Shown piece by piece: positions 1 through 64,000 of a DNA stretch of 64,000 nt. Position 1 is the first letter of the stretch. Every line of letters begins with the position of its first letter. This DNA comes from Candidatus Nitrososphaera gargensis Ga9.2. Lineage in GTDB: Archaea; Thermoproteota; Nitrososphaeria; Nitrososphaerales; Nitrososphaeraceae. The DNA is taken from NCBI RefSeq assembly GCF_000303155.1, contig NC_018719.1:2418001-2482000 (forward strand), in the 5' to 3' direction. Position numbers and translations under genes: made by a program. Below the pieces are notes generated by a model. That model was not told the DNA's origin. It worked only from the letters and a program-made list of their open reading frames with translations, and ran no database searches.

Positions 1-890
1 TGCGCCTTAAGCGTCATTTCCGGCTCGGCTGCAGTCCCGGTTTCGCCGGGCGGGATGAGCGGCACCTGCTTTGGCCTTTCCGGCACGACCAGCCCATAGC
101 TTGCGGTAACGTTCGAGTCCGCCGGCACTAGCCGCGGCCTATTCTTGCTTCCGTCCTCCCACTGCATGAACACGATGTCATTCTTCTTTGAGTTGCCACA
201 GTCGTTACAGTCTGCAGGGTAGACGAAATAGAGCTTGTCTTCAAGCCCGCTTACCGTAAAGCCCCGCTCGTCCGCATAGCCTGTCTTTATGATGTTGCCG
301 TTGATGTCATAGACTGCCGTGAACATGCCGACTCCGTCGTCAGTGAACTTTTCGCTCCAGCCTTCAGACTGGATCCTCTTTGCGCGGATCGTTATGCTGT
401 GGCTCTTGTCCGCCGGCTTGGTGGCACTGTCATCATCATTTTCAAGCTCGATGTGGTGGTTGATAGTGGTGCGGTAATTCTCCAAGTTTATCGTGACTGG
501 CTGGTAGATTATTGTATTGTTGCGGTAGACCGGCTTGTTTATCACTACAGTATTGTTTGCAATAACGGTGCCGGTGTTGTTATTCTGCTGTTGTTGTTGT
601 GGCTGCTGGCCGCTGGCATTTTCAGCTATGGTAGTAGTGCTGCTGTCGCTGTCCGATTCGTTCCGTCTGTCTATGGTAGTCAAGACTGGCTCGGGGCCGG
701 CATCCTCCTGCTGCCTTGGCATGGCAGAATATGCCGCAAATCCTCCTATGGCTGCGACGACCACAATAATTACCGCGACGGCAGCTCCTTTTTTCCTGCT
801 CACCGCAAACCAGACGCCGGCTCGATATTTACGAGATATCGAGTTCCAATAAAGAAAATATGTCTTTGCTCTAGAAGAAATTTCTCGCAT
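1..890 (-). CDS. Membrane-anchored extracytoplasmic protein (C-terminus beyond window)
   Basis: The reverse frame stays open from ATG at 890 to the window edge, so the C-terminus is missing. The product has a short basic N-terminus (MREISSRAKTYFLYWN), one transmembrane segment at about residues 35-52 (AAVAVIIVVVAAIGGFAAY), a polar linker rich in Ser, Thr, Gln and Asn with a Gln run, then a globular part with a C-N-D-C pair. This is the plan of a membrane-tethered outward-facing domain. A GTG at 803 is an alternative start but would put the membrane segment at the extreme N-terminus. I do not recognise the family. Confidence 0.7.
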   Translation of the reverse strand, partial: MREISSRAKTYFLYWNSISRKYRAGVWFAVSRKKGAAVAVIIVVVAAIGGFAAYSAMPRQQEDAGPEPVLTTIDRRNESDSDSSTTTIAENASGQQPQQQQQNNNTGTVIANNTVVINKPVYRNNTIIYQPVTINLENYRTTINHHIELENDDDSATKPADKSHSITIRAKRIQSEGWSEKFTDDGVGMFTAVYDINGNIIKTGYADERGFTVSGLEDKLYFVYPADCNDCGNSKKNDIVFMQWEDGSKNRPRLVPADSNVTASYGLVVPERPKQVPLIPPGETGTAAEPEMTLKA

Positions 891-980
891 TTGTCTGGGA
901 CAGCTCGGCCTGCTTTAGCTATAATCTCATCCTGAAATCTTAAATTCATCCGCATGTTAGACGATTAATAAATAATAGAG

Positions 981-1354
981 CTAAAAGCTCTGTACTCTAG
1001 CATCCCAAAGAGGATCCTCCGGCTAGACAAATCCATTCGCTTTTACGCCATTGTCGAGGGGTTTGGGTACATTGTCGATTCAGAGGCAAGGGCTGATCTG
1101 CAGCCCTCTCTAACCAGAGAAGAGCTGATAAGTGCGTGCTGTTTGTGTCCATACGCCACAGGACCAGAACGGTACTGGAAGAAAAGCTTGGCAGGGCGCA
1201 GTGCGTAGTCATGTTTTATGAAAAAGTCATACTGGCGTCGATGCCACTTGCCGACAATGACCTTGTGCTGGTAACCGTTGACACTAGCGCAAGGAACTTT
1301 CAGGACATTATGCGCAAGGTGCTAAAGCTGATCGGCAAGTACATTGTGCTGTGA
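981..1354 (+). pseudogene. Broken DUF6659-like gene (roadblock-type fold)
   Basis: Coding-like sequence runs in one frame from about 981 (IPKRILRLDKSIRFYAIVEG) to about 1133, then continues in the next frame (RHRTRTVLEEKLGRAQCVVM) to the stop at 1354. The two parts match, in order, the intact paralogues at 16164-16526 and 54080-54445 (pattern K-I-R-x-A-x-V, later a charged helix, then a C-terminal DxxxxxxxDI). There is no ATG, GTG or TTG in the first frame before an upstream TAA at about 968. A 72-residue product from GTG 1136 is possible but would lack half the domain. I read it as a pseudogene; a frameshift error would not explain the missing start. Confidence 0.6.
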
Positions 1355-1368
1355 TCCGTCTTCTGCTA

Positions 1369-2802
1369 TTACATCACGTCGACATCATGCGGCTGGCTCT
1401 CGGTGTAGCCGGCTGACGTCATCCTGATGAACTCGGCGTTCTTTTGCATCTCCGCTATCGTCTTGGCGCCGCAGTAAGAGAGCCCAGAGCGAAGCCCGCC
1501 GGCCAGCTGCCTTACAATCTCGACGACGCTCCCCTTGTATGGCACCATCGCCTCGACGCCTTCTGGCACATAGTCGTTCAGGTCGTCAGAGTCTACTACC
1601 TGCGGGCCTTCCTCGCGGTATTTCCTGCCGAGCGATGCGTAGAACGACGCCATGCCCCTGTACATCTTGAATTTCTTGCCGTTCTTGACAAGCGTCTTGC
1701 CAGGGCTTTCGTCCGTGCCGCCAAAGAGGCTGCCTACCATGACAGACGACGCGCCTGCCGCAAGAGCCTTGGTGATGTCGCCAGAGTTGCGGATGCCGCC
1801 ATCGGAAATTACCGGGATATCATAATCGCGGGCGACACTCACGCTGTCAATGACCGCCGTCAGCTGCGGCACGCCTGAGCCTGTGACCACCCTTGTTATA
1901 CATATCGAGCCTGATCCTACGCCTACCTTGACTGCGTCCACACCGGCTTTGATAAGATCCCTTGCCCCCTCGCCCGTCGCGACATTTCCTGCAATAAGCT
2001 CGCAGCTTGGGAACGCCTTCTTGATCATGTGGACGGTGTTGATAGCATTATCGCTGTGGCCGTGGGCAATGTCCACTACTAGGACGTCCGCGCCTGCCTC
2101 AAGCAGCGCCTCGGCGCGCTCTAGATAGTCGCCCTTGACGCCAACTGCCGCCCCGACTAGCAGCCTGCCCTTCTTGTCCTTTGATGCGTGCGGATACTGC
2201 TCCATCTTTAAAATGTCCTTGCTGGTGATGAGCCCGACTATCCTGCGCTTGTCGTCTATCACTGGCAGCTTTTCAATCCGCTGCTTGTGCAGGATCTCCT
2301 TGGCCTGATCTATCGTCAGCCCGGCCTTGGCCGTAATGACTTCTTTTGTCATCAGCTCGGACACCTTGCGCCGGTTGTTGTTTTCAAAAGTGATGTCGCG
2401 TCTTGTAATGATGCCGGCGAGCTTGCCCCCTTCTTCGACCAAGAGCCCTGAAACGCCGTACTCGGCCATCGCCTTTTTCGCCTCCGCGACGGTCACGTCT
2501 GGCTTGATGGTGTACGGCTGCTCTATCATGACTGATTCGGAGCGCTTGACCTTGAGGATCTCGTCTACCTGATCCTCGATTGTCATGAAGCGGTGGATGA
2601 TGCCGATTCCGCCTTCCCTTGCAAGGGCTATAGCCATTCCCGATTCTGTGACGGTGTCCATGTTGGCGCTGATGATAGGTATGTTGAGCGTGATGTTGCG
2701 TGAAAGTTTCGTGCGCAGGTCAGTCTGGGATCTGGAAACTATGGGCGACCGTTTAGGAACGAGAAGTACATCGTCAAATGTCAGACCTTCTCTAATGTCC
2801 AA
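1369..2802 (-). CDS. guaB: IMP dehydrogenase
   Basis: This enzyme oxidises IMP to XMP with NAD+, the committed step of GMP synthesis. The 477-residue length is normal for the family. The (beta/alpha)8 barrel is interrupted near residues 95-215 by two CBS domains ([17 protein letters not shown] and [17 protein letters not shown]). The catalytic loop [11 protein letters not shown] with the active-site Cys lies near residue 300, followed by the DGGIRNSGD phosphate-binding loop and the flap segment [14 protein letters not shown]. The partner enzyme GuaA is at 40902-42437. The gene converges with the degraded DUF6659-like gene. Start ATG at 2802. Confidence 0.97.
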
Positions 2803-2850
2803 CTATTCCCTTGCTGTCTAGTCGCCTTGTAGGATTATAAGCGTTTGCCA

Positions 2851-3690
2851 TCAGGGCTTCAACAATTGTAGCATCGTCAGCGCTCGCACAGTTTCTCGGA
2901 CATTGTGAGTTCTTATAATGCTTGCCCCGTTGAGGACTGCCACTGCCTCGCATATTATAGATGGTACAAGGCGGTCCTCTGCCTGCACATTAAGCAGGTG
3001 CCCGATGAACGACTTTCTGGACACAGAGACGCACACTGGCCCGAGCGCGGCAAGCTTATCCAAGTTCGACAGGACTTCGATATCCCGGGCATACCATGGA
3101 ACGTCCGTCATCTTGGTAAAGAATGGGTTCTTGCCTTCCTCCCTGAAAAACCCTATCGACGGGTCGACTATCACGTCCTTTATGCCGGCTTGCTTTGCAA
3201 TGACAAGGCTTTCCTTCAATGCCTTTACTGTGCCTGCAAGCCTGCCTGTAGCAGGGGCCTTGCTGTAGGCGCCAATAATCGCCGGCACGCCTGCCTTTGT
3301 CATGACGTCGGACATCTTCTCATCATATTTCAGGCCGGTCACGTCATTTATCGCGTCAGCGCCGGCCGCCACCGCCTCTTCTGCGACGGCTGCGCGGGGC
3401 GTGTCTGCAGAGACGGGCAGGTCGCACGCGCTCTTCACTGCCCTGATAGCCTTCTTCATCCTGCGTATTTCCTCGTCGATTGGGATCACCGTTTCAAGGT
3501 ATGGCGCGGTGGACATGGCTCCTACGTCGATGATGCTTGCGCCGTGTTCCTGCATCTGCCTTGCAGCGGTGGCGATCTCTTGCTCGCTAGTCTTGACCGA
3601 GCCCTTGTAGAACGACTCGGGGCTTGCATTGATTATGCCAAGCACCTTGGGCGCAAGCTTCTTACCTATTTGCACCTGCCCGATCTTCAA
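2851..3690 (-). CDS. Dihydropteroate synthase homologue
   Basis: The protein is a TIM-barrel pterin-binding enzyme expected to join a hydroxymethylpterin diphosphate to an aromatic amine in folate or methanopterin-type cofactor synthesis. Seen directly: the N-terminal pterin-site signature GIINASPESFY (family form GIlNvTPDSF), ASIIDVGAMSTAPY, the Asp loop SADTPR, INDVTG, DPSIGFF, and SRKSFIGHLL near the C-terminus. Its 279 residues fit the family. It sits about 50 bp upstream of guaB on the same strand and could be co-transcribed. MptE, the preceding enzyme of the same pathway, is at 24090-24827. The exact arylamine substrate cannot be told from sequence. Confidence 0.88.
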   Translation of the reverse strand: MKIGQVQIGKKLAPKVLGIINASPESFYKGSVKTSEQEIATAARQMQEHGASIIDVGAMSTAPYLETVIPIDEEIRRMKKAIRAVKSACDLPVSADTPRAAVAEEAVAAGADAINDVTGLKYDEKMSDVMTKAGVPAIIGAYSKAPATGRLAGTVKALKESLVIAKQAGIKDVIVDPSIGFFREEGKNPFFTKMTDVPWYARDIEVLSNLDKLAALGPVCVSVSRKSFIGHLLNVQAEDRLVPSIICEAVAVLNGASIIRTHNVRETVRALTMLQLLKP

Positions 3691-3781
3691 CGCCCAACTC
3701 TACGGGATAGAAGATATTAAACTAGTAGTCTCTGCTGCATGTAGCTAGCTTGGCTGCAGCAGGCGGTGTTCTGGCTTTGCA

Positions 3782-4615
3782 CTACCCAACAGGCTTTACA
3801 TCCTTTGTCACAATTGCCAGAAATCCCATCAGGATGTCATACATTTCTTTTGGCTTTTCTATGACGACCCAGTGGTCGCTCCCCTGCAGGACCCTCAATT
3901 CCATTTCAGGTATCTCTTCCTTTGTTTCCTTTATGAGGCGCATAAACACATCATCGTCGCTACCCACAATGGCAAACACCTTGCAGCCCGAAGCGCGTAG
4001 ACCCTGCACTACATTTCCGGGTATGGTGTACAGTGCGACCGTGGCCGCCACGAATCCTTCAACAGAGGTTTTTGTGAAAACTTCCCTGAAGAAATCTGCG
4101 TGCCTCTTGTCTGCAAACAGGTCTCTTGCTTCGTCAAGGCTTACGAGTTTATGCTCTGCCAGAGCTTTCATCCCTTGCGTGATCGCAACCTCGCGCGTCC
4201 TAAAGTGCTTCTCTAGATCTTTTTCTTGAAACTTTTTGGGAGAGCCATTGATCATGATTATGGCGTCAACTTTTCCGGGATGTTGAGCTGCATACATTGA
4301 AGAGATTATGCCGCCTATAGAATGGCCGATGATGGTGCACTTGCCTATATTCAGGTGTTCCAACAGCCGGCGGAGGTCATCAATAAGGTCCTGCATGGTA
4401 TACGCCCCGGTTTTGCCCATGTTAGTCCTGTGGTGCCCTCTGAGCTCGTATGCGATTACCCTGAACCCGCTCTTTAAGAGCAGCTGGATCTCATAGTCCC
4501 AGATCAGGATGTTCCCCCCTATGGGATGTATCAGGACGAGCGGATACGAGCGGGCGTCGCCGTGATCTTCGTAGTATGTACTGACAGAATTGGAAGGCGA
4601 GGATAGAAAAGGCAT
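3782..4615 (-). CDS. Alpha/beta-hydrolase fold enzyme
   Basis: The 277-residue protein shows a classic alpha/beta-hydrolase layout: oxyanion region LVLIHPIGGNILIWDY, strand-helix VIAYELRGHH, nucleophile elbow GHSIGGIISSMYAA (Ser near residue 103), a cap region, the acid-bearing strand FAIVGSDDDVF, and the catalytic His in GSDHWVVIEKP. No signal peptide is present, so it is probably cytosolic. Substrate unknown; relatives include esterases, lactonases and haloperoxidase-like enzymes. It stands alone, divergent from pdaD, with about 90 bp between them. Confidence 0.85.
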   Translation of the reverse strand: MPFLSSPSNSVSTYYEDHGDARSYPLVLIHPIGGNILIWDYEIQLLLKSGFRVIAYELRGHHRTNMGKTGAYTMQDLIDDLRRLLEHLNIGKCTIIGHSIGGIISSMYAAQHPGKVDAIIMINGSPKKFQEKDLEKHFRTREVAITQGMKALAEHKLVSLDEARDLFADKRHADFFREVFTKTSVEGFVAATVALYTIPGNVVQGLRASGCKVFAIVGSDDDVFMRLIKETKEEIPEMELRVLQGSDHWVVIEKPKEMYDILMGFLAIVTKDVKPVG

Positions 4616-4718
4616 ATGATATTACAGGATATCGATCAATCCTGCAGGCTAATTAAGAATTCTGGAAGCAGATCTAGTCGATTTGTTATAACCCTAATCT
4701 GCCTTGTCCGCCAATGCT

Positions 4719-5306
4719 ATGCATATGGAACGACAGGATCTTGCTAATGCAAACCTTGCATTTTACGTCCCAAAAATGATGTTCTTCACAAAGGGCAAGG
4801 GCATGCACAAGGACTATCTTACAAGCTTTGAGCTTGCATTGAGAGATGCAGAGATCGCTGACCTCAACTTGGTGTCTGTGTCAAGCATACTGCCACCCCG
4901 CTGCAAGATAGTGAGCAGGCAGGAGGGGAGGAAGTATTTGCGGCCCGGGCAGGTAGTGTTTGCTATAATGGCAAGGGCCGCCACTAACGAGCCCAACAGG
5001 CTGATCGCCGCGTCTATAGGACTTGCAAGGCCGGCTGACGAAAGCCAGCACGGGTACTTGTCAGAGCACCATCCTACAGGCGAAACTGCGCAAAAGGCTG
5101 GCGACTACGCGGAGGATATGGCAATGGAGATGCTCGCGACAACGTTCGGGCTACCAAACGACCCGAGCCTCACGTGGAACGAAAGGGAGGAGCAATGGAA
5201 GCTGTCAGGTAAGATCTACAGGACGCAGAACTTTACCCAGTCGGCAGAGGGCAACAAGGACGGCCTCTGGACCACGGTCGTCAGCGCGGCAGTTCTCATC
5301 CTGTGA
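4719..5306 (+). CDS. pdaD: Pyruvoyl-dependent arginine decarboxylase
   Basis: This enzyme converts arginine to agmatine, the first step of archaeal polyamine synthesis. It is made as a proenzyme that cleaves itself between two serines to form the pyruvoyl cofactor. The self-cleavage signature NLVSVSSILPP is present near residue 55, followed by the GQVVFAIMARAAT and GYLSEHH segments typical of PdaD. I place the start at ATG 4719; TTG 4704 is in frame upstream but weaker. A TATA-like TTATAA lies about 33 bp before the ATG, which suits a leaderless or short-leader transcript. The 3' end overlaps the convergent gene by about 11 bp. Confidence 0.93.
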   Translation: MHMERQDLANANLAFYVPKMMFFTKGKGMHKDYLTSFELALRDAEIADLNLVSVSSILPPRCKIVSRQEGRKYLRPGQVVFAIMARAATNEPNRLIAASIGLARPADESQHGYLSEHHPTGETAQKAGDYAEDMAMEMLATTFGLPNDPSLTWNEREEQWKLSGKIYRTQNFTQSAEGNKDGLWTTVVSAAVLIL

Positions 5307-5808
5307 TCATAAATCTGACCTGAGCAGAGACGTCCTCCTCTTCCGGCGTAGTGTGCACGGTGGCGATATAGTCGCCTGCTGGCGCGCCTTCTTCGTCCCA
5401 TGTTATCTCTTTTGACTCGCCTGGCGCAAGCTCGGTTATCATCTTGGCCGAGGGCACGTTGTATTTCTGGCCGCTGCCCGCATGCACTATCTCTAGGCCA
5501 AGAGACGTGTCTGGAAAGGCGAGCGTCCTGTCGCCGATGTTCTTGACCGTGATCGTCACCGGCTCGCCGGCGTCGTACGTTGCCTCGTCGGTGGTCACCA
5601 CTAAGATCCTGTCGCTGCTTCCAGCGTCAACCCTGTCTTCTACAAAATCTTGCGCCTCCCTGACAACAGCGCTCTCGCTAATTCTCTCCCCGACTATTTC
5701 GGCACCCCTTATCAGCCCAGAGAAAAAAACGCCCACTCCAAGCCCGATGGCAACGAGCACTATTGCAATGATCGCCACCCACGTTACAAAGCCCACAGCT
5801 ATTGCCAA
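5296..5808 (-). CDS. Membrane-anchored protein with BsuPI-like beta domain
   Basis: The product has an N-terminal membrane segment (residues about 8-32, VTWVAIIAIVLVAIGLGVGVFF), a short helical linker, then an Ig-like beta domain with features of the BsuPI/intracellular proteinase inhibitor family (YDAGEPVTITVKNIGDRTL, ELAPGESKEITWD, GDYIATVHT). It is probably tethered on the outer face. TTG 5808 is the most upstream start after an in-frame stop; GTG five codons on is an alternative. Function unknown. Confidence 0.7.
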   Translation of the reverse strand: MAIAVGFVTWVAIIAIVLVAIGLGVGVFFSGLIRGAEIVGERISESAVVREAQDFVEDRVDAGSSDRILVVTTDEATYDAGEPVTITVKNIGDRTLAFPDTSLGLEIVHAGSGQKYNVPSAKMITELAPGESKEITWDEEGAPAGDYIATVHTTPEEEDVSAQVRFMITG

Positions 5809-5899
5809 TCGACAAACGCCTTAACCATTTTGGGTTCCTGCTCTAGTACAATTTTAGGCAAACGATTATCAGTAGCCGCCGCACCTGCCCGTTTCGAAA

Positions 5900-6022
5900 A
5901 TGAAAAGATGCAATACATGCAAAGAAGAGTTTGATGAAAGCGAGTTTGTCGGGAACCAGTGCAAGGCGTGCCACGCCGCGTACCTAGAGTCGCTTGGCGG
6001 CGAAGACCAGTACTCTTCCTAG
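5900..6022 (+). CDS. Small four-cysteine zinc-ribbon protein
   Basis: ATG at 5900 opens a 40-residue frame with two knuckles, RCNTCKEEF and QCKACHAAY, which should bind one zinc ion. The C-terminus is acidic and short. Its stop overlaps the stop of the convergent gene at 6019. Proteins of this size and pattern are frequent in this genome; function unknown. Confidence 0.6.
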   Translation: MKRCNTCKEEFDESEFVGNQCKACHAAYLESLGGEDQYSS

Positions 6023-6372
6023 CGGCTCAGCCGGACGCCGGCAGCCTTTAGCTGCCTGATGACGTTGTCGACCTGAGCTGCTGTCACCCTGCCGACCGTC
6101 ATGCCCGAGCTCTGCGCCAGCATGCCGTTGACGAGCTGCGCTATCATCTCTGAATCGTAAAACGCCGGGGTATTCTCAAGTAGCTCTGCCACCTTGGCTG
6201 GGTCCATCCCTCCGGTTATCTTGCCGGACGTTATGAGGGCACCGAACTTTTGTACTGATTCAAACATGCCCACATTGTAGGCAATGAAGGCTATCTTTTC
6301 CGGCGGTAGCACGTCAATGCCATCTGATGGTTGTTGCATGCCCTGTACAGCATTGCCTGCGTAATAAATCAC
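6019..6372 (-). CDS. Hypothetical protein
   Basis: The 117-residue soluble protein is largely helical with no cysteines and no membrane segment. I recognise no domain. The C-terminal part (MTVGRVTAAQVDNVIRQLKA) reads like a small helical regulatory or structural module. It is transcribed away from the alcohol dehydrogenase at 6482. Confidence 0.6.
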   Translation of the reverse strand: MIYYAGNAVQGMQQPSDGIDVLPPEKIAFIAYNVGMFESVQKFGALITSGKITGGMDPAKVAELLENTPAFYDSEMIAQLVNGMLAQSSGMTVGRVTAAQVDNVIRQLKAAGVRLSR

Positions 6373-6481
6373 GCTTTGAAGAATAATGTTTCTGAAAAAG
6401 GATGCCAGACTTGAATCTTGTAAACCATTGCAGATATTATGTTACCAACTGTTTTAAGAAATGGTATTTCCCAGAACATGT

Positions 6482-7606
6482 ATGAAGGCTGTTGTTTATC
6501 ATGGCCCGATGGACGTGAGGGTTGACGACAAACCCAAACCAAAGATAGAGCATCAGGAAGATATCGTTCTCAAGGTGACCAGAACCACCATCTGCGGCTC
6601 TGACCTGCACCTTTACCACGGAAATGTCAAGGGGATGGAGCCGGGGCAGACGCTTGGCCACGAGTTTGCCGGCGTCGTCGAACAGGTGGGTGACAGCGTC
6701 GACGAAGTAAAGGCAGGCGACAGGGTGGTCATACCGTTCAACATCAGCTGTGGCCGCTGCTGGTTCTGCCGGCACCAGTTCTGGTCCCAGTGTGACAGGT
6801 CGAACCCAAAGGGCGAGCTTGGCGCAGTGTATGGCTACGGCCAGATGATGGGAGGCTACGACGGTGGTCAGGCTGAGTACGTCAGAGTCCCTTATGCCAA
6901 CACCGACCCGTTAAAGATCCCGGATAATGTGAGTGATGATCAGGCACTGTTTCTGACAGACGTGCTGGCTACAGGATATTTCGGGGCAGACATTGCCAAC
7001 GTCCAGCCGGGTGACGACGTTGCTGTGTTTGGTGCCGGGCCAGTCGGCTACTTTTCCGCAATGAGCTCGCTCCTGAGAGGGGCTGCAAGGGTGTTCGTGG
7101 TCGACCACTGGCCAACAAGGTTGGACAAGGTGGCCAAGATAGGGGCCGAGCCGATAAACTTTGACAAGGAAGACCCAGTGGAGCGCATCAAGAAGGAGGC
7201 TATGGGCAAGGGAGCAGTGTGCATAGACGCGGTTGGCTATGAAGCGGTAGGGCACCACAGCCACGACGCAAGCTCTAACCCGGCATACATACCGCAGAAC
7301 TCGCTGCAGGTGATAAACTGGATAGTGCAGGTGGCGCACAAGTTTTCCACTGTCGGGATACCAGGAGTATACATGACCGAGTTTGCAAACTTTCCGTTTG
7401 GCCAGTTCTTCCAGCGCGAGCTCCAGATCAAGATGGGCCAGTGCCCTGTCAAGCTGTACAACGAGCAGCTATTGCACCTGATCGAAGTGGGCAGAATAGA
7501 CCCTACCCAGCTGATAAGCCACAGGATGAAACTGGACGAGGCAAAGCGAGCCTATGACATATTTGACAAAAAGGGAGAGGCCACAAAAATAGTGCTGACG
7601 CCCTAA
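6482..7606 (+). CDS. Zinc-dependent alcohol dehydrogenase, formaldehyde-dehydrogenase-like
   Basis: This is a medium-chain dehydrogenase that should oxidise an alcohol or hydroxymethyl adduct with NAD(P)+. Catalytic zinc ligands appear in TTICGSDLH and GHEFAG; the structural zinc lobe is CGRCWFCRHQFWSQC; the nucleotide-binding loop is VFGAGPVGYFS. The long insert in the second half and the overall pattern resemble glutathione-independent formaldehyde dehydrogenase relatives rather than simple ADHs. I start it at ATG 6482 (MKAVVYHG), the family's usual N-terminus, and not at the upstream ATG 6461. Confidence 0.88.
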   Translation: MKAVVYHGPMDVRVDDKPKPKIEHQEDIVLKVTRTTICGSDLHLYHGNVKGMEPGQTLGHEFAGVVEQVGDSVDEVKAGDRVVIPFNISCGRCWFCRHQFWSQCDRSNPKGELGAVYGYGQMMGGYDGGQAEYVRVPYANTDPLKIPDNVSDDQALFLTDVLATGYFGADIANVQPGDDVAVFGAGPVGYFSAMSSLLRGAARVFVVDHWPTRLDKVAKIGAEPINFDKEDPVERIKKEAMGKGAVCIDAVGYEAVGHHSHDASSNPAYIPQNSLQVINWIVQVAHKFSTVGIPGVYMTEFANFPFGQFFQRELQIKMGQCPVKLYNEQLLHLIEVGRIDPTQLISHRMKLDEAKRAYDIFDKKGEATKIVLTP

Positions 7607-7614
7607 GCTTAAGC

Positions 7615-8193
7615 TCAGACTTTGGCTATCCTTTCCTGCTTGCCGTGAGCTGGCGCTTCTAGCTTTGGCCAGAGGAGCGACAGGATGAGCGGCGCGTTGC
7701 AAGCTATAAAGTTGGCCATCGCTACTTCCTCCTGAAGGCTCTGCTGCAGCTTTGCCGACGCGTCTTTCAGGCCGGCCTTGTCGGTCATTTCCATCAATAG
7801 TTTGTACGACACGATCTCGGCGTTCTCGATTATCGCATCCTCCTTTATCCTCATCAGCTCCTTTTCTGCGTCAAGTGTCTGCCTGCTCTCTTCACTTGCC
7901 ACCGACTTGGCAGTCTCTTTTACCATGCCGGTTATGGTGTCGGCAGTGGCCGGCTTGATAGATGGCAGGCTGGCATTGGCTGTGGTGGGGCTGCCGCCCA
8001 TGTTTGTGACGAGCTCCCTGAGCCTGCCCTGCTGCTGGCGTGTCTCCTCAAGGTGGTACTGCAATTGCTGGCGGGTCTGCTCCACTGGTGTCTCGTTTAC
8101 CCTTGCATGTATACGGTCTTCTGCAGCATGCTCCATCGCAAGGGCCTCGTTGAAAAACTGCATAAGCTTGTCGTTCAAAGCCGAATTTATCAT
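7615..8193 (-). CDS. DUF892 (YciE-type) ferritin-like protein
   Basis: A four-helix-bundle protein of the YciE/DUF892 ferritin-like family, associated in other organisms with stress. Helix 1 carries FFNEALAMEHAAEDRI, helix 2 QLQYHLEETRQQQGRL, and the second half EDAIIENAEIVSYKLLME. A central linker rich in Ala, Ser and Thr (residues about 68-90) separates the halves. A second copy at 34079-34659 is frameshifted. The neighbouring Dps at 9396 suggests a stress theme, but they are not co-transcribed. Confidence 0.8.
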   Translation of the reverse strand: MINSALNDKLMQFFNEALAMEHAAEDRIHARVNETPVEQTRQQLQYHLEETRQQQGRLRELVTNMGGSPTTANASLPSIKPATADTITGMVKETAKSVASEESRQTLDAEKELMRIKEDAIIENAEIVSYKLLMEMTDKAGLKDASAKLQQSLQEEVAMANFIACNAPLILSLLWPKLEAPAHGKQERIAKV

Positions 8194-8274
8194 ATATGCT
8201 ACACGTGTCTCTGCATCTGCTTTAAGGGTTGGTCAGAGATATTGCATAATTCGATGCTGTAAAACTTGTCCTCT

Positions 8275-8679
8275 TCACACTTTGGGCGGATGCTTGTCCT
8301 GCCATTTTTTGCCCCGCTCGGCCAAAAGCTCAAAATTTTCGCGGTGCCGCGGCTCGTTCCACTTTTCTCGCAAGCCGTAGACTATGGGCTTGCACTTGTT
8401 CCACTCTGCCTGCAGCGACCCGTACCGGTCAAAGAACAGGTCTTCGTTGAGAAAGCCTTTTTCGACCAGTAGGCCGGCAAGCTCGAACTTGCTTGTGAAC
8501 CGCTCAAAGAACTGGTACTCGCGGCTTCCGTGTGCGTACTTGCTTGTGAACTCCTCTATCGTCCTTTCATGGAACCGGCCCCAGAACCACTCTATCGACT
8601 GAAAGTCATAGTCGGTGTTGTAGAGCTCTGCAAGCCGGAACAAGATGTCTATGTCCTGCGCAGTCGTCCTCTTAGCCAT
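8275..8679 (-). CDS. Hypothetical helical protein
   Basis: The 134-residue soluble protein is rich in aromatic and charged residues (SIEWFWGRFHERTIEEF, YQFFERFTSKFELAGLL). The pattern resembles DUF4760-like helical proteins only loosely, and I do not assign it. ATG at 8679 follows a TATA-like AATATATGG region on the reverse strand. Confidence 0.6.
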   Translation of the reverse strand: MAKRTTAQDIDILFRLAELYNTDYDFQSIEWFWGRFHERTIEEFTSKYAHGSREYQFFERFTSKFELAGLLVEKGFLNEDLFFDRYGSLQAEWNKCKPIVYGLREKWNEPRHRENFELLAERGKKWQDKHPPKV

Positions 8680-8722
8680 ATATACTACAAGTTGGTGTCT
8701 AAACGTAATAAAACTGTCCAGC

Positions 8723-8884
8723 TTACTTTGTAACGGGCTTGAACCAGTGCGTCAGGGGCTTGCTGTCGCCTATGGCTGCCGCAGATATCTTGTGCACCTC
8801 CTTCAGGTGGTGCTCGCGCAGCGCCGGGTCAATGTCTTCGAAGCAGAGTTGGCACTTGACCAGAGGCTTTGGCTCGGCGGTCAT
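8723..8884 (-). CDS. Single C2H2 zinc-finger microprotein
   Basis: The frame MTAEPKPLVKC... holds one finger, CQLCFEDIDPALREHHLKEVH, of C-x2-C...H-x4-H form. The protein is 53 residues from ATG 8884; an in-frame ATG at 8905 would add seven residues. It is one of several one-finger proteins in the window, probably nucleic-acid or protein binding, role unknown. Confidence 0.6.
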   Translation of the reverse strand: MTAEPKPLVKCQLCFEDIDPALREHHLKEVHKISAAAIGDSKPLTHWFKPVTK

Positions 8885-8944
8885 ATTGCGCTCTTCATGA
8901 TGCAATCTTGCAATATATGTGATCCCGTTGACAAAAATGGCGCG

Positions 8945-8988
8945 GCGCCTCTCTCAATAATATGATGACGATAAGCCCTGAGAGGCGC
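8945..8988. terminator. Inverted repeat GCGCCTCTC / GAGAGGCGC followed by T-rich sequence
   Basis: A perfect 9-bp stem (8945-8953 with 8980-8988) around a 26-nt loop is followed by TCTTATTCTTTTTCT. It lies between the small genes ending at 9014 and starting at 8884 on the reverse strand. It may act in transcript ending or processing; archaeal termination mainly uses T-runs, so the stem role is inference. Confidence 0.35.
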
Positions 8989-9013
8989 GTCTTATTCTTT
9001 TTCTGCTGCGCGC

Positions 9014-9136
9014 CTAGTCTGTCTTGATTTCGTGCTTTTCCTTTACCTTATTGCCAAACTCGTCTTTTGCTTCGCGCTCGATTTTGAATTCATCGTCGTC
9101 GTGCTTGACCTTTTCCTTGTATTCTCTTTCAGACAT
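9014..9136 (-). CDS. Small highly charged hypothetical protein
   Basis: ATG 9136 opens a 40-residue frame (MSEREYKEKVKHDDDEFKIE...) made almost wholly of Lys, Glu and Asp, ending in TAG. It has no cysteines and is likely disordered. No homology recognised. Confidence 0.5.
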   Translation of the reverse strand: MSEREYKEKVKHDDDEFKIEREAKDEFGNKVKEKHEIKTD

Positions 9137-9262
9137 TGTAGCCTATATCCTGAAACATGACTTAAAGCAATTGTAGAGAATCTTACTTCTTGATTTGTAA
9201 CTGGTCTGAACTGATAAAAGACATTCATAGGGTTTATTTTCTTTTTAGCGCGCCAGTCATGC

Positions 9263-9343
9263 ATGATATGGACAATCATATGGATAGTCCTTGGGATTAT
9301 TGTCCTCCTGATACTGCTCAGGGTGCTGTTTGGGCTAATCTAG
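9263..9343 (+). CDS. 26-residue single-span membrane microprotein
   Basis: ATG 9263 opens a frame of only 26 residues, nearly all hydrophobic (begins MIWTIIWIVLGIIVLLIL, one Arg near the C-terminus). The composition is that of one transmembrane helix. It resembles in style the tiny bacterial stress-membrane proteins, but I can claim no homology. It precedes dps by about 50 bp on the same strand. Confidence 0.4.
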   Translation: MIWTIIWIVLGIIVLLILLRVLFGLI

Positions 9344-9395
9344 GGAAAGAATGTTGTTATGAATCGCATAAATAATTTCGTGCGCTAGTGTCAGT

Positions 9396-9929
9396 ATGGC
9401 GTCAAAAAGTAGCACTGAAACAGCGATAATGGAAAAGGATGTCAAGGTGGACATCGGGGTAAAGGATGACGCCCGCAAAAAGCTGGTTGAAACGCTTAAC
9501 ATGCGGCTGTCTGATGAGTACGTGCTGTATACAAAGACCAGGAACTATCATTGGAACGTGATAGGCCCACGCTTTTCGCAGCTGCACAAGTTCTTTGAAG
9601 AGCAGTATGAGATTCTAGACGAGATGGTAGACGAGATAGCAGAAAGGACAAGGCAGCTTGGCGGCAAGTCCCTTGGAACCTTGGAGGAGTTTGCCCGGCA
9701 TTCAAGCATAAGCGAGCAGCCTGGTCAGTACCCCGATCCGCAGACAATGATATCGAACCTGCTCAAAGATCACGAAACGATAATCAAGACCCTGAGGAAG
9801 AACGCGGACGAGGCCGACGAGCAATACGACGACATGGCTACCAACGACTTTTTCCTCGAAGCCGTGCAAAAGCATGAAAAGATGGCGTGGATGCTGAGGG
9901 CGCACCTTGAAGGCAAGGACGTCCTCTGA
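9396..9929 (+). CDS. dps: Dps-type ferritin
   Basis: This 177-residue protein should form the Dps dodecamer that oxidises and stores iron and protects DNA from peroxide. The inter-subunit ferroxidase ligands are visible: TKTRNYHWNVIGPRF (His) and FEEQYEILDEMVDEIAERTRQLGG (Glu/Asp), followed by the terminal helix EAVQKHEKMAWMLRAHLEG. The N-terminal 25 residues are a charged tail. ATG 9396 follows a TATA-like AATAATTTC. Confidence 0.92.
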   Translation: MASKSSTETAIMEKDVKVDIGVKDDARKKLVETLNMRLSDEYVLYTKTRNYHWNVIGPRFSQLHKFFEEQYEILDEMVDEIAERTRQLGGKSLGTLEEFARHSSISEQPGQYPDPQTMISNLLKDHETIIKTLRKNADEADEQYDDMATNDFFLEAVQKHEKMAWMLRAHLEGKDVL

Positions 9930-9955
9930 CCCTTCTTTCCTTTTTCTTTTCTTTG

Positions 9956-11155
9956 TCACGCTGCTTCGGTTGTCGAGTCTGCCGCCGGCCGGCGCTGCGC
10001 TCCCAGCTCCTTCCTGTACTCCTCCCTTTCGCTTGCAACGTTCATGATGTCGGTCTTGCTCACGAGCCCAAGCAGTCTGCCGCCGGCATCGCATACAAAC
10101 ACCTTGCCGACGCGCGTACGGGTCATCTGCTGCAGGGCTTCGTCTGCCCTCCTGTCTGGCGCCATGACGGCAAGGTCGCCGGCCGGGATCATGATGTCGC
10201 CGGCCCTGATGTGCTGCCTCCTTTCGTCTGCGACCCCGGTCACGCTCTTTAGCATGACCATTCCCAAGAGCCGGCCAGATGCGTCCACCACTGGAAACGC
10301 GCTTTTCATGTATGCTCCAAAGTAGTCCCTCAGCAGCTGGTCCACGGCAATGTCTTCCCTTACGGTTATCACGCGTGTGTTCATGATGTCCCTCAGCCTC
10401 ACGCCTGACAGCGCCGACGACAGCTCGTGCTGCACCAGATATGACTGCGCACCGCTGTTCAGGAACCAGCCTATCAGCAAGAGCCAGATGCCGCTGATAA
10501 ACGAGCCGGCCAGCATGATAAAGAACCCGAGTCCCATGAACCCGTACGATATGGCGACGCCCACCCTTGCTGCAATCCTTGTCGCGTCATCGTAGCTCCT
10601 CTTTTGCCTGATGAGGGCAGCGCGGAGCACTCTGCCGCCATCGAGCGGAAAGGCAGGGATCAGGTTGAACCCGCCGACAAGGGCATTGACTATGGCACCG
10701 TAGAGCAGGACGCCTTCTGCCATCTGCTTTGGAAGCGCGAGCGGGCTGGCGTCCGTAATGAATGACGATATCGGCCACCAGATTGTGGCAAGCACGCTGG
10801 CTACTGCAAAGCTGGTCACCGGCCCCGCTATTGCAATATTGAATTCCTTCCTAAAATCCCGGGTCTCTTCGGTTATTTCTGAAACGCCACCAAAGATAAA
10901 GAGAGTAATCTGCCTGACCTTGATCCCATAGCGCATGGCGACTATCGAGTGCATCAGCTCGTGGAGAAAGACAGAGAAAAACAGCACCACCGCGCCTGCA
11001 GCCCCCATCAGCCAGTATTGCGCAGCCGTCAGTCCGGGCACATACACCTGCATCAGGCCGCCGGCTAGCGTCCAGGCAATCAGCAAGAATGCTATAACCA
11101 TAGTAAAGTGCAGTCTTACCGGTATTCCTCTAACGCGTGCCACCTGAAACGACAA
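9956..11155 (-). CDS. Site-2-protease family metalloprotease with CBS pair
   Basis: An intramembrane zinc protease of the M50 family. The zinc motif HELMH lies in a membrane helix (VFLHELMHSIVAMRYG), and the second-half motif NLIPAFPLDGGRVLRA supplies the Asp ligand. About six membrane segments occupy residues 1-225, followed by two cytosolic CBS domains (MNTRVITVREDIAVDQ and IMIPAGDLAVMAPD). Such enzymes cleave membrane-anchored regulators; the CBS pair may sense nucleotides. Target unknown. Confidence 0.9.
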   Translation of the reverse strand: MSFQVARVRGIPVRLHFTMVIAFLLIAWTLAGGLMQVYVPGLTAAQYWLMGAAGAVVLFFSVFLHELMHSIVAMRYGIKVRQITLFIFGGVSEITEETRDFRKEFNIAIAGPVTSFAVASVLATIWWPISSFITDASPLALPKQMAEGVLLYGAIVNALVGGFNLIPAFPLDGGRVLRAALIRQKRSYDDATRIAARVGVAISYGFMGLGFFIMLAGSFISGIWLLLIGWFLNSGAQSYLVQHELSSALSGVRLRDIMNTRVITVREDIAVDQLLRDYFGAYMKSAFPVVDASGRLLGMVMLKSVTGVADERRQHIRAGDIMIPAGDLAVMAPDRRADEALQQMTRTRVGKVFVCDAGGRLLGLVSKTDIMNVASEREEYRKELGAQRRPAADSTTEAA

Positions 11156-11227
11156 ATCGCCGATCAGAGTTGCATTCTATGCCTTATAGTATGATCCTTT
11201 TTTAACGATCTGGTGCATTTTTATCTA

Positions 11228-11419
11228 ATGAGGCGCACCGGCAAGAGGAAGGCAAAGAATGGAGTCCACAAGGTAGAGCAAGATAGAACTTAGGGCACGG
11301 TCTATTCCGGGCCAGACTTTGGGGCAGAGCAGGTTGACGAGAACCTTTACAAGATTAGGAAAAATATGGAAGAAGAATCGCGCAGGGAACAAAAGAGACA
11401 GTTCACAGAAACGGCCTAG
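11228..11419 (+). pseudogene. Small gene interrupted by in-frame TAG
   Basis: ATG 11228 opens a basic peptide (MRRTGKRKAKNGVHK...) that meets TAG at 11291-11293. The same frame then continues for 41 protein-like codons (YSGPDFGAEQVDENLYKI...) to a second TAG at 11417. Upstream is a TATA-like CTTTTTTAACG. The continuous composition suggests one small gene with a nonsense change. Two separate short genes, or no gene at all, cannot be excluded. Confidence 0.35.
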
Positions 11420-11492
11420 GAGCGGGTCGCATCTGCCACCCTTTCGCTTCTTTGTGGGCGCACTTTTTTCGCGCTTGTGCTCTTGTGAAGAG

Positions 11493-11579
11493 CTAGCCCT
11501 TGCGGCGATGCTGCGTCACTTTTGCAGATTTGGTCTTCCTCTGACCCTGTATCGATCTGGACTTTTTCCCTCTAGCCAT
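11493..11579 (-). CDS. Very small basic peptide (doubtful)
   Basis: ATG 11579 opens a 28-residue frame (MARGKKSRSIQGQRKTKSAK...) rich in Lys, Arg and Ser. No motif. The composition could be a nucleic-acid-binding tail or chance. Kept because it lies in a stretch otherwise empty on this strand. Confidence 0.22.
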   Translation of the reverse strand: MARGKKSRSIQGQRKTKSAKVTQHRRKG

Positions 11580-11615
11580 GGCAGCAATTGGGCTTTCTGC
11601 CTAATAATAGAACTA

Positions 11616-11819
11616 TTATGGGTATTCATATGGCTGCCGGCGGGTTTCGCTCAGTTCGGTCTGTTCTTTGGCTATCTCGATATCTTTGCTCGTGGTTTCG
11701 TCGTGAGCCTTGCCGGCCAGCTCCTTTTCCAGATGCTGCCGGCGGTCCTGCTCTGTCGTAAAGACTGCGCCGCACACATAGCATATAAAGTCTGATGCGA
11801 CAGTTTCTGGTTCGCTCAT
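11616..11819 (-). CDS. One-finger zinc microprotein
   Basis: From ATG 11819 a 67-residue product starts MSEPETVASDFICYVCGAVF, giving a C-x2-C knuckle followed by H (RRQHLEKEL) and a second H in AGKAH. The tail is acidic and helical. A longer in-frame reading from 11981 lacks coding character and is not used. Confidence 0.6.
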   Translation of the reverse strand: MSEPETVASDFICYVCGAVFTTEQDRRQHLEKELAGKAHDETTSKDIEIAKEQTELSETRRQPYEYP

Positions 11820-11850
11820 GGATACCAGTGCGCGCCAAAGGCTATACGGG

Positions 11851-11970
11851 TTATAGCTCTTGCTGTTGCTGCTGCGTCCTGTCTTTGTCATGCGTATCAA
11901 CAACATGCTCGGACAGCTGGTCGGCCGAGCTGAGCACCACGCCGCACACCTTGCACTCGTGCTCCTGCAA
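11851..11970 (-). CDS. C2H2 zinc-finger microprotein, TTG start
   Basis: The frame MQEHECKVCGVVLSSADQLS... contains one canonical finger (CKVC...HVVDTH) and a Gln-rich tail. TTG 11970 is the best start in frame, as no ATG or GTG precedes the finger. Coding-like sequence may extend further upstream, so the N-terminus is uncertain. It lies directly upstream of the one-finger gene at 11616-11819 on the same strand. Confidence 0.5.
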   Translation of the reverse strand: MQEHECKVCGVVLSSADQLSEHVVDTHDKDRTQQQQQEL

Positions 11971-12023
11971 GATGCATTCATATGCGGATTTACCGTGCTC
12001 TATCGTATTTACCGATTTTATTA

Positions 12024-12957
12024 TTACCTCCAGTCGTCGATCAGGTAAGAAATATCTGGCAGGTTGTAGCCCAGCTCGTTTGGCCTCTGCATCGCAACGC
12101 CCTGCATGTCGGTGCGAAAGCCCCGCTCGATCATCTTTTTGTAGGCATGTGCCGGCCAGTGTTGACGCCAGCTACAAGGCGCGAGGCGTTCTGCGATCTG
12201 GCGTAGCGCTCGCACGCATCCAAGAGGCTGCCAAAGACCTTGGCAGTGTCTGGCGAGGGCCTGATAGCACCGAACTTTACGTAGCAGTTTTCCGCTTTCC
12301 GCCTCTGTCCCTGGCCTGCAGTGGCATATCGCTATTGCTGCCACCAGCCCACTGGCATCCTTGAGCAGGATCGTGTCACCGAGTCTTTTGCCTCTCGACA
12401 GAAGTGATCTCTTTTCTCAGGTTCAACTCCCTCCATTATTGAGCCGGTCAACTTTGCACATTCCTGCAGCATATCATTTTGCCCTTCAGGATTCAGCTTT
12501 GAATAATTGATTTCCTGAAAAAGACCTGCATCTTCCTCCACTTTTCCGACCTGCTTGGACATGACCGCGGTCAGACACCTGGGTCACAGCCCGTACTTTT
12601 GGTAGAGGCGGACGTGCTTGGTGCTCTGCGCAAACGTAAAGATCCCGATGCGCCTTGTTCCCCCATCTTTCAAAGATCTTCATCGTGTGGTCGAGCAGCC
12701 CTCTCGCGACACTCTTATCCCAGTATTCAGGGTGGATGGTCAGCGGCCCAAAAACTCCCATGCTCCCCAGTCCAGCGCAAAATTGGATCCTACGATCCTG
12801 CAGTCAACTTCAGCTGTCAGCGCTGCCGGCGGGTCGACCCTGTACCTCGTGTCGACGTAGCTGGCATCTCCCATGAATTTCACAGGGTCAGGCAAGCCGA
12901 GGAAGGTCCCAAACGCCAGCCTCATGATCCTGCATGCTTCGTCCAGATCGTCTCCTA
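12024..12957 (-). pseudogene. Decayed GNAT acetyltransferase
   Basis: Protein-like segments follow in order but in changing frames: MRLAFGTFLGLPDPVKFMGD, then VFGPLTIHPEYWDKSVARGL (the acetyl-CoA-binding region), VRLYQKYGL followed by TGA where Trp is expected, VGKVEEDAGLFQEINYSKL, AAIAICHCRPGTEAESG, FGAIRPSPDTAKVFGSLLDA, and finally MIERGFRTDMQGVAMQ to the stop at 12024. At least five frame changes and one nonsense codon are needed to read it through. The intact ancestor would be a protein of about 300 residues with a GNAT domain followed by a second similar half. Confidence 0.75.
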
Positions 12958-12990
12958 GCTAGGCCTTACCAGAACTTTCATTTACGATCA

Positions 12991-13764
12991 TCAGCTGACC
13001 TCTAGCTTTTGCCCAAGAAGCATGTTTGTAAACGCGAACTGGTTCTTCATCAGCGCATCTTCATATTTTGGAAACATCGAGCTGTCAAAGCAAGAGCCGT
13101 GCATCGGATAGACCATCTCTGGCTTGAGCCTTGCCAGCCTCTGCACCGTCTGCCTTACTGGCTGCTCGCTTGCAAAGATGCCGACTGCCTGGTACAATTT
13201 GACCATGCTCTCCGACAGGTCGTCAGAGCTCACTGGCTTGTTATCGCCCGGCTGGATGAACAGGTCAGACGTAAAGAGCGATTTTGTGGTCTCTTCAAAG
13301 ATCATCATGCTGTCCCAGTGGTGCACGTGCGGTGTCATTATGAACTTGAATTTCCGCCTGCCGGTGCTCAAAGTTTCGTTGTCCCAGAACGAAATGTGGT
13401 CAGCAGGCATGTTGTACCAGCCTGTCAGGTTCAGCTTTGAGCTCAGGTCGCTGCACACAAGTTTTGCCTTTGGAGCCTTCAGGAATTCCATGCCGCCCCA
13501 CTCGTCGCTCTCAAAGTGCAGGAACGCGACATAGCTCAGCTTTTCAAGAGGTATAACCTCCTTGACCTTCTCCTCTATCTGTTTGTACATTCCAATGGGG
13601 CCGGTGTGGATGAGCGTCGGCTGCTCGTCGTTGACAAGGAACTGGCTGAAGCTTATGCCATACTCGTTCACAAAGCCGGATATCCGGTATATCCCGTCCT
13701 TGATCTCGTGAATCTCTGTCTTGGCGGTTTTCGGAAAGTAAAAAGTCCTGCTGACTTCAGGCAT
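12991..13764 (-). CDS. Metallo-beta-lactamase-fold di-iron protein (FprA/ODP-like)
   Basis: The product resembles the oxygen-binding di-iron domain of flavodiiron proteins but lacks the C-terminal flavodoxin domain. The ligand motif HFESDEWGG matches the HxExD pattern; further ligands are in PHVHHWDSMM, TSDLF and YPMHGSCF. Such proteins reduce O2 or NO, or have derived sensor roles. I start it at ATG 13764 (MPEVSRTFYFPK); the longer frame to 13956 has poor coding character. Confidence 0.82.
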   Translation of the reverse strand: MPEVSRTFYFPKTAKTEIHEIKDGIYRISGFVNEYGISFSQFLVNDEQPTLIHTGPIGMYKQIEEKVKEVIPLEKLSYVAFLHFESDEWGGMEFLKAPKAKLVCSDLSSKLNLTGWYNMPADHISFWDNETLSTGRRKFKFIMTPHVHHWDSMMIFEETTKSLFTSDLFIQPGDNKPVSSDDLSESMVKLYQAVGIFASEQPVRQTVQRLARLKPEMVYPMHGSCFDSSMFPKYEDALMKNQFAFTNMLLGQKLEVS

Positions 13765-13846
13765 GCTATATACACGGCTATAGCGCACCCAGTAGTATTT
13801 CTGCGCTACGGCGAAAGCGTAAATAAAACTGCATGCATTACATTGC

Positions 13847-14490
13847 ATGGCGGCGACTATTATTCCAGACTGGAAGGTTTCTGGCGACTGGTTTAATGTT
13901 TGCAGCTGCGACGTCCCGTGCCCATGCATATTTGCGCAGACCCCGACCAACGGCAAATGCGAAGGCGTGCTTGCATATCACATCAATAACGGTAACTATG
14001 GTGAAACGCCTCTTAATGGGTTGAACGTGCTAATGGTAGGCGGCTTTAAGGGCAACATTTGGGCTGACGAAGCGAAGGATGCCGCAGCAGCCTTCTTTTT
14101 TGACGAGCGAGGTAACGAAAAGCAGCGGGAGGCTCTGCAGATGATATTCCTGGGAAAGGCAGGGGCTTCATGGCAGAATTTGCAAGGCTCGTCGGAGATA
14201 TTCGGGGAATCGAGTTTGTCCCTGTCAAGTTTGAGATAGCAAAGGACCTTGCTTATTGGAGTGCGGAAATCCCAGGAAGGGTTGCCGCAAGAGCCGAAGC
14301 GCTGACCGGGCCTATGACGCCTCCGGGCAAGCGGGTCCAGCTGCACAACGCCCTGGGTAGCGAGGTTGGGCAGGGCACCGTCGCGACGTGGGGCAGGGTA
14401 TCAAGCAACGATGTGAACACAATGGGTTTCAAGTGGGATTGGGAGGGCAAGTCAAGCAAGCACATCCCGTTTAATTGGGCCGGGCCGTGA
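13847..14490 (+). pseudogene. DUF1326 protein gene with single-base frameshift
   Basis: The first frame (ATG 13847, DWFNVCSCDVPCPCIFAQTP, the typical cysteine motif of DUF1326) runs to about 14165, and the remainder (MAEFARLVGDIRGIEFVPVK ... NDVNTMGFKWDW) lies in another frame to 14490. One added G in the run GGGG at 14162-14165 restores a single frame of about 215 codons, the normal family size. It is either a recent frameshift or a homopolymer sequencing error. Function of the family is unknown. Confidence 0.75.
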
Positions 14491-14582
14491 GGAGAATTTA
14501 CAAAGTTAGTTATTATTTCTGAATCATACAGAACAAACCTGCGCCAGATTGATAAGCAAGAACCATAGTTGTTGAACGTTTA

Positions 14583-14741
14583 ATGGCAAATTATTATTGC
14601 GTGATGTGTTCATCAGAATTTGATCCGTCAGACGCTACGTTTGAGCAGCTGCTGGTAAATGATACCTTCTTTTGCAGAAGGTGCTGGACAGATATCATGA
14701 CTAGCGAATACGACAGCGACTATGTCCTACAGCTCAGCTGA
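14583..14741 (+). CDS. Small zinc-binding protein
   Basis: ATG 14583 opens a 52-residue frame with YCVMCSSEF and FFCRRCWTDI, two C-x2-C knuckles. It ends just before the convergent gene at 14746. Function unknown. Confidence 0.6.
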   Translation: MANYYCVMCSSEFDPSDATFEQLLVNDTFFCRRCWTDIMTSEYDSDYVLQLS

Positions 14742-14745
14742 AATG

Positions 14746-15051
14746 TTATTGCCAGATGCTTGGCTTGTCCTTTATTTTGTTCCATCCTTCGTCCTCTGAG
14801 CCGACGGGATCGACTGTGATTTCGTCGAAATATCGGTCAAGCATGCTTGCCCTTTCCATCGCCAATGGTGGCGAGCAATAGTCCTCTTCGACCCAGTATG
14901 CATAGCTGCCGTCGGCCCTTGCGTTGTCCAGCCCGTGGTGCAGCTCCTCTCCAAAGGGCTTCAGCCTCGATATACTGCCAGAGTCGAGCTCCTGCCGCAG
15001 GCTTTTCATCAGGTCTTTTCGTGGTTTTGCCCTGACTAAATATAGTGCCAT
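14746..15051 (-). CDS. Conserved thaumarchaeal hypothetical protein
   Basis: From ATG 15051 the product begins MALYLVRAKPRKDLMKSLRQ and contains the block EDYCSPPLAMERASMLDRYF. I recall this layout from other Nitrososphaera proteins of about 100 residues; no function is known. ATG 15072 is in frame upstream but overlaps a TATA-like TATATTTAG element, which favours 15051. Confidence 0.7.
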   Translation of the reverse strand: MALYLVRAKPRKDLMKSLRQELDSGSISRLKPFGEELHHGLDNARADGSYAYWVEEDYCSPPLAMERASMLDRYFDEITVDPVGSEDEGWNKIKDKPSIWQ

Positions 15052-15186
15052 CACAAAATATGATAGCAGCATGAGTTAAAGCAATTCGCTTCGCTAGTCA
15101 GCGTAATTGAGTAATAAACAACCATGCAAACTATCAACAATGATGCACAAGAATGTTCAAACGCTCGTCATGCAAAATAAAGTCAA

Positions 15187-15390
15187 ATGACTAGGACTTG
15201 CTGCAGATCTTGTGGTGCGTATCTAATACCAACTTCGCACTGTACAGTATGCAAAGAGTACATTACATGGATTTGCAACAAGTGTGAAAGTATTGAGGAT
15301 GTTACTCATAGCCACAATTATTGCAGAGTATCAATCGAAAATGCAGAAATGGTTAAACAAATAGAAGAAAAAATGCCAGATCTATCTTGA
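15187..15390 (+). CDS. Cysteine-rich zinc-ribbon protein
   Basis: The 67-residue product has three C-x2-C type pairs (CCRSCG, CTVCKE, CNKCES) plus a His/Cys segment (HSHNYC), consistent with two zinc sites such as a B-box- or ribbon-like fold. The C-terminus is helical. Function unknown. Confidence 0.6.
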   Translation: MTRTCCRSCGAYLIPTSHCTVCKEYITWICNKCESIEDVTHSHNYCRVSIENAEMVKQIEEKMPDLS

Positions 15391-15419
15391 TTTCCTGTGG
15401 GCTGCTTCTTTACGTGGAT

Positions 15420-15530
15420 CCTATTCTGCATATGGAAAAGGATCTGGTCTAGGCTCTCCCCGAGCTGGCCGGAGGCCGCATCGTTCAGCGCCTAGTCGCG
15501 CTTCCAAGGGTTCTTCCTCTCTGCACTCAT
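15420..15530 (-). pseudogene. Possible small gene with in-frame TAG
   Basis: ATG 15530 gives MSAERKNPWKRD, then TAG at 15492-15494, then more protein-like codons in the same frame (ALNDAASGQLGESLDQIL...) that run on into the 3' end of the opposite gene. It resembles the interrupted small gene at 11228. The evidence is only composition and position. Confidence 0.25.
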
Positions 15531-15574
15531 ATACCATAGCTAGGGCACCATGGCTAATGCTGCTTTTCAACTGG

Positions 15575-15733
15575 TTATTCGTGTTCCCTCTGCTTTTGTA
15601 TTTCCTCGCTCTGCCTCAGCTGGGTGCCTATAGCCGCGCCGTGGACGTTGGCATTGTGCCTTACCAGATCTTCATGCAGGTAGAATGACGCGCCGCACGC
15701 TTCACACGTGAACTTGCCTTTAGCTTCAGACAT
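15575..15733 (-). CDS. C2H2 zinc-finger microprotein
   Basis: ATG 15733 opens 52 residues with one clear finger: FTCEACGASFYLHEDLVRHN followed by ANVH (C-x2-C-x12-H-x4-H). The rest is a Gln/Glu-rich tail. Likely nucleic-acid binding; partner unknown. Confidence 0.65.
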   Translation of the reverse strand: MSEAKGKFTCEACGASFYLHEDLVRHNANVHGAAIGTQLRQSEEIQKQREHE

Positions 15734-15739
15734 ATATGC

Positions 15740-16163
15740 CCTCTATACAGCGCACAATAGGATTTATCGGGTGCACACCCATCTTACCTACCAATAGTAT
15801 CTTCGTAAATCTACCAATTCTTGATTTAGCTGACTCTTCTGTAATTCTCTTCTCCTTTAGCATGCAAAAAAGGGCAGGCAGCAGCGGCGCCATCTAGCAG
15901 ATAGATACTACTATAAAAGAACTAATTGCTTTCTGGATTAGAAGCGCGCATGTACACGTATGTTTTGCAGACTGCACCATTTTTCCACCGAAAACGTACA
16001 TGTATGCATCTACGGAAATTGTAGCATTTTTTGTGCGTAAAAATGCTAATGCTGCATCATTTTTTCTCTACACACGTACATACATGTGCTCCGCTGGAAA
16101 CGCAGGCATCATATATGCAAATAAAAACTCTATAAACAACAGAGATGATACCAAAATAATAGT
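15740..16163. other. Intergenic stretch with repeated GTACATGTA-like palindromes
   Basis: No gene seen. Three related near-palindromes occur: CATGTACACGTATG (about 15953), ACGTACATGTATGCAT (about 15994) and ACGTACATACATGTGC (about 16075). Three GCA-CATTTTTT-like blocks lie near 15975, 16024 and 16056. They precede the gene at 16164 and may be operators or relics of a duplicated element. Confidence 0.35.
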
Positions 16164-16526
16164 ATGGATTTTGAGAAGCTTTGCATGCAGGTGTTTGCGC
16201 TTAACGACGGCATCAGGTACGCTGGTGTGATCGACAGCACGGGCTCCCCCATAGCAGGAGGCATGCGAAACGGCATCGACTCGATAGTGAGCGAGACAGA
16301 TGAGGAGCTCTTCCTCACCCAGACTGCGCTGCGCAAGTCGATGAGGGAACGCTTCGACGACGCTATGGGCAGAGCAAGGTTCGCCTATGTCGAGCGCGAA
16401 AAGATATCGATATTGACCTTCTACATGGAGGACAAGATTCTGCTCGTGACGCTCGAGCCAAACATCGAGTCCCACACAGCCATGGACATTGCAGACGACA
16501 CGATGAAGCTTCTGGGCAAAGGATAA
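16164..16526 (+). CDS. DUF6659-type protein (roadblock-like)
   Basis: The 120-residue protein has the pattern of a family expanded in Nitrososphaera: NDGIRYAGVIDSTGSPIAGG at the N-terminus, a charged middle helix, and a C-terminal strand pair ISILTFYMEDKILLVTLEP. The fold resembles roadblock/LC7 or a profilin-like sensor. Paralogues are at 981 (broken) and 54080. Function unknown; a signalling role is inference. Confidence 0.7.
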   Translation: MDFEKLCMQVFALNDGIRYAGVIDSTGSPIAGGMRNGIDSIVSETDEELFLTQTALRKSMRERFDDAMGRARFAYVEREKISILTFYMEDKILLVTLEPNIESHTAMDIADDTMKLLGKG

Positions 16527-16533
16527 AGCACTT

Positions 16534-16698
16534 CTACCATCGGAGGGAGTTTGCCTCGCCTCTTAGCAGGTATTCTCTTGCGCACTCTTCAGAGCAGAAC
16601 AGTGGTAGCCTGCTAGGAACTCCTCGGCGGGTCAGCCTTACCAGCATCTTTATCAGGCCGCCGCAGTTGGCGCAGTACCCCGGTACAGGGATCGACAC
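16534..16698 (-). CDS. Zinc-finger microprotein, GTG start
   Basis: GTG 16698 opens 54 residues with YCANCGGLIK and LFCSEECAREYLL, a C-x2-C ... C-x3-C arrangement like a treble-clef or MYM-type knuckle. It is convergent with the gene at 16164 (8-bp gap). Function unknown. Confidence 0.6.
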   Translation of the reverse strand: MSIPVPGYCANCGGLIKMLVRLTRRGVPSRLPLFCSEECAREYLLRGEANSLRW

Positions 16699-16898
16699 AC
16701 CCTTTTTATCATGTTACCTGTTATTAATATTAGAAGTTATGTAGCTCCACTGACCGTCAGCAAAAGAGTTGCGATCGCCATGATAAAACTGGGTATCTGG
16801 CGCTCACTTTTCCCAAATTGTGGAGACAGATATAACATGTCTGTCATTTGAATTTACATGCCTAAGCTTAAGCCACATAAGTACGATGTCTGGTGCTG

Positions 16899-17111
16899 AT
16901 GCATCAGCTAAAGGTCTTAAGATGCGACATGTGCCAGGCTCCTTTCCTGTTTGAAAACAATCTGGAGGATCACAAGAAAGTCCATATGCCAAGAGAGCCA
17001 GAGCCCGCGCCTGCAATAATATCATCATCAAGTAGTAATTCGATCAGCGCAGGCAAGAAGCAGCGCAAAAGCACAAAAGAAGCCAGACGGAAGCAACAAA
17101 AGAGAACCTGA
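16899..17111 (+). CDS. C2H2 zinc-finger microprotein with basic tail
   Basis: The finger LRCDMCQAPFLFENNLEDHK plus KVH fits C-x2-C-x12-H-x3-H. It is followed by a Ser-run linker and a very basic C-terminus (KKQRKSTKEARRKQQKR), a combination that suggests nucleic-acid binding. ATG 16899 is preferred over GTG 16893. Confidence 0.62.
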   Translation: MHQLKVLRCDMCQAPFLFENNLEDHKKVHMPREPEPAPAIISSSSSNSISAGKKQRKSTKEARRKQQKRT

Positions 17112-17204
17112 TCTTTTCTAGCCCTAGTTTGTAGTTGAAACTGCTGGTGTTACGCCAGCCTTCTTATTTTTCAAAGAAGCACTCTCTGTTTTTGCATCAA
17201 TAGC

Positions 17205-17387
17205 CTATTTCCTGAAGGCATTGTACACGTCTGACAGGACATCATCAGACTTTGGGGGATTGCCCTTTGCCTGCTCCTGAGAAAAAGCGATGTGCGATTC
17301 CAGAACCTTGCACTCGCTACAGTAAAACAGCGAAGAGGTAACGTACTGGTGCGCATCATTTGGGTGTCCGCATGAATTGCATGCCAT
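17205..17387 (-). CDS. Small zinc-ribbon protein
   Basis: A 60-residue product with MACNSCGHPNDAHQY and FYCSECKVLESH: two C-x2-C pairs 20 residues apart, as in a zinc ribbon. Function unknown. Confidence 0.6.
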   Translation of the reverse strand: MACNSCGHPNDAHQYVTSSLFYCSECKVLESHIAFSQEQAKGNPPKSDDVLSDVYNAFRK

Positions 17388-17593
17388 GGTTGCTAGGAAG
17401 GCTAGTTATCGCCTATATGTAATAAAACTAGAGTCGTCATAAAATCCTCCATACACTGAGCAGAAAATCTTAAGATATTGGGAAATGCGCATACCAATCT
17501 CAAGATCTCGTACAAGAGTATTAGAGATAGATAGTAGTATACAAGCATCAATGGCATCGAGGTTATATAGGATGCTCACGCTATACACTCTCA

Positions 17594-17737
17594 ATGGGAT
17601 TTCTAGACAGGTTTAAGAAAAAGAAAGAGGAGCAGCCTGAGGCCAAGGACAAAAAGGAATCGAGCCAGTCTCCGTCGTCGTCAACAGGCAAGAGGGTCAA
17701 GAGGTACACGTCGGAAGGCAAGCCGATCTACGAGTAA
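17594..17737 (+). CDS. Small charged protein
   Basis: ATG 17594 opens 47 residues starting MGFLDRFKKKKEEQPEAKDK and ending in KRYTSEGKPIYE. The amphipathic N-terminus may associate with a membrane or partner; the middle is disordered. A similar size and ending is common in Nitrososphaera small proteins, from memory. Confidence 0.5.
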   Translation: MGFLDRFKKKKEEQPEAKDKKESSQSPSSSTGKRVKRYTSEGKPIYE

Positions 17738-17760
17738 TAATCCATTCAGACGATCCACAA

Positions 17761-17770
17761 ATTTTTAAAA
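17761..17770 (+). promoter_or_regulatory. TATA box of the 17792 gene
   Basis: ATTTTTAAAA lies about 25-30 bp upstream of GTG 17792, the spacing expected for a leaderless archaeal transcript, and this supports the GTG start. Confidence 0.5.
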
Positions 17771-17791
17771 CCAGTACCGCCACTATAAGAT

Positions 17792-17938
17792 GTGCGAGGA
17801 TTCTTTGGAATACGCCGGGCAAAATCCTTCCAGTGCGATATCTGCAATGAAAAGTTCAAGGATCTGGAATCGATGGAGGAGCACAGGAGAAGAATGCATC
17901 GCGACGCCGCTCCGCCCGTAGGCAGCAGCCAGCAGTAG
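17792..17938 (+). CDS. C2H2 zinc-finger microprotein, GTG start
   Basis: The 48-residue product has one finger, FQCDICNEKFKDLESMEEHR followed by RRMH, inside a basic context. GTG 17792 fits the TATA box spacing for a leaderless message; an ATG at 17790 is in another frame. Confidence 0.62.
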   Translation: MRGFFGIRRAKSFQCDICNEKFKDLESMEEHRRRMHRDAAPPVGSSQQ

Positions 17939-18019
17939 TTTTCAACTGGTTGGAAAAATCATTCACTTATTGCTGGAAAGCGCCGAGCATAAAGCCTGTG
18001 CTCCCAAAAAGACTCTGTG

Positions 18020-18877
18020 CTATCTAGCATAAAGCCGGATAGTTATGCCATCCATGTCGCGCAGGAAAACAGATTCCGGTTGTCCATGTTGTTGTGGCAT
18101 CTCCTCGCTCTTGTATTGTTCCAGCCGCCCTGCTGTCTTTTCATATTCTTCCTTGCTTGGCAGTTCGATTCCAAAATGGTTCAATCCGGCATGCTCTGGC
18201 GAAGCTGGCTGAATGCTGGTTCCAAGCCAGATGTTTGTTGCAACATGGTGGTGGTACTTGCCTGCGGCGAAAAAGTAAGCGCTAGGATAAGTAGCCGTAA
18301 AATTCAGCCCAAGGGCCTCGCGATAGAACTTCATAGCCTTTGCGAGGTTCCGAACGTGAAGGTGGACGTGACCGATGACCGTCTTGGCAGGCATCGCTTT
18401 CCATCCTGAAGCTGTCGACTCTCTCAGCAGGTTTTCCGTGTCTAGCCTTTCTGTTGCCATCCTTACCCTATCTTCATACCATTTCCACTGTGAGGAGGGC
18501 CTGTCGCAATAGACTTCTATGCCAATGTCGTCAGGATCACGAATATAGATCGACTCTGACACCAGATGGTCAGCAAAGCCGTCAAATCGTACCTCGCCTC
18601 CCCTTTCGCTCAGATGTTGAAACATGTCAGCCAGATACTTTCTCTCTGGAAGCAATATTGCAAAGTGGTACAGCCCTGCCCGTCTGGTATCAGACCTGCC
18701 GGCCTTTGCATGCCAGAGTTCTACAAGGTGTGACGAATGTCTCTCCACGGAAAGGAACGCCCTTTCATTAGAAGACCTGTCCACCATCTTGAACCCAAGA
18801 ATCCTTTGGTAGAAGTCAAGCGACCTGTCGATATCGGAAACATTCAGGCTCAGCCAATTCTCGTGGTTGGATGGATG
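18020..18877 (-). CDS. VOC-family (catechol 2,3-dioxygenase-like) protein, start unclear
   Basis: Two vicinal-oxygen-chelate modules are visible: the first begins ENWLSLNVSDIDRSLDFYQ and includes LYHFAILLPERKYLADM and GIEVYCDRP; the second starts IGHVHLHVRNLAKAMKFYRE and includes LNHFGIELPSKEEYE. Metal ligands His/His/Glu are present (H in GHVHLHV, H in LNHFGIE, and a C-terminal acidic region). Homology extends up to 18877, where the frame meets TAG with no ATG, GTG or TTG in between. Starting at ATG 18787 would cut off the first strand-helix unit. The gene may be recently damaged or use an unusual start. Confidence 0.7.
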   Translation of the reverse strand, partial: HPSNHENWLSLNVSDIDRSLDFYQRILGFKMVDRSSNERAFLSVERHSSHLVELWHAKAGRSDTRRAGLYHFAILLPERKYLADMFQHLSERGGEVRFDGFADHLVSESIYIRDPDDIGIEVYCDRPSSQWKWYEDRVRMATERLDTENLLRESTASGWKAMPAKTVIGHVHLHVRNLAKAMKFYREALGLNFTATYPSAYFFAAGKYHHHVATNIWLGTSIQPASPEHAGLNHFGIELPSKEEYEKTAGRLEQYKSEEMPQQHGQPESVFLRDMDGITIRLYAR

Positions 18878-18984
18878 CTAAAATCAGGGCGTGCAGAAAT
18901 CGTATTATCATTGTTATCCATAGTGCTGATCTTTATTACGCTGGATTGCCTAATAAGCCTGGCAGTCTTTTCGCAAGATATCAA

Positions 18985-19995
18985 TCAAGCTGGTTTGCAA
19001 TCAAGGATGATTTTGCCTGCATGGAGGCCGGCTTCCATCTTGCTCTGCGCTTCTCTGGCGTCTTGCAGCGGAAAGATAGAATCGATCACTGGCTGGATCT
19101 TGTTCCTGACTACAAACTTTATCAGCTCTTGCAGCTGCGCCCGCGTTCCCAAGAGCGCGCCTGTCATCACTATCTGCTTGCTGTAAAACATCCTCACAGG
19201 GACTGTCGCGTCATTGCCAGACGTCATGCCACATACTGCCATCCTGCCGCCCTGCTTGAGCATAGAAATGCTGGTGGGCCAAGTCGCCGCGCCCACGTGA
19301 TCAATGACGATATCAACTCCTGCTGGCGCGATCCTTTTTACCTCTTCGGCAATATTCTGGTTCGACCTGTCGATGACGTGATGAGCGCCCAGCTTTTTGG
19401 CAAAATCATGCTTTTCTTTGCCAGACACTGTCGTTATGACCTTTTTTGCACCAAGCGCCTTTGCAAGCTGTATAGTTGCCATCCCAACTCCGCTTGTTGC
19501 GCCATAAACAAGAATTGTTTTGCCTCGGCCGGCACCGTTTGCCTTGAGCATGTTCCAAGCCACAAGGTACGACACTGCGAGGGTGGCTGCTGTCTCGCTC
19601 TTTAATACGGGTGGCAATTTTATCACATTTCTTGCCGGCACTGCGACCTTTTCCGCATAGCCTCCGTTCCAATCGCTCATGCCGCCAATGATCGCAAACT
19701 CGCTGCAGAGCGTCTCGCGCCCGGCCTTGCACTGCGGGCATTTTCTGCATGAAGCACCGGGGTAGACCATCACTCGCTGGCCCTTGACAGTGCCGACTAT
19801 GTCGCAGCCACAAATGTGCGGCAGCTTGATCTTTTTGCCGGCTATGCCCATCCTTGTCCAGATGTCAAGGTGGTTCACGCCGCAGTACTCGACATCAACT
19901 ACTACGGTGTCCTTGCCCGCAGCCACGGGATCTGGAAAATCTCTGTACTGCAAAACGTCTAGACCCCCGTGCTCGTAAAACGCTACCGCCTTCAT
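18985..19995 (-). CDS. Zinc-type alcohol dehydrogenase / quinone oxidoreductase
   Basis: A 336-residue medium-chain reductase with GROES-like domain (CGVNHLDIWTR, GCDIVG), structural cysteine lobe CRKCPQCKAGRETLC and the Rossmann motif YGATSGVGMATIQLAKALG. It should reduce or oxidise a carbonyl or quinone with NAD(P)H. Its ATG overlaps the valS stop (ATGA), so it is probably translated from the valS transcript. The physiological substrate is unknown. Confidence 0.88.
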   Translation of the reverse strand: MKAVAFYEHGGLDVLQYRDFPDPVAAGKDTVVVDVEYCGVNHLDIWTRMGIAGKKIKLPHICGCDIVGTVKGQRVMVYPGASCRKCPQCKAGRETLCSEFAIIGGMSDWNGGYAEKVAVPARNVIKLPPVLKSETAATLAVSYLVAWNMLKANGAGRGKTILVYGATSGVGMATIQLAKALGAKKVITTVSGKEKHDFAKKLGAHHVIDRSNQNIAEEVKRIAPAGVDIVIDHVGAATWPTSISMLKQGGRMAVCGMTSGNDATVPVRMFYSKQIVMTGALLGTRAQLQELIKFVVRNKIQPVIDSIFPLQDAREAQSKMEAGLHAGKIILDCKPA

Positions 19996-22343
19996 ATCAG
20001 GTTGTGCATTTCCTTCAAGTCCTTAGCAAACGGCGCCAGCTCTGGTGGCACTTGGATACTTATTGGGTCCTTGAGCGAGAGCGGCTTGCCATCTTCTTTT
20101 ATCGTCTCTTTCTTTTTGTTCCAGACCATCGAATTGAAATCAGTTATCTGCTTTGTGAATTTTGCCATATCGTCGTCTGCCTTTTCTTCTCGGAACATCG
20201 GCTGGAGGTGTATGCTCGCCGGAGAGTAAATCTTTGTCCAGAGCTCTTCGGAGATAAAGGGCGTTATCGGGGCCATCAGGAGCAGGATAGTAGAGAAGCA
20301 CCTGTGCAGGGTATAGAGCGCGGACTTCTTGGCCGCGTCGTTCTGGCCAGTGGCATAGGCGCGTCCCTTCACCATCTCTACATAGTGCGCCGCAAAGAGG
20401 TTCCATGTAAAGTCACGGATAGCGTTTGCAGGGATGAAAAAGTTGTACTCGTCATAGCCCTTCTTGCACTCATCAACCAGCCGGGCAAGCTCTGCAAGCA
20501 TCCATCTGTCAGTGGCTTCCAGCTCCTCCTCTGGCTGCTGCTCCACTACTTCAAACGACGACAGGAACCTTCCAAGGTTCCACATCTTGGAAAGAAACTT
20601 TTGAGAGCCTGCTATCCTCTGCTCCGAGCAGCGGAAGTCATAGCCCAAATTCGCCTCGCTTGCTGACCAGAACCGGAACGTATCGGCTCCGTATTTCTGT
20701 ATGACTGGGAAAGGGTCTATTACGTTGCCCTTGCTTTTGCTCATCTTTTCCCCTTTTTCATCGACCCCGTAGCCCATTATCCAAGCCTCATTCCACGGCA
20801 TCCTGCCGGTCAGCTGCACGCACCGGAGCATCGTATAGTGAAGCCACGTGCGTATAATGTCCTTTGCCTGTGGTCTGATTGCGGTTGGATAAGCGTATTC
20901 AAACATTTTCTTGTCCTTGCCATATTTCGTGACATAGAGCGGGCTGATGCTCGAGTCCATCCACGTGTCAAAGGTGCGATCCTCGCCGATGAACTCTGTG
21001 CCGCCGCACTTCTCACATTTGTCAAATGGCGGCTTCTCCTTCCATGGCCGGTAGTATTTGCCGGGCGGCGGCAGGTTCGGCGCCTTGCATGAATTGCAGT
21101 ACCATATTGGGATCTCAGTGCCGTAAAACCGGCGCCTTGACACCGGCCAGTCGATTGCAATCGAGTCAAGCCAGTTGAGCAGTACCTGCCGGTGCATCTC
21201 CGGGTGGAACTTTAGTTTGTGCGCGAGCTCGCGCAGCTGCGGCACCAAGTCAAGCTGCTTGACGTAATAGTCGTGTAATGGGATTATTTCGATTGGAGTC
21301 TTGCTCCGCTCGCACAATGGGGTCCGGTGCATGATGCTCTCCTCCTTTTCCATCAATCCAGAATTCTTCAAATCTTCAATTATCTTTGTCCTTGCTTGGT
21401 TTATTCTAAGGCCGGCATACGGGCCTGCCGCATCGGTAGTAAAGCCGTTCTCGTTCAGTGCGACTATTTCCTTCAAGCCAAGCTCGCGGAAGACCTGCAC
21501 GTCGTTCTGGTCGCCGTAGCTGCAGACCATCACAGCGCCAGAGCCAAACTCTGGCTTGACAGAGTGGTGCGGCATTATCTGCACTTCACGGTTGAACAGC
21601 GGCAAGATGGCGTGTGCGCCCTGCAGACTTTTGTATCTGTTGTCCTCCGGGTTTACGATCACTGCCTGGCATGCAAAGAGCAGCTCTGGTCTTGTCGATG
21701 CGATAATGATGTTGCTGCCAGTCTCTTTGATTTTGAACTTCATGTAGACCAGCTTTGTCGGGATCTCGTCATAGATTATCTCGGCATCGGCTATTGTGGT
21801 GCCACAGTCCGGGCAGTAGTTGTTGGGTCTATTTGCGAGATAGACAAGACCCCGATTCCACAGCTCGATAAAAGTGCTCTGGGTCAGCGCGCGGTAGCTG
21901 TCAGAGTCGGTTCTGTAGTGCTCTTTGAAATTCCCAGAGAGCCCCATACCCTTCATTATCTGGATCATTTCAGCTTCCAGATCGTCCAGAGCCATCCTGC
22001 AGAGCTCGAGGAACTTTTCCCTGTCCATTTGGCGCATACGCACCTTGTGCTTTTTCTCTGTGTAAATTTCAACTGGCAGGCCGTTTCGATCAATGCCTAT
22101 TGGGAACAGCACATTTTTGCCGTTCATCCGGGCAGTGCGCGCAATCATGTCAATCTGGGCATAGTGCGCTGCTGCGCCGATGTGCCATGGGCGGCCGGAA
22201 GGATACGGAGGCGGCGTATCAATAACAAACGCAGGCTTTTTGTCGTTTATCTCAAAGCGGTAGATATCCTGCTCTTCCCATTTCTTGAGGATGGTCTTCT
22301 CTATCTGTGGGTTCCATGACGTTGACTGGATTTTTGGTTCCAT
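19992..22343 (-). CDS. valS: Valyl-tRNA synthetase
   Basis: This class I synthetase charges tRNA-Val. The HIGH-type motif is PYPSGRPWHIGAAAHY near residue 50; the KMSKS loop is EKMSKSKGNVIDPF. Zinc knuckles YCPDCG and YCNSC ... KCEKCGG, the CP1 editing insertion with the STRPE signature (IIASTRPELLFACQAV), and the anticodon-binding helical domain (DRWMLAELARLVDECKKGYD) are all present. The length of 783 suits archaeal ValS. Downstream ADH overlaps by 4 bp. Confidence 0.96.
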   Translation of the reverse strand: MEPKIQSTSWNPQIEKTILKKWEEQDIYRFEINDKKPAFVIDTPPPYPSGRPWHIGAAAHYAQIDMIARTARMNGKNVLFPIGIDRNGLPVEIYTEKKHKVRMRQMDREKFLELCRMALDDLEAEMIQIMKGMGLSGNFKEHYRTDSDSYRALTQSTFIELWNRGLVYLANRPNNYCPDCGTTIADAEIIYDEIPTKLVYMKFKIKETGSNIIIASTRPELLFACQAVIVNPEDNRYKSLQGAHAILPLFNREVQIMPHHSVKPEFGSGAVMVCSYGDQNDVQVFRELGLKEIVALNENGFTTDAAGPYAGLRINQARTKIIEDLKNSGLMEKEESIMHRTPLCERSKTPIEIIPLHDYYVKQLDLVPQLRELAHKLKFHPEMHRQVLLNWLDSIAIDWPVSRRRFYGTEIPIWYCNSCKAPNLPPPGKYYRPWKEKPPFDKCEKCGGTEFIGEDRTFDTWMDSSISPLYVTKYGKDKKMFEYAYPTAIRPQAKDIIRTWLHYTMLRCVQLTGRMPWNEAWIMGYGVDEKGEKMSKSKGNVIDPFPVIQKYGADTFRFWSASEANLGYDFRCSEQRIAGSQKFLSKMWNLGRFLSSFEVVEQQPEEELEATDRWMLAELARLVDECKKGYDEYNFFIPANAIRDFTWNLFAAHYVEMVKGRAYATGQNDAAKKSALYTLHRCFSTILLLMAPITPFISEELWTKIYSPASIHLQPMFREEKADDDMAKFTKQITDFNSMVWNKKKETIKEDGKPLSLKDPISIQVPPELAPFAKDLKEMHNLI

Positions 22344-22627
22344 TGTCCTGCTTCTTCGTCATGTCTAGCCGGTTACCGTTAATAATACTTAGCCCGCAAA
22401 ATTACGGTATATTTAAGGTCATGAAACACAGCATCAGTCATCTATAGATGAATATTTTTCTTGTCCAAGATTTGTGTGCTCGCTCGCTCAATTTCAGTAG
22501 AGGCCCTCTCATGCCATAAATCTAAACCATATCTATCGCATGGTATTCTACTTCTGAACCCGTATATGCAATATCTCCGTTGGCTCTATGCATGCCTCCG
22601 TTCAAGACGGAGCAGTAGGAACGAGCC

Positions 22628-23296
22628 ATGAGCCAAGATTCTGTATTAATAATATGGAACCAGAAACAAATGTTTGATAGAGTAGTAAAGCTGCTTGAAA
22701 ACGCAAAAACAGAAGTTCTTGGTTTTTTCAACGCCTATGTGTTCACAATAACAACAGATAATGAAGTATTCCAGATTCCAAAACGTGCCGCCAGAAAAAG
22801 GGGAGTAAAGTTTCGATATATCACAGAGATAACCAACGATAACATTTCTTATTGCAAGAGGCAGTTGGGTTTGGTGGATGAATTGCGCCATTTGGACCGA
22901 ATAAGGGGCAATTTCATAATGAACGATAGCGAGTTTATTGCCTCCCACGATATTTCGCCTAGGAATCCAATCACGCAGGGATTTTACAGCAGTATGGGCA
23001 AGATGCTGAAGCAAGAGCGATATGTATTTCAGACATTATGGGATAATGCAATTCCTGCCGAGGAAAGGATTGACCAGCTCGAAATGGGAAGAAGACACGA
23101 TAGTCTTGACAGCATGCGCATCATGTCAGATCAGGCCGTTGTAAAAGAACAAAAGAAAACGATCATTGATAGGTTCTATGTTTGCGAGGCATGCCGCTCT
23201 GTCTTTATTTATGCAGATGACGCAGAGGATCACAAGACAGCAACATCCCACAAGAAAATTGCAGAATTTCCATTCTTTGAATCAAACGCTACCTAA
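22628..23296 (+). CDS. Sensor-domain protein with C-terminal zinc finger
   Basis: The N-terminal 140 residues (WNQKQMFDRVVKLLENAKTE, EITNDNISYCKRQLGLVDEL) resemble the PLD-like or TrmB-type input domain found in front of histidine kinases in Nitrososphaera, including the kinase at 31869. Here it is fused to a C2H2 finger (VCEACRSVFIYADDAEDHKT) rather than a kinase. It is probably a one-component regulator or accessory of the kinase network; this is inference. Confidence 0.6.
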   Translation: MSQDSVLIIWNQKQMFDRVVKLLENAKTEVLGFFNAYVFTITTDNEVFQIPKRAARKRGVKFRYITEITNDNISYCKRQLGLVDELRHLDRIRGNFIMNDSEFIASHDISPRNPITQGFYSSMGKMLKQERYVFQTLWDNAIPAEERIDQLEMGRRHDSLDSMRIMSDQAVVKEQKKTIIDRFYVCEACRSVFIYADDAEDHKTATSHKKIAEFPFFESNAT

Positions 23297-23385
23297 CAAA
23301 CTAGTAGTGTATTGCTTTGTGTTTGAATATATTGGTAATATGATGTCTTGTCAACAAAATAATTATAGGCTGAAATTTTTTGCCT

Positions 23386-24021
23386 TTACTTCCCCCTTCC
23401 ACCGCCAAATGGTGCAAGGACGCTACTGAGAATCATGCCAATCGTGGATGACGAGTCATAGCCTTCAAAAATAGGAACTGGAATAACCTGCAAGGCAAGG
23501 AATCCACCAAGCGCTGCAATTGACCCGTACTCGGTTATCTTTTTGAACAAAGTCCTTTCTTTGCTAAAGGGCGCAAGCACCATGCCAATTATCCACATTC
23601 CAAAGAGCCACATCATGACTCTGGCCGCAATTGTATCTGGAGCGAAAAACGCCACGCCAAGGTACATTGCCGTTACGATAAAGTCAGCCTTCATGACTTG
23701 GGGAAATATGTCATTGAATGATTTGAGCCGGACGATATAGTAGCCAAAGACAATTCCCATGAGCGCTACCGCCGCCACGCTGCCGCCCATAAATGCCGCA
23801 TTTGGCCCACATTGCATGAAAACGATGGTTGGGTCGATGCTTCTGCAAAAGACCTGGCTTGAAACCATGGCCATCAGGAACGCTTTGGCAATCATGCTTG
23901 CCATAAAGACGAGTGTCTTGTGCTGAAGCTCGATGCGCTGGCGACGATGGGTGCTTTTTTTCAATGCAAAGCCCCTCGTGCCAAGCCAAACCATCCCATG
24001 CCCACTATGCTGGCGCCGCAT
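23386..24021 (-). CDS. Multi-span membrane protein
   Basis: From ATG 24021 (MRRQHSGHGMVWL...) the product has about five hydrophobic segments (AFMGGSVAAVALMGIVFGYY, VTAMYLGVAFFAP, ARVMMWLFGMWIIGMVLAPF, IAALGGFLALQVIPVPIF, GMILSSVLAPFGGG). The annotated longer frame to 24216 runs through the promoter of mptE and is unlikely. Family not recognised. It is divergent from mptE. Confidence 0.6.
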   Translation of the reverse strand: MRRQHSGHGMVWLGTRGFALKKSTHRRQRIELQHKTLVFMASMIAKAFLMAMVSSQVFCRSIDPTIVFMQCGPNAAFMGGSVAAVALMGIVFGYYIVRLKSFNDIFPQVMKADFIVTAMYLGVAFFAPDTIAARVMMWLFGMWIIGMVLAPFSKERTLFKKITEYGSIAALGGFLALQVIPVPIFEGYDSSSTIGMILSSVLAPFGGGRGK

Positions 24022-24089
24022 AATTAAAGGTAGTCCACTACCCCTCATGGCAGAAGATATTAATAGCAACGTCCACGCACCCTCTTCCT

Positions 24090-24827
24090 GTGAAGTTCGC
24101 CGACTGGTTCCCGTATTACCAAGGAATCCGCGCAGAATTTGGATACAGCACCGAAAAAGATCAGGAGGCTGCAAGAATCCTATCAGAGATGATAAAGAGC
24201 AAGGCGCTTGACCCAAAGGTGCTACAGAAAAAGATCAAGGGCAAGAACATCATTGTGGTAGGGGCCGGCCCAAGCCTAGAGGATGAAAAAACGCTAAAGT
24301 TTATCAAGAAGAATAAGAAGTCTGTGAAGATAGCTGCTGACGGCGCTGTGCAGTTTTTGATTGAAAACAAGATAAAGCCAGACATTGTTGTCACCGACCT
24401 TGACGGCGACGCAGCATCTTTGCAAAAGGCAGAAAAGGGCGGCGCAATTATGGTGGTGCACGCCCACGGCGATAACACGGCCATGCTCAAAAAGCTAGTT
24501 CCGAAATTCAAAAAGCTAGTCGGGTCCACGCAGGTTATGCCAGTTGAAAACGTCTATAATTTTGGCGGCTTTACCGATGGCGACAGAGGTGTGTTTCTGG
24601 CAGAGGAGTTTGGCGCCAAGAAAATAGTCCTTGTAGGAATGGACTTTGGAGAGAGCATCGGCAAGTATTCAAAGAAAAAGGGCAAGGACGCCGAGCTTAA
24701 GAAGCAAAAGATGGAGGCTGGCAAACGCCTGCTTGAGATGCTTGCCAAGCAATCCCGCTCCGAGCTAGCAGATATATCCAAAAAGCCCATCAGAGGATTT
24801 GCACCGCTTGCAGCCAACAAGGCATGA
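24090..24827 (+). CDS. mptE: 6-hydroxymethyl-7,8-dihydropterin pyrophosphokinase, archaeal MptE type
   Basis: This DUF115-family enzyme makes the pterin diphosphate used by dihydropteroate synthase. Signature blocks are NIIVVGAGPSLEDE, VKIAADGAVQFLIENKIKPD, IVVTDLDGD, VVHAHGDN and LVGMDFGESIGKYS. GTG 24090 (MKFADWFPYYQ) is the start. The next pathway enzyme homologue is at 2851-3690. The stop overlaps the ATG of the small membrane protein downstream (ATGA). Confidence 0.9.
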   Translation: MKFADWFPYYQGIRAEFGYSTEKDQEAARILSEMIKSKALDPKVLQKKIKGKNIIVVGAGPSLEDEKTLKFIKKNKKSVKIAADGAVQFLIENKIKPDIVVTDLDGDAASLQKAEKGGAIMVVHAHGDNTAMLKKLVPKFKKLVGSTQVMPVENVYNFGGFTDGDRGVFLAEEFGAKKIVLVGMDFGESIGKYSKKKGKDAELKKQKMEAGKRLLEMLAKQSRSELADISKKPIRGFAPLAANKA

Positions 24828-24985
24828 ATCCTAGGCGCAGGAGGCAGGCCAAGGGCATCGCGGGCATGGGTCTTGCCGTGCTAGGTGGCGTGGCATGGTT
24901 CTTTCAGCTATACATTCCGGCAGCCATTGCGTGGGGCGGCGCTGTAGTCATATTGATGAGCCTGAATCGGCGAAGGCGTCGCTGA
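24824..24985 (+). CDS. Small membrane protein coupled to mptE
   Basis: ATG 24824 overlaps the mptE stop by four bases. The 53-residue product has a basic N-terminus (MNPRRRRQAKG), two hydrophobic stretches forming a hairpin or one long span (AGMGLAVLGGVAWFF, AIAWGGAVVILMS) and a run of Arg at the end. Function unknown. Confidence 0.6.
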   Translation: MNPRRRRQAKGIAGMGLAVLGGVAWFFQLYIPAAIAWGGAVVILMSLNRRRRR

Positions 24986-25115
24986 CAGTATCCCGGGAGT
25001 AAAAGTTTGATGTGCAGACAACAACAGTACTTTTCTTTCTTTGTCAAGTTGCCAGCGATTGTCCAGTGATTAGGGCTTGCATCTCCACCTCAGGATGCTT
25101 CTTAATCAAGATAAA

Positions 25116-25128
25116 AACTCTTTAAAAT
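25116..25128 (+). promoter_or_regulatory. Promoter element AACTCTTTAAAAT (RNA copy A)
   Basis: First of a set of near-identical TATA-containing elements. TTTAAAA begins at 25121, and the predicted RNA 5' hairpin starts at 25150-25151, 29 nt downstream. Confidence 0.6.
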
Positions 25129-25149
25129 AATGGCTTTCAAAATAGCGAT

Positions 25150-25260
25150 GCAGCCAACCGCCATCATGGCTGTGAACGTAGCCGAAGAAATCATACACAC
25201 ACGTCGCCAAGCCCGAAAGCTGCTGTTGCGAATAATGCCACCAGCAAGTAGGGCTTGCCT
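25150..25260 (+). ncRNA. Structured RNA candidate, copy A
   Basis: No reading frame. The 5' hairpin is CAGCCA (25151-25156) with TGGCTG (25167-25172). The 3' hairpin has outer stem CAAGCCC (25208-25214) with GGGCTTG (25251-25257), internal loop GAAA (25215-25218) opposite AAGTA (25246-25250), and inner stem GCTG (25219-25222) with CAGC (25242-25245). The GAAA/AAGTA pair looks like a loop-E (bulged-G) motif. The same architecture, with different but still pairing stems, recurs in copies C, D and E. Function unknown. Confidence 0.6.
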
Positions 25261-25302
25261 GTCATGATGCTGAAACTGAAACTGCCGATTAGGACCGATA
25301 AT

Positions 25303-25315
25303 AACTCTTTAAAAT
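25303..25315 (+). promoter_or_regulatory. Promoter element AACTCTTTAAAAT of the 25377 gene
   Basis: Same 13-mer as the RNA promoters. Transcription predicted near 25337 gives a leader of about 40 nt with an AGGAGG ribosome site at about 25362-25368, 8-9 nt before TTG 25377. Confidence 0.55.
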
Positions 25316-25376
25316 CCTGCAATTCAGATAAAACCTGTACATAATATCAAAGCGGTTAGAAAAGGAGGAAACAATA

Positions 25377-25589
25377 TTGGCCTGTAAGGGAATATGCGAG
25401 CAATTTCGTGCAACAAATTCGTCTGACAACCTTCACTACCTTTCAGGGCAAAAAAGGTGCCAACACTGCAGCCTCTTCATGTATGTAGAGGGAAACATGT
25501 GCCCATGCTGTCATCACAGGTTGAGGCTGTCTCCTAGACCATCAAAACACAAAAGGAGATTTCTAAATGAAAGGCAAGTTCGTCACTAG
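25377..25589 (+). CDS. Zinc-binding protein of the MACKGIC family
   Basis: The 70-residue product starts MACKGICEQFRAT and contains GQKRCQHCSLFM and CPCCHHRLR, then a basic tail. I recall this as a recurring thaumarchaeal small-protein family; its role is unknown. TTG 25377 is preferred because of the strong upstream AGGAGG. It shares its promoter type with the RNA candidates. It converges with the reverse RNA candidate at 25597. Confidence 0.65.
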   Translation: MACKGICEQFRATNSSDNLHYLSGQKRCQHCSLFMYVEGNMCPCCHHRLRLSPRPSKHKRRFLNERQVRH

Positions 25590-25596
25590 CTGCTGG

Positions 25597-25706
25597 ATAA
25601 AAAATGGCTCAGGATATCTTCTAGGTCCAGCTTACAGGTATTCTGCTGCCGACTTAAGCTGTTGTTGATGATGTCCCGACTGGTTTGTATGTGCTATCTT
25701 ACGGAA
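25597..25706 (-). ncRNA. Reverse-strand RNA candidate with shared promoter element
   Basis: The 13-mer AACTCTTTAAAAT occurs on the reverse strand at 25740-25728. From the predicted 5' end near 25706 there is no long frame, but there is a perfect 7-bp stem CAGCTTA (25661-25655) with TAAGCTG (25634-25628) on the reverse strand, and a T-run (CATTTTTTATCC) near 25600 that could end the transcript. It lacks the GAAA/AGTA loop of the main family. Confidence 0.35.
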
Positions 25707-25816
25707 GAAGACGAGACAGCGACCATTATTTTAAAGAGTTATTATAGACATCTTTTTGCCCCGGTTTTTATTTATTTATGAAAAGTGTTATTTGATTTGT
25801 GCCAATTACCTCTTTA

Positions 25817-26398
25817 TTAGCCGCTTTTATTACCTGCAGGAAGCTCTAGTTGCTTTAGGAAAAGATTGAATACTTTTGTGTATATTTCGTATACGATTGA
25901 CTCATCCCCATATGAAGCCCTCTGGCGAGAATACTGCTTTGCCACCAAGACAAGCAATCTTGACAGGACAGCTGATATCTCATCGATATCGCCACGGTTC
26001 AAGCTTCCCTTTGCAGAAGAAAATGATGATGGAGATTGAGTATCAGCCATGATGACAGAAACGAGCGTTCTTGCTCTTTCTAGGCTGATTGGATAAAAAT
26101 AACGAGCCACATCCTTAGGCATGGCGTCTAAATCGTATACAAAGAGATACGCTGCCGAAGAAAAGAACTTTTGAATAATCCCATGCTCCTCTGCAATACT
26201 CTTTGTCACATCTACAAGCTTGTTATGATGGAGAATTTTCATATGATAATTCAAAGAGGCATTTGATAAACCAAGCTCCTGTGCAAGTTGGGCCTATGTC
26301 ATTGGCTTTTCTCTGAGCAGGTTCAATATCGCCCTCCTCATTGGGTCAACAAGCACTTTGGCAATCGAAACTTTGTCTACTATGTAAACCGCTCGCAT
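25817..26398 (-). pseudogene. ArsR-like winged-helix regulator with in-frame TAG
   Basis: ATG 26398 opens VSIAKVLVDPMRRAILNLLR, then codon 35 is TAG (26294-26296), and the same frame goes on AQLAQELGLSNASLNYHMKI... to 25817. The two halves join into a textbook ArsR/HTH-20 domain (REKPMT-x-AQLAQELGLS) followed by an acidic helical C-terminal domain; the total would be 193 codons. Glu (GAG) or Gln (CAG) to TAG is a single-base change. Restart at TTG 26254 would lack half the DNA-binding domain. Confidence 0.7.
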
Positions 26399-26514
26399 TT
26401 TGATATCAATAACATTCTCTGCCTATCGATGTAATAAACAATATTATTTACTTTAATGATTAGATGTATCAGCACAATTAGATTTATCTACATGCTTTCA
26501 ATAATAATACTATA

Positions 26515-26811
26515 ATGGTTCCAAAAACTCTTACTGATTGTAGCCCTTCACTGGTAAAAATTGCCAAAGAGGTTTGTACAAACGAGGGTTTGGATTTTGA
26601 CGCATTAGACCTCCATCAAGCAAGAGGTCTGCTTTATTTCTGGTGTTTGAGCTGTCGAAGAACATATCCGCTGACAGATCTAACAATTTCAAAAAGGAGG
26701 AAGGTCTGTATCCACTGCAACAGTTCAATAAAACTGCACGGCGCAAGCAACAAGTTTGGCAGGCTCAGAAGGACAATTTTCTTTCGAAAGCAAGCTCGAA
26801 AAGTAAACTAG
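26515..26811 (+). CDS. Hypothetical zinc-binding protein
   Basis: The 98-residue product has WCLSCRRTYPLTDLTISKRR followed by VCIHC, a two-knuckle zinc ribbon, and a basic C-terminus (RLRRTIFFRKQARK). This looks like a nucleic-acid-binding ribbon protein. It is divergent from the ArsR-like pseudogene. Confidence 0.55.
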   Translation: MVPKTLTDCSPSLVKIAKEVCTNEGLDFDALDLHQARGLLYFWCLSCRRTYPLTDLTISKRRKVCIHCNSSIKLHGASNKFGRLRRTIFFRKQARKVN

Positions 26812-26948
26812 GATCAGCATGCATACATGCATAATTGCTTGCATGCGGCTACATGAGCTTCCAAAATATGATCCAACTTATCGTCGGATCAGATCTCTGT
26901 TCTGACGAAAACGTGACAGCACACCGCACCTCCTCCATCTATTTTTTG

Positions 26949-27573
26949 CTACATTACAGGATATCCTTGGGCATTTCTGTTTGCCTTTAATCGCAATACA
27001 ATAACCACAAGACCTATGGCTGTAGCAGAGATGATGGTGGTAGTAGTTATCCCTCCCATCGGAAATTCAGGCACAGCAACAACGTTAAAGTCAGCTCGCT
27101 CGATAAATTGTCCTCCTCCAGGTTGCCTGCCTTCAACTGTATTGATAACTACTGCTACACTAATTGATCCTGCATTCTCAAATATTATTTGGTGCGTTCC
27201 AGTTCCTGTAGCATCTGTATTCTGCACTGTAAACTCTTCAATCGTGCTGCCGTTCGCATTTTGCACTATCAAGTCATAGTTTACCCTATTTAGTGGAAAG
27301 CCTGTGTTATCCTCAAAAGTGACTTCAAATGTCACTTGCTGTCCCGGCTCAATGGCTTCCGGAGACCAATCTAGCTTTACAATATAGGTGCCTCTTCCTG
27401 TGGTCTGGCTAAGTGGAGGAGTAGGTACAAATGCCTCTCCTTCTGGAACTGGCGGCTGGCCTGTCCCTGTGTCTAGCAGCTCAAACCTAAACAAAATAGG
27501 CGGCTGGCCTGTGGTAATATCTGCATATGTTTCTGCTCTTACAGGATATGGAAATTCATTAACAATCCATATT
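26949..27573 (-). pseudogene. C-terminal part of PEFG-CTERM surface protein, split by the insertion sequence
   Basis: This frame ends in VPEFPMGG, a membrane segment (ATAIGLVVIVLRLKA) and basic residues, the C-terminal sorting-type anchor seen on thaumarchaeal secreted proteins. Before it are beta domains (YIVKLDWSPEAIEPGQQVTF). Coding similarity runs upstream of the ORF start through FPYPVRAETYADITTGQPP to the insertion boundary at 27573. The N-terminal part is 28903-29518. Removing the element and one copy of the 5-bp duplication gives 1236 bp, an uninterrupted 411-residue frame. Confidence 0.8.
27569..27573. repeat. Left target-site duplication ATATT
   Basis: ATATT directly abuts the left inverted end of the insertion sequence and is repeated at 28903-28907 after the right end. 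Five bases is the usual duplication length for ISH3-type elements. Confidence 0.75.
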
Positions 27574-28902
27574 CAGTACCTGGCAATTAGCCACCATCAA
27601 TTATAACTGACCTGCTGTTTTTGATCTGTACCGAGTACACCGCGCCGTATTTCTGCTCCAGTCCCAGCCGCAGAAAAAGCAGCATATGAAAGTACGTAAA
27701 TTCTGCATCGTATCTTCTCCCGTACCTTCCGCGCGTCGCCTTGCTGAGGTACTGCCACTTGATGTACACCCACTCATTCTGTATAACAAGCGATGCCAGA
27801 ACATAGAGGAAGCGCAGTGCTGGACTCCTGGATGACGTCCTGGCCCTGCTCTTTCCCATCGCCCTGTATGACGATTCTATGCCAAATCTCCTCCGGTACT
27901 CGTCAAACATCCGCCCTACCGGGATATTGACAAGGCCTGCGGCATAGTACATGTACTGGACGCCGCGTTTCTTCCTGTACCTTTTCTTCCGGTATTTGGC
28001 AACGGCATACAGCCTGAATGTGCATTTCTCGCCGGTGGCAGAATCTGTCATTTCGCAGTCCGGTACGACGAAACTATCCCTTCTTTTCCGGGTCAGTCTG
28101 GATAACGTGCCGCCTTTCCTGCCTCTTGGAAAAGCGGCTATGATGTACGGGATACGCATGGAATTGAGGTAGCTCATTACAGCTGCTGTAAAGAACCCCT
28201 TGTCAAGGAACAGGCATTTTATCACGATGCTCGCCTTCTGTACCTCTGCAAGCAGGTACCTGACTACTCCAACCAGTGCTTCCCCCTCCCGGATGTACCT
28301 GGTGGCCAAGGTGAACCTCCTTCCATGGAGCATCACGTAGGCGCTGGCGTACGTGAAAAAGTGGGTCGTGCCGCTCCTGGCCCTGCCGCGTCTGACATCC
28401 CCCTCATTCTCAGGCTCGCCGTGGTAGGGAACGTCTGTCATGTCGATGGCTATGTCGACAGCTCGATTGTGCAGGGTCTCCGCCACCCTTTTCTGCAGCA
28501 GCCTGTTGGCGGCCGACTGAATCCACGAAATGTCAATCTTGGACACGTGGTACTGGACATCCCTCCTGGACGGGGTGCTGGCCAGAGTACAGCAGGCTTG
28601 TGTTATGGATGTCCCACCGGTACAGGCATAGACCACAGAATTTGCTATATCGACTACTGAATACCGCCTTTTTCTGAAATCGGCTGGCCTGAAGACTGGC
28701 AGCAGTACGTTTACTGCATTACCAAGTACTCTCTCATGTGTCAAAAAATGTTTGTCGGTAGGTTCTTGGGTAAATGTACCGCACTGGATTGGCAGGGTTC
28801 TCACAAACCATGCGTCTCTGGTGGCAGCTTTAGCTGTTGCCAGGGACGCCCTTCAACAATCGACTAAAAAGCTGCTCACAAACTCGTTATTGCCAAGTAC
28901 TG
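27574..28902 (-). mobile_element. ISH3-type insertion sequence
   Basis: The 1329-bp element is bounded by imperfect inverted ends CAGTACCTGGCAAT (27574-27587) and, on the other strand, CAGTACTTGGCAAT (28902-28889), one mismatch in 14. It is flanked by a 5-bp duplication ATATT and carries one transposase gene. It sits inside a surface-protein gene, which becomes readable when the element is removed. The clean duplication and near-identical ends suggest fairly recent insertion. Confidence 0.85.
27587..28804 (-). CDS. ISH3-family transposase
   Basis: A 405-residue DDE transposase. The catalytic residues are likely in IDMTDVPYHG (Asp), LFLDKGFFTAAVM (Asp) and FGIESSYRAMGKSRARTSSR (Glu), the layout of ISH3 and related archaeal IS4-like enzymes. 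The frame is intact, so the element may still be active. It fills almost the whole element. Confidence 0.88.
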   Translation of the reverse strand: MRTLPIQCGTFTQEPTDKHFLTHERVLGNAVNVLLPVFRPADFRKRRYSVVDIANSVVYACTGGTSITQACCTLASTPSRRDVQYHVSKIDISWIQSAANRLLQKRVAETLHNRAVDIAIDMTDVPYHGEPENEGDVRRGRARSGTTHFFTYASAYVMLHGRRFTLATRYIREGEALVGVVRYLLAEVQKASIVIKCLFLDKGFFTAAVMSYLNSMRIPYIIAAFPRGRKGGTLSRLTRKRRDSFVVPDCEMTDSATGEKCTFRLYAVAKYRKKRYRKKRGVQYMYYAAGLVNIPVGRMFDEYRRRFGIESSYRAMGKSRARTSSRSPALRFLYVLASLVIQNEWVYIKWQYLSKATRGRYGRRYDAEFTYFHMLLFLRLGLEQKYGAVYSVQIKNSRSVIIDGG

Positions 28903-28907
28903 ATATT
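28903..28907. repeat. Right target-site duplication ATATT
   Basis: Matches 27569-27573 on the other side of the insertion sequence. Confidence 0.75.
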
Positions 28908-29518
28908 CTATTATCTACTTGGCCCCTGTGCCATCCAATAACGGTGGCATCAAAAGTACCACCTGCCACGGTCACCTGCTCTTCTCCTAGTGGCCTTACT
29001 TCCTCACCACCTATTGCGGCTATCTTGCCCCAGGATGGCTGCCTGAGTGATAGCGGGCTTGATTGCTGGGTAAATGATTCAAGCCATTGAATTGATCCTC
29101 GGTATCCATCTATGAATGGTTCCATTGCTTCAGGAATGTCAGACCCACCTAAAGCAGCCAAATTGTTTCCAAGCCTAAGAGTACCTTGCAACACCTTTCC
29201 TTGAAACACAACATAAACCGGTGCAATCCATTCTCCATCTTGCTGCTGCTCTCTAAAGTGAATTGTCATTTCATATGGTCTGCCATTGTTGGTGTCAAGC
29301 TCTTCAATTCTGTACTTTACCCACATACCCTGCTTGACGCCTTCTCCCACGTACCAGAGGTCGTCTGTCTGAGCGTATACTTTCTTGATGGCAACAGCGG
29401 ATTCATCTAGCATAATAATAATATCGGCTATAGGCACAAAAGTGCCAATAAGGAGAGCAGAGGCAAGCAGAAAGAAAGCGCTGCTGCGGTCTGAAAGCGG
29501 AACTAACTGTTTTGCCAT
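28903..29518 (-). pseudogene. N-terminal part of the split surface protein
   Basis: ATG 29518 begins a signal or anchor segment (SSAFFLLASALLIGTFVPIA), then a secreted domain (LWYVGEGVKQGMWVKYRIEE, GGTFDATVIGWHRGQVDNR) that stops making sense at the insertion sequence. The codons before the junction (VDNR-I) join to WIVNEFPYPV on the other side. Full protein described under 26949-27573. A TATA-like element (TATATGGTAC) precedes the start. Confidence 0.78.
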
Positions 29519-29637
29519 TGTTATATATGGTACATAACTAAAAATTTAAAAAAGTATATAATTTGATTCTCAAATCTGGTAACATATTGTCAATGCAGCG
29601 TTGCGCCGCGTGTGCAAGTTGCTGAAAAACTGCTTGT

Positions 29638-29880
29638 TCTAGTTTACTTCCTCTGAAGCTCCAATCAACGATCCATACTTGCCAAAAAGAGGGACACCAA
29701 ATCTACCAACAGAGCTATCTCTGACCTTTTGTATATACCACTGATGATCACCTCCTCTTCCCCTATTTTCACACAATCAAGCTCTGCGAATAGCGCAGCC
29801 AAGCATCTCTCTCTATAGGGTCAGGTACTCCTACGACAAAAATGCAGACATCGCTTTGAGGGGTTTGTGCTTGATAACTG
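29638..29880 (-). pseudogene. Coding remnant of unknown family
   Basis: Reverse-strand segments in different frames read like protein: SDVCIFVVGVPDPIERDAWL then a shift to WYIQKVRDSSVGRFGVPLFG and KYGSLIGASEEVN ending in TAG at 29638-29640. No start and no continuous frame. The family was not recognised. Confidence 0.35.
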
Positions 29881-30017
29881 CTACCACAACTATCAGATTA
29901 CGCTTGCATTTGATTTGATTTTTTTTATCTATCTTCGTCGTGTAAATACATGATGAGCTACATCTTCTTCATAATCGTCAGGTGGTTGTGCACCAGTTCA
30001 GACCATATGTATACATA

Positions 30018-30076
30018 CAGTCGGCCCAAAAGCTGCTGCCGCGAATGATGTGCCGCCAGCAAGCAGGTAAGGACTG
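30018..30076 (+). ncRNA. Degenerate copy (B) of the structured RNA hairpin
   Basis: The stretch AAGCTGCTGCCGCGAATGAT...GCCAGCAAG closely matches copy A (AAGCTGCTGTTGCGAATAAT...ACCAGCAAG). The outer helix is replaced by CAGTC (30018-30022) with GACTG (30072-30076), and the internal loop reads AAAA / AAGCA, so the invariant loop is lost. No AACTCTTTAAAAT element lies about 120 bp upstream. It is probably a decayed duplicate. Confidence 0.4.
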
Positions 30077-30096
30077 TTTCTTTATAATATAATATA

Positions 30097-30109
30097 AATT
30101 CTTTAAAAT
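30097..30109 (+). promoter_or_regulatory. Promoter element AATTCTTTAAAAT of the winged-helix gene
   Basis: One base different from the RNA promoter 13-mer. The predicted transcription start near 30131 precedes the winged-helix coding sequence by only a few bases. Confidence 0.5.
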
Positions 30110-30135
30110 TCCAACATCGACAAGAGGATCTACTA

Positions 30136-30383
30136 TTGCTAGAACCAAAATTCGGCTCAAAGTAGTAGCAGTATTGCGAGCTGTGGCAAGCCCAATTACA
30201 ATGCTGCAAATCATGCATAAGGCCTTTACCACGGCTGATGTCGCAAAGGCAGTAATTCAAGAGCTTATCAACGAAGAATTGCTGGCAAGAGAGCCCGGCA
30301 CAAAGCTTTACCGTATTACACAAAAGGGTCGAAAATGGCTTGATACGATGCAAAATAGTTTAAGCACACAGCTACAAATATAG
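30136..30383 (+). CDS. Small winged-helix DNA-binding protein
   Basis: The domain reads VVAVLRAVASPITMLQIMHK, ADVAKAVIQELINEELLARE, LYRITQKGRKWLDTMQ: helix-turn-helix followed by the wing, as in archaeal PadR-like or Sso10a-like regulators. TTG 30174 is the only standard start, but coding character begins earlier (ARTKIRLKVV). An ATT at 30136, about 5 nt from the predicted 5' end, would give a complete leaderless protein. That start is inference. It lies between the degenerate and intact RNA copies and shares their promoter type, so it is a candidate regulator of the locus. Confidence 0.5.
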
Positions 30384-30406
30384 CATGTGTGTGTCTTGGT
30401 TAACAA

Positions 30407-30419
30407 AACTCTTTAAAAT
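30407..30419 (+). promoter_or_regulatory. Promoter element AACTCTTTAAAAT (RNA copy C)
   Basis: TTTAAAA begins at 30412; the 5' hairpin of copy C begins at 30441, 29 nt downstream, the same spacing as in copies A, D and E. Confidence 0.6.
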
Positions 30420-30440
30420 TTTGCTTTTGAAGCCAAACAA

Positions 30441-30545
30441 GCAACCATACATCCACACCATGTGTGTGGTTGCTGGGTAATGCGTCACCAAACCAAGCCT
30501 GAAAGCCAGAGGTGCATTTATGGCAAGTAGGGCTTGGTTTATTAT
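30441..30545 (+). ncRNA. Structured RNA candidate, copy C
   Basis: 5' hairp: GCAACC (30441-30446) pairs with GGTTGC (30468-30473). 3' hairpin: outer stem AACCAAGCCT (30491-30500) with GGGCTTGGTT (30530-30539), ten pairs; internal loop GAAA (30501-30504) opposite AAGTA (30525-30529); inner stem GCCA (30505-30508) with TGGC (30521-30524). Compared with copy A the inner stem has changed both strands and the outer stem is extended by pairing bases. A T-rich stretch follows. No convincing reading frame. Confidence 0.62.
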
Positions 30546-30583
30546 TACTACACAAATTGCTTCTCTTGATAAAAAGGAAAATA

Positions 30584-30596
30584 AACTCTTTAAAAT
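30584..30596 (+). promoter_or_regulatory. Promoter element AACTCTTTAAAAT (RNA copy D)
   Basis: TTTAAAA begins at 30589, 29 nt before the predicted RNA 5' end at 30618. The flanking ATAA...AATGG also matches copy A. Confidence 0.6.
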
Positions 30597-30617
30597 AATG
30601 GTGTTGAAGAATGATAT

Positions 30618-30735
30618 GCAACCACGCAGGGCGAGCGTAGTTGTACCTGCAAGGCCGTAAATACCAATCAAGCCCGAAAGCCGTCAGTTCTAGTGCTTAA
30701 CAGACATTGTTTGACGGCAAGTAGGGCTTGCTTGC
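30618..30735 (+). ncRNA. Structured RNA candidate, copy D
   Basis: Best-formed member. The 5' hairpin pairs GCAAC-ACGC (30618-30627, one mismatch) with GCGT-GTTGT (30635-30644). The 3' hairpin has outer stem CAAGCCC (30669-30675) with GGGCTTG (30724-30730), internal loop GAAA (30676-30679) opposite AAGTA (30719-30723), and a seven-pair inner stem GCCGTCA (30680-30686) with TGACGGC (30712-30718), closing a 25-nt loop. The 5' end GCAACCA matches copy C. Tandem spacing between promoters C, D and E is 177 and 168 bp. Confidence 0.65.
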
Positions 30736-30751
30736 ATTTTGGTCAAAAATA

Positions 30752-30764
30752 AACTCTTTAAAAT
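30752..30764 (+). promoter_or_regulatory. Promoter element AACTCTTTAAAAT (RNA copy E)
   Basis: TTTAAAA begins at 30757, and the predicted RNA 5' end is 30786, again 29 nt. Confidence 0.58.
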
Positions 30765-30785
30765 CATCATACCGATAGTAGACAA

Positions 30786-30930
30786 GGTGGCTGCTAATGC
30801 AGTCGCTTAGGGTTTAGCCAATCTAAGCCCAAGAAAGACCAGCAACCGCGTGTCACAAGAGGCCTGAAAGCTGCTTCAAATTAAAAAGAAGAAGAAGGTC
30901 TTCACTGGTAGTGAGTAGGGCCTTTTGCTC
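30786..30930 (+). ncRNA. Structured RNA candidate, copy E
   Basis: The 5' hairpin is CTGC (30791-30794) with GCAG (30799-30802) plus flanking G-U/G-C pairs, and a second small stem CTTAG (30806-30810) with CTAAG (30823-30827). The 3' hairpin has outer stem AAGAGGCCT (30857-30865) with GGGCCTTTT (30918-30926), internal loop GAAA (30866-30869) opposite GAGTA (30913-30917), and a weaker inner stem. The outer stem differs from the other copies on both strands while keeping pairing. An alternative fold uses GCCC (30827-30830) with GGGC (30918-30921). Confidence 0.5.
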
Positions 30931-31172
30931 TTACTCTATATGAATTTCGCCGATAGCGAGCTGAGAGGTAGATAATAATGTGGTCGTCGCAGGGTTGCAT
31001 TGCCCGCCCTTGGTGTTAATGACTAGCTTTTGCGGTTTGTCGTCTATGTGCTTCTAAAGATAGTGTGTGTATGTGTAGCCTAGGTTAAAGAGATGGATAA
31101 AAGATGATGACGGCGGCTCCCTCTGGATAAAAGGAATTTGCACAAAGATCGCCTGCTTGCATAACCATAATA

Positions 31173-31307
31173 ATGAACAGCGCCACAACAGGTAGGCAAA
31201 AAATACCACCACTATTACTAGAACCAGAGTTCAAGGGTTCATCTCCGAAACGGCAGCTGAACAGCTGCTACTACCCTTTTTTCCTTCTTCTCCTGGAATG
31301 GAAATAA
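31173..31307 (+). CDS. Doubtful 44-residue ORF
   Basis: ATG 31173 opens 44 codons (MNSATTGRQKIPPLLLEPEF...) with no motif. It is the only start-to-stop frame of note on the forward strand of an otherwise empty stretch between the RNA copies and the kinase. Probably not a gene. Confidence 0.2.
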   Translation: MNSATTGRQKIPPLLLEPEFKGSSPKRQLNSCYYPFFLLLLEWK

Positions 31308-31468
31308 TAATCCATCGCTAGCGGTGACCATTTTTATCAGCTGATCTCTGTTGCATGGTTTATACACAGGTGTGCCACACACCTAGTTTCGTCATTATTT
31401 CCGAGGAAAACGGGCATTACGCTGTGCCTGACACCCCACAGTATTTTTGCAGCCAAAAAACACGGGCT

Positions 31469-31700
31469 TCATGCTTTGTACTTCCTCCAGAGTTCCTCTC
31501 TTTTTTCCCTGCGGACCAGCTCTGCAATGTTTTGTTATTGTTGGCCGATGATCTTCAGGTTTCTTGTTTCCCGACTTTCAGGCACAGGCATTTGTTTGCA
31601 TATTATCATCATCATAATCAGCATTTAGCAGAGCTCTGAATAGAGACCCCCTGTAGGAAGCTTTCTTCGCAAGAAGGTAATGACTGAAAAAGGTGGCAAG
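31469..31700 (-). pseudogene. Coding remnant of unknown family
   Basis: On the reverse strand LATFFSHYLLAKKASYRGSL and FRALLNADYDDDNMQTNACA end at a TGA; in another frame the sequence continues ESRETRNLKIIGQQ, TAA, QNIAELVRREKREELWRKYK and a final TGA at 31469. The helical, basic C-terminus looks real, but start and continuity are lost. Confidence 0.35.
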
Positions 31701-31868
31701 AAATACACGTTAGAATTTAGAAATGAGTTCATTGCGCAGTACATATATTCAACTCATGTTTGAACTTGGCAAGTAGATATAGTTCATTTAGCGGGCAGAA
31801 TCAAGTTAAAACAATCTCCTAGAAGAGTCTATCTTACTGTTTAATAGTAATAATACAAGCGAAGTTTC

Positions 31869-33221
31869 ATGACTTCTTTTTTGGCAGAAGCAGGGTTTGC
31901 GGCTTCAGAGCATGAGACAATTCAGGTCTTATCTACGCCTGACAGGGTAAAACGGCACTACCTTAATCTAGTCAGGATCGCAAGGTCTGAAATTCTTCTA
32001 ACATTCCCAACTGTAAACACAATTCACCGGGAACGCGAGATCGGTATTGTGGATGAATTAAAGAAAGCAGTTAAACGTGGTGTACAAATTAGAATTCTAT
32101 CTCCAGAAGACGACTTTATAAAAGACAAACTGGATGAATTGAGGTCGAGCGGGGTTGTCATTAGAAGGATTGAAACTCCCACAGAAACAAAGCTTAACAT
32201 GATCATTGTTGACAAAAAGGTCTTGCTGGTAGTAGAAACAAAGGATGATGCAAGAAGAATATTCAGTCAGGCAATAGGGCTTGCTCTATATTCTAACAGC
32301 AAGGCAACAGTGGTGCCGTGCGCTTCAATTTTTGAAAGCTTGTGGAGAGAAACATACCTTTATGAGAAGAGTCGAGATGCAGAGAGGATAAAAGGCGAGT
32401 TTGTGAATATTGCCGCGCATGAACTGCGAAACCCTATAATGCCTATTCTTAATGGTGCGGATCTGATTCAGCAAGGATTAATGAAGCACAAAGACAAGTT
32501 CAGGAAAGAAGATTTCGAAGAGTTATTTTCCAGCGCGTCCTTGGTAATACGTAATGCGTCAAAATTAATGAAACTATCCGAGGATATTTTACAGGTAAGC
32601 AGGATAGAAAGCGGAGTTCTATCTCTAAATTTAGAGGAGGTTGACCTAGAAAAGCTTGTTAACACGGTAATAGCGGACATAGAGAAAAAGTACCTAGGAG
32701 AAAGAGACGACGTGAGAATAATCTTTGATTCCAAATTGGATATAGCCGATAGTAGCAGTAGTGGGAGTAGTAGTGAGAATGGAACTAAGATTTACTGCGA
32801 CGGACCAAAGATATGGCAAACCCTTTATAACCTGATTGACAACGCTGTCAAGTTTACTGAATCCGGTGAAGTCGGTATTTCTGCTTCGGTTTTCAAAGGT
32901 GAGGTTATGATCCAAGTGCAAGATTCAGGGAAGGGGATAGACCCCGAAATAATGGACCGCCTATTCGAGAAATTCGCATCCAAGTCTAACGGTGGGACAG
33001 GTCTTGGACTCTTTGTATCCAAGAAGATTGTCGAAGCGCATGGCGGTAGGATATGGGCCACTCAAAATAAAGAAAAAGGGGGCGCCATCTTTACATTTAC
33101 ATTGCCGACAGACCTCCTTCCTGAAATACCCGAGGAAGAAATTTCCTCTGCTAAAGACGACAAAGCCGCCAGCTACGCAAGTTCTCAAGAGAATGTTACT
33201 GGTTTTAAAACCCTGTCGTAA
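31869..33221 (+). CDS. Sensor histidine kinase
   Basis: A soluble 450-residue kinase. Residues 1-170 form a PLD-like/TrmB-type input domain (VKRHYLNLVRIARSEILLTF, DELKKAVKRGVQIRILSPED), shared with the 22628 protein. The HisKA domain carries the phosphorylatable His in VNIAAHELRNPIMP; the ATPase domain shows the N box NLIDNAVKF, DSGKGIDPE (G1), FEKF and GGTGLGLFVSKKIVEAHGG (G2). A Ser-rich insert lies in the N-box region. No response regulator gene is adjacent. Confidence 0.92.
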   Translation: MTSFLAEAGFAASEHETIQVLSTPDRVKRHYLNLVRIARSEILLTFPTVNTIHREREIGIVDELKKAVKRGVQIRILSPEDDFIKDKLDELRSSGVVIRRIETPTETKLNMIIVDKKVLLVVETKDDARRIFSQAIGLALYSNSKATVVPCASIFESLWRETYLYEKSRDAERIKGEFVNIAAHELRNPIMPILNGADLIQQGLMKHKDKFRKEDFEELFSSASLVIRNASKLMKLSEDILQVSRIESGVLSLNLEEVDLEKLVNTVIADIEKKYLGERDDVRIIFDSKLDIADSSSSGSSSENGTKIYCDGPKIWQTLYNLIDNAVKFTESGEVGISASVFKGEVMIQVQDSGKGIDPEIMDRLFEKFASKSNGGTGLGLFVSKKIVEAHGGRIWATQNKEKGGAIFTFTLPTDLLPEIPEEEISSAKDDKAASYASSQENVTGFKTLS

Positions 33222-33270
33222 GCAAAAGAGAGTCCTCCAGACTTCCAGGGCTTTGTTTTTATGAGTTATT

Positions 33271-33337
33271 ACTTTTTAAACAAAGTCATGCAATCAAACA
33301 GCTATCCAAGCATGGATTGTTGACTTTTTAAACAAAG
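33271..33337. repeat. Direct repeat ACTTTTTAAACAAAG
   Basis: A perfect 15-bp sequence occurs at 33271-33285 and 33323-33337, 52 bp apart. The second copy lies inside the 3' end of a decayed reverse-strand gene. Each contains a TATA-like TTTTTAAA. Confidence 0.45.
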
Positions 33338-33665
33338 CCGACTTCCCGGCAAGCTTTAAAATATCCTTTTCATCATCGACAGTAAAATAAGAACCAAGGC
33401 TTTTCCATCCTTCTTCTTTTCAATATATAATAGATTATATAGTTCTGCTTCGAGAGTTTTCGAAGCCTGCTTCATTATGGATGCTAGGTGCTTCAGGTTA
33501 GGAGTTTGTCGCTCTTATAGAAACCCGTCTTGCTTCACAAAGATGCTTTTGAAATGACGCTGTATTAATTTATCCCGCTGACTCTTTTCTAGAATATTGA
33601 AATCAGCTGCATGATAGCATGCATCGGTCTTCTTGATATCTTGGTTGGACAGAACAATTCATAAT
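33294..33665 (-). pseudogene. Degraded gene of unknown family
   Basis: The reverse strand reads IVLSNQDIKKTDACYHAADF, NILEKSQRDKLIQRHFKSIF, VKQDGFL, TAA, ERQTPNLKHLASIMKQASKT, LEAELYNLLYIEKKKDG, then a frame change to SLGSYFTVDDEKDILKLAGK and a stop at 33294. Good helical coding character but one nonsense codon and one frameshift. Family not recognised. Confidence 0.5.
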
Positions 33666-33810
33666 CTATAAGATCGGAGACCTTCTCAAATGCTATAAAT
33701 TAACTCATATCCCCTAGCCATGTGATGCCCTGTCTGCCTTCCCTTTCTGTGACAGAGCCTCGCTTAATGCTTGGTTGGGACGAGGACAGGTACAGCGAAA
33801 TAGTTTGAAG

Positions 33811-34085
33811 GTTAATAAAGAGGTCATTGAGAAGCTGAACGTCAGCTCGGCCTCGGTCGTCCTAAGGTGCTTTACCAACTGGCAGGAAGCAAGCCATCAA
33901 TTAAGCATGAGTTCTATGTCCATTAGCTAATACAGCAATTGGCAGAGAAAGGCTTTGTCTGTAGAGCAGAGAAAGTAGGGCCAGACATACAGATACCATC
34001 AGCAAATGTTGCAATAAACTTCGAACTTGGTTCCTCGAACATCTATGGCAACATTCCAAAGGCTTTGAAGGACATGCAGTGGTGA
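33811..34085 (+). pseudogene. C-terminal remnant of HerA-like/DUF87 ATP-binding protein
   Basis: Fragments VNKEVIEKLNVSSASVVLR then, after a frame change, RPKVLYQLAGSKPSIKHEFY, VH, TAG (33924-33926), LIQQLAEKGFVCRAEKVGPD and IQIPSANVAINFELGSSNIY. I recall this winged-helix-plus-nuclease-like C-terminus from thaumarchaeal DUF87 ATPases. The TAG likely replaces Trp TGG. The ATPase part is absent. Confidence 0.55.
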
Positions 34086-34659
34086 TCATATTCCCAGATA
34101 AAAAGGAGATACTAGACGCCATATCTTCGAAAATAAAGGCTGAAAATGCTGCTACAGAACGTCTGCAAAATAGAATAAGAGAAACACCAATAGAAGATGT
34201 AAGAAAGCGACTTGCAAACCATTTAGATGAAACATACGAGCATCAGCGTAGGCTTCAACAGCTTATCAGAAACTTGAGCGGAACTCCAACGGATTCCAAA
34301 GGTCATTTGCCAAGCCTGGTTCCTCCAGCGACCTCATTGACAGCTAAAACTGTGAAAGACACAGTAAGAGAGACGGTAAAGGAAGCTGCTACCGGCGGTG
34401 GTACTGACACAGGTAGTAGACTAACATTTGAGGAAATGGAGCTAATGAAGACAAAAATGATATGATAATAGAGGATGCTGAAGTGGTATCCTACAAAATG
34501 ATAATAAAAACTGCCGAGTGGTTCGGAATTAAGGATGATGCTATCATATCTCCTCTAAAGCAGACACTACGTGAAGAAGAGAGAATGGCACAATGGCTAA
34601 TGGATAATTCTCCATCAATACTTGATTATCATTGGTCAAAAAGATTGAAGCATCATTAA
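34079..34659 (+). pseudogene. DUF892 ferritin-like gene with one-base frameshift
   Basis: The first frame (GTG 34079; AENAATERLQNRIRETPIED, RLANHLDETYEHQRRLQQLI) ends at TGA 34463-34465, and the second (IIEDAEVVSYKMIIKTAEWF) continues to 34659. One extra A in AAAAA at 34453-34457 restores a single frame matching the intact paralogue at 7615-8193 (pattern ELM-K-DxIIExAEVVSYK). Either a frameshift mutation or a homopolymer read error. Confidence 0.75.
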
Positions 34660-34851
34660 CAGGAAAGAGTGAAGAGGAAGTTAGAAGAGAAAGGTCCCCG
34701 TCTGCTGCAACTACAGCGTAAATTTATAGAAAGTAGTCTTTCATTATTAATGCGCGATTGATGATAATAATAATGCGGCAGGCTCTTGCAGAACTTAGTG
34801 CAATAATGCACCTCTACTAATTTTGGTTTATGGGCACAAAAAGCATATAGA

Positions 34852-34983
34852 ATGACAGTAGGACTTGACAAGGGCGATGTTGATTTCTTGACTGATACTG
34901 GAGTCTTTGACAGCAAGCCGATGGAATCAGATGGTGCATCAAGTTTGTTAGAATCTATGGCCTTCCTGCAATCAAACAGATGA
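34852..34983 (+). CDS. Small hypothetical protein
   Basis: ATG 34852 opens 43 residues (MTVGLDKGDVDFLTDTGVFD...) with acidic character and no motif. The ribosome site is poor. Possibly the tail of a lost gene. Confidence 0.3.
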   Translation: MTVGLDKGDVDFLTDTGVFDSKPMESDGASSLLESMAFLQSNR

Positions 34984-35361
34984 TAATAGAACAATAAAGA
35001 AAGAGATTCAGTCTATCGTCGTAACAGATTTTTCTCATTAGAATAAATAATCCTGCCATGCTTGTGTGTATGTAAAAAATTGCTGTCCCAACCAGAGGAG
35101 CGGCACCACCACCAATGCCATGGGCATCAATGCACTCGTTGCGGATTTATTTACAATTGTGACATCACCAGTTCCAACAACAAATGCTTATTTCCATTTC
35201 ATTATGGAAAATGCCACCATTGCAGGTTATGATAGCCAGCTGATCTTTTGATTCTTTACTTCTCTTGATTTGTGTTCCGCGTTTTTGCTATCCATCAAAT
35301 AATAACCCTTAATAGAGAATAGTATTCGTCATTTGCTTGTCAAAATTTTTCAATACTGCTT

Positions 35362-35659
35362 TCAATGCTTGAAAATCAAAAGAACTATTACAATTGATTT
35401 TTCTGTCGGTTTTTGCGCGGCGAAAACAGATGGTTGGATCATTATTATCATCATCCTTCTTTGACTCAACCTACTAACTACAAATGCTGAACTTAAAGTA
35501 GCCACGCTTGCTGCCATCATGATGACTCCTACTAGGACCCAATTGACCGCTGGCAATTGAAGTGTTGGAATCTCGGTGATGCTGGGAGAATAGAGGCCAA
35601 AAACTCATCAAAACTACTCCTGCAGCCATAAGACTCATCACTTTGAACATATTTTTCAT
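35362..35659 (-). pseudogene. Small two-span membrane protein gene, frameshifted
   Basis: ATG 35659 gives MKNMFKVMSLMAAGVVLMSF, a membrane segment. Removing one T from the TTTTT run near 35606 continues as LYSPSITEIPTLQLPAVNWV and LVGVIMMAASVATLSSAFVV, a second membrane segment with a short loop between. Without the correction the frame becomes polar and loses sense. Confidence 0.5.
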
Positions 35660-35853
35660 ATATGATTGATATGAAAAAGCTTAAGACTTCTAAAGCTCCA
35701 AACATTTGATCCACATCAGCTAAACAAGCTAGATAGCTAGCTAACTTCCATACAGCTCAAAATAGAGCATTACAAAATACTCTAAAAATAAAACAGGAAG
35801 TGAGATCCGTTAAATTTACAGTGCCCTGTAAATCTATTATTATTGGCTGATAA

Positions 35854-36192
35854 ATGCCAAATATCAGATACGTCAAGAAAAATATTGTATATTTTAAATC
35901 TTCTCTAGACAGAGAAAAGGGTACTAGCATATTCATTGAATTTTTCCGCGATATAATAGCAGCAAAGGTCCAAGCAGGGAGAGAAATGAAAGGGCACATG
36001 ATACTTCAAAGTATAAGCAATCCAAATGAGTCAATTGTTCTTACATTCTGGGAAACAAAGGAGGAGATGGATAAATTCTACTCTCCAGATAACAAATTAT
36101 TAGCCGACCTTGTTGAGCGAGTAAAGCCACTATTTGAAACAATGCCAGAGAGATCCGATTATACTCTGTCGGCAGCAGTATTATTATCATGA
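35854..36192 (+). CDS. Antibiotic-biosynthesis-monooxygenase (ABM) domain protein
   Basis: The 112-residue product has the dimeric ferredoxin-like ABM fold pattern: AGREMKGHMILQSISNPNES, IVLTFWETKEEMDKFYSPDN. Members include small quinol or heme-degrading monooxygenases and many uncharacterised proteins. It converges with the esterase of the putative quinone-detoxification pair. Confidence 0.7.
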   Translation: MPNIRYVKKNIVYFKSSLDREKGTSIFIEFFRDIIAAKVQAGREMKGHMILQSISNPNESIVLTFWETKEEMDKFYSPDNKLLADLVERVKPLFETMPERSDYTLSAAVLLS

Positions 36193-36237
36193 TCATTATT
36201 ATTATTTACACCTGCTGCTGAAGATGATTCATAAACA

Positions 36238-36903
36238 CTAATGCTGTTGCAGCAACCACTGTCTGGCTGACTGTATGTCGTCATCTGTTAGCTCATGACC
36301 GGCGTTTTTTTGCCACTTCAAGGTAACAATAGTAGCACCAGATTGCTCAAACAGCTTTGATAGCTTTTCTGCTTCCTGTCTTGGAACTATGGGGTCGCGC
36401 AACCCAGATGACATGAAAATGCGCTTGCCAGAGAGGTCTGGCAGCTTGTCAGGAACAAGGGGCACCATTGCCCTGAAAAGTATTGCGCCTGATAGCGTCT
36501 TTGGTCTGAGCAAAAGTGTACTTGCCGCAATGTTCGCACCATTGGAATACCCTACTGCCAACACGTTGCCTTCATCAAAACCATAGGCACATGAAGCCGC
36601 TTCAACAAAATCTGCCAGCTCGTGTGTTCGGTACTTCAGATCGTCGATGTCAAATACGCCTTCAGCTAGCCGGCGAAAGAAGCGTGGCGTCATGCCGGCC
36701 TCAAGTATTTTGCCCCTTGGGCTTAGCAATGCAGCATCTGGATCAAGTGCTTGTCCTAAAGGCAACATGTCATCTTCATTTCCTCCGGTTCCATGCAAAA
36801 GAAGCAGAGTAGTTGTTGTTTGTTTTCTGGCAGCAGTCCCCTTGGCTGGCGGCACATACCGATGAACAAAACCAAGCCTTCGCGGGATTTCTGGAGGTGC
36901 CAT
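36238..36903 (-). CDS. Phospholipase/carboxylesterase-family hydrolase (MhqD-like)
   Basis: The 221-residue alpha/beta hydrolase shows LLLLHGTGGNEDDMLPLGQA (oxyanion hole), AVGYSNGANIAASTLL (nucleophile Ser), SSGLRDPIVP (acid) and NAGHELTDDD (His). It starts 2 bp after the ring-cleaving dioxygenase stop. This pairing matches the hydroquinone-inducible mhq genes of Bacillus, where an esterase accompanies a ring-cleaving dioxygenase. The equivalent role here is inference. Confidence 0.85.
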   Translation of the reverse strand: MAPPEIPRRLGFVHRYVPPAKGTAARKQTTTTLLLLHGTGGNEDDMLPLGQALDPDAALLSPRGKILEAGMTPRFFRRLAEGVFDIDDLKYRTHELADFVEAASCAYGFDEGNVLAVGYSNGANIAASTLLLRPKTLSGAILFRAMVPLVPDKLPDLSGKRIFMSSGLRDPIVPRQEAEKLSKLFEQSGATIVTLKWQKNAGHELTDDDIQSARQWLLQQH

Positions 36904-36905
36904 TG

Positions 36906-38048
36906 CTATGCAACGCTACTCTCTTCTTTATGCTGCTTCGTCATATTTCTTGGCGGCAGATTTACAGGAGGAAGCACCTCCTGCTCTAACTTACTGCGAA
37001 GAGGCTCGTACCATTCTGGCAACGTTAACTTTGTTCCTAGCTCCTCAGGCTTTTGGTCTATCGTCATTCCAGGCGGATCGGTGGCAATCTCAAAAAGAAC
37101 ACCTCCCGGCTCACGAAAGTAAACAGAATGAAAATACTTGCGATCAATTACGGGTGTTGGATCAAGGTGAGCCTGCTTGATGATACGTCGGCGCAAGTCA
37201 AGCTGGTGGCTATCATCAGAAGCCCGCCAGGCAATGTGATGCACGCTGCCTATCCCTACAATGCCCCTTGTGATATCTGGCTGGCATACCACGTCAACTA
37301 CTGAGCCTATTGCCTCTGGAACCTCGCCTAGTTTTCTGTTGTTTATAGCCTTGAAACGAAAGCGCCCTTCCCTCTCATCTTTTGCTACAAGCTGAAACTT
37401 CATAGTATCTGTCAGGAGTGAGGCAGTATGCTCGTACCCTTCTTCTGAGATGGCAGCTGAATGAAAAGCCCTTAGCGCATGCTGCGCATCGACTGGCCCT
37501 TCTTTCCAGACGTTGTAATAATTAATTGCGGAGACGTCTTCGTTCTGAATTTTTTTCTTTGAATGAACATACGATGAAACACTTGAAGGAGCGACCAGCT
37601 CTAGCATCATCCCATCCGGGTCATGAAAAGAGATGAATTGCTCGGCGTCATTAAAGCGCGTAGATGGGCCTACAACTGAGACGCCATTGCGACGAAGTCT
37701 ATCTACCCAGTATTCCAGTGATTTTGGTGGAATAAGAAATGCAACTGTGGTAACCTGTCCTGTTCCACGAGTTCCCTTGTGTATATCCGGCCACACAAAG
37801 AATGTCAGCAAGGTTCCTGGATGGCCCATATAGTCGCCGTAATAGAGATGATATGAAGTTGGATCGTCAAAATTAACTGTAATTTTCACTGGCCTTAGAC
37901 CTAGGGTGCCAGAGTAAAAGTCAATGTTGCGCTGGGCATTTCTTGTGATTGCAGTGATGTGATGGATGCCAAGAACTCCGCCTCCCGTTGCTGCTGTTGC
38001 GGCGCCCTTTTTCTTTTGATCCTTTTTTGTTACTCTACTGGCCGCCAT
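36906..38048 (-). CDS. VOC-family ring-cleaving dioxygenase (MhqO-like)
   Basis: Two VOC modules: the first LGIHHITAITRNAQRNIDFY with PDGMMLELVAP, the second VHHIAWRASDDSHQ with FREPGGVLFEIATD. His/His/Glu metal ligands are present in each half. The family opens hydroquinone-type rings. ATG 38048 (MAASRVTKKDQ) is preferred over GTG 38060. A TATA element (TATATATAAG on the reverse strand, near 38070-38080) precedes it closely, consistent with a short leader. Co-transcribed with the esterase. Confidence 0.85.
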   Translation of the reverse strand: MAASRVTKKDQKKKGAATAATGGGVLGIHHITAITRNAQRNIDFYSGTLGLRPVKITVNFDDPTSYHLYYGDYMGHPGTLLTFFVWPDIHKGTRGTGQVTTVAFLIPPKSLEYWVDRLRRNGVSVVGPSTRFNDAEQFISFHDPDGMMLELVAPSSVSSYVHSKKKIQNEDVSAINYYNVWKEGPVDAQHALRAFHSAAISEEGYEHTASLLTDTMKFQLVAKDEREGRFRFKAINNRKLGEVPEAIGSVVDVVCQPDITRGIVGIGSVHHIAWRASDDSHQLDLRRRIIKQAHLDPTPVIDRKYFHSVYFREPGGVLFEIATDPPGMTIDQKPEELGTKLTLPEWYEPLRSKLEQEVLPPVNLPPRNMTKQHKEESSVA

Positions 38049-38060
38049 ATACGTTTGCAC

Positions 38061-38372
38061 CTGGGATGACCTTATATATACAGGTTTAATCGAGGCTGAA
38101 GACTGTAGTTGAACAATTAAGAAGATAGGGACAAAAATAGTAGAGACTCAAAAGACACACACAAATGAAATGGGAATTAAATCGCGGTAATAGTAATAAC
38201 ATAACAGCAGCAGAAGAAGAATATTCAGATAAAAACTGTAACAGAGAGATTCAATCGTTAGAAAAGAGAGAGCCTCCTTAGGCTTCATCGGCTTTGACCT
38301 ATAACTTAACAACAGCCACCAGAGCCTTTTTTACTGCCAAGCCCGTAACATTTTGATGAAATTTAATAAAGT
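38061..38372. other. Intergenic stretch with one doubtful short ORF
   Basis: The stretch between the divergent dioxygenase and CNNM genes holds promoters for both. An ATG-to-TAG frame of 38 residues at 38165-38281 (MKWELNRGNSNNITAAEEEY...) has no motif. A T-run CCTTTTTTAC near 38321 may end a short transcript. Nothing else seen. Confidence 0.3.
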
Positions 38373-39653
38373 ATGGTAGTAGAGCTACAGTTTGCTATCC
38401 CAGCCTTAGGAGCGTTGGTCGCATTATCTGCTTTTTTCAGCGGCCTTGAAGTTGCACTTGTCTCCCTAGAAAGGGGACAGCTAAGGCGATTGGTAAACGA
38501 AAAGAGGTCCGGTGCAAACTCCCTTGCAAAACTCAAGTCCAATCCAAAGAGGATGCTCATTACGATTTTGCTTGGAGTTAATTTGGCTAACATAGGAGCA
38601 GCAGCTGTAGCAACAGATGTTGCAATTGGCACATTTGGTAGTCTGGGACTGGGTATTGCAACAGGAATAATGACATTTATCCTGCTTGTATTTGGTGATA
38701 TTACTCCAAAGGCATATTGCTACGCGCATGCAGAAAAGATATCGCTCACATTTGCGCGCGTTATTCTGGCAATACAGTATATTCTATATCCTCTGGTAAT
38801 TCTTTTGGAACTGATAACAAAAGGGATGTTCAGAGCTGTCAAAATTGAAGAAAAGCCCAAGAGATTGAGTGAGGCAGAGGTACGCGCCATTTTGGATATT
38901 GGTGTCGAGGAGAAGGTGCTCATGAAAGAAGAGCGTGAAATGATGAAGGAGGTTCTAGAGTTCCATGATACCGCGGTAAGAGCCATAATGACCCCCAGAA
39001 ATGCCATGTTTGTGCTAAGTGCGCGGTTGCTGATTTGGGACGCATTACCATTGATAAACAATAGCGGATTTTCCAGAATTCCAATAGTTGATGAAAATAA
39101 CAAGGACAATGTATTGGGCATTGTTCACACAAGGGATGTCCTAAAAGTTGTTGAAACAAAGACAAGCTACATGATGCTAAAGGACATTGCAAGAAAACCA
39201 CTTTTTGTCTCCAAGGATATGCCGATAAGCAAGTTATTGAAAGAGTTTCAGGCAAGGCACCTTCAGATCGCAATAGTGGTCGATGAATTTGGTAGCACTG
39301 AGGGGCTTGTGACTCTGGAAGATGTTATTGAAGAGCTTGTAGGTGAGATAACAGATGAAAAGGACATTGAACTCCAGATGTTGAGAAAAGTGGATAGGCA
39401 GACTGTGGTTCTTCAGGGAGATGTGGAAATTGACGATGTTAACGAAGCGCTCAACGTCAACCTGCCAAAGGGCAAGGATTACTCTACTATAAGCGGGTTG
39501 CTGCATGAGCACCTGCAAAGGATACCAAGGGAAGGCGATAAAGCTACTATAGGGAACGTGATAATTGCTGTAGAAGAAATAGGAAAGAACGTTCCATTAA
39601 GAATTACCGTACGCAAGGTAAGCGAAGAAGAAGATGAAGAGACACGAAAATAA
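38373..39653 (+). CDS. CNNM/CorC-HlyC family membrane transporter
   Basis: The N-terminal CNNM domain has about four membrane segments (FAIPALGALVALSAFFSGLE with the family's F-S-G-L/S-E motif, ILLGVNLANIGAAAVATDVA). It is followed by two CBS domains (VRAIMTPRNAMFVL, LKDIARKPLFVSKDMPISKL) and the C-terminal CorC_HlyC domain (LNVNLPKGKDYSTISGLLHE). Members move or regulate Mg2+ or Co2+. The ATG at 38373 is close to a TATA-like ATTTAATAAAG. Confidence 0.9.
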   Translation: MVVELQFAIPALGALVALSAFFSGLEVALVSLERGQLRRLVNEKRSGANSLAKLKSNPKRMLITILLGVNLANIGAAAVATDVAIGTFGSLGLGIATGIMTFILLVFGDITPKAYCYAHAEKISLTFARVILAIQYILYPLVILLELITKGMFRAVKIEEKPKRLSEAEVRAILDIGVEEKVLMKEEREMMKEVLEFHDTAVRAIMTPRNAMFVLSARLLIWDALPLINNSGFSRIPIVDENNKDNVLGIVHTRDVLKVVETKTSYMMLKDIARKPLFVSKDMPISKLLKEFQARHLQIAIVVDEFGSTEGLVTLEDVIEELVGEITDEKDIELQMLRKVDRQTVVLQGDVEIDDVNEALNVNLPKGKDYSTISGLLHEHLQRIPREGDKATIGNVIIAVEEIGKNVPLRITVRKVSEEEDEETRK

Positions 39654-39795
39654 AAGAAGAAGGCTGAGCTAAAAGGCTTTTTTCATGATGCTTTTGTGAC
39701 TTCTGTATATATATGATGTCCCGTCGTAACATTATGGAGCGTGAAAGAAATTGAACCTTAAACCTTCTGACAATATCACAAAAAGATAGTAAAAG

Positions 39796-39814
39796 CTCAC
39801 CTGCTTGAGGTGAG
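39796..39814. other. Perfect hairpin CTCACCT-GCTTG-AGGTGAG
   Basis: A 7-bp stem with 5-nt loop stands alone between the CNNM gene and the gene at 39895. It is not followed by a T-run. It could be an operator or part of a small RNA; no further support. Confidence 0.35.
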
Positions 39815-39894
39815 ACGGATATGTTCTACAGAAGTTTCCGCCCAGACTAAAAGCTATTATATCTTTTATGTTGTAGAGGGCATGCTATAACATA

Positions 39895-40539
39895 ATGTCA
39901 TCATCAGGCTATTCCGAGGACGATATCAGGCGCGCGGCAGACATACGCGAGTGGCTGATCAAGCAGATAGAAGACAAGCAGGAGGAAGTCGAGCGCTTGC
40001 GCACGACTTTGGCCATCATTGACAACCTGCTAAAGCAAGGAAGCTTCAAGGCAGCAGCTAGCATTGGCTTTGCCACGGCAGCAGGAGGAGGAGGACCTAC
40101 AGCCACTACAGCACAGGTACAGCAAACCAGGCAGTCACCATCATCACCAAGGCAGCAGGCAGTAGCCCCGACGCTCAAATCGTCTGACAACAGAGATATC
40201 AGGCCACTCAAGCGAGCCAAGGACGATTTCTGGCTTGCAAACGCAGAGGTGTCGCCAAACGCAGTTGTGCTTGTGCCAGCACCTAACGTCAACCTAAATG
40301 TCAACACACCACCTTTCCGGTCATTCTTCCTAAACAGGATACTCGATGGGATGAAGAACAAGGATGCCAGCCAGGGCATAAAGGAGCCTAATGCCCTCAA
40401 TTACAAAGTTGATGAGGACAACGGCGAAATCAAACGTATCGTGATAAACAACTACCGCGATAAAGATCGCCTGCAGGAAATATTCAACACTTCTACATGG
40501 GTATTTACAAGGATGCTGGAAAAGAGCGGCGGAAAATAG
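39895..40539 (+). CDS. Conserved thaumarchaeal protein with N-terminal coiled coil
   Basis: The protein begins with a coiled coil (residues 10-50, IREWLIKQIEDKQEEVERLR), then a Gly/Ala/Gln/Ser-rich linker, then a folded C-terminal domain (AKDDFWLANAEVSPNAVVLV, PFRSFFLNRILDGMKNKDAS, IKRIVINNYRDKDRLQEIFN). I recall close relatives in other ammonia-oxidising archaea with no assigned function. Stands alone. Confidence 0.75.
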   Translation: MSSSGYSEDDIRRAADIREWLIKQIEDKQEEVERLRTTLAIIDNLLKQGSFKAAASIGFATAAGGGGPTATTAQVQQTRQSPSSPRQQAVAPTLKSSDNRDIRPLKRAKDDFWLANAEVSPNAVVLVPAPNVNLNVNTPPFRSFFLNRILDGMKNKDASQGIKEPNALNYKVDEDNGEIKRIVINNYRDKDRLQEIFNTSTWVFTRMLEKSGGK

Positions 40540-40557
40540 AAGAAGATCGAGGTTCTG

Positions 40558-40821
40558 TCAAAGTGTCCGTTGACTCCTTGACTTCTTGGCATCTACTCTG
40601 CGGATTAGCTTCAGTCCCACGTTCCGCATCATTGCTTCACCTGCCAAAAGCCTTTTGAACCGTAGAACATATCACGGCCCTTCGGAGCAATGCACCGGTT
40701 GAGCTTGACCATTGCCCTTTGAGTTTTTTACGCTGATCACGCAACGCGCCCTAAAACCCGCCCACAGCAGACTACTTGGCATCAAGTATTCCACTTCCGT
40801 CCTCTGCTTTGCGCGCAGTCC
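40558..40821 (-). pseudogene. Coding remnant with in-frame TGA
   Basis: The reverse strand reads RAKQRTEVEYLMPSSLLWAG, ARCVISVKNSKGNGQAQPVH, CSEGP, TGA, YVLRFKRLLAGEAMMRNVGL, LIRRVDAKKSRSQRTL and a stop at 40558. No start codon is found. The TGA could replace Trp. The family was not recognised, and the stretch may be non-coding. Confidence 0.3.
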
Positions 40822-40901
40822 TCATCGATTGATGGCTTCTATAGAAAAGAATGAGGCTAGTACCTAATAAAGCCCATTAATTCTAAACTTAGCAGATACG
40901 A

Positions 40902-42437
40902 ATGGACAAGATAGTGGTTCTGGATTTTGGATCGCAGTACAGCCACCTTATCTGCCGGCGAATCCGCGAAGCCAACGTGTATTGTGAATTATTGCCATAC
41001 AACACACCTGCAAAGGTAATCAAGGAGATAGACCCAAAAGGGATCATTTTCTCTGGTGGGCCGGCAAGCGTCTATGCAAAGGACGCGCCCAAGCCTGACA
41101 AGCAGATATTCCAGATGGGCAAGCCAATCCTTGGCATTTGCTATGGGCACCAAGTGCTTGTTGACAATTTTGGAGGCAAGGTAAAGCGAGCGAATAGCCG
41201 CGAGTATGGCAGGGCAGGGCTTGTCATTGATGACAAGGCAGACCTGTTCAAGAACTTGGGCCAGAGTAGCATCAATTGCTGGATGAGCCACGGTGATGCG
41301 GCAGAAAAGCTGCCAGAAGGGTTCAAGGTGCTTGCTCATACAGAGAACTCGCACTCAGCAGCAATTGGCAACAAGGAGAAAAAGTTCTATGGAATCCAGT
41401 TCCACCCTGAGGTAGTGCACACCGAGCGGGGCGTTCAGATATTGAGGAACTTTGCTCAGGAGATAAGCGGTGCGAAACCAGAGTGGGACATGGAGAGCTT
41501 TATCGAGTCAACAATCAAAGACATTCGCAACCAGGTAGGCAAGGAGAAGGTGCTGGCAGCGGTAAGCGGTGGCATTGACTCGACTACAGTGGCAGCACTC
41601 ATGCACAAGGCGATAGGCGACCAACTGCGCTGTGTGTTTATCAACCACGGATTGCTGCGGCAGGACGAGGAAAAGGATGTAGTGAAGCTGTTCAAAGACC
41701 AGATGGATATCGATCTCATTTACATCAATGCAGAAAAGCAGTTCCTTGGCAAACTGAAAGGTGTGACAGACCCAGAGAAAAAGCGCAAGATAATTGGTGA
41801 AGAGTTTGCCAACGTGTTTGTTGATGTTGTAAAAAAGAATGGGCCGTTTCAGTGGCTTGCACAGGGCACGCTGTATCCGGACGTGATTGAAAGTGGGGTT
41901 TCAAAGGGGCCTGCTGCTGTGATAAAGACACACCACAACGTAGGAGGGCTGCCAAAGTGGCTTGACCTCAAGGTGATAGAGCCATTGAGATATTTGTACA
42001 AGGACGAAGTGAGGAAAGTCGCCAGGCTGCTTGGGGTTCCAGATGACTTGCTAAAGAGGCACCCATTCCCTGGGCCAGGGTTGGCTGTCAGGATAATAGG
42101 CGAGATCACTCCTGAAAAAACTAGGATTTGCAAGCATGCAAGCAAGATAGTGGAAGACGAGCTAAAGGCTGCAGGATGGTATGATAAGGTGTGGCAGGCA
42201 TATGCAGCTGTGGGCGACGACAGGGCTGTCGGAGTATTAGGCGACGAACGGGTATATGGGCACATTATAATGATAAGGGTTGTAGAGTCGGTAGACGCAA
42301 TGACTGCAGACTGGTCGCGCCTGCCCTATGAGTTGATTGAGCGAATGAGCAGCAGGATAACAAATGAAGTTGAGGGTGCAACATGGGTCACTTATGCTGT
42401 GTCAAGCAAGCCGCCGGCAACGATAGAGCCGCAGTAG
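40902..42437 (+). CDS. guaA: GMP synthase (glutamine-hydrolysing)
   Basis: The enzyme aminates XMP to GMP. The class I glutamine amidotransferase domain has the Cys in LGICYGHQVLVDNFGG and the His/Glu in GIQFHPEVVHTERG. The ATP-pyrophosphatase domain has the P-loop AVSGGIDSTTVAAL, and the C-terminal dimerisation domain ends VTYAVSSKPPATIEP. Length 511 is standard for the fused form. It completes the IMP-to-GMP route with guaB. Start ATG 40902. Confidence 0.97.
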   Translation: MDKIVVLDFGSQYSHLICRRIREANVYCELLPYNTPAKVIKEIDPKGIIFSGGPASVYAKDAPKPDKQIFQMGKPILGICYGHQVLVDNFGGKVKRANSREYGRAGLVIDDKADLFKNLGQSSINCWMSHGDAAEKLPEGFKVLAHTENSHSAAIGNKEKKFYGIQFHPEVVHTERGVQILRNFAQEISGAKPEWDMESFIESTIKDIRNQVGKEKVLAAVSGGIDSTTVAALMHKAIGDQLRCVFINHGLLRQDEEKDVVKLFKDQMDIDLIYINAEKQFLGKLKGVTDPEKKRKIIGEEFANVFVDVVKKNGPFQWLAQGTLYPDVIESGVSKGPAAVIKTHHNVGGLPKWLDLKVIEPLRYLYKDEVRKVARLLGVPDDLLKRHPFPGPGLAVRIIGEITPEKTRICKHASKIVEDELKAAGWYDKVWQAYAAVGDDRAVGVLGDERVYGHIIMIRVVESVDAMTADWSRLPYELIERMSSRITNEVEGATWVTYAVSSKPPATIEPQ

Positions 42438-42455
42438 GGATCTTGTTTAATATTT

Positions 42456-42590
42456 TTATTCTAATCTTTTTGCAAGTGTATAGAACACAAAATCCTCCAA
42501 GTATTTTTGCAGCTCGGCATGATAGTGCATGAGCGCGAATCTGCATATACGAACTCGCAAGGATGTTGGTATCAATAAAGAGGATGCATA
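42456..42590 (-). pseudogene. Remnant of a PIN-domain gene
   Basis: The reverse strand near 42585 reads ILFIDTNILASSYMQIRA, the N-terminal signature of PIN-domain ribonucleases (strand then D-T-N). A frame change leads to HYHAELQKYLEDFVFYTLAK and a stop at 42456, a plausible C-terminus. The central catalytic part is gone. Confidence 0.4.
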
Positions 42591-42600
42591 CTAATGCTTC

Positions 42601-43215
42601 TTGGATGAAGTAGACCAGATAAGACAGCCCCAGGTACTATACACTCTGGCGAGATACGGCTTCGGCCTGCTCATGATATCTAACCACAGCTTCATCAACT
42701 GGGATCTGGACGGCAGAATAAAGTCAAGTTTGATTCTGAACGAAGTGGAGTTTAAGCCCTATTCCAAAGAGGAGTTGTATGACATCATCAATCAGCGCGT
42801 ATCGTTTGCGCTCAGGCCAAGGAGGATTGAGCCTCATTTGATCAGGGCAGTCTCTGTCATGGCCGAAGGCGACGCCAGAGTGGGGTTGTTGATGCTGAAG
42901 GCGTCTGCAAAAAACGCCGAGGCACGAAGTGCAGACAACATAACGCTGGACGATGTGAAAACGTCGTTGAAGGGAGCAAGGAGACTTCGCGTGTCGTATC
43001 TATTGAAGTTGAACGAGCATCAGCGAGTGCTATACGACATCATGAAAAAGAGAATCCGGATCACGTCTGCCGATCTATACAAAGAATATCGCAGGTCTAC
43101 TCCAAAGCCTCTGGTTGACCGAGCGTATCGCCGCCACATGCAGCGCATGATACAACTCGGGCTTGTAAAGGAGGAAGGTTCCGGGCGCTGGAAACGCTAC
43201 GAGGCAGTTTCATAG
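42601..43215 (+). CDS. Truncated Cdc6/Orc1-type replication initiator
   Basis: The frame begins exactly at the Walker B region (TTG, DEVDQI) and continues with sensor 1 (LLMISNHSFI), the lid with RVSFALRPRRIEPHLIRAVS, sensor 2 GDARVGLLMLKASAKNA and the winged-helix domain (RITSADLYKEYRRSTPKPLV). The Walker A half (about 150 residues) is absent upstream. It cannot bind ATP normally. It may be a relic of an integrated plasmid replication gene or a DNA-binding remnant still expressed. Confidence 0.7.
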   Translation: MDEVDQIRQPQVLYTLARYGFGLLMISNHSFINWDLDGRIKSSLILNEVEFKPYSKEELYDIINQRVSFALRPRRIEPHLIRAVSVMAEGDARVGLLMLKASAKNAEARSADNITLDDVKTSLKGARRLRVSYLLKLNEHQRVLYDIMKKRIRITSADLYKEYRRSTPKPLVDRAYRRHMQRMIQLGLVKEEGSGRWKRYEAVS

Positions 43216-43365
43216 TCAGAAGGATGTGCAAACCCAATGTAAAAATGATAGCTCGCAACCAAGAGGCGTATTAAATGACCCAAGCTTAGCCTCATATAGC
43301 ATTTACATCCCTGTCACCTCCATTTGCCAGAAGTCTTTAAGCTAGAGGTGAACATAACATGAACT

Positions 43366-44712
43366 ATGAGCGAAGTGGATGAAGACAATGATTCTAGGAC
43401 AATTATCCCCTATGTGGGCGTGGACAGGGTCATTGAAACAGTTCAAGCATTATACAAGGCACATGCCCGGGAAATAGGAATATCAGAGCTCGCTACCCTG
43501 ATAGACTGCAAAGTGAGCAACATCAATGACGTGAGCCTAGCCATGGGTCTTCCGGGGTTATCAGAGACAGTAAATGGAAAAATCGTACTAACTAGCGAAG
43601 GTATGGTCTTTGCGCAGGCAATGGCTTCAAATGAGGAAGAGAAGGCAAAGCAGATAATCAAAGCCGCTGTCGGCAAGTCTGAAGTTTTGAAATTTGTAAA
43701 GTCACTGCTAGAGGCGCGCTCTGAAATCTCAGGCGAAGAGATAGGCCGCGCGCTGATGGATCGGTTCAAGAAGAACTGGAAAGATGTGAGGACATACCGC
43801 GCATTTGGAAACAGTTGTGCTTCGATCATTTCGTTCGCCGGGTATGGCTACTTTGGCAACGGCGTTCTGTCGCTAAATGCCGTGACAAAGAAGGCGAAGT
43901 CAGACATCTATCCGCCAGAGATAGGGTATAACCCGATGATCAGTCTGTTGACTGTGCTGAACGGCTACGAGAGGGCAAAGCTCTCGGAGCTATCTCAGAA
44001 GTTGGGCACTGGAGATCGGTCATTGTGGGCCCACTTGGCCATTTGCGGGGCTTTGGGTCTCGTGGAGAAGGATCTGAGCGGATCGTATCGCATTACCGAG
44101 ACTGGAAGGAAGCTTCTGGACCCCACTCTGTCAGCAGACAAGAAATCTGACATATTCAGGGCATGCCTCTATGGCAGCCATTATGCTGATGTCATTCGCA
44201 AAATGGCATCTGCTGACAGGGACCTCACAGCCAATGACATAGGCGGGATTCTGACATTCCATCTCAAAAGGGATTGGTCGCCAGACACAAAGGAAATCTA
44301 TGGGAAGAAGTTTTTGACATGGCTCAATGCCGCCAACCTTGCGGTAAAAAGTCAGAGAGGGTTATACAGGGTCAAGAGCGACGAGGCCGCGACTATTGTG
44401 GCTGCCGAGGTAAGCCAGCCAAAGACCGAAAAGATCGACTACCTGCCTATCTTCGAAATCGGGCGACATCTGGGCGCCTTAGAAGCGTTGGCCGAGGATG
44501 ACAGGAGCAAGTCTTTCTCTGACAAGGTCGCTGGCCTGAAACTGTTGTTGCAGGATCATCCTGATCTGGGCATGCTTATTGACATGCTCAAGACCAATTA
44601 CGAGCTTGCAATCGCATCAAACAACCCGTCCATATTCAAAACAAATCTGGACTTCGTACGGCAGAAGATCAAGGAGCGCATGAAGCTCGAAGCAATGGAG
44701 GTGTCGCTATGA
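43366..44712 (+). CDS. Multi-winged-helix protein, first gene of unknown operon
   Basis: The 448-residue protein seems to contain two copies of a two-part module. Part one is a winged helix (EIGISELATLIDCKVSNIND...; RAKLSELSQKLGTGDRSLWA...). Part two has the pattern E/N-x-I-G-x-x-L-x(5)-K-x-x-W (GEEIGRALMDRFKKNWKDVR; ANDIGGILTFHLKRDWSPDT). The C-terminus is helical. I recall similar modules beside restriction- or ATPase-like systems in bacteria, but cannot name the family. Its stop overlaps the next gene (ATGA), marking an operon to 46177. Confidence 0.6.
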   Translation: MSEVDEDNDSRTIIPYVGVDRVIETVQALYKAHAREIGISELATLIDCKVSNINDVSLAMGLPGLSETVNGKIVLTSEGMVFAQAMASNEEEKAKQIIKAAVGKSEVLKFVKSLLEARSEISGEEIGRALMDRFKKNWKDVRTYRAFGNSCASIISFAGYGYFGNGVLSLNAVTKKAKSDIYPPEIGYNPMISLLTVLNGYERAKLSELSQKLGTGDRSLWAHLAICGALGLVEKDLSGSYRITETGRKLLDPTLSADKKSDIFRACLYGSHYADVIRKMASADRDLTANDIGGILTFHLKRDWSPDTKEIYGKKFLTWLNAANLAVKSQRGLYRVKSDEAATIVAAEVSQPKTEKIDYLPIFEIGRHLGALEALAEDDRSKSFSDKVAGLKLLLQDHPDLGMLIDMLKTNYELAIASNNPSIFKTNLDFVRQKIKERMKLEAMEVSL

Positions 44713-45408
44713 CGGAGCAATTGAAGACAATTCAGGAAATAGTCCTACCCGGTCAAAAATCTGAAGATGGAAAAACAGATTGAAGTCATCAAGGGCTAAG
44801 TCTTTTATTATGAGAAGCACGGCACAGGCGCTTCGTACAAGGACATTGCGTCCGTGGTAAACGCGAGCCTGTCAAACGTGAGCGAATGCCTGAAGTTCTG
44901 GAAGAGCCTCGGCATGCTTGAGGACCAAGATGGGAAAAGTAAGCCATCACAAACCTTGACAGCAATAGTGCAAAAGATGGAATGGGGCTCTGATGATGAC
45001 GGCTGGAAACTGTTCAGAGACGCAATAGGCAGCTCGTGGTTTGTATCAAGTCTGGCTGTTGCCTTCAGACTGAAAAAGTCACTGAGCGAAGACGAGATCC
45101 TTAACACGCTCGGCTTGACGTCCAAGCTCCCCGATAGGGAGAAGGTGGAGAAGCCGTTGAAGAATCTGATTCAGCTCCTGAACATATCCAAAATCCTGAT
45201 TCCTGGCGATGATGGCAGGTATACTCTAAATCCTGACATAGCGTCAAGGCAATCTACAGGAACTAACATGGTCGTCGATGACAGCAAGCAGATGGCTCAG
45301 GTGAGAATCGGTGGCGATACTTACGTCGTAGAGGTAGAGGCACTGAGGGACTTTGTCAAGGCCAACGGCAAGACCGTAGACACGAACGTCAATTCTGTGG
45401 GTGGCTAA
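44709..45408 (+). pseudogene. Second operon gene, frameshift plus nonsense
   Basis: ATG 44709 (MTEQLKTIQEIVLPG) loses frame at the AAAAA run 44755-44759; dropping one A leads to MEKQIEVIKG, which meets TAA at 44797-44799, after which VFYYEKHGTGASYKDIASVV continues to 45408. That part is a winged-helix domain (NASLSNVSECLKFWKSLGML) with a helical C-terminus. Two lesions argue against a simple read error. A shortened protein from GTG 44854 is possible. Confidence 0.6.
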
Positions 45409-45862
45409 AGTGACCAAAGCGCAGACTGCACAGGAATACAGGGTACAGAAAGTCACTGCAAAGGTGATTATGGAGGTCGTCGAAGGATGCTCACATTCTG
45501 GTCTGAGCGTGAAGGACGCTGCGGAGTATGTAGGCGTTTCAGTCGAATATGCGCGTCGAGCCGTGGACATCGCGACCCAATTTGGCATGCCGGTAGAGTC
45601 AAGCGGCACATATTCGCTGGCACCAGACGTAGAGAATGTGGCAAAGGCTGACGAGGAACAAAAACGCATCATCTTCAGAAAGTATCTCCAGCGTTATGAG
45701 CCAATCATAATTTTCATCTCGCTTCTCTCAAAGGGCAATAATCCTGAGGTCGCTGCGAGAAAGGTTGGCGTGATATATGCGATTAACAACGGTAAGGACA
45801 ACATAGAGAACATGTTCTTGGAATGGGGAAGGTATGCTGGTATAATCGAGGAATCAGAATGA
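45401..45862 (+). CDS. Winged-helix protein, third operon gene
   Basis: GTG 45401 overlaps the end of the previous frame by 8 bp. The 153-residue product has an HTH (GLSVKDAAEYVGVSVEYARR AVDIATQFGMPV), then a helical domain (RIIFRKYLQRYEPIIIFISL, NPEVAARKVGVIYAINNGKD). Likely DNA binding within the same complex or regulatory circuit as its neighbours. Confidence 0.6.
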   Translation: MAKVTKAQTAQEYRVQKVTAKVIMEVVEGCSHSGLSVKDAAEYVGVSVEYARRAVDIATQFGMPVESSGTYSLAPDVENVAKADEEQKRIIFRKYLQRYEPIIIFISLLSKGNNPEVAARKVGVIYAINNGKDNIENMFLEWGRYAGIIEESE

Positions 45863-45877
45863 AACATAGTCCTTAAG

Positions 45878-46177
45878 GTGCCTGCAGAGGGGCTGCCGGG
45901 CGAAAGCATGAGGAGTCTCTTGGAGGCGATGCAGAACGATGTGACCGCGCGGCTCTACATATCCAACAAACTCGGGACAGACGTCTTCGGCTTCCTGAAG
46001 CACGATGAGGTAGAGCTCTTTGTGTCGGCCATTGCAAAGCATAAGGCGGATCCGAGAACATCAGTGGGTGAAGCGGGACAGGCTTTTGAAGATGTCTTGC
46101 GACGCATCGACACGGATAAGGGCGTAGACATGACGCCTTGCAAGGGGATACAAGAGCTTGCGGATAGGCACTGTTAA
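45878..46177 (+). CDS. Fourth operon gene, helical protein with doubtful 5' end
   Basis: The frame GLPGESMRSLLEAMQNDVTA... FLKHDEVELFVSAIAKHKAD is well formed. The ATG at 45859 overlaps the previous stop (ATGA) but is out of frame by one base; removing one A of the AAA at 45862-45864 would give MNIVLKVPAEGLPGE, an ideal coupled start. As it stands translation must begin at GTG 45878, or the gene is frameshifted. Function unknown. Confidence 0.5.
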   Translation: MPAEGLPGESMRSLLEAMQNDVTARLYISNKLGTDVFGFLKHDEVELFVSAIAKHKADPRTSVGEAGQAFEDVLRRIDTDKGVDMTPCKGIQELADRHC

Positions 46178-46399
46178 CTTACCGTCGGCTGAGCATTTGT
46201 CTCATATATCCTTGAACAGACGACAAGTTAGCAGCACCCCACCATTACAAGCTTGTTTCAGAGTAGAACGTCGTTATATGGTTGCTTGAAGAATAAAATC
46301 TGTGTTTTCTGTGATATCACTTCCAAAACATCATATCAGATATGCCCAGCAATGATTAATAGACTGATCTGCTTGAATCCCTGAAAAGTGTGTGGCGAC

Positions 46400-47902
46400 A
46401 TGAAATCCAATAACCCTGTCATAAACCAGATTCTCGATGCTTACAAACCTGTATGGTCCATAAATCACGCCACTTCTCTAATGGGCTGGGACTTTGAGAC
46501 CTATATGCCCAGGAAAGGCACTGAAGAAAGAGGAGTGGCCGATTCTCAACTTCACCTGCTGCATAAGCAGCTTTTGCTAAGCAAAGATTTTGTTGATCTT
46601 GTCGAATTAGCAAAGAAACAGCAGGATGGCCTTAACGATGTAGAGAAGGGAATCGTACGAGTGCTTGACAGGGACATAACCAGGCAGTTAAAGATACCAA
46701 AAGAGTTGACCGAAGCAGAGTCTTTGGAAAGAATAAGGGGCAACATGGTCTGGAGGCAGGCGAGAGAAAAATCTGATTTCAAGATGTATGAGCCCTATCT
46801 CAAAAAGATGATAGAAATAAAGAAGCAAGTCGCTGACAAGATAGGCTATGAAAAGCATCCATATGACGTGCTTTTGGATACATTTGAAGAAGAGCTTACA
46901 GTAGATGATTTGGACAAGGTATTCGGAGTGCTGACTCCGCAAATTCAGAAAATATTGAAAAAGCTCGTAGATTCAGGCAGCCCGTTTTGCAAGGAGAGCA
47001 ACCTTGGAAAATCAAAATATGACGTTCAAAAAGTTGATGAGCTCAATCGTGAACTTTTGAATCTCCTGCAATATGATATGGAACGTTTCAGAATGGATGT
47101 ATCCACCCATCCTTTTACTGAAGCTATGGGTCTCAATGACGTCAGAATAACTACTCGATATGAGGGAACTGATTTCAAAAGGTCGATATCTAGTACTATC
47201 CATGAAGCCGGTCATGCCTTGTACCATCTGCAGTGCGATCAGTCATTCTCTGTCACTCCTGTTGAAGGTGGATCTTCGCTAGGACTTCATGAATCTCAGT
47301 CAAGGTTTTGGGAGAACATTGTAGGCAGAAGCCGGCCTTTTGTTCAATTGATAGCTCCCTTGATTAGAAAGCAAGTAAGTTTTGCAAACCAAGCTACAGA
47401 TGGGGACCTGTACCTGTATTTCAATAATGTCAAGCCTGATTACATACGAGTCGACGCCGACGAAGTTACTTACAATCTCCATATAGCAATAAGGTACGAG
47501 ATAGAGAAGAAAATATTTGGAGATGAGCTAAACATCTCTGAAATTCCTGGATTCTGGAACGATAGAATGGAGCAGCTGCTTGGAGTGAGACCAACCGAGG
47601 ACTCGCAGGGCGTACTTCAAGATACTCATTGGAGCAGTGGCCTCTTTGGCTATTTCCCTACTTACACTTTAGGGAATTTGGTTTCTGCGATCATTGCTGC
47701 AAAGCTGCGCAAAGACCTGAAGAATTACGAGGAAAACATCAGGAAGGGAGATTTTGAGCCCATCAAAGAATGGTTAAGACTAAAAATACATCAACACGGA
47801 TCTGTTTATGCACCAAAAATGCTTCTTAAGAATACCTTCAATGAAGAATATAATCCAGATTACTTCGTGACCTATTTAGAGACCAAATACCTTGGGTCTT
47901 AA
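46400..47902 (+). CDS. M32-family metallocarboxypeptidase (carboxypeptidase Taq)
   Basis: A thermostable-type zinc carboxypeptidase of about 500 residues that trims C-terminal residues from peptides. The zinc motif is STIHEAGHALYHLQ (HExxH), with the third ligand in LGLHESQSRFWEN and downstream family blocks VDADEVTYNLHIAIRYEIEK and GVLQDTHWSSGLFGYFPTYT. I start it at ATG 46400 (MKSNNPVINQIL) rather than GTG 46388. Cytosolic; stands alone. Confidence 0.93.
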   Translation: MKSNNPVINQILDAYKPVWSINHATSLMGWDFETYMPRKGTEERGVADSQLHLLHKQLLLSKDFVDLVELAKKQQDGLNDVEKGIVRVLDRDITRQLKIPKELTEAESLERIRGNMVWRQAREKSDFKMYEPYLKKMIEIKKQVADKIGYEKHPYDVLLDTFEEELTVDDLDKVFGVLTPQIQKILKKLVDSGSPFCKESNLGKSKYDVQKVDELNRELLNLLQYDMERFRMDVSTHPFTEAMGLNDVRITTRYEGTDFKRSISSTIHEAGHALYHLQCDQSFSVTPVEGGSSLGLHESQSRFWENIVGRSRPFVQLIAPLIRKQVSFANQATDGDLYLYFNNVKPDYIRVDADEVTYNLHIAIRYEIEKKIFGDELNISEIPGFWNDRMEQLLGVRPTEDSQGVLQDTHWSSGLFGYFPTYTLGNLVSAIIAAKLRKDLKNYEENIRKGDFEPIKEWLRLKIHQHGSVYAPKMLLKNTFNEEYNPDYFVTYLETKYLGS

Positions 47903-48087
47903 ATGGCTTGAAAAAAGATAGCTGTGGGTAAAAATATGAGCAGTCTCTTAGCATGCGATGTTTGGCTGGGAAAAGAAGCAGGAGCAAGCGCCGCCCTCTA
48001 GAACCACGTATTGCCATGTCATTTGCACCTTAAATAAAACATTGATAAAGTAACAAGTCTTTAATAGCATGCCAAAAATTCTCATGC

Positions 48088-48336
48088 ATGACGCTTGCCT
48101 TCGTATTTGTTGATTGTGCGCAACACCAGCACTCTGCATCCATCGGGAGAGCATTAAGAGAGGTGCAGGGCGTTCTTGAAGTCTATTCTACGACTGGCGT
48201 CTATGACTTGATAGTGAAGGTGTCAGCAGATGACGAAACAAAATTGCAAGCCATAATTGCGAGCATAAAGAGTGTCAGCGGGGTAATGTCTGCTATTACG
48301 AACATAGTATACAGCGCCCATGAAGCTTCTGCCTAA
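48088..48336 (+). CDS. Stand-alone Lrp/AsnC ligand-binding (RAM) domain protein
   Basis: The 82-residue product is just the RAM fold: MTLAFVFVDCAQHQHSASIG, RALREVQGVLEVYSTTGVYD, LIVKVSADDETKLQAIIASI, VMSAITNIVYSAH. There is no helix-turn-helix. Such proteins may bind amino acids and join full-length Lrp regulators such as the one at 54555. An upstream out-of-frame ATG at 48069 is ignored. Confidence 0.8.
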   Translation: MTLAFVFVDCAQHQHSASIGRALREVQGVLEVYSTTGVYDLIVKVSADDETKLQAIIASIKSVSGVMSAITNIVYSAHEASA

Positions 48337-48409
48337 AAGCAATAAGGCAATGACATGAAAATCCTGTAGCATCATGTCCTTCCTGCTCAAGATGTTTTAT
48401 CTTCTTCTA

Positions 48410-48850
48410 CTACCGGTTGCTTGCATCATCAGCTCTCTCTTCCAAAGAGCCTTTGGCACCATGCAATCGCTTGCTATGAGAGCCAATGTTGACTGCTTCT
48501 GAATGGTAGCCTATATTCATCCCATCTTGCCCTTCTCTTGGAGGATTTGCCACTTCCGAGTGGTAGCCAATCTTCATGCCGTCATTTTGATTGGGCCTTT
48601 GGGGATTTGCGCGCTCGGAGTGATAGCCAACTTGCATGCCAGCGACATCTTCTTCTGTTTTGCTTGTATTTGCCACTTCTGAATGGTAACCAATTTCCAT
48701 CCCTTCATTTGCCCCTGTTTCACTGATCAATTCCGGCGGGTTTGCGGCTTCTGAATGGTATCCAACCCGTGCTCCATTCTTTGTTGGGTTTGCTTCTGCA
48801 GCCTTCTTTTTCTTTCTCTTGCCGTGTCTTTGATTTCTGTGGCCCGCCAA
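48410..48850 (-). CDS. GYHSE-repeat protein
   Basis: The 146-residue product starts with a basic segment (GHRNQRHGKRKKKK), followed by five tandem units of about 22-25 residues, each centred on (I/V)GYHSE(A/V/R)(A/V)NP. Unit cores fall near residues 29, 53, 74, 93 and 112; spacing residues are acidic and vary. The C-terminus is short and charged. TTG 48850 is the only start after an in-frame TGA. The invariant Gly-Tyr-His-Ser-Glu could bind metal or nucleotide or be a modification site. It precedes nothing in operon. Confidence 0.6.
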   Translation of the reverse strand: MAGHRNQRHGKRKKKKAAEANPTKNGARVGYHSEAANPPELISETGANEGMEIGYHSEVANTSKTEEDVAGMQVGYHSERANPQRPNQNDGMKIGYHSEVANPPREGQDGMNIGYHSEAVNIGSHSKRLHGAKGSLEERADDASNR

Positions 48851-48871
48851 ATGGCATCATCCCATTCGCAC

Positions 48872-50158
48872 CTAGGTCGCAGGGATCTTGTACCACGGCC
48901 TCCTTGGCCAGAGGAACCATTTCACTATCAGCGAAATTCCAACGAACCAGCCTATGACTATTATTGGCTCTATCCAGTTTGGATTGTTGGTCCCAGGTTG
49001 TATCCCCATGGCCGGCTCAAGACCAAAGAGCAGGATCGCACCTATGGCAGCAGGCATGATAGCCGTAAACGCTATCATCAGTGTTATCGCATCTTTGAAT
49101 GCCCTTGCCAAATCGCGGTAGGTGCCATGGGGTTGCCTCCACTTATCTGCTGCAAGCCACTTTTGCATGCCCCCTGTGTACCAGTAAACCATGCCCATAA
49201 AGAATGTCGCACCAATGATGTTGCCAAGGGTAACTGGGACTAGGTTGTTCCACATGGCCTGACCCCATGTATAGTCCGCGCCTTGCCATATTGCAGCAGA
49301 CAGTACCCAGTGGTTTACGATGCTGTGTTCAAACCCTGTGGCAAAGAACGTGCCCAATGGGAACGATATCAACAGAATCTTTGCGATAACCTCCTGCGTC
49401 CTGAATGCTCCCCATACAGCCATAGTCACCATCCAGTTGGCAAATATCGCCCTCCAGAACAGCTGGTCCCACGTCAAAACGTTGACCTTTAGATTTCCTA
49501 CGTTTACAAGGAAGTTTGTAAAAGCCTCGCCATAACCCGGGCCTGCCAACATGAGAGCCCCTACAATTATCATCCACCCAATGACCACTCCGGATATCCA
49601 GTGACCGGCATGCGTGATGCTCCACTGGTAAAATACTTCTCTCCATTTGGCCTGACCTGTCATCAGAGATATGCCCGAGGTCATGTAGTCTCCAGTCACA
49701 AGATTGGCTCCCAGGATGATTACAGCTACCAGCGACGTTCCGGGAAAGACAACGAACATGAGGAATCTGCCCAGTCCAGGCGACAGATCCGGCGCAACAG
49801 CAGCCATGATCACAAAGGCAAACAATGCAGCAAACGCAAGATAGCTCATGGCCTGCCAGCCCATTAGAATGCCTTGGGCAGGATTCACCTTGCATTTTGC
49901 AACGCCCAGGTTGCTCAGTGTCTTTAGCGTGTCTGGCAAACCAAAGATGCCTGCCAAAAGCCGAGGGGAAGGCGGCGTCTCTGCTTCTGGCGATGGCGGA
50001 ACAACCTGGGCAGGCGGCGAAGACGGTGGTGGAGGGTTCATTGAAGAATGTCCCGGCAACGGATTTGAAGATGTGGAAGGTGGTGATGCCCCTTCAGCCG
50101 GACCGGAGGGAATACCGAATCCCGGAGCTGACACTTTACCATCTGACGATGAACTCAT
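48872..50158 (-). CDS. Formate/nitrite transporter (FNT) family channel
   Basis: The C-terminal 300 residues form the six-helix FNT channel, with the pore-loop blocks FPGTSLVAVIILGANLVTGD and NHWVLSAAIWQGADYTWGQA and helix NNLVPVTLGNIIGATFFMGM. An unusual N-terminal extension of about 100 residues is rich in Pro and Ser. I start at ATG 50158 (MSSSSDGKVSAPG). The substrate could be nitrite, formate or a related small anion. Cyanase lies 1.3 kb away, so cyanate is worth testing; this is inference. Confidence 0.88.
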   Translation of the reverse strand: MSSSSDGKVSAPGFGIPSGPAEGASPPSTSSNPLPGHSSMNPPPPSSPPAQVVPPSPEAETPPSPRLLAGIFGLPDTLKTLSNLGVAKCKVNPAQGILMGWQAMSYLAFAALFAFVIMAAVAPDLSPGLGRFLMFVVFPGTSLVAVIILGANLVTGDYMTSGISLMTGQAKWREVFYQWSITHAGHWISGVVIGWMIIVGALMLAGPGYGEAFTNFLVNVGNLKVNVLTWDQLFWRAIFANWMVTMAVWGAFRTQEVIAKILLISFPLGTFFATGFEHSIVNHWVLSAAIWQGADYTWGQAMWNNLVPVTLGNIIGATFFMGMVYWYTGGMQKWLAADKWRQPHGTYRDLARAFKDAITLMIAFTAIMPAAIGAILLFGLEPAMGIQPGTNNPNWIEPIIVIGWFVGISLIVKWFLWPRRPWYKIPAT

Positions 50159-50272
50159 CAGATAGCAATCTTTCCTGTGCACTTCATATCCTTAATTGTT
50201 CCATTATAGCTTATATTGGAAATTCATGGGCGCGCCGGTTCAATTCACGCACTAGCGTTAGGGCGGTGTTCG

Positions 50273-51289
50273 CTATTTTACTGCAAGGTATCGCCTTGCT
50301 ACTATGATCAAAGCTAACGTTGTTGAAGCGATGGCCAGCAATATGGAGGCACCGCCAAACTCTGGGGCTACATTGGTGCCAACAATTTCCACGGTCCTAT
50401 CTCCTGGCCCAAATTCTATTATCAACCTAGAATGCGTGTTATTTTCCACGGCAAAAAATGGCTGTTGCGATTCCCCCTGGTCAATATTGACTATAAAATC
50501 GCCACTTAGGAGTGTTTTTGGAAAGCTAATATGAATAAATGAGAGGTCTGATTCTTCACTTGATTTTGACAATCTCACTACAAGTTTCTTTTCCTCTTGA
50601 TCCAGATCCATCCCGGTAACTGAGGATGTAGAAAAGGTGTCGACAGTAAAGGCAGTTTCGTCTACGTTCAGTACATGTGACTTATGCGCCGGCGTGTCAA
50701 GGCTCATGCACAATGGATTCAAATAGCATTCAGCAATTGCCTTTCCCAGATTCCCATTATCCTCTCCCTTGGTAGATTCTGCAAAAACCCAGTCCTCAAA
50801 GGACCCGGTATCCTCGCCGTCAGGATACCTTTGCCACGTTCGATCGTCAGCAAGGGCATCGTTTAGCCCTTGTACTTCGTCTAGCAACACTCCATCTTCA
50901 AAAAGCTGCAGTCCGACCAAATAGTGATCCAGATTGGTTCGCACAGGGACAACATGATGGCTATGGGCAGGCATGGTGGGATCGCCATTGTCAGGCTTGA
51001 GCGACACGTGGGTCACATTGTCGCCTTCTTTATCCCCAGTAATGATCGTTAGATTTAGTCTAGAGAGGGGAACTGGGGTACCGCCTGTATTCAAAAGCTC
51101 AACCCAAGCTAATGGGTCATCAGCATTAGAGGGAGCGTCGATCTCTACCTCATTAATGATAATGGGAGATGAGTTTGCTTGATCATTTGCATTTACAACA
51201 GATGTAAAAGACAATAGATGAAATGACAAGCTAGCTACCGCCAATAGTAGTGGCAGCTGCCATCTCTTTGGCCACAAGGCATTCTTCAT
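50273..51289 (-). CDS. Secreted lamin-tail-like domain protein with PEFG-type anchor
   Basis: A signal peptide (PKRWQLPLLLAVASLSFHLL) is followed by a lamin-tail-like domain (SSPIIINEVEIDAP, LAWVELLNTGGTPVPLSRLN, HHVVPVRTNLDHYLVGLQLF, TWQRYPDGEDTGSFEDWVFA). The C-terminus is NVAPEFGGASILLAIAST plus TLALIIVARR, a PEFG-CTERM sorting signal. It is thus exported and anchored. Domains of this type often accompany surface enzymes; no catalytic site seen. Confidence 0.8.
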   Translation of the reverse strand: MKNALWPKRWQLPLLLAVASLSFHLLSFTSVVNANDQANSSPIIINEVEIDAPSNADDPLAWVELLNTGGTPVPLSRLNLTIITGDKEGDNVTHVSLKPDNGDPTMPAHSHHVVPVRTNLDHYLVGLQLFEDGVLLDEVQGLNDALADDRTWQRYPDGEDTGSFEDWVFAESTKGEDNGNLGKAIAECYLNPLCMSLDTPAHKSHVLNVDETAFTVDTFSTSSVTGMDLDQEEKKLVVRLSKSSEESDLSFIHISFPKTLLSGDFIVNIDQGESQQPFFAVENNTHSRLIIEFGPGDRTVEIVGTNVAPEFGGASILLAIASTTLALIIVARRYLAVK

Positions 51290-51408
51290 ACGGAATTACT
51301 TGCTTTTGACGTTATGTATTTAACAACATAATTTTGCCACGAAGCTCATCATTCTACCAGACATCGGGTTAATTGCCGGGTAAATTCGCGCACATGGTTT
51401 TTGTTTTT

Positions 51409-51419
51409 GCTATTTAAAT
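51409..51419 (+). promoter_or_regulatory. TATA-like element upstream of cynS
   Basis: GCTATTTAAAT lies about 55 bp upstream of ATG 51471; a second AT-rich box (ATAATACTTAA) lies nearer. A GGTGA motif is 10-15 nt before the start, so cynS may have a short leader with a ribosome site. Confidence 0.35.
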
Positions 51420-51470
51420 CACTTTTTTGCAATAATACTTAATGTGAGCACCTGGTGAAGTGGATATGGC

Positions 51471-51962
51471 ATGACTACGACAGAATTGGTTCCACCACAA
51501 AGTGAAAGAGAGGCTATATTGGCAGCCGTCAGATCGAAGATGAGGGAGAAGGGTCTCAACTACACAAAGCTTGCAGAGACAATTGGAAAAGACCCGATGT
51601 TCGTTGCCGCCGCATTGCACGGACAGCAGAAACTTAACCACGCAGACATTGACAAGGTAACTAGCCTGCTAGGACTTGACGGAGCTGCAAGGAAAGAACT
51701 TGCTGTCTACCCTAATAGAAGAAATTTTCCGGCCACAATCGACCCGTTCAACTACAGGCTCTTGGAAATAATTGGTGTATATGGCGATGCAATGAGGGAA
51801 ATGTTCAACGAGCTTTTCTCAGACAAGACAGGAAGAGGCGGTGACGGAATTATGAGCGCCATCGACTTTTCAATAAAGATGGAAAAAATTACCGGGAGCC
51901 ACGGAGAGCCGCGCTGCAGGATAACGCTTGATGGCAAATATCTAGAGTACAAAGAATTCTAG
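51471..51962 (+). CDS. cynS: Cyanase
   Basis: This enzyme converts cyanate and bicarbonate to ammonia and CO2, supplying ammonia directly to an ammonia oxidiser. The helix-turn-helix-like N-terminal domain (MREKGLNYTKLAETIGKDPM) and the C-terminal catalytic domain with the conserved Arg, Glu and Ser (FNYRLLEIIGVYGDAMREMF, GGDGIMSAIDFSIKM) are complete. Cyanase is rare in archaea and known from Nitrososphaera gargensis, where cyanate supports growth. An FNT channel gene is close by. Confidence 0.95.
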   Translation: MTTTELVPPQSEREAILAAVRSKMREKGLNYTKLAETIGKDPMFVAAALHGQQKLNHADIDKVTSLLGLDGAARKELAVYPNRRNFPATIDPFNYRLLEIIGVYGDAMREMFNELFSDKTGRGGDGIMSAIDFSIKMEKITGSHGEPRCRITLDGKYLEYKEF

Positions 51963-51999
51963 ATCCGTGCCGCCTCTCTTTTTTCATTTTTTCTTACTG

Positions 52000-52830
52000 C
52001 TAAATCCAGTTTGAACCTTGGCCTACCTTTTCTTCATCGTCTGCAATCAACTTTCTCAGTTTGTTGTACTCTTCAGCCGATATTTCGCCTTTCGCTAGTC
52101 TTACCTTGAGGATTTTCAACGGATCTTCAACCTTCTGCCGGCTTGGCATGTCTTGGCCTTCTTCCTGCAAAATCTTTTCTGTTTTTATCCCATTGCTGTC
52201 GCACAGCAGCTTGACCAGCAGCGGTTTTGACCGCATGTATGCAAGGAAGGGTTTTTCATTTGAAGCCACAAACACCACTGTAACAGACCTTTTTTGGTTC
52301 GTGAACGTTATTTCAGAAGTCTTTGAGCCGGATGCAAAGATGACCAAGCCAGTTTTTTCAAAAATAAGAGATTCACCGTATTCGTTACTTACCTTGACAG
52401 AAGCTAGGCAGCCGACAGGATGCTGACTAGCAGGGGCATCTACTGGAGACAGTAGGAAGCCTTTTTTTGCAACAATTTTCTTGGCAGAATAATTGTCGTT
52501 GGTGTCTTGTTTTTTCCTTTTGAAATAGGAACTTTTTTGCACTTTGGAAAACTGATATTGCTTGATCACCGAGCATTTCATGTATTCCAGCATTTTTCCC
52601 CCCACTACGTAGACAGAGATCTCATTTGGAAAGTCAGCAAGCAGATCATGATTGTCAAGCTGGGCGTTGTCGCCGTAGGGAAAAGAAGTGTCTGTTATAG
52701 TGAAAAGTTTCAGGCTACCTCCTGCTTCTATGGCTTCGGGCATATGTGCAGAAATGCTGGGGTCTATCTTTACAATGCCCTCCCACAGAACTTCGTGGTC
52801 CTGAGCAGATTGCCCAATAGCTTCTCCCAT
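52000..52830 (-). CDS. SHOCT-domain protein
   Basis: The C-terminal 30 residues (DPLKILKVRLAKGEISAEEY, NKLRKLI) form a SHOCT motif, a short module often linked to oligomerisation. The N-terminal region contains two PH-like or beta-sandwich stretches (LVIFASGSKTSEITFTNQKR, SVTVVFVASNEKPFLAYMRS). No membrane segment. Function unknown. Confidence 0.65.
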   Translation of the reverse strand: MGEAIGQSAQDHEVLWEGIVKIDPSISAHMPEAIEAGGSLKLFTITDTSFPYGDNAQLDNHDLLADFPNEISVYVVGGKMLEYMKCSVIKQYQFSKVQKSSYFKRKKQDTNDNYSAKKIVAKKGFLLSPVDAPASQHPVGCLASVKVSNEYGESLIFEKTGLVIFASGSKTSEITFTNQKRSVTVVFVASNEKPFLAYMRSKPLLVKLLCDSNGIKTEKILQEEGQDMPSRQKVEDPLKILKVRLAKGEISAEEYNKLRKLIADDEEKVGQGSNWI

Positions 52831-52924
52831 CAATGAATTGTGCTAATGTTAATTTATAAGCCTTCAAAAGTTCTTGCTAGCGCTGCTGCGAGTGTGCCTT
52901 CTCAGAATAATCACAAATCATGTC

Positions 52925-53080
52925 TCAAAGGACCCAGCCGAGCAGGTACAGGATAAGGGTTACTGATGCAAAGAAAGCCGCCGTGACATACTTTCTTTTT
53001 CTTGTTGATTGCGGCTCCACTTTGTTGGCTGCATTGTCCTTTATGTTCTTTGGTATCAAACTGCGCATCAAAAATTCCAT
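52925..53080 (-). CDS. Small single-span membrane protein
   Basis: ATG 53080 opens 51 residues: a polar N-terminus (MEFLMRSLIPKNIKDN...), basic residues STRKRKY, then one membrane span (VTAAFFASVTLILYLLGWVL) at the very end, the topology of a tail-anchored protein. Function unknown. Confidence 0.5.
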   Translation of the reverse strand: MEFLMRSLIPKNIKDNAANKVEPQSTRKRKYVTAAFFASVTLILYLLGWVL

Positions 53081-53171
53081 CTTCCAAGGAATTTAATACT
53101 ATTCTGCTAACAAAGTTTTTAAAGAAATAATTAATTTACTTATATAGTTCCATCCATCTACAATCTTCGCC

Positions 53172-54077
53172 ATGTCTAATGATCAGGTTATTGAGGAGAT
53201 GCTCGAGTTGCGCGGCATTAGACCGGCAGCAATTCAGGTGCGCACATGCAATTCTTCGTTTGATAGACAGGCGATCAAGGAACTGGCAGATAGCATACGC
53301 CAGCATGGTCTGATCCAACCTATAACGGTCAGACCAGTGGATTCTGGATTTGAAATAGTGGCAGGTCACAGGCGATACCAAGCTTGCAAGCTGTTAAGGT
53401 GGAGAGTAATACCTGCTAGGATTCGTGCCTTATCAGACAAAGATGCATTTGAAATTCAATTGATTGAAAACATGCACCGGATGACCATGGATCCTATCGA
53501 AGAGGCTGAAGCATTCAAGGCGTATATTCTTGATTATGGCTGGGGAGGAGTGTCCCAATTGGGTCGTGTCATATCGAAAAGCGAGCAGTATATTTCCAGC
53601 AGGATTCAGCTTCTTAGGTTGCCAAAAGAGATTATGGAACAAGTAGCGCAGAAAAAACTAAAGCCCTCACACGCTCTGGAATTGGTCAACATCGGAGAGG
53701 ATAAGCAGAAGTTGATTGCTGAAGAAATCATGAACGGCGGCCTTTCTGTTCATGCAGTAAGGGAAATAAGGCGACAGATAAAGAATGGTGCAAAGGTAGA
53801 ACAGATTTTTGGTTTTGATGGAACCATGGATGACGGAATTGCTGCCAAGGAAACAAAAGACGGCTCCAAATCGGCAGAAATTAAACTGTTGAAAAGGGCA
53901 CTGTTGGTTCTCCGTATGTCTCTTGCAAGGCTTGACATGATAATAGAGGAGGCCAACGGCAAGTTGCGCTCTGAAGAAAGGGCCGAAGTTGTAAGCGAGT
54001 TAATGCAGTTTAGGCTAAAGCTTCACTCGATGATCGATGACGACCTGAAGAAGATATCTCTTCTAAAGAAAGCGTGA
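53172..54077 (+). CDS. ParB-family DNA-binding protein
   Basis: The N-terminal ParB/sulfiredoxin fold carries the box IVAGHRRYQACKLLRW and the CTP-site motif IENMHRMTMDPIEEAEAF. It is followed by the helix-turn-helix KSEQYISSRIQLLRLPKEIM and a coiled C-terminus. Bacterial ParB binds parS and slides as a CTP clamp with ParA; no parA gene is adjacent here. The role may be chromosome or element segregation, or regulation. Confidence 0.88.
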   Translation: MSNDQVIEEMLELRGIRPAAIQVRTCNSSFDRQAIKELADSIRQHGLIQPITVRPVDSGFEIVAGHRRYQACKLLRWRVIPARIRALSDKDAFEIQLIENMHRMTMDPIEEAEAFKAYILDYGWGGVSQLGRVISKSEQYISSRIQLLRLPKEIMEQVAQKKLKPSHALELVNIGEDKQKLIAEEIMNGGLSVHAVREIRRQIKNGAKVEQIFGFDGTMDDGIAAKETKDGSKSAEIKLLKRALLVLRMSLARLDMIIEEANGKLRSEERAEVVSELMQFRLKLHSMIDDDLKKISLLKKA

Positions 54078-54079
54078 CC

Positions 54080-54445
54080 TTAAAAGCCCAGTCTAGAGAT
54101 GCAGCTCAAGACGCGGGCCAAATCTGGCAGCACCCCGTCTTTGCTCATCCCCACTATTATGGTGTCCTCGGCCAGATTGATAATGAGTGCCTTTGAGCTA
54201 GCTGTATCGAGAACCATCAGTCTGATATTTTCAAAAGTTAACACGTTCGTGGCTAGCGTGATCTTGCGGAGATCCTCTGAAAGCCTCCCTTTTGAGAGAA
54301 CTGAGGGGCTGTTCGCACCATTGTTATGGTAAATGTCAATTATTTCACCTAAAACATTTGCAATAGCAACATACTGAACTTTGTCGTTTACAGAAAACAA
54401 ATTGTCCGAAAGAGCCACATACTCTCTCGCCTTCTGACTCTGCAT
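54080..54445 (-). CDS. DUF6659-type protein (roadblock-like)
   Basis: The 121-residue product resembles the 16164 protein: ALSDNLFSVNDKVQYVAIAN VLGEIIDIYH at the N-terminus and FENIRLMVLDTASSKALIIN with VLPDLARVLSCI near the end. It ends 3 bp from the convergent ParB gene. Function unknown. Confidence 0.65.
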   Translation of the reverse strand: MQSQKAREYVALSDNLFSVNDKVQYVAIANVLGEIIDIYHNNGANSPSVLSKGRLSEDLRKITLATNVLTFENIRLMVLDTASSKALIINLAEDTIIVGMSKDGVLPDLARVLSCISRLGF

Positions 54446-54554
54446 TCTATGTACATTACATTAGAAGCAGAATATAATAGGTTTTACTCTTCAGGAAGCA
54501 CCCGCTTCTGTTTCCGCATTTTGCCTATCGGGATTCTTCCTTAAAGGAACTGGG

Positions 54555-55091
54555 TTATTTCATCCACTTTTGGCAGAACTCGTAAAAGTTGTCAATTGAG
54601 TAGTTTGTCGCCTGAATGAACCTGGGTGCCTTTACCACGGTGACATCAAATGCTGTATACTTCTCAATAATGTCTCCAAAGACTGTCCTGTACATATCGC
54701 TCTCTTGGTTTGCTATTTTTGTATTTGGAAATATCTTGATGTTTATCCAATCGTATTCTCCCCTTGTTCTACCTGCAAAGGCAGCAAAGGGTGCATTTTG
54801 AAGGTAGCTTGTAAACATGGCTACCCTTTCGTTGAAAACTGAAGACGTTTTGAATGAGATTAAAATCAACCTGATGACAAAGCCTTCAAAGTTCTTTGGC
54901 TGGGGTTTAAGCGTGTAGCCAGCTATTCTCCCCTCTTTTTCAAGCTTGCTGATGCGTTCCAGTACAGCCCGTGGCGTCCTGTTGATGCCACGAGACTTCA
55001 GCCTCTTATGGATCTCTTGCGAAGACATTCTCGCATTTTCAATAAGACAAGAGAGGATAACTTCATTTATTTCCTCGGCCTCGCTGGACAT
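54555..55091 (-). CDS. Lrp/AsnC-type transcription regulator
   Basis: From ATG 55091 (MSSEAEEINEVI) the product has the Lrp helix-turn-helix (ENARMSSQEIHKRLKSRGIN, RTPRAVLERISKLEKEGRIA) and an altered effector domain (VIRLILISFKTSSVFNERVA, GEYDWINIKIFPNTK). The upstream 32 codons to 55187 are not needed. Regulates unknown targets; the stand-alone RAM protein at 48088 could be a partner. Confidence 0.78.
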   Translation of the reverse strand: MSSEAEEINEVILSCLIENARMSSQEIHKRLKSRGINRTPRAVLERISKLEKEGRIAGYTLKPQPKNFEGFVIRLILISFKTSSVFNERVAMFTSYLQNAPFAAFAGRTRGEYDWINIKIFPNTKIANQESDMYRTVFGDIIEKYTAFDVTVVKAPRFIQATNYSIDNFYEFCQKWMK

Positions 55092-55196
55092 CGATGTCAC
55101 TTTGTACAAGCATCTATTTACGCCTATATAGCGAGTCGATACCGATAGAGGGCTAATTTGGGAAACCTTTGTCTGGACGACCTCCATTCCATTTGT

Positions 55197-55313
55197 CTAT
55201 TTTTCCCTGTGCACCTGATCAACATGCCTGCCTAGTTGCTCGGCAGATGCAAATTCCTCTCCGCACACCGCACAGATAGGATGGTGTGCATGTTCGTTCC
55301 ATTTCGACTCCAT
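55197..55313 (-). CDS. C2H2 zinc-finger microprotein
   Basis: ATG 55313 opens a 38-residue frame containing one finger, ICAVCGEEFASAEQLGRHVD plus QVH, with almost nothing else. It has the same size and style as the finger at 11851-11970 (HVVDTH versus HVDQVH). Confidence 0.62.
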   Translation of the reverse strand: MESKWNEHAHHPICAVCGEEFASAEQLGRHVDQVHREK

Positions 55314-55476
55314 GCATCATTATGGCTTTCAAGAACGGGCCTTTATTCCTGTCCTCTGCCAATTCGACTCTTAAATGGTCTCGCACTCGCTCCGAGCCGC
55401 CCAAGCCACCAACGGCTTGTTACCCTCGCTCGTGGCATGTCCTGAAATATGTTTAGATGCCCGATATACCATACAT

Positions 55477-56112
55477 ATGTTCGCCTGTCAGGACATGCAA
55501 CTTCACACCTATCTCGAGCCATTGCTTGGTAGCAAGGTTTCAATACGCCTGATTCGAGCTCTTGTCAAATACCCCGACAAGATCTTTACGGTACGCAAGC
55601 TTGCCGAGGTAGCCGGCGTTTCACCAAGCGAAGCCGCTCTGGCAGTCCAAGAGCTAGAGAAGTTTGGCATACTGACAATTCAGCCAGTTGGCAGATCATA
55701 CCTCATATCGCTAAATGACAAGAGCTACATCCTGAACAGGATCCTAAGGCCAACGGTGAAGGCCGAAGAGGATACGCTTCATGAACTTGTTTCTATACTC
55801 AAGAGGCATCTGATGACTGATAAAAGCATAATGTCTGCAGTTCTGTTTGGCAGTGTTGCCATCGGTAGAGAACGCAAAGACAGCGACGTTGATCTGCTTG
55901 TCATTTCCAATGACTTTGAGGCTGCAAGCTCCATTGTGTCGAAGGCTGGAGACGAAATTTCATTGGTTTTCAACAGCCGCCTTTCGCCTATAATAATGAA
56001 TGGAACGGAACTGACAAGCAAGAAAAACGACCGGCTGATAAATTCGATTCTTAATAGTTATGTTGTCGTTGCAGGCAGGGACCTAAAGGAGATGATCATT
56101 GAAAACAAATGA
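55477..56112 (+). CDS. Winged helix fused to MNT-type nucleotidyltransferase
   Basis: The N-terminal winged helix (LAEVAGVSPSEAALAVQELE KFG) is followed by a minimal nucleotidyltransferase with motif MSAVLFGSVAIGRERKDSDV DLLVIS (GSxxxG...DxD). The third acidic residue is near EISLVF. Such enzymes act with a HEPN partner as MntA/HepT-type toxin-antitoxin pairs, the enzyme adenylylating the HEPN toxin. ATG 55477 or 55495 is the likely start; the frame to 55375 is not. The HEPN gene follows with 4-bp overlap. Confidence 0.82.
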   Translation: MFACQDMQLHTYLEPLLGSKVSIRLIRALVKYPDKIFTVRKLAEVAGVSPSEAALAVQELEKFGILTIQPVGRSYLISLNDKSYILNRILRPTVKAEEDTLHELVSILKRHLMTDKSIMSAVLFGSVAIGRERKDSDVDLLVISNDFEAASSIVSKAGDEISLVFNSRLSPIIMNGTELTSKKNDRLINSILNSYVVVAGRDLKEMIIENK

Positions 56113-56500
56113 CTCGTCCAGTAGATCAAAAGAAGGCCAAGAACTACTTGAAAAAAGCTGAGGACTCGCTGTATTTAGCAAAAATTGCCGAGAGGGCAGA
56201 TATGATAGCGCTGCGATGAATGCCATTCACGCCACAATCAATGTGCTTGACGCCCTAACCACGTCATATTTCGGCAAAAGGGCCTCGGGCGCCCATACCG
56301 ACGTACTATCGTTACTAAAAGGCATTTTTAATGCCAGCGAATACCAAGATGTTCAAAAGCAGTTCACATCTCTGCGGAATCTGAAAAATGCGTCCGAGTA
56401 CCAACCTGATTTGATGGGCAATGAGGAGGCGGAAAAAGCAGTAAAGTGGGCTGAACGCATAATTGGCAAAGCAAAAGAGAAACTGAAAGGATTAGAATGA
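56109..56500 (+). pseudogene. HEPN-domain gene with single-base frameshift
   Basis: ATG 56109 (MTRPVDQKKAKNYLKKAEDS) runs to GAGAGGGCA near 56195; adding one G gives AERGRYDSAAMNAIHATINV and continues in the frame that ends at 56500 (LTTSYFGKRASGAHTDVLSL, VKWAERIIGKAKEKL). The joined product of about 131 residues is a normal HEPN four-helix protein. If the lesion is real the toxin would be inactive. It overlaps the MNT gene stop (ATGA). Confidence 0.7.
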
Positions 56501-56828
56501 CAGTAAAAATAAACTATTTTCGCCTACAGGATGTCCATTTATATCAAGCGCTGACCAGATTATTGCATGACAAAGCTGATTCAGGCATTCCCGGTATGCC
56601 CAAGCCAGTTCGGGTAACTTGAAGGGACATAGGCTCGAATTCCCTGCATATGCTTCTATTCATGTCCCGCCAAGTTACAAGAACTCCGGTGTCATATTCG
56701 TCAGGATTCAAAATTTCACAAAATACACGAGCTCGCCTGAAGCGATAGAAGATTCTTCTGGTGGTCAGCACCATATCTTCTATATCGTCCCAATTTGTAT
56801 CGGGGAACCATGGCCAGAGATATTCTAA
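56497..56828 (+). pseudogene. Possible third gene of the MNT/HEPN operon, frame broken
   Basis: ATG 56497 overlaps the HEPN stop (ATGA) and gives 41 residues (MTVKINYFRLQDVHLYQALT...) to TGA 56620. In the next frame FPAYASIHVPPSYKNSGVIF VRIQNFTKYTSSPEAIED continues to about 56828. Joined, they would form a protein of about 110 residues. I do not recognise it; the link between halves is inference. Confidence 0.3.
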
Positions 56829-56995
56829 ATGAGAAGGCGCATGAGCAAAGTTACCTCATAAGCGAGCTGGAATCTCTGGGCTTGACCAGTGTGCAGGTGA
56901 ACGAGTTCAACGACAACAAAGAATTGCACGGCTTGGTCAAGAGCATCAAAGACGCGTTCCTGGCCGAGTATCGCAAAGGATCGTCTCTGGGATAA
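56810..56995 (+). CDS. Small helical hypothetical protein
   Basis: From ATG 56810 a 61-residue product (MARDILNEKAHEQSYLISEL...) has an amphipathic helical character with no cysteines. It overlaps the end of the preceding broken frame. Function unknown. Confidence 0.45.
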   Translation: MARDILNEKAHEQSYLISELESLGLTSVQVNEFNDNKELHGLVKSIKDAFLAEYRKGSSLG

Positions 56996-57075
56996 GCCAC
57001 GATGTGCCTGCTTACAGTACCAAAACTTCTTGGCTCTCTCTTCTATGTTATACAGACTCGATTTTCTCATAAGAC

Positions 57076-57101
57076 ACCTTAAGAGCTACTCTTTTAAGGG
57101 T
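57076..57101 (+). promoter_or_regulatory. Inverted repeat over the thiC TATA region
   Basis: CCTTAAGAG (57077-57085) pairs with CTTTTAAGG (57091-57099), nine pairs with one G-U. The right arm contains TTTTAA, a likely TATA box about 35 bp before ATG 57131. A dyad covering the TATA box is where an archaeal repressor would bind. No TPP-riboswitch core was seen. Confidence 0.45.
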
Positions 57102-57130
57102 AGACTTTGCATCTGTCTAGCGATACAAAA

Positions 57131-58468
57131 ATGCCTACCCAAATGGGTTCTGCAAGGCGTGGGATCGCTACAGAGGAGATGATTGATGTTGCAAAACAAG
57201 AAGATATTGATGTAAGTGTAATAGTTCAGAGGGTTGCAAACGGCTCTATCATTATCCCAAGGAATAATGCAAGAAAGCAGAAGATCAAAGTTACAGGAAT
57301 TGGCAAGGGCCTTCGTACAAAGGTCAATGTCAATATCGGGACATCTACATTACACCAGAACCTAGACGAGGAGGTCTCAAAGGCCAAAGTTGCCGTAAAG
57401 TATGGCGCTGACACTATCATGGATTTGTCTGATGGCGGCAATCTCAACCTTATCCGTCAGACATTGCTAGAAGCTGCGCCGATAACTTTTGGCACTGTGC
57501 CAGTTTATCAGGCATACTGTCATGGAGTTGAAAAGTACAAAAATCCCCTCAATATTACAGAGGATGACTTTCTAAATGCGTTTGAAAAGAATGCAAAAGA
57601 TGGTGTTGACTATACAACAATTCATTCAGGCATCACAAAAGAACTGGCAAAGCGTATGCTAGAAGAGCGGAGGCATGGCGGCATTGTATCAAAAGGAGGA
57701 ACAATAACAGCCGCTTGGATGCTCAAATACGATAAAGAGAACCCATACTATGAGCACTTTGATTATCTGTGCGAAATTGCAAGGAAATACGATGTTACAT
57801 TCAGTCTGGGTGACGCGTTGAGACCTGGCTCTATACTGGATTCGCATGATGAATTGCAAGTTGCAGAGATGATAAACGTAGCAAGGCTGGCAAAGCGTGC
57901 TCATGACAAAGATGTCCAAGTAATGATCGAGGGTCCGGGACATGTACCTCTAAATGAAGTTGCTGCAAACGTGAGATTGGCGAAATCTCTGATTGGCGAT
58001 ATCCCATACTATGTGTTGGGCCCGCTAGTCACAGACGTTGCGGCTGGATACGACCATATCGCAAGCGCCATAGGCGCAGCTGTTTCAGCAGCTGAAGGCG
58101 TTGACCTGCTGTGCTATTTGACGCCAGCAGAACACTTGGGGCTGCCAACGGCTGAAGAGGTGAAAGAGGGATTGATTGCCTACAGAATAGCTGCACACGC
58201 TGGCGATTTGGTAAAGATAAGAGACAAGGCAATCAAGTGGGACAGAGATATCACTGAAGCTAGGCGCACGTTGAACTGGGAGAAGCAGATAGCGCTATCA
58301 ATCAACCCAGAAGAAGCGGCAAGAATTCACTATAGAAGCTCCGGGCAGCATGAGGGCAATAATGTTCCATGTACCATGTGTGGCTCTGCCTATGTATATA
58401 TAATGCTGCCGCAGCGGAGGAAGCCGAAGGATAAGGATAAGGATAACACACAAGCAAAAGTCAAATAA
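57131..58468 (+). CDS. thiC: Phosphomethylpyrimidine synthase ThiC
   Basis: This radical-SAM enzyme turns aminoimidazole ribotide into the HMP pyrimidine of thiamine. The barrel motifs are present (KYGADTIMDLSDGG, FGTVPVYQAY, GVDYTTIHSG, SLGDALRPGSI, MIEGPGHVPL, YVLGPLVTDVAAGYDHI). The C-terminal cluster motif reads PCTMCGSAYVYIM: the expected third cysteine of the CX2CX4C site is not there (Tyr or Val at the candidate positions). ATG 57131 is favoured over TTG 57107 by the TATA position. The tail is a Lys/Asp-rich extension. Confidence 0.92.
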   Translation: MPTQMGSARRGIATEEMIDVAKQEDIDVSVIVQRVANGSIIIPRNNARKQKIKVTGIGKGLRTKVNVNIGTSTLHQNLDEEVSKAKVAVKYGADTIMDLSDGGNLNLIRQTLLEAAPITFGTVPVYQAYCHGVEKYKNPLNITEDDFLNAFEKNAKDGVDYTTIHSGITKELAKRMLEERRHGGIVSKGGTITAAWMLKYDKENPYYEHFDYLCEIARKYDVTFSLGDALRPGSILDSHDELQVAEMINVARLAKRAHDKDVQVMIEGPGHVPLNEVAANVRLAKSLIGDIPYYVLGPLVTDVAAGYDHIASAIGAAVSAAEGVDLLCYLTPAEHLGLPTAEEVKEGLIAYRIAAHAGDLVKIRDKAIKWDRDITEARRTLNWEKQIALSINPEEAARIHYRSSGQHEGNNVPCTMCGSAYVYIMLPQRRKPKDKDKDNTQAKVK

Positions 58469-58552
58469 TAATGAAGCAATCAAAATCTAGTAACCTGACT
58501 AGCCCTCTTCTTGTTTTATGGCTGCAATCAGATCTCTCTGTTTTGCTCTAGA

Positions 58553-58901
58553 CTATACAGCAGGGAGAAATAATTCAAGGGGGCAGGTCAGCCAGGCGGA
58601 CTGTACTATTGCTACTCCCCTTTTCTTCGCCTTTTCCTCCTCTTTGTCTTTTTTTAGTACTACTGCTATGGCTAGTAATATTTGAAGAAGCAAAACCTTA
58701 GCTGCTTTGATCGCTTCTATGCAGACAGCTTTTATTTCATCATAGACCGTAACATCCAAAATTTCTTGCAGTGCAGAAATAGCGTTCTCACCGTGCGCTG
58801 ACAGTCGTTTTATAGCAGCTTTCTTTTCTTCTTGAATGTCTGACCACTTAGCGATGTCTTAGTTCAAGTATTGCCCTCTTCTCGTCTGACACTTGGGCCA
58901 T
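58553..58901 (-). pseudogene. Small helical (HEAT-like) protein gene, frameshifted
   Basis: ATG 58901 gives MAQVSDEKRAILEL, then the frame changes to DIAKWSDIQEEKKAAIKRLS, AHGENAISALQEILDVTVYD and EIKAVCIEAIKAAK, a repeated-helix pattern, with an ambiguous tail to 58553. The two parts overlap at CTAAGAC near 58858. One base change restores the join. Confidence 0.5.
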
Positions 58902-59074
58902 AGGCTTGTGTAAATATGCAACAAGTTGTATTTATTGAAGTTGTTTTATCGCGCCACTGTCATATCAAGTTATTATCCAAATGCTATTAAGCTTTTGTTC
59001 TTTGCTTGATTGCCTATTCGTTTTTCTACGAGCAGGCAGAAGTGTGTATTGTTATGTTATCAGCTGCTTCGGCT

Positions 59075-59320
59075 ATGGCAACAACAAGAGAGGAGCCAGA
59101 AACGACATCATCTCGAGTCGCTACAGTTATAGAAATAATTGGCACGTCAAATGAAGGCTGGGAGGCTGCAGCTTGAGTTGCATTAGAGGAAGCTAAAAAG
59201 ACGATACATAACATCCATAGGATAAAGGTTCAAGGCATGACTGCAGATGTAGACCCTGACACAGGCAGAATTACCAGATACAAGGCGTGCGTTAAACTAT
59301 CATTAGGAGTAAATAGATGA
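59075..59320 (+). pseudogene. Dodecin gene with in-frame TGA
   Basis: ATG 59075 opens ATVIEIIGTSNEGWEAAA, then TGA at 59174-59176, then VALEEAKKTIHNIHRIKVQG and RYKACVKLSLGVNR to TGA 59318. Together these give an 80-residue dodecin, a flavin-binding protein (hallmark V-I-E-I-I-G-T-S and the A-LEEA-KTI helix). The TGA replaces a surface position, probably CGA Arg or CAA-type. The gene is likely inactive, unless the base is a read error. Confidence 0.8.
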
Positions 59321-59327
59321 AGGATTC

Positions 59328-59606
59328 TTATTCTTTTCCCGCTGTTTCAAGCGCAAGCCTCTGCTCCTCCACCTTTATAGAAACACGGTACCACTTGCTG
59401 CCAATCTTGAAGCTATATGCAGAATGATCTTTTGCTCCTGCACTAGAGTAAGAGGGGCTAATCTTATCGACCAGCCTATTGCGGAGTTTATCTACCTGAT
59501 ATTCTGCTATCAAAAGATTGCCAATAATGTTCTCTAGTTCTATGTCTCGATCTTCCGTTTCAATAGCAGCAGCTCCACTAGAGGTTTCGTTATTGCTAGT
59601 CCTCAT
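59328..59606 (-). CDS. Hypothetical protein, second gene of a small operon
   Basis: From ATG 59606 (MRTSNNETSSGAAAIETEDR) the product has a polar N-terminus and a helical-plus-strand C-terminal domain (GSKWYRVSIKVEEQRLALE). The start lies inside the 3' end of the preceding gene (11-bp overlap), suggesting coupled translation. The longer frame to 59669 is unnecessary. Confidence 0.55.
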   Translation of the reverse strand: MRTSNNETSSGAAAIETEDRDIELENIIGNLLIAEYQVDKLRNRLVDKISPSYSSAGAKDHSAYSFKIGSKWYRVSIKVEEQRLALETAGKE

Positions 59607-59766
59607 TTTCGATGTATTCCCTGCTTCCAATCTTGTAATGGATTTCTTCGATGTATCTGACCCGGTCAATTACAGGCCTGGAAAGATTATGGCCGCAGAC
59701 AGGAACTCCTTCGGTTTCTTCTTCTCTGATTTCTCTTTCGATGAGGATCGTATTGCTCTCCCTCAT
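59596..59766 (-). CDS. Small hypothetical protein, first gene of the operon
   Basis: ATG 59766 opens 56 residues (MRESNTILIEREIREEETEG...) including VPVCGHNLSRPVIDRVRYIE. A TATA-like AATTATACAAC precedes. Acidic, with one Cys. Family not recognised. Confidence 0.5.
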   Translation of the reverse strand: MRESNTILIEREIREEETEGVPVCGHNLSRPVIDRVRYIEEIHYKIGSREYIENED

Positions 59767-60188
59767 TGTTAATTATACAACAAAGTTAGATATACGCTTT
59801 TAATGAAAACATTGTACACCTTTGATAGAGAACTATTATTCCTACGTATCTAGCTAGATTAGATCGAATGAAAAGAGGTAGGCATTCCTATCAGATTTCT
59901 AACTATTGCAAACAGGATACAACTAGATCGGAATTCCGATTTACATCCGACAGCAAAATCTACGCATAAAGGAAGCTTCAGCAAAGGGACTGGCTGGCGG
60001 TTCGGATCCTAGCACAGATACAACTTTCGGATATATTTGCATGGTCGATGATCTCTTTTGTCGTCTGAAGCAAAAGAGCTTTGGCGAATAAAGCATAGAG
60101 CAAAGTGGTTATGTAATTTGATTTGTCATAACATTTAGTTGATCAAGATTCGCAGAATATGGCTCACCCATCGCAATAATCATTCCAT
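59767..60188. other. Gene-free stretch
   Basis: AT-rich sequence with stop codons in all frames and no start-to-stop frame worth reporting. I see no tRNA cloverleaf, no repeat family and no shared AACTCTTTAAAAT element here. Confidence 0.5.
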
Positions 60189-60383
60189 TCAAGGTAGTCT
60201 TATCGCATTGATCTCATCGATATCTAACCTGTTTATGGAGGGAGTTGCTATCCTCCTGATGAAGTCGACGTCTGTTCCGCGCCAGACCACATATTGAAGC
60301 TGATGGAACACACAGACGAGAACCCTCGTCTCTTTCTCATCCCACTTCAAGTGGCATCCGCACGGTAACTGTCTTGACTGCAA
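60189..60383 (-). CDS. Small hypothetical protein, TTG start
   Basis: TTG 60383 opens 64 residues with a CGCHLKW segment and LDIDEINAIRLP at the C-terminus, of uniform coding character. One possible metal site (C-x-C-H). No family recognised. Confidence 0.4.
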   Translation of the reverse strand: MQSRQLPCGCHLKWDEKETRVLVCVFHQLQYVVWRGTDVDFIRRIATPSINRLDIDEINAIRLP

Positions 60384-60660
60384 TTCATAACAACATCAGT
60401 GCTGGCATCCAATTAACACTTGTATGTTATTGTCTGATACTTTCGCAAGAACCGCTTTAGGATGTATGAAGTGTTGACATACAGGCACATTTATCAAGTT
60501 CTGACAACTGCATGATAATTTATCATCGGCCCGTGTAATATTGAAACGATATATGAACTGACGAATAGATAACAGTGCCTGCTTTTCTCACTCGATATTC
60601 CCCATAACAATCGTCCACGTTCCTTAATTAGCCGATTCGGCAAGAGATATTGCTCTTGGG

Positions 60661-60801
60661 ATGCTGTCCGAGATATGTCCAAGGTGTAACAGGCTGCTGA
60701 CGCAAGCCAATTATCTGGTCAAACTGAGTGTAGCAGATACAGGGCGTTGTGCTAAAGTATTGATCTGTGAGTGCGGATATTTTAGAGAAGAACAGACTTA
60801 A
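60661..60801 (+). CDS. Small zinc-ribbon protein
   Basis: ATG 60661 opens 46 residues with ICPRCNRLLT and LICECGYF, a C-x2-C ... C-x-C ribbon. The spacing resembles RNA-polymerase-type or transcription-factor-type ribbons in miniature. Function unknown. Confidence 0.5.
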   Translation: MLSEICPRCNRLLTQANYLVKLSVADTGRCAKVLICECGYFREEQT

Positions 60802-60964
60802 CGCTATTCGCTGTCATGCAAAAATCGAAGAAGATTATCGGTCTAGGCAGTGCCAACTCAGCCGGTGGGACAAAAAAGACTAGGATAGCGTAAATGTTCA
60901 AGTCATCATAGAGTGACGATAGTTAACATTCCCCGGATCTTTCCAATAAAAGATGGAAGGACTC

Positions 60965-61216
60965 TTAGGCAGCTATCTTTAGAGGAAGAAAGTCTACGGT
61001 TACTCCCCGCTTCTCTTCATAGTCAAATGTGTACATTTCATTCCCAGCTAAAGGCATTAGCTCTACTCTTTGTTCACCGCAAGCAGGGCATTTTTCTATT
61101 CCTCTTCCATCAAGGTATGATGCACACCAATAGCAAGAGCCGCATAAGGTAAATTGCACATTCCTTGAAATCCTAGTCGAACTCGACTTTCCTTTTACAG
61201 TAGTTGTAGTTTCCAT
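60965..61216 (-). CDS. Zinc-ribbon protein
   Basis: From ATG 61216 (METTTTVKGKSSS) the 83-residue product has FTLCGSCYWCASYL and IEKCPACGEQRVEL, at least two C-x2-C knuckles, ending in an acidic-to-basic tail. Possibly nucleic-acid binding. Confidence 0.6.
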   Translation of the reverse strand: METTTTVKGKSSSTRISRNVQFTLCGSCYWCASYLDGRGIEKCPACGEQRVELMPLAGNEMYTFDYEEKRGVTVDFLPLKIAA

Positions 61217-61428
61217 TTTGATTCCTCCAGTCAAAAACCATCACAACAGCGAGATAGTCTTCGGCATTAATGCCAAAACAACCGGCTTTATAGTTTTGCT
61301 TCAGGTCTCAAGTATTATCCTCCAAGGTTTATGAAGTTCGCAATTCTATGTACTAGAGCATCGCCGGTTTGATATTCTATAAGACAGCTCCATACGGACT
61401 TTTATGTGATCACTGGATAGAGGATGTT

Positions 61429-61635
61429 ATGAGCTACAACAAATCAAAGCTATTACTAAATCGCGTTTCTGCCATCAGAAATGAACCCAATACAGAAAAA
61501 CGATTAAGGATGCTTCAACAGCTCAATGATTCCCTGCCTAATGATATGAGGTTGGATATGCCTTCGCTTATCACCAATGCCTATGTTCGGAAGGCTCTAG
61601 ACATGATCGAAGAAAGGCTCCTAGTGTCAGCATAG
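61429..61635 (+). CDS. Small helical hypothetical protein
   Basis: From ATG 61429 (MSYNKSKLLLNRVSAIRNEP) 68 residues form probably three helices (LRMLQQLNDSLPNDMRLDMP). The upstream extension to 61369 lacks coding character. Function unknown. Confidence 0.5.
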   Translation: MSYNKSKLLLNRVSAIRNEPNTEKRLRMLQQLNDSLPNDMRLDMPSLITNAYVRKALDMIEERLLVSA

Positions 61636-61891
61636 AATCAAGGCAATTGTGAACTGAACACTACAACCAAACTAGTAGCCATCATTTAAGGAGCATCGAT
61701 AATTGACCAACAATGTGAAACTGACATCTATATAAAATGCGGCAGACAAAATCATGCGAAATTTTTGAAATTACTGCGCTTCTATGTTTTTCATTCAATA
61801 TTGGCATATAAAGGCGCCAAGATCGCATATTGCATACGTTGATTAATTGATCTTGCGACAGCTTACACAGAGGTTAGAATAATCTCACACC

Positions 61892-62254
61892 ATGTTTAAC
61901 AAGCGACATAATGTATCGTCGTATGGCCGTGCGGGTGTGTTCAATATGAGAAAATCAACGCAACCAGTTTCAAGCAGCACTCTGGTAGTAAGAAACAACA
62001 ATGTAGACGAAGGGGTGATTGCATTTGGACTGTGGCTCAATTTTGAAGGAAAAGACTCGCCCGCTGTCCCTATCACTATGAAGAAATTTGACCAGAACAG
62101 AGAGGTTGTCTTGCATGACAACGTTCTGCAAAAAGATGTGAGTGTTGGAATTGTGGAAGGGGTTCCTATTTGCAATGAGTGCAGAACGAATGACTGCGCT
62201 CATGTCGGTTTTGCGATATGCGCAGAGCAGATGCACTTCAGCTCGAGAGCTTAG
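61892..62254 (+). CDS. Hypothetical protein with C-terminal cysteine cluster
   Basis: A 120-residue product with beta-rich middle (TLVVRNNNVDEGVIAFGLWL) and the cluster PICNECRTNDCAHVGFAICA at the C-terminus (C-x2-C-x4-C-x-H-x5-C), a likely zinc site. No family recognised. Confidence 0.55.
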   Translation: MFNKRHNVSSYGRAGVFNMRKSTQPVSSSTLVVRNNNVDEGVIAFGLWLNFEGKDSPAVPITMKKFDQNREVVLHDNVLQKDVSVGIVEGVPICNECRTNDCAHVGFAICAEQMHFSSRA

Positions 62255-62364
62255 GCTGACAAATCAAGTACTGCCATGACGGCAGTGTCAACTTTGTGGG
62301 TGGGTACTGGCAAAAATCTGGTTATCGATCATCGCCCGTTGACTTTAGTATCTTAAAAAATGTC

Positions 62365-62946
62365 CTACTCGGAGAATCTAGGGTCACTGTTTCTAATCAT
62401 TTCAATCAACCGCTCCATACTGGATAAGCACTGCTCAAAATATGGTATAACTTCCAATTCCATGGGAGGAGAATTGTCCGGATCCTTGGAATTTTTCTTG
62501 AAGTACGCCTTCATGGAGTCTGGCCCTACTATGACTAGCTTTGATAAAGACTCACGCATAGAGGAATTTCTCAACTCAATTAGTTGCCGGTACCAGTTGC
62601 CGTACTGCCTAGCCTTGTCAAGATCTGACAAAAGGTCGATCCTTTTTGTTTTTGCTGACAGCGCACTCTGCACATGGCCAAAATCTAGCTGGTCAATCGG
62701 TATTCCAAGATCAAGTTTTTCATTAATTTGGACGAAAAGAGAGTCTACTGCTCCAAGCATCTTATCCAAAAAACTGTCGATCTCCATTTCGGCCGGTATC
62801 CGAGCCTTAGGAGCAACCAAACTTTCATGCCTTGCTTCAATCGACTTTAGATTGTTTAGATGCTGGGTTGCGGCATAGAGCTTGAATTTTGGCCTGTCTG
62901 ATAGGAAACGAGACAGCCTATCATCTTCAACTGGAGAGTATACCAT
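62365..62946 (-). CDS. Helical hypothetical protein
   Basis: From ATG 62946 (MVYSPVEDDRLSRFL) a 193-residue, fully helical soluble protein (PAEMEIDSFLDKMLGAVDSL, DKARQYGNWYRQLIELRNSS, PYFEQCLSSMERLIEMIRN). Family not recognised. TTG 62958 is an alternative start. Confidence 0.6.
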   Translation of the reverse strand: MVYSPVEDDRLSRFLSDRPKFKLYAATQHLNNLKSIEARHESLVAPKARIPAEMEIDSFLDKMLGAVDSLFVQINEKLDLGIPIDQLDFGHVQSALSAKTKRIDLLSDLDKARQYGNWYRQLIELRNSSMRESLSKLVIVGPDSMKAYFKKNSKDPDNSPPMELEVIPYFEQCLSSMERLIEMIRNSDPRFSE

Positions 62947-63183
62947 CAGGTTTGTCAATAGCGAAGAGGCTTCTTAAATCACTTCGGGCAGCAAAGTTTG
63001 CTTCCAATACCACTTGCAATACTACAATGCCATATTCAGAAAGGCTACTATTCATAACGCCAGAGACTTGCAACCTGAGACAGCAGCGTTCAATGCTTAC
63101 TTATTCTTAGAACCTGCCAAATGCTAAGATACAACTTATGAAAAAATAATGTAGAAGAATGACGGTCGCATCTAATACAAGGG

Positions 63184-63423
63184 CTACCTTGAGCCCCTAG
63201 TTCCTCTAACTGTAATGCTGCCATCAATCACCCATTGTGCCTTCTCTGCTCCGTTATCATTGGGAGATCCAGGAACTGCTATCTTTACATTGTTTAGATC
63301 GTATGTCAATGCTACGTTTTCTTGGGTCAGCTGAGTCACTATGTTGTGGACGAATGTAGCCCATTCTGTCGGCATTTGTGGTTGACCGCTTGCTTCATTA
63401 CGCGTCATTTCTTGTGTTGCCAT
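63184..63423 (-). CDS. Small hypothetical protein
   Basis: From ATG 63423 (MATQEMTRNEASGQPQMPTE) 79 residues, with a helix ATFVHNIVTQLTQENVALTY and strands YDLNNVKIAVPGS, AQWVIDGSITVRG. It looks like a small alpha/beta domain. No family recognised. Confidence 0.55.
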   Translation of the reverse strand: MATQEMTRNEASGQPQMPTEWATFVHNIVTQLTQENVALTYDLNNVKIAVPGSPNDNGAEKAQWVIDGSITVRGTRGSR

Positions 63424-63522
63424 AATATGGCATGTCAGAATTATTGTATATAGAAGCAGCCGTTGATGGTTAATTGGCAATGTTCTGTAAAGACCTATGC
63501 TTAATGTTGGTCTGAAAATTGC

Positions 63523-64000
63523 TTATACAAATCCCTTCGCCAAATTTGCCATGACAAATATGAGAGCCACCTGGAAGACTCCTTGGCTACCGGCCAGTTT
63601 AATGTTCCTCATCCCCCATCGTATTATCTTGTCCCGGTTAGGCTCCTTCTTTTGAAGCTCTAGGAAGACTCGTATCTCTGTAGGCATTATCATTCCAAAG
63701 CCCTGCACAGAGAGAATTATGACTATGATCACTGCTGCAATGATGGTGGGCGATTCAAGTGTCGGCATGTTCATCCTCTGGGCAAGGGTTATGCCAGAAG
63801 TTATCGCGACTGCCGCAAGAGCTGGCATAAGAAAGAGCATAACAGGCACCAACTTTTTGATCACTTGCGTTCGGGCTTGGGGCTCAAGTCCTTTCATCAC
63901 TTGGCTCATGACTATGCCCATAAACAAATCGATTCCAGTCCACGTGCCTCCCATCAAAACGTGGACGTAGTTGAGAGCAAGCAAATTCCCATAGAGCAGA
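63523..64000 (-). CDS. Four-span membrane protein (5' end beyond window)
   Basis: The frame is open to the right edge, so the N-terminus may be missing. Segments: YVHVLMGGTWTGIDLFMGIV, LVPVMLFLMPALAAVAITSG, TIIAAVIIVIILSVQGFGMI, GVFQVALIFVMANLAKGF. The conserved H in the first segment and the basic loop (QKKEPNRDKIIRWGMRNIK) recall DUF2269-like or urate-oxidase-N-like membrane domains; I do not commit to either. Confidence 0.6.
   Translation of the reverse strand, partial: LLYGNLLALNYVHVLMGGTWTGIDLFMGIVMSQVMKGLEPQARTQVIKKLVPVMLFLMPALAAVAITSGITLAQRMNMPTLESPTIIAAVIIVIILSVQGFGMIMPTEIRVFLELQKKEPNRDKIIRWGMRNIKLAGSQGVFQVALIFVMANLAKGFV

Follow-up and report, generated by a model that had tools for sequence, protein, structure and literature searches.

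The window analysed here is a 64,000-nucleotide stretch of the Candidatus Nitrososphaera gargensis Ga9.2 genome (NC_018719.1, positions 2,418,001 to 2,482,000). It contains four units, all on the plus strand, that are members of one structured RNA family: three stand in tandem and a fourth lies some 5 kb upstream. When the sequences of 24800-25600 and 29800-31600 were re-examined, all four were found where the original prediction had placed them.

Each unit comprises a promoter box, a 5' hairpin and a 3' hairpin. In unit 1, the box (30406-30419, assigned by box match and spacing) is followed by a 5' hairpin that folds as GCAACCA...TGGTTGC (30441-30473) and by the 3' hairpin AACCAAGCCT-GAAA-GCC..GGC-AAGTA-GGGCTTGGTT (30491-30540), which scores 46.9 bits (E 2.4e-8) with our final covariance model, R3. 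Unit 2 has its box, identified in the same way, at 30583-30596, a 5' hairpin (CAACcACG/CGTaGTTG) at 30618-30650, where the pairing comes from direct reading and the computed fold differs, and a 3' hairpin with a GAAA/AAGTA loop at 30669-30732 (65.5 bits with covariance model R1; z -5.03). Unit 3 consists of a box at 30751-30764, again found by match and spacing, a folded 5' hairpin at 30786-30807 and a 3' hairpin with a GAAA/GAGTA loop at 30859-30926 (R3 36.3 bits; whole-unit z -3.66). Unit 4 shows an exact match to the promoter box AAACTCTTTAAAAT at 25115-25128, with 29 nt from TTTAAAA to the hairpin; its 5' hairpin (CAGCCA/TGGCTG, 25150-25180) folds, and compared with the stem of unit 1 (CAACCA/TGGTTG) letters have changed while pairing is kept. 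Its 3' hairpin, with a GAAA/AAGTA loop, occupies 25208-25259 (R1 51.8 bits; R3 42.6 bits). Throughout the array (30406-30930), the promoter of the next unit comes directly after each unit, and on the array strand the first downstream long ORF lies at 31355 or 31869. The tandem array and the unit at 25150 are separated by, among other sequence, a 405-aa transposase-like ORF (27587-28804, minus strand).

Counted from the first T of TTTAAAA, the 5' hairpin starts after exactly 29 nt, a distance predicted to be constant, in each of the four window units and again in a fifth type A copy, which lies outside the window at genome position 594 kb. All five promoter-type copies carry the AAACTCTTTAAAAT box with the hairpin start fixed at this distance. 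The promoter core CTCTTTAAAAT, an 11-mer, has nine matches in the genome versus one for the reversed control, and five of the nine are upstream of RNA units. Promoter-box match and spacing thus support putative TATA-type promoters for these units, as had been suggested, and several copies seem to be switched on by a promoter of their own. The RNA-type promoter, with a single mismatch, was also seen elsewhere in the window. At 25302 it heads a segment (25302-25589, plus strand) with a 70-aa CxxC/zinc-ribbon-like ORF that has a TTG start at 25377 and AGGAGG upstream; at 30096 it heads another (30096-30383, plus strand) with a small winged-helix-like ORF, immediately 5' of the array. A further copy is found at 25728 on the minus strand. 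The RNAs and the two small promoter-sharing ORFs may form a small shared regulon.

The hairpins fold as originally drawn. Three of the four units are more stable than their shuffles, with z values of -2.6 to -3.7 for the whole unit and -2.3 to -5.0 for the 3' hairpin; by folding energy alone, the unit at 25150 cannot be told from its shuffles (z 0.12 overall and -1.27 for its 3' hairpin).

Covariation and the internal loop

Selection on RNA structure had been proposed from compensating stem changes among the window units, and a covariation test upholds it well beyond chance. In an alignment of 46 distinct hairpins, which was fitted to the covariance model and leans towards the structure, 94.9% of cells pair versus 83.6% in shuffles, double changes occur in 10 of 11 stem pairs versus 5.5, double-change cells number 68 versus 16.7 and the covariation score is 0.427 versus 0.229; none of 500 shuffles matched the pairing, double-change or covariation values. 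Sliding the partner columns by one to three positions lowers the covariation score to 0.18 or less. Unfitted MAFFT alignments gave five double-change cells versus 2.0 with nine sequences (reached by 4 of 500 shuffles) and 12 versus 5.0 with 12 sequences (0 of 500). The paired cells also include 50 G.U pairs against eight A.C cells, which are G.T on the other strand, and this excess indicates that the sense strand is the folding strand.

The internal loop, which the original prediction called invariant, is better described as nearly fixed: its 5' strand is GAAA in 38 of the 46 hairpins and its 3' strand is AAGUA or GAGUA in 41, with a few exceptions such as GAAC/GAAUA in the 594 kb copy. GAA faces AGUA between two helices, both of which covary. 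The proposed bulged-G (loop-E/sarcin-ricin type) internal loop is therefore supported, and at the level of sequence the family loop is a bulged-G module. It shares with the sarcin-ricin/loop-E motif the GAA opposite AGUA consensus and an extra A.R pair; this motif is a building block of many RNAs and not itself an RNA family. In the 23S sarcin-ricin loop, the order of the strands relative to the apical loop is the opposite of that in the present hairpins.

A dispersed family with several leaders

The source genome is a single contig of 2,833,868 bases. A search with the core pattern produced eight matches versus none in the reversed control, and revealed four additional hairpins with no type A promoter. 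Model R1, built from nine hairpins, retrieved 15 strong copies in this genome under stricter criteria; R3, with 48 rows and copies accepted at E<=0.02, retrieved 18 in the 2.83 Mb. The multi-copy family foreseen from four units is thus about four times larger than it first appeared. The covariance-model search that had been recommended also found copies in congeners and in one sister genus: among 39 genomes searched with a sensitive setting, 10 of the 17 other genomes of the genus and one sister genus (G020) carry the family. Outside the genus and sister genus, there was no match at E<=0.003 among 300 genomes of the order, an absence that is not absolute given that the stricter filters of this search missed the true carriers G008 and G013. 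The 292 genomes with no match also provide an empirical control for false positives. A looser pattern applied to all genomes was too unspecific, returning at least 120 matches, mostly due to chance and with 0-3 outer pairs.

Three copies in the source genome are degenerate (1418139, 593446 and 1193858), which shows that copies are decaying; the one at 1193858, on the minus strand, amounts to a degenerate 19th copy that has the TATCAGCTCTAAAT loop in common. Two observations concern the genomes themselves. A type C unit with GGTTCATT (44 bits) was found at positions 500-538 (plus strand) of a contig of 5 kb that is assigned to a TM6 metagenome-assembled genome (SOIL31) and is probably a mis-binned Nitrososphaera contig. 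In the complete-looking 2.53-Mb genome G014, the archaeal LSU rRNA model had no match, and sequence missing from the searched data or a search artefact is likely here rather than biology.

The copies fall into subfamilies, each with its own common leader. In the source genome, type A comprises five copies with the CTCTTTAAAAT box and type B six copies with a ATTCATATTTTCAGTTTTTAACTTTC block; the likeness among type B copies is confined to the leader and the 3' hairpin, and the intervening DNA is unrelated. Type C, found across species and accounting for 16 of 48 copies, joins a 5' hairpin to the 3' hairpin through GUUCAUY. Since this linker occurs in just 16 of the 48, the 5' domain is heterogeneous. 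Types D and E are units of about 75 nt, in G013-G015 and in G014/G015 respectively. When the type D units of the three species are aligned, the TATA (GAAACTTTTTATA) is conserved and the spacer behind it has diverged in G013; some 43 bases, ACAGCC to GAAA, are then identical, the hairpin is nearly so, and beyond it similarity is lost. Because the G013 flanks are non-homologous, the RNA unit itself is what selection keeps; read from this alignment, type D conservation has the shape expected of an RNA transcribed on its own. A run of four U residues lies within 15 nt 3' of the hairpin in 19 of 48 copies, versus a background of 10% in random stretches. Five source-genome copies at different loci (L017, L020, L021, L030 and L034) have the apical loop TATCAGCTCTAAATCC or close variants, a repetition that may reflect an unexplained constraint or shared recent ancestry.

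Wherever surroundings were examined in the source genome, copies are intergenic and lie between ordinary genes, and in other genomes the neighbouring genes have every orientation. Tandem units with putative promoters of their own and neighbours in all orientations fit stand-alone genes. The earlier placement of the family in a mobile or defence-like region found no support: copies are scattered in ordinary intergenic DNA, and IS200-type transposase is absent from RNA-carrying relatives. The Y1 transposase domain PF01797 is intact only in G020, is present as broken copies in the source genome and is absent from the RNA carriers G008 and G013-G015, which include complete genomes.

Comparison with known RNAs and phage hairpins

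With Rfam 15 covariance models, no unit reaches the gathering cut-off of any family, in agreement with the first impression that no catalogued RNA matches. Matches in the searched loci were limited to tRNAs and a tmRNA located elsewhere than the units; relaxed thresholds added just two weak sub-threshold matches, both off the hairpin. Box C (RUGAUGA) and its combination with box D (CUGA) occur in 0 of 48 units, ANA within 4 nt 3' of the hairpin in eight and ACA in three, so ordinary guide RNAs are excluded. A role as rRNA guides was likewise rejected when the duplex energies of 15 segments with 16S/23S rRNA overlapped those of shuffled segments. Two antisense hypotheses were also discarded, based on near-complement searches that are blind to short seeds with G.U pairs: for the TATCAGCTCTAAATCC loop as antisense to a repeated target, near-complements in the source genome were RNA copies, the degenerate 1193858 and one chance-level site in a kinase gene, and those of the conserved type D region in three genomes were the RNA genes themselves only.

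The family resembles Hfq-type and archaeal Lsm-bound sRNAs, such as those of Haloferax (PMC3432209), in its short intergenic genes, which have a putative promoter of their own, a conserved stretch at the 5' side, a 3' hairpin common to the set and a U tract. It differs in having many paralogues with one elaborate internal-loop hairpin and no apparent link to Hfq or Lsm. Like archaeal H/ACA and C/D guides, its members are dispersed, multi-copy small structured RNAs with a common motif that would dock a protein; however, C/D boxes, regular ACA and rRNA complementarity are missing. The terminal hairpins of REP/RAYT and IS200/IS605 elements are also dispersed and have conserved internal mismatches, whereas most carriers of the present family have no transposase and the copies show a promoter and RNA-type conservation.

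Outside archaea, related Bacteroidota prophage and viral contigs, including one from Sphingobacterium alimentarium, contain the same hairpin with an outer stem of 5-6 pairs, whereas almost all chance pattern matches have 0-3. In these contigs (L273:2300-2376, minus strand; L261, L263, L257, L260, L275 and L245/L215), a GAAA/RAGTA hairpin stands in the gap that separates a structural-type gene from the following ORF, and the GGTTAGG of its apical loop is the complement of a CCTAACC that shortly precedes the next ATG. The phage hairpin has no Rfam match and is a probable pseudoknot switch. Another viral contig contains AGGGCCC-GAAA-GCCGGCCGGC-GAGTA-GGGCCC directly before an ssb-like ORF (L269:7986-8020, plus strand). 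The archaeal and phage hairpins may be related by common descent or may have converged on a good module.

Possible roles of the family

Computation establishes the family, its fold, covariation, promoter spacing, dispersal and the conservation of free-standing units. This is a real, previously unstudied RNA family of an ammonia-oxidising archaeon of soil or hot springs, uncatalogued where we searched. We give about an even chance to the hypothesis that its members are trans-acting small RNAs combining a common 3' protein-docking hairpin with a variable 5' domain. They would be independently transcribed non-coding RNAs of about 70-145 nt in Nitrososphaera and one sister genus, each with a 5' part that varies (a hairpin, or else a short unpaired stretch that is conserved) and a 3' hairpin, shared by all, that contains the putative bulged-G module and in many cases precedes a U tract. 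The 3' hairpin would shield the 3' end and dock one shared RNA-binding protein, and the variable 5' part, or in some copies the apical loop, would contact differing targets by pairing, probably mRNAs.

The main rival, which we consider possible though unlikely, is that the hairpin itself titrates or scaffolds a single RNA-binding protein and pairs with no target, in the manner of CsrB or 6S. The bulged-G hairpin is indeed the sole part common to all copies, copy number is high and includes a tandem array of three, the variable parts differ freely and the near-complement and rRNA searches gave no target. However, the ~43 identical bases of type D and the GUUCAUY of 16 of 48 linkers point to sequence-specific selection outside the hairpin. 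An explanation in cis, where the hairpin would be a leader (riboswitch or attenuator) or a 3'-end/terminator hairpin of neighbouring mRNAs, draws on three loci (L055, L060, L064) lying ~75-160 nt up- or downstream of a same-strand gene, on the U4 run after 19 of 48 hairpins and on the phage version, which looks cis-regulatory. We judge it improbable: orientation and neighbours are inconsistent, neighbours are convergent at L053, L054 and L056, and the window array has no downstream same-strand long ORF before those at 31355 or 31869. A conserved cis leader or riboswitch was rejected on such inconsistent neighbours and on the lack of genes between the units of the array.

The non-syntenic scatter of copies and the degenerate ones at 1418139, 593446 and 1193858 could suggest instead a dispersed non-autonomous repeat (REP/MITE-like hairpin), DNA that a transposase moves and that serves no function in the cell. 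This scenario has, in our view, a slim chance, as the Y1 transposase is absent from complete RNA carriers such as G013-G015 and only broken in the source genome, copies are homologous only in the putative promoter/leader and in the hairpin, with unrelated DNA between, a TATA at fixed spacing and the type D profile are unexpected for a DNA hairpin, and the G.U cells (50 vs 8) favour one strand. REP/RAYT or IS200 mobilisation as a general cause was ruled out by the restriction of intact PF01797 to G020, and a TnpB-type omegaRNA or transposon end by the lack of an adjacent transposase at the copies whose neighbourhoods were examined. Finally, copy number, dispersal and variable segments recall archaeal guide RNA sets, but rRNA or tRNA modification guides with an unusual scaffold are very improbable considering the near absence of guide boxes (box C and C..D 0/48, ACA 3/48), rRNA complementarity no better than that of shuffles and the lack of an Rfam guide match at cut-off.

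Returning to trans-acting small RNAs, a bolder version, which we hold as a doubtful conjecture, is that a dedicated protein reads the GAAA/AGUA hairpin on up to ~20 paralogous sRNAs per genome with differing targeting segments, a lineage-specific form of riboregulation, and that Bacteroidota phages use the same hairpin type as a translational pseudoknot switch. Small-RNA regulation in Thaumarchaeota is essentially undescribed. According to a 2012 review (PMC3432209), sRNAs had at that time been analysed in no organism of this phylum, and we found no later description of a thaumarchaeal sRNA family in full-text, open-licence papers. A covariance-modelled family in a cultivated species would provide several handles on this regulation: 5' ends that are already predicted, a single bait hairpin with which to seek the protein partner, and orthologous members that help in locating targets.
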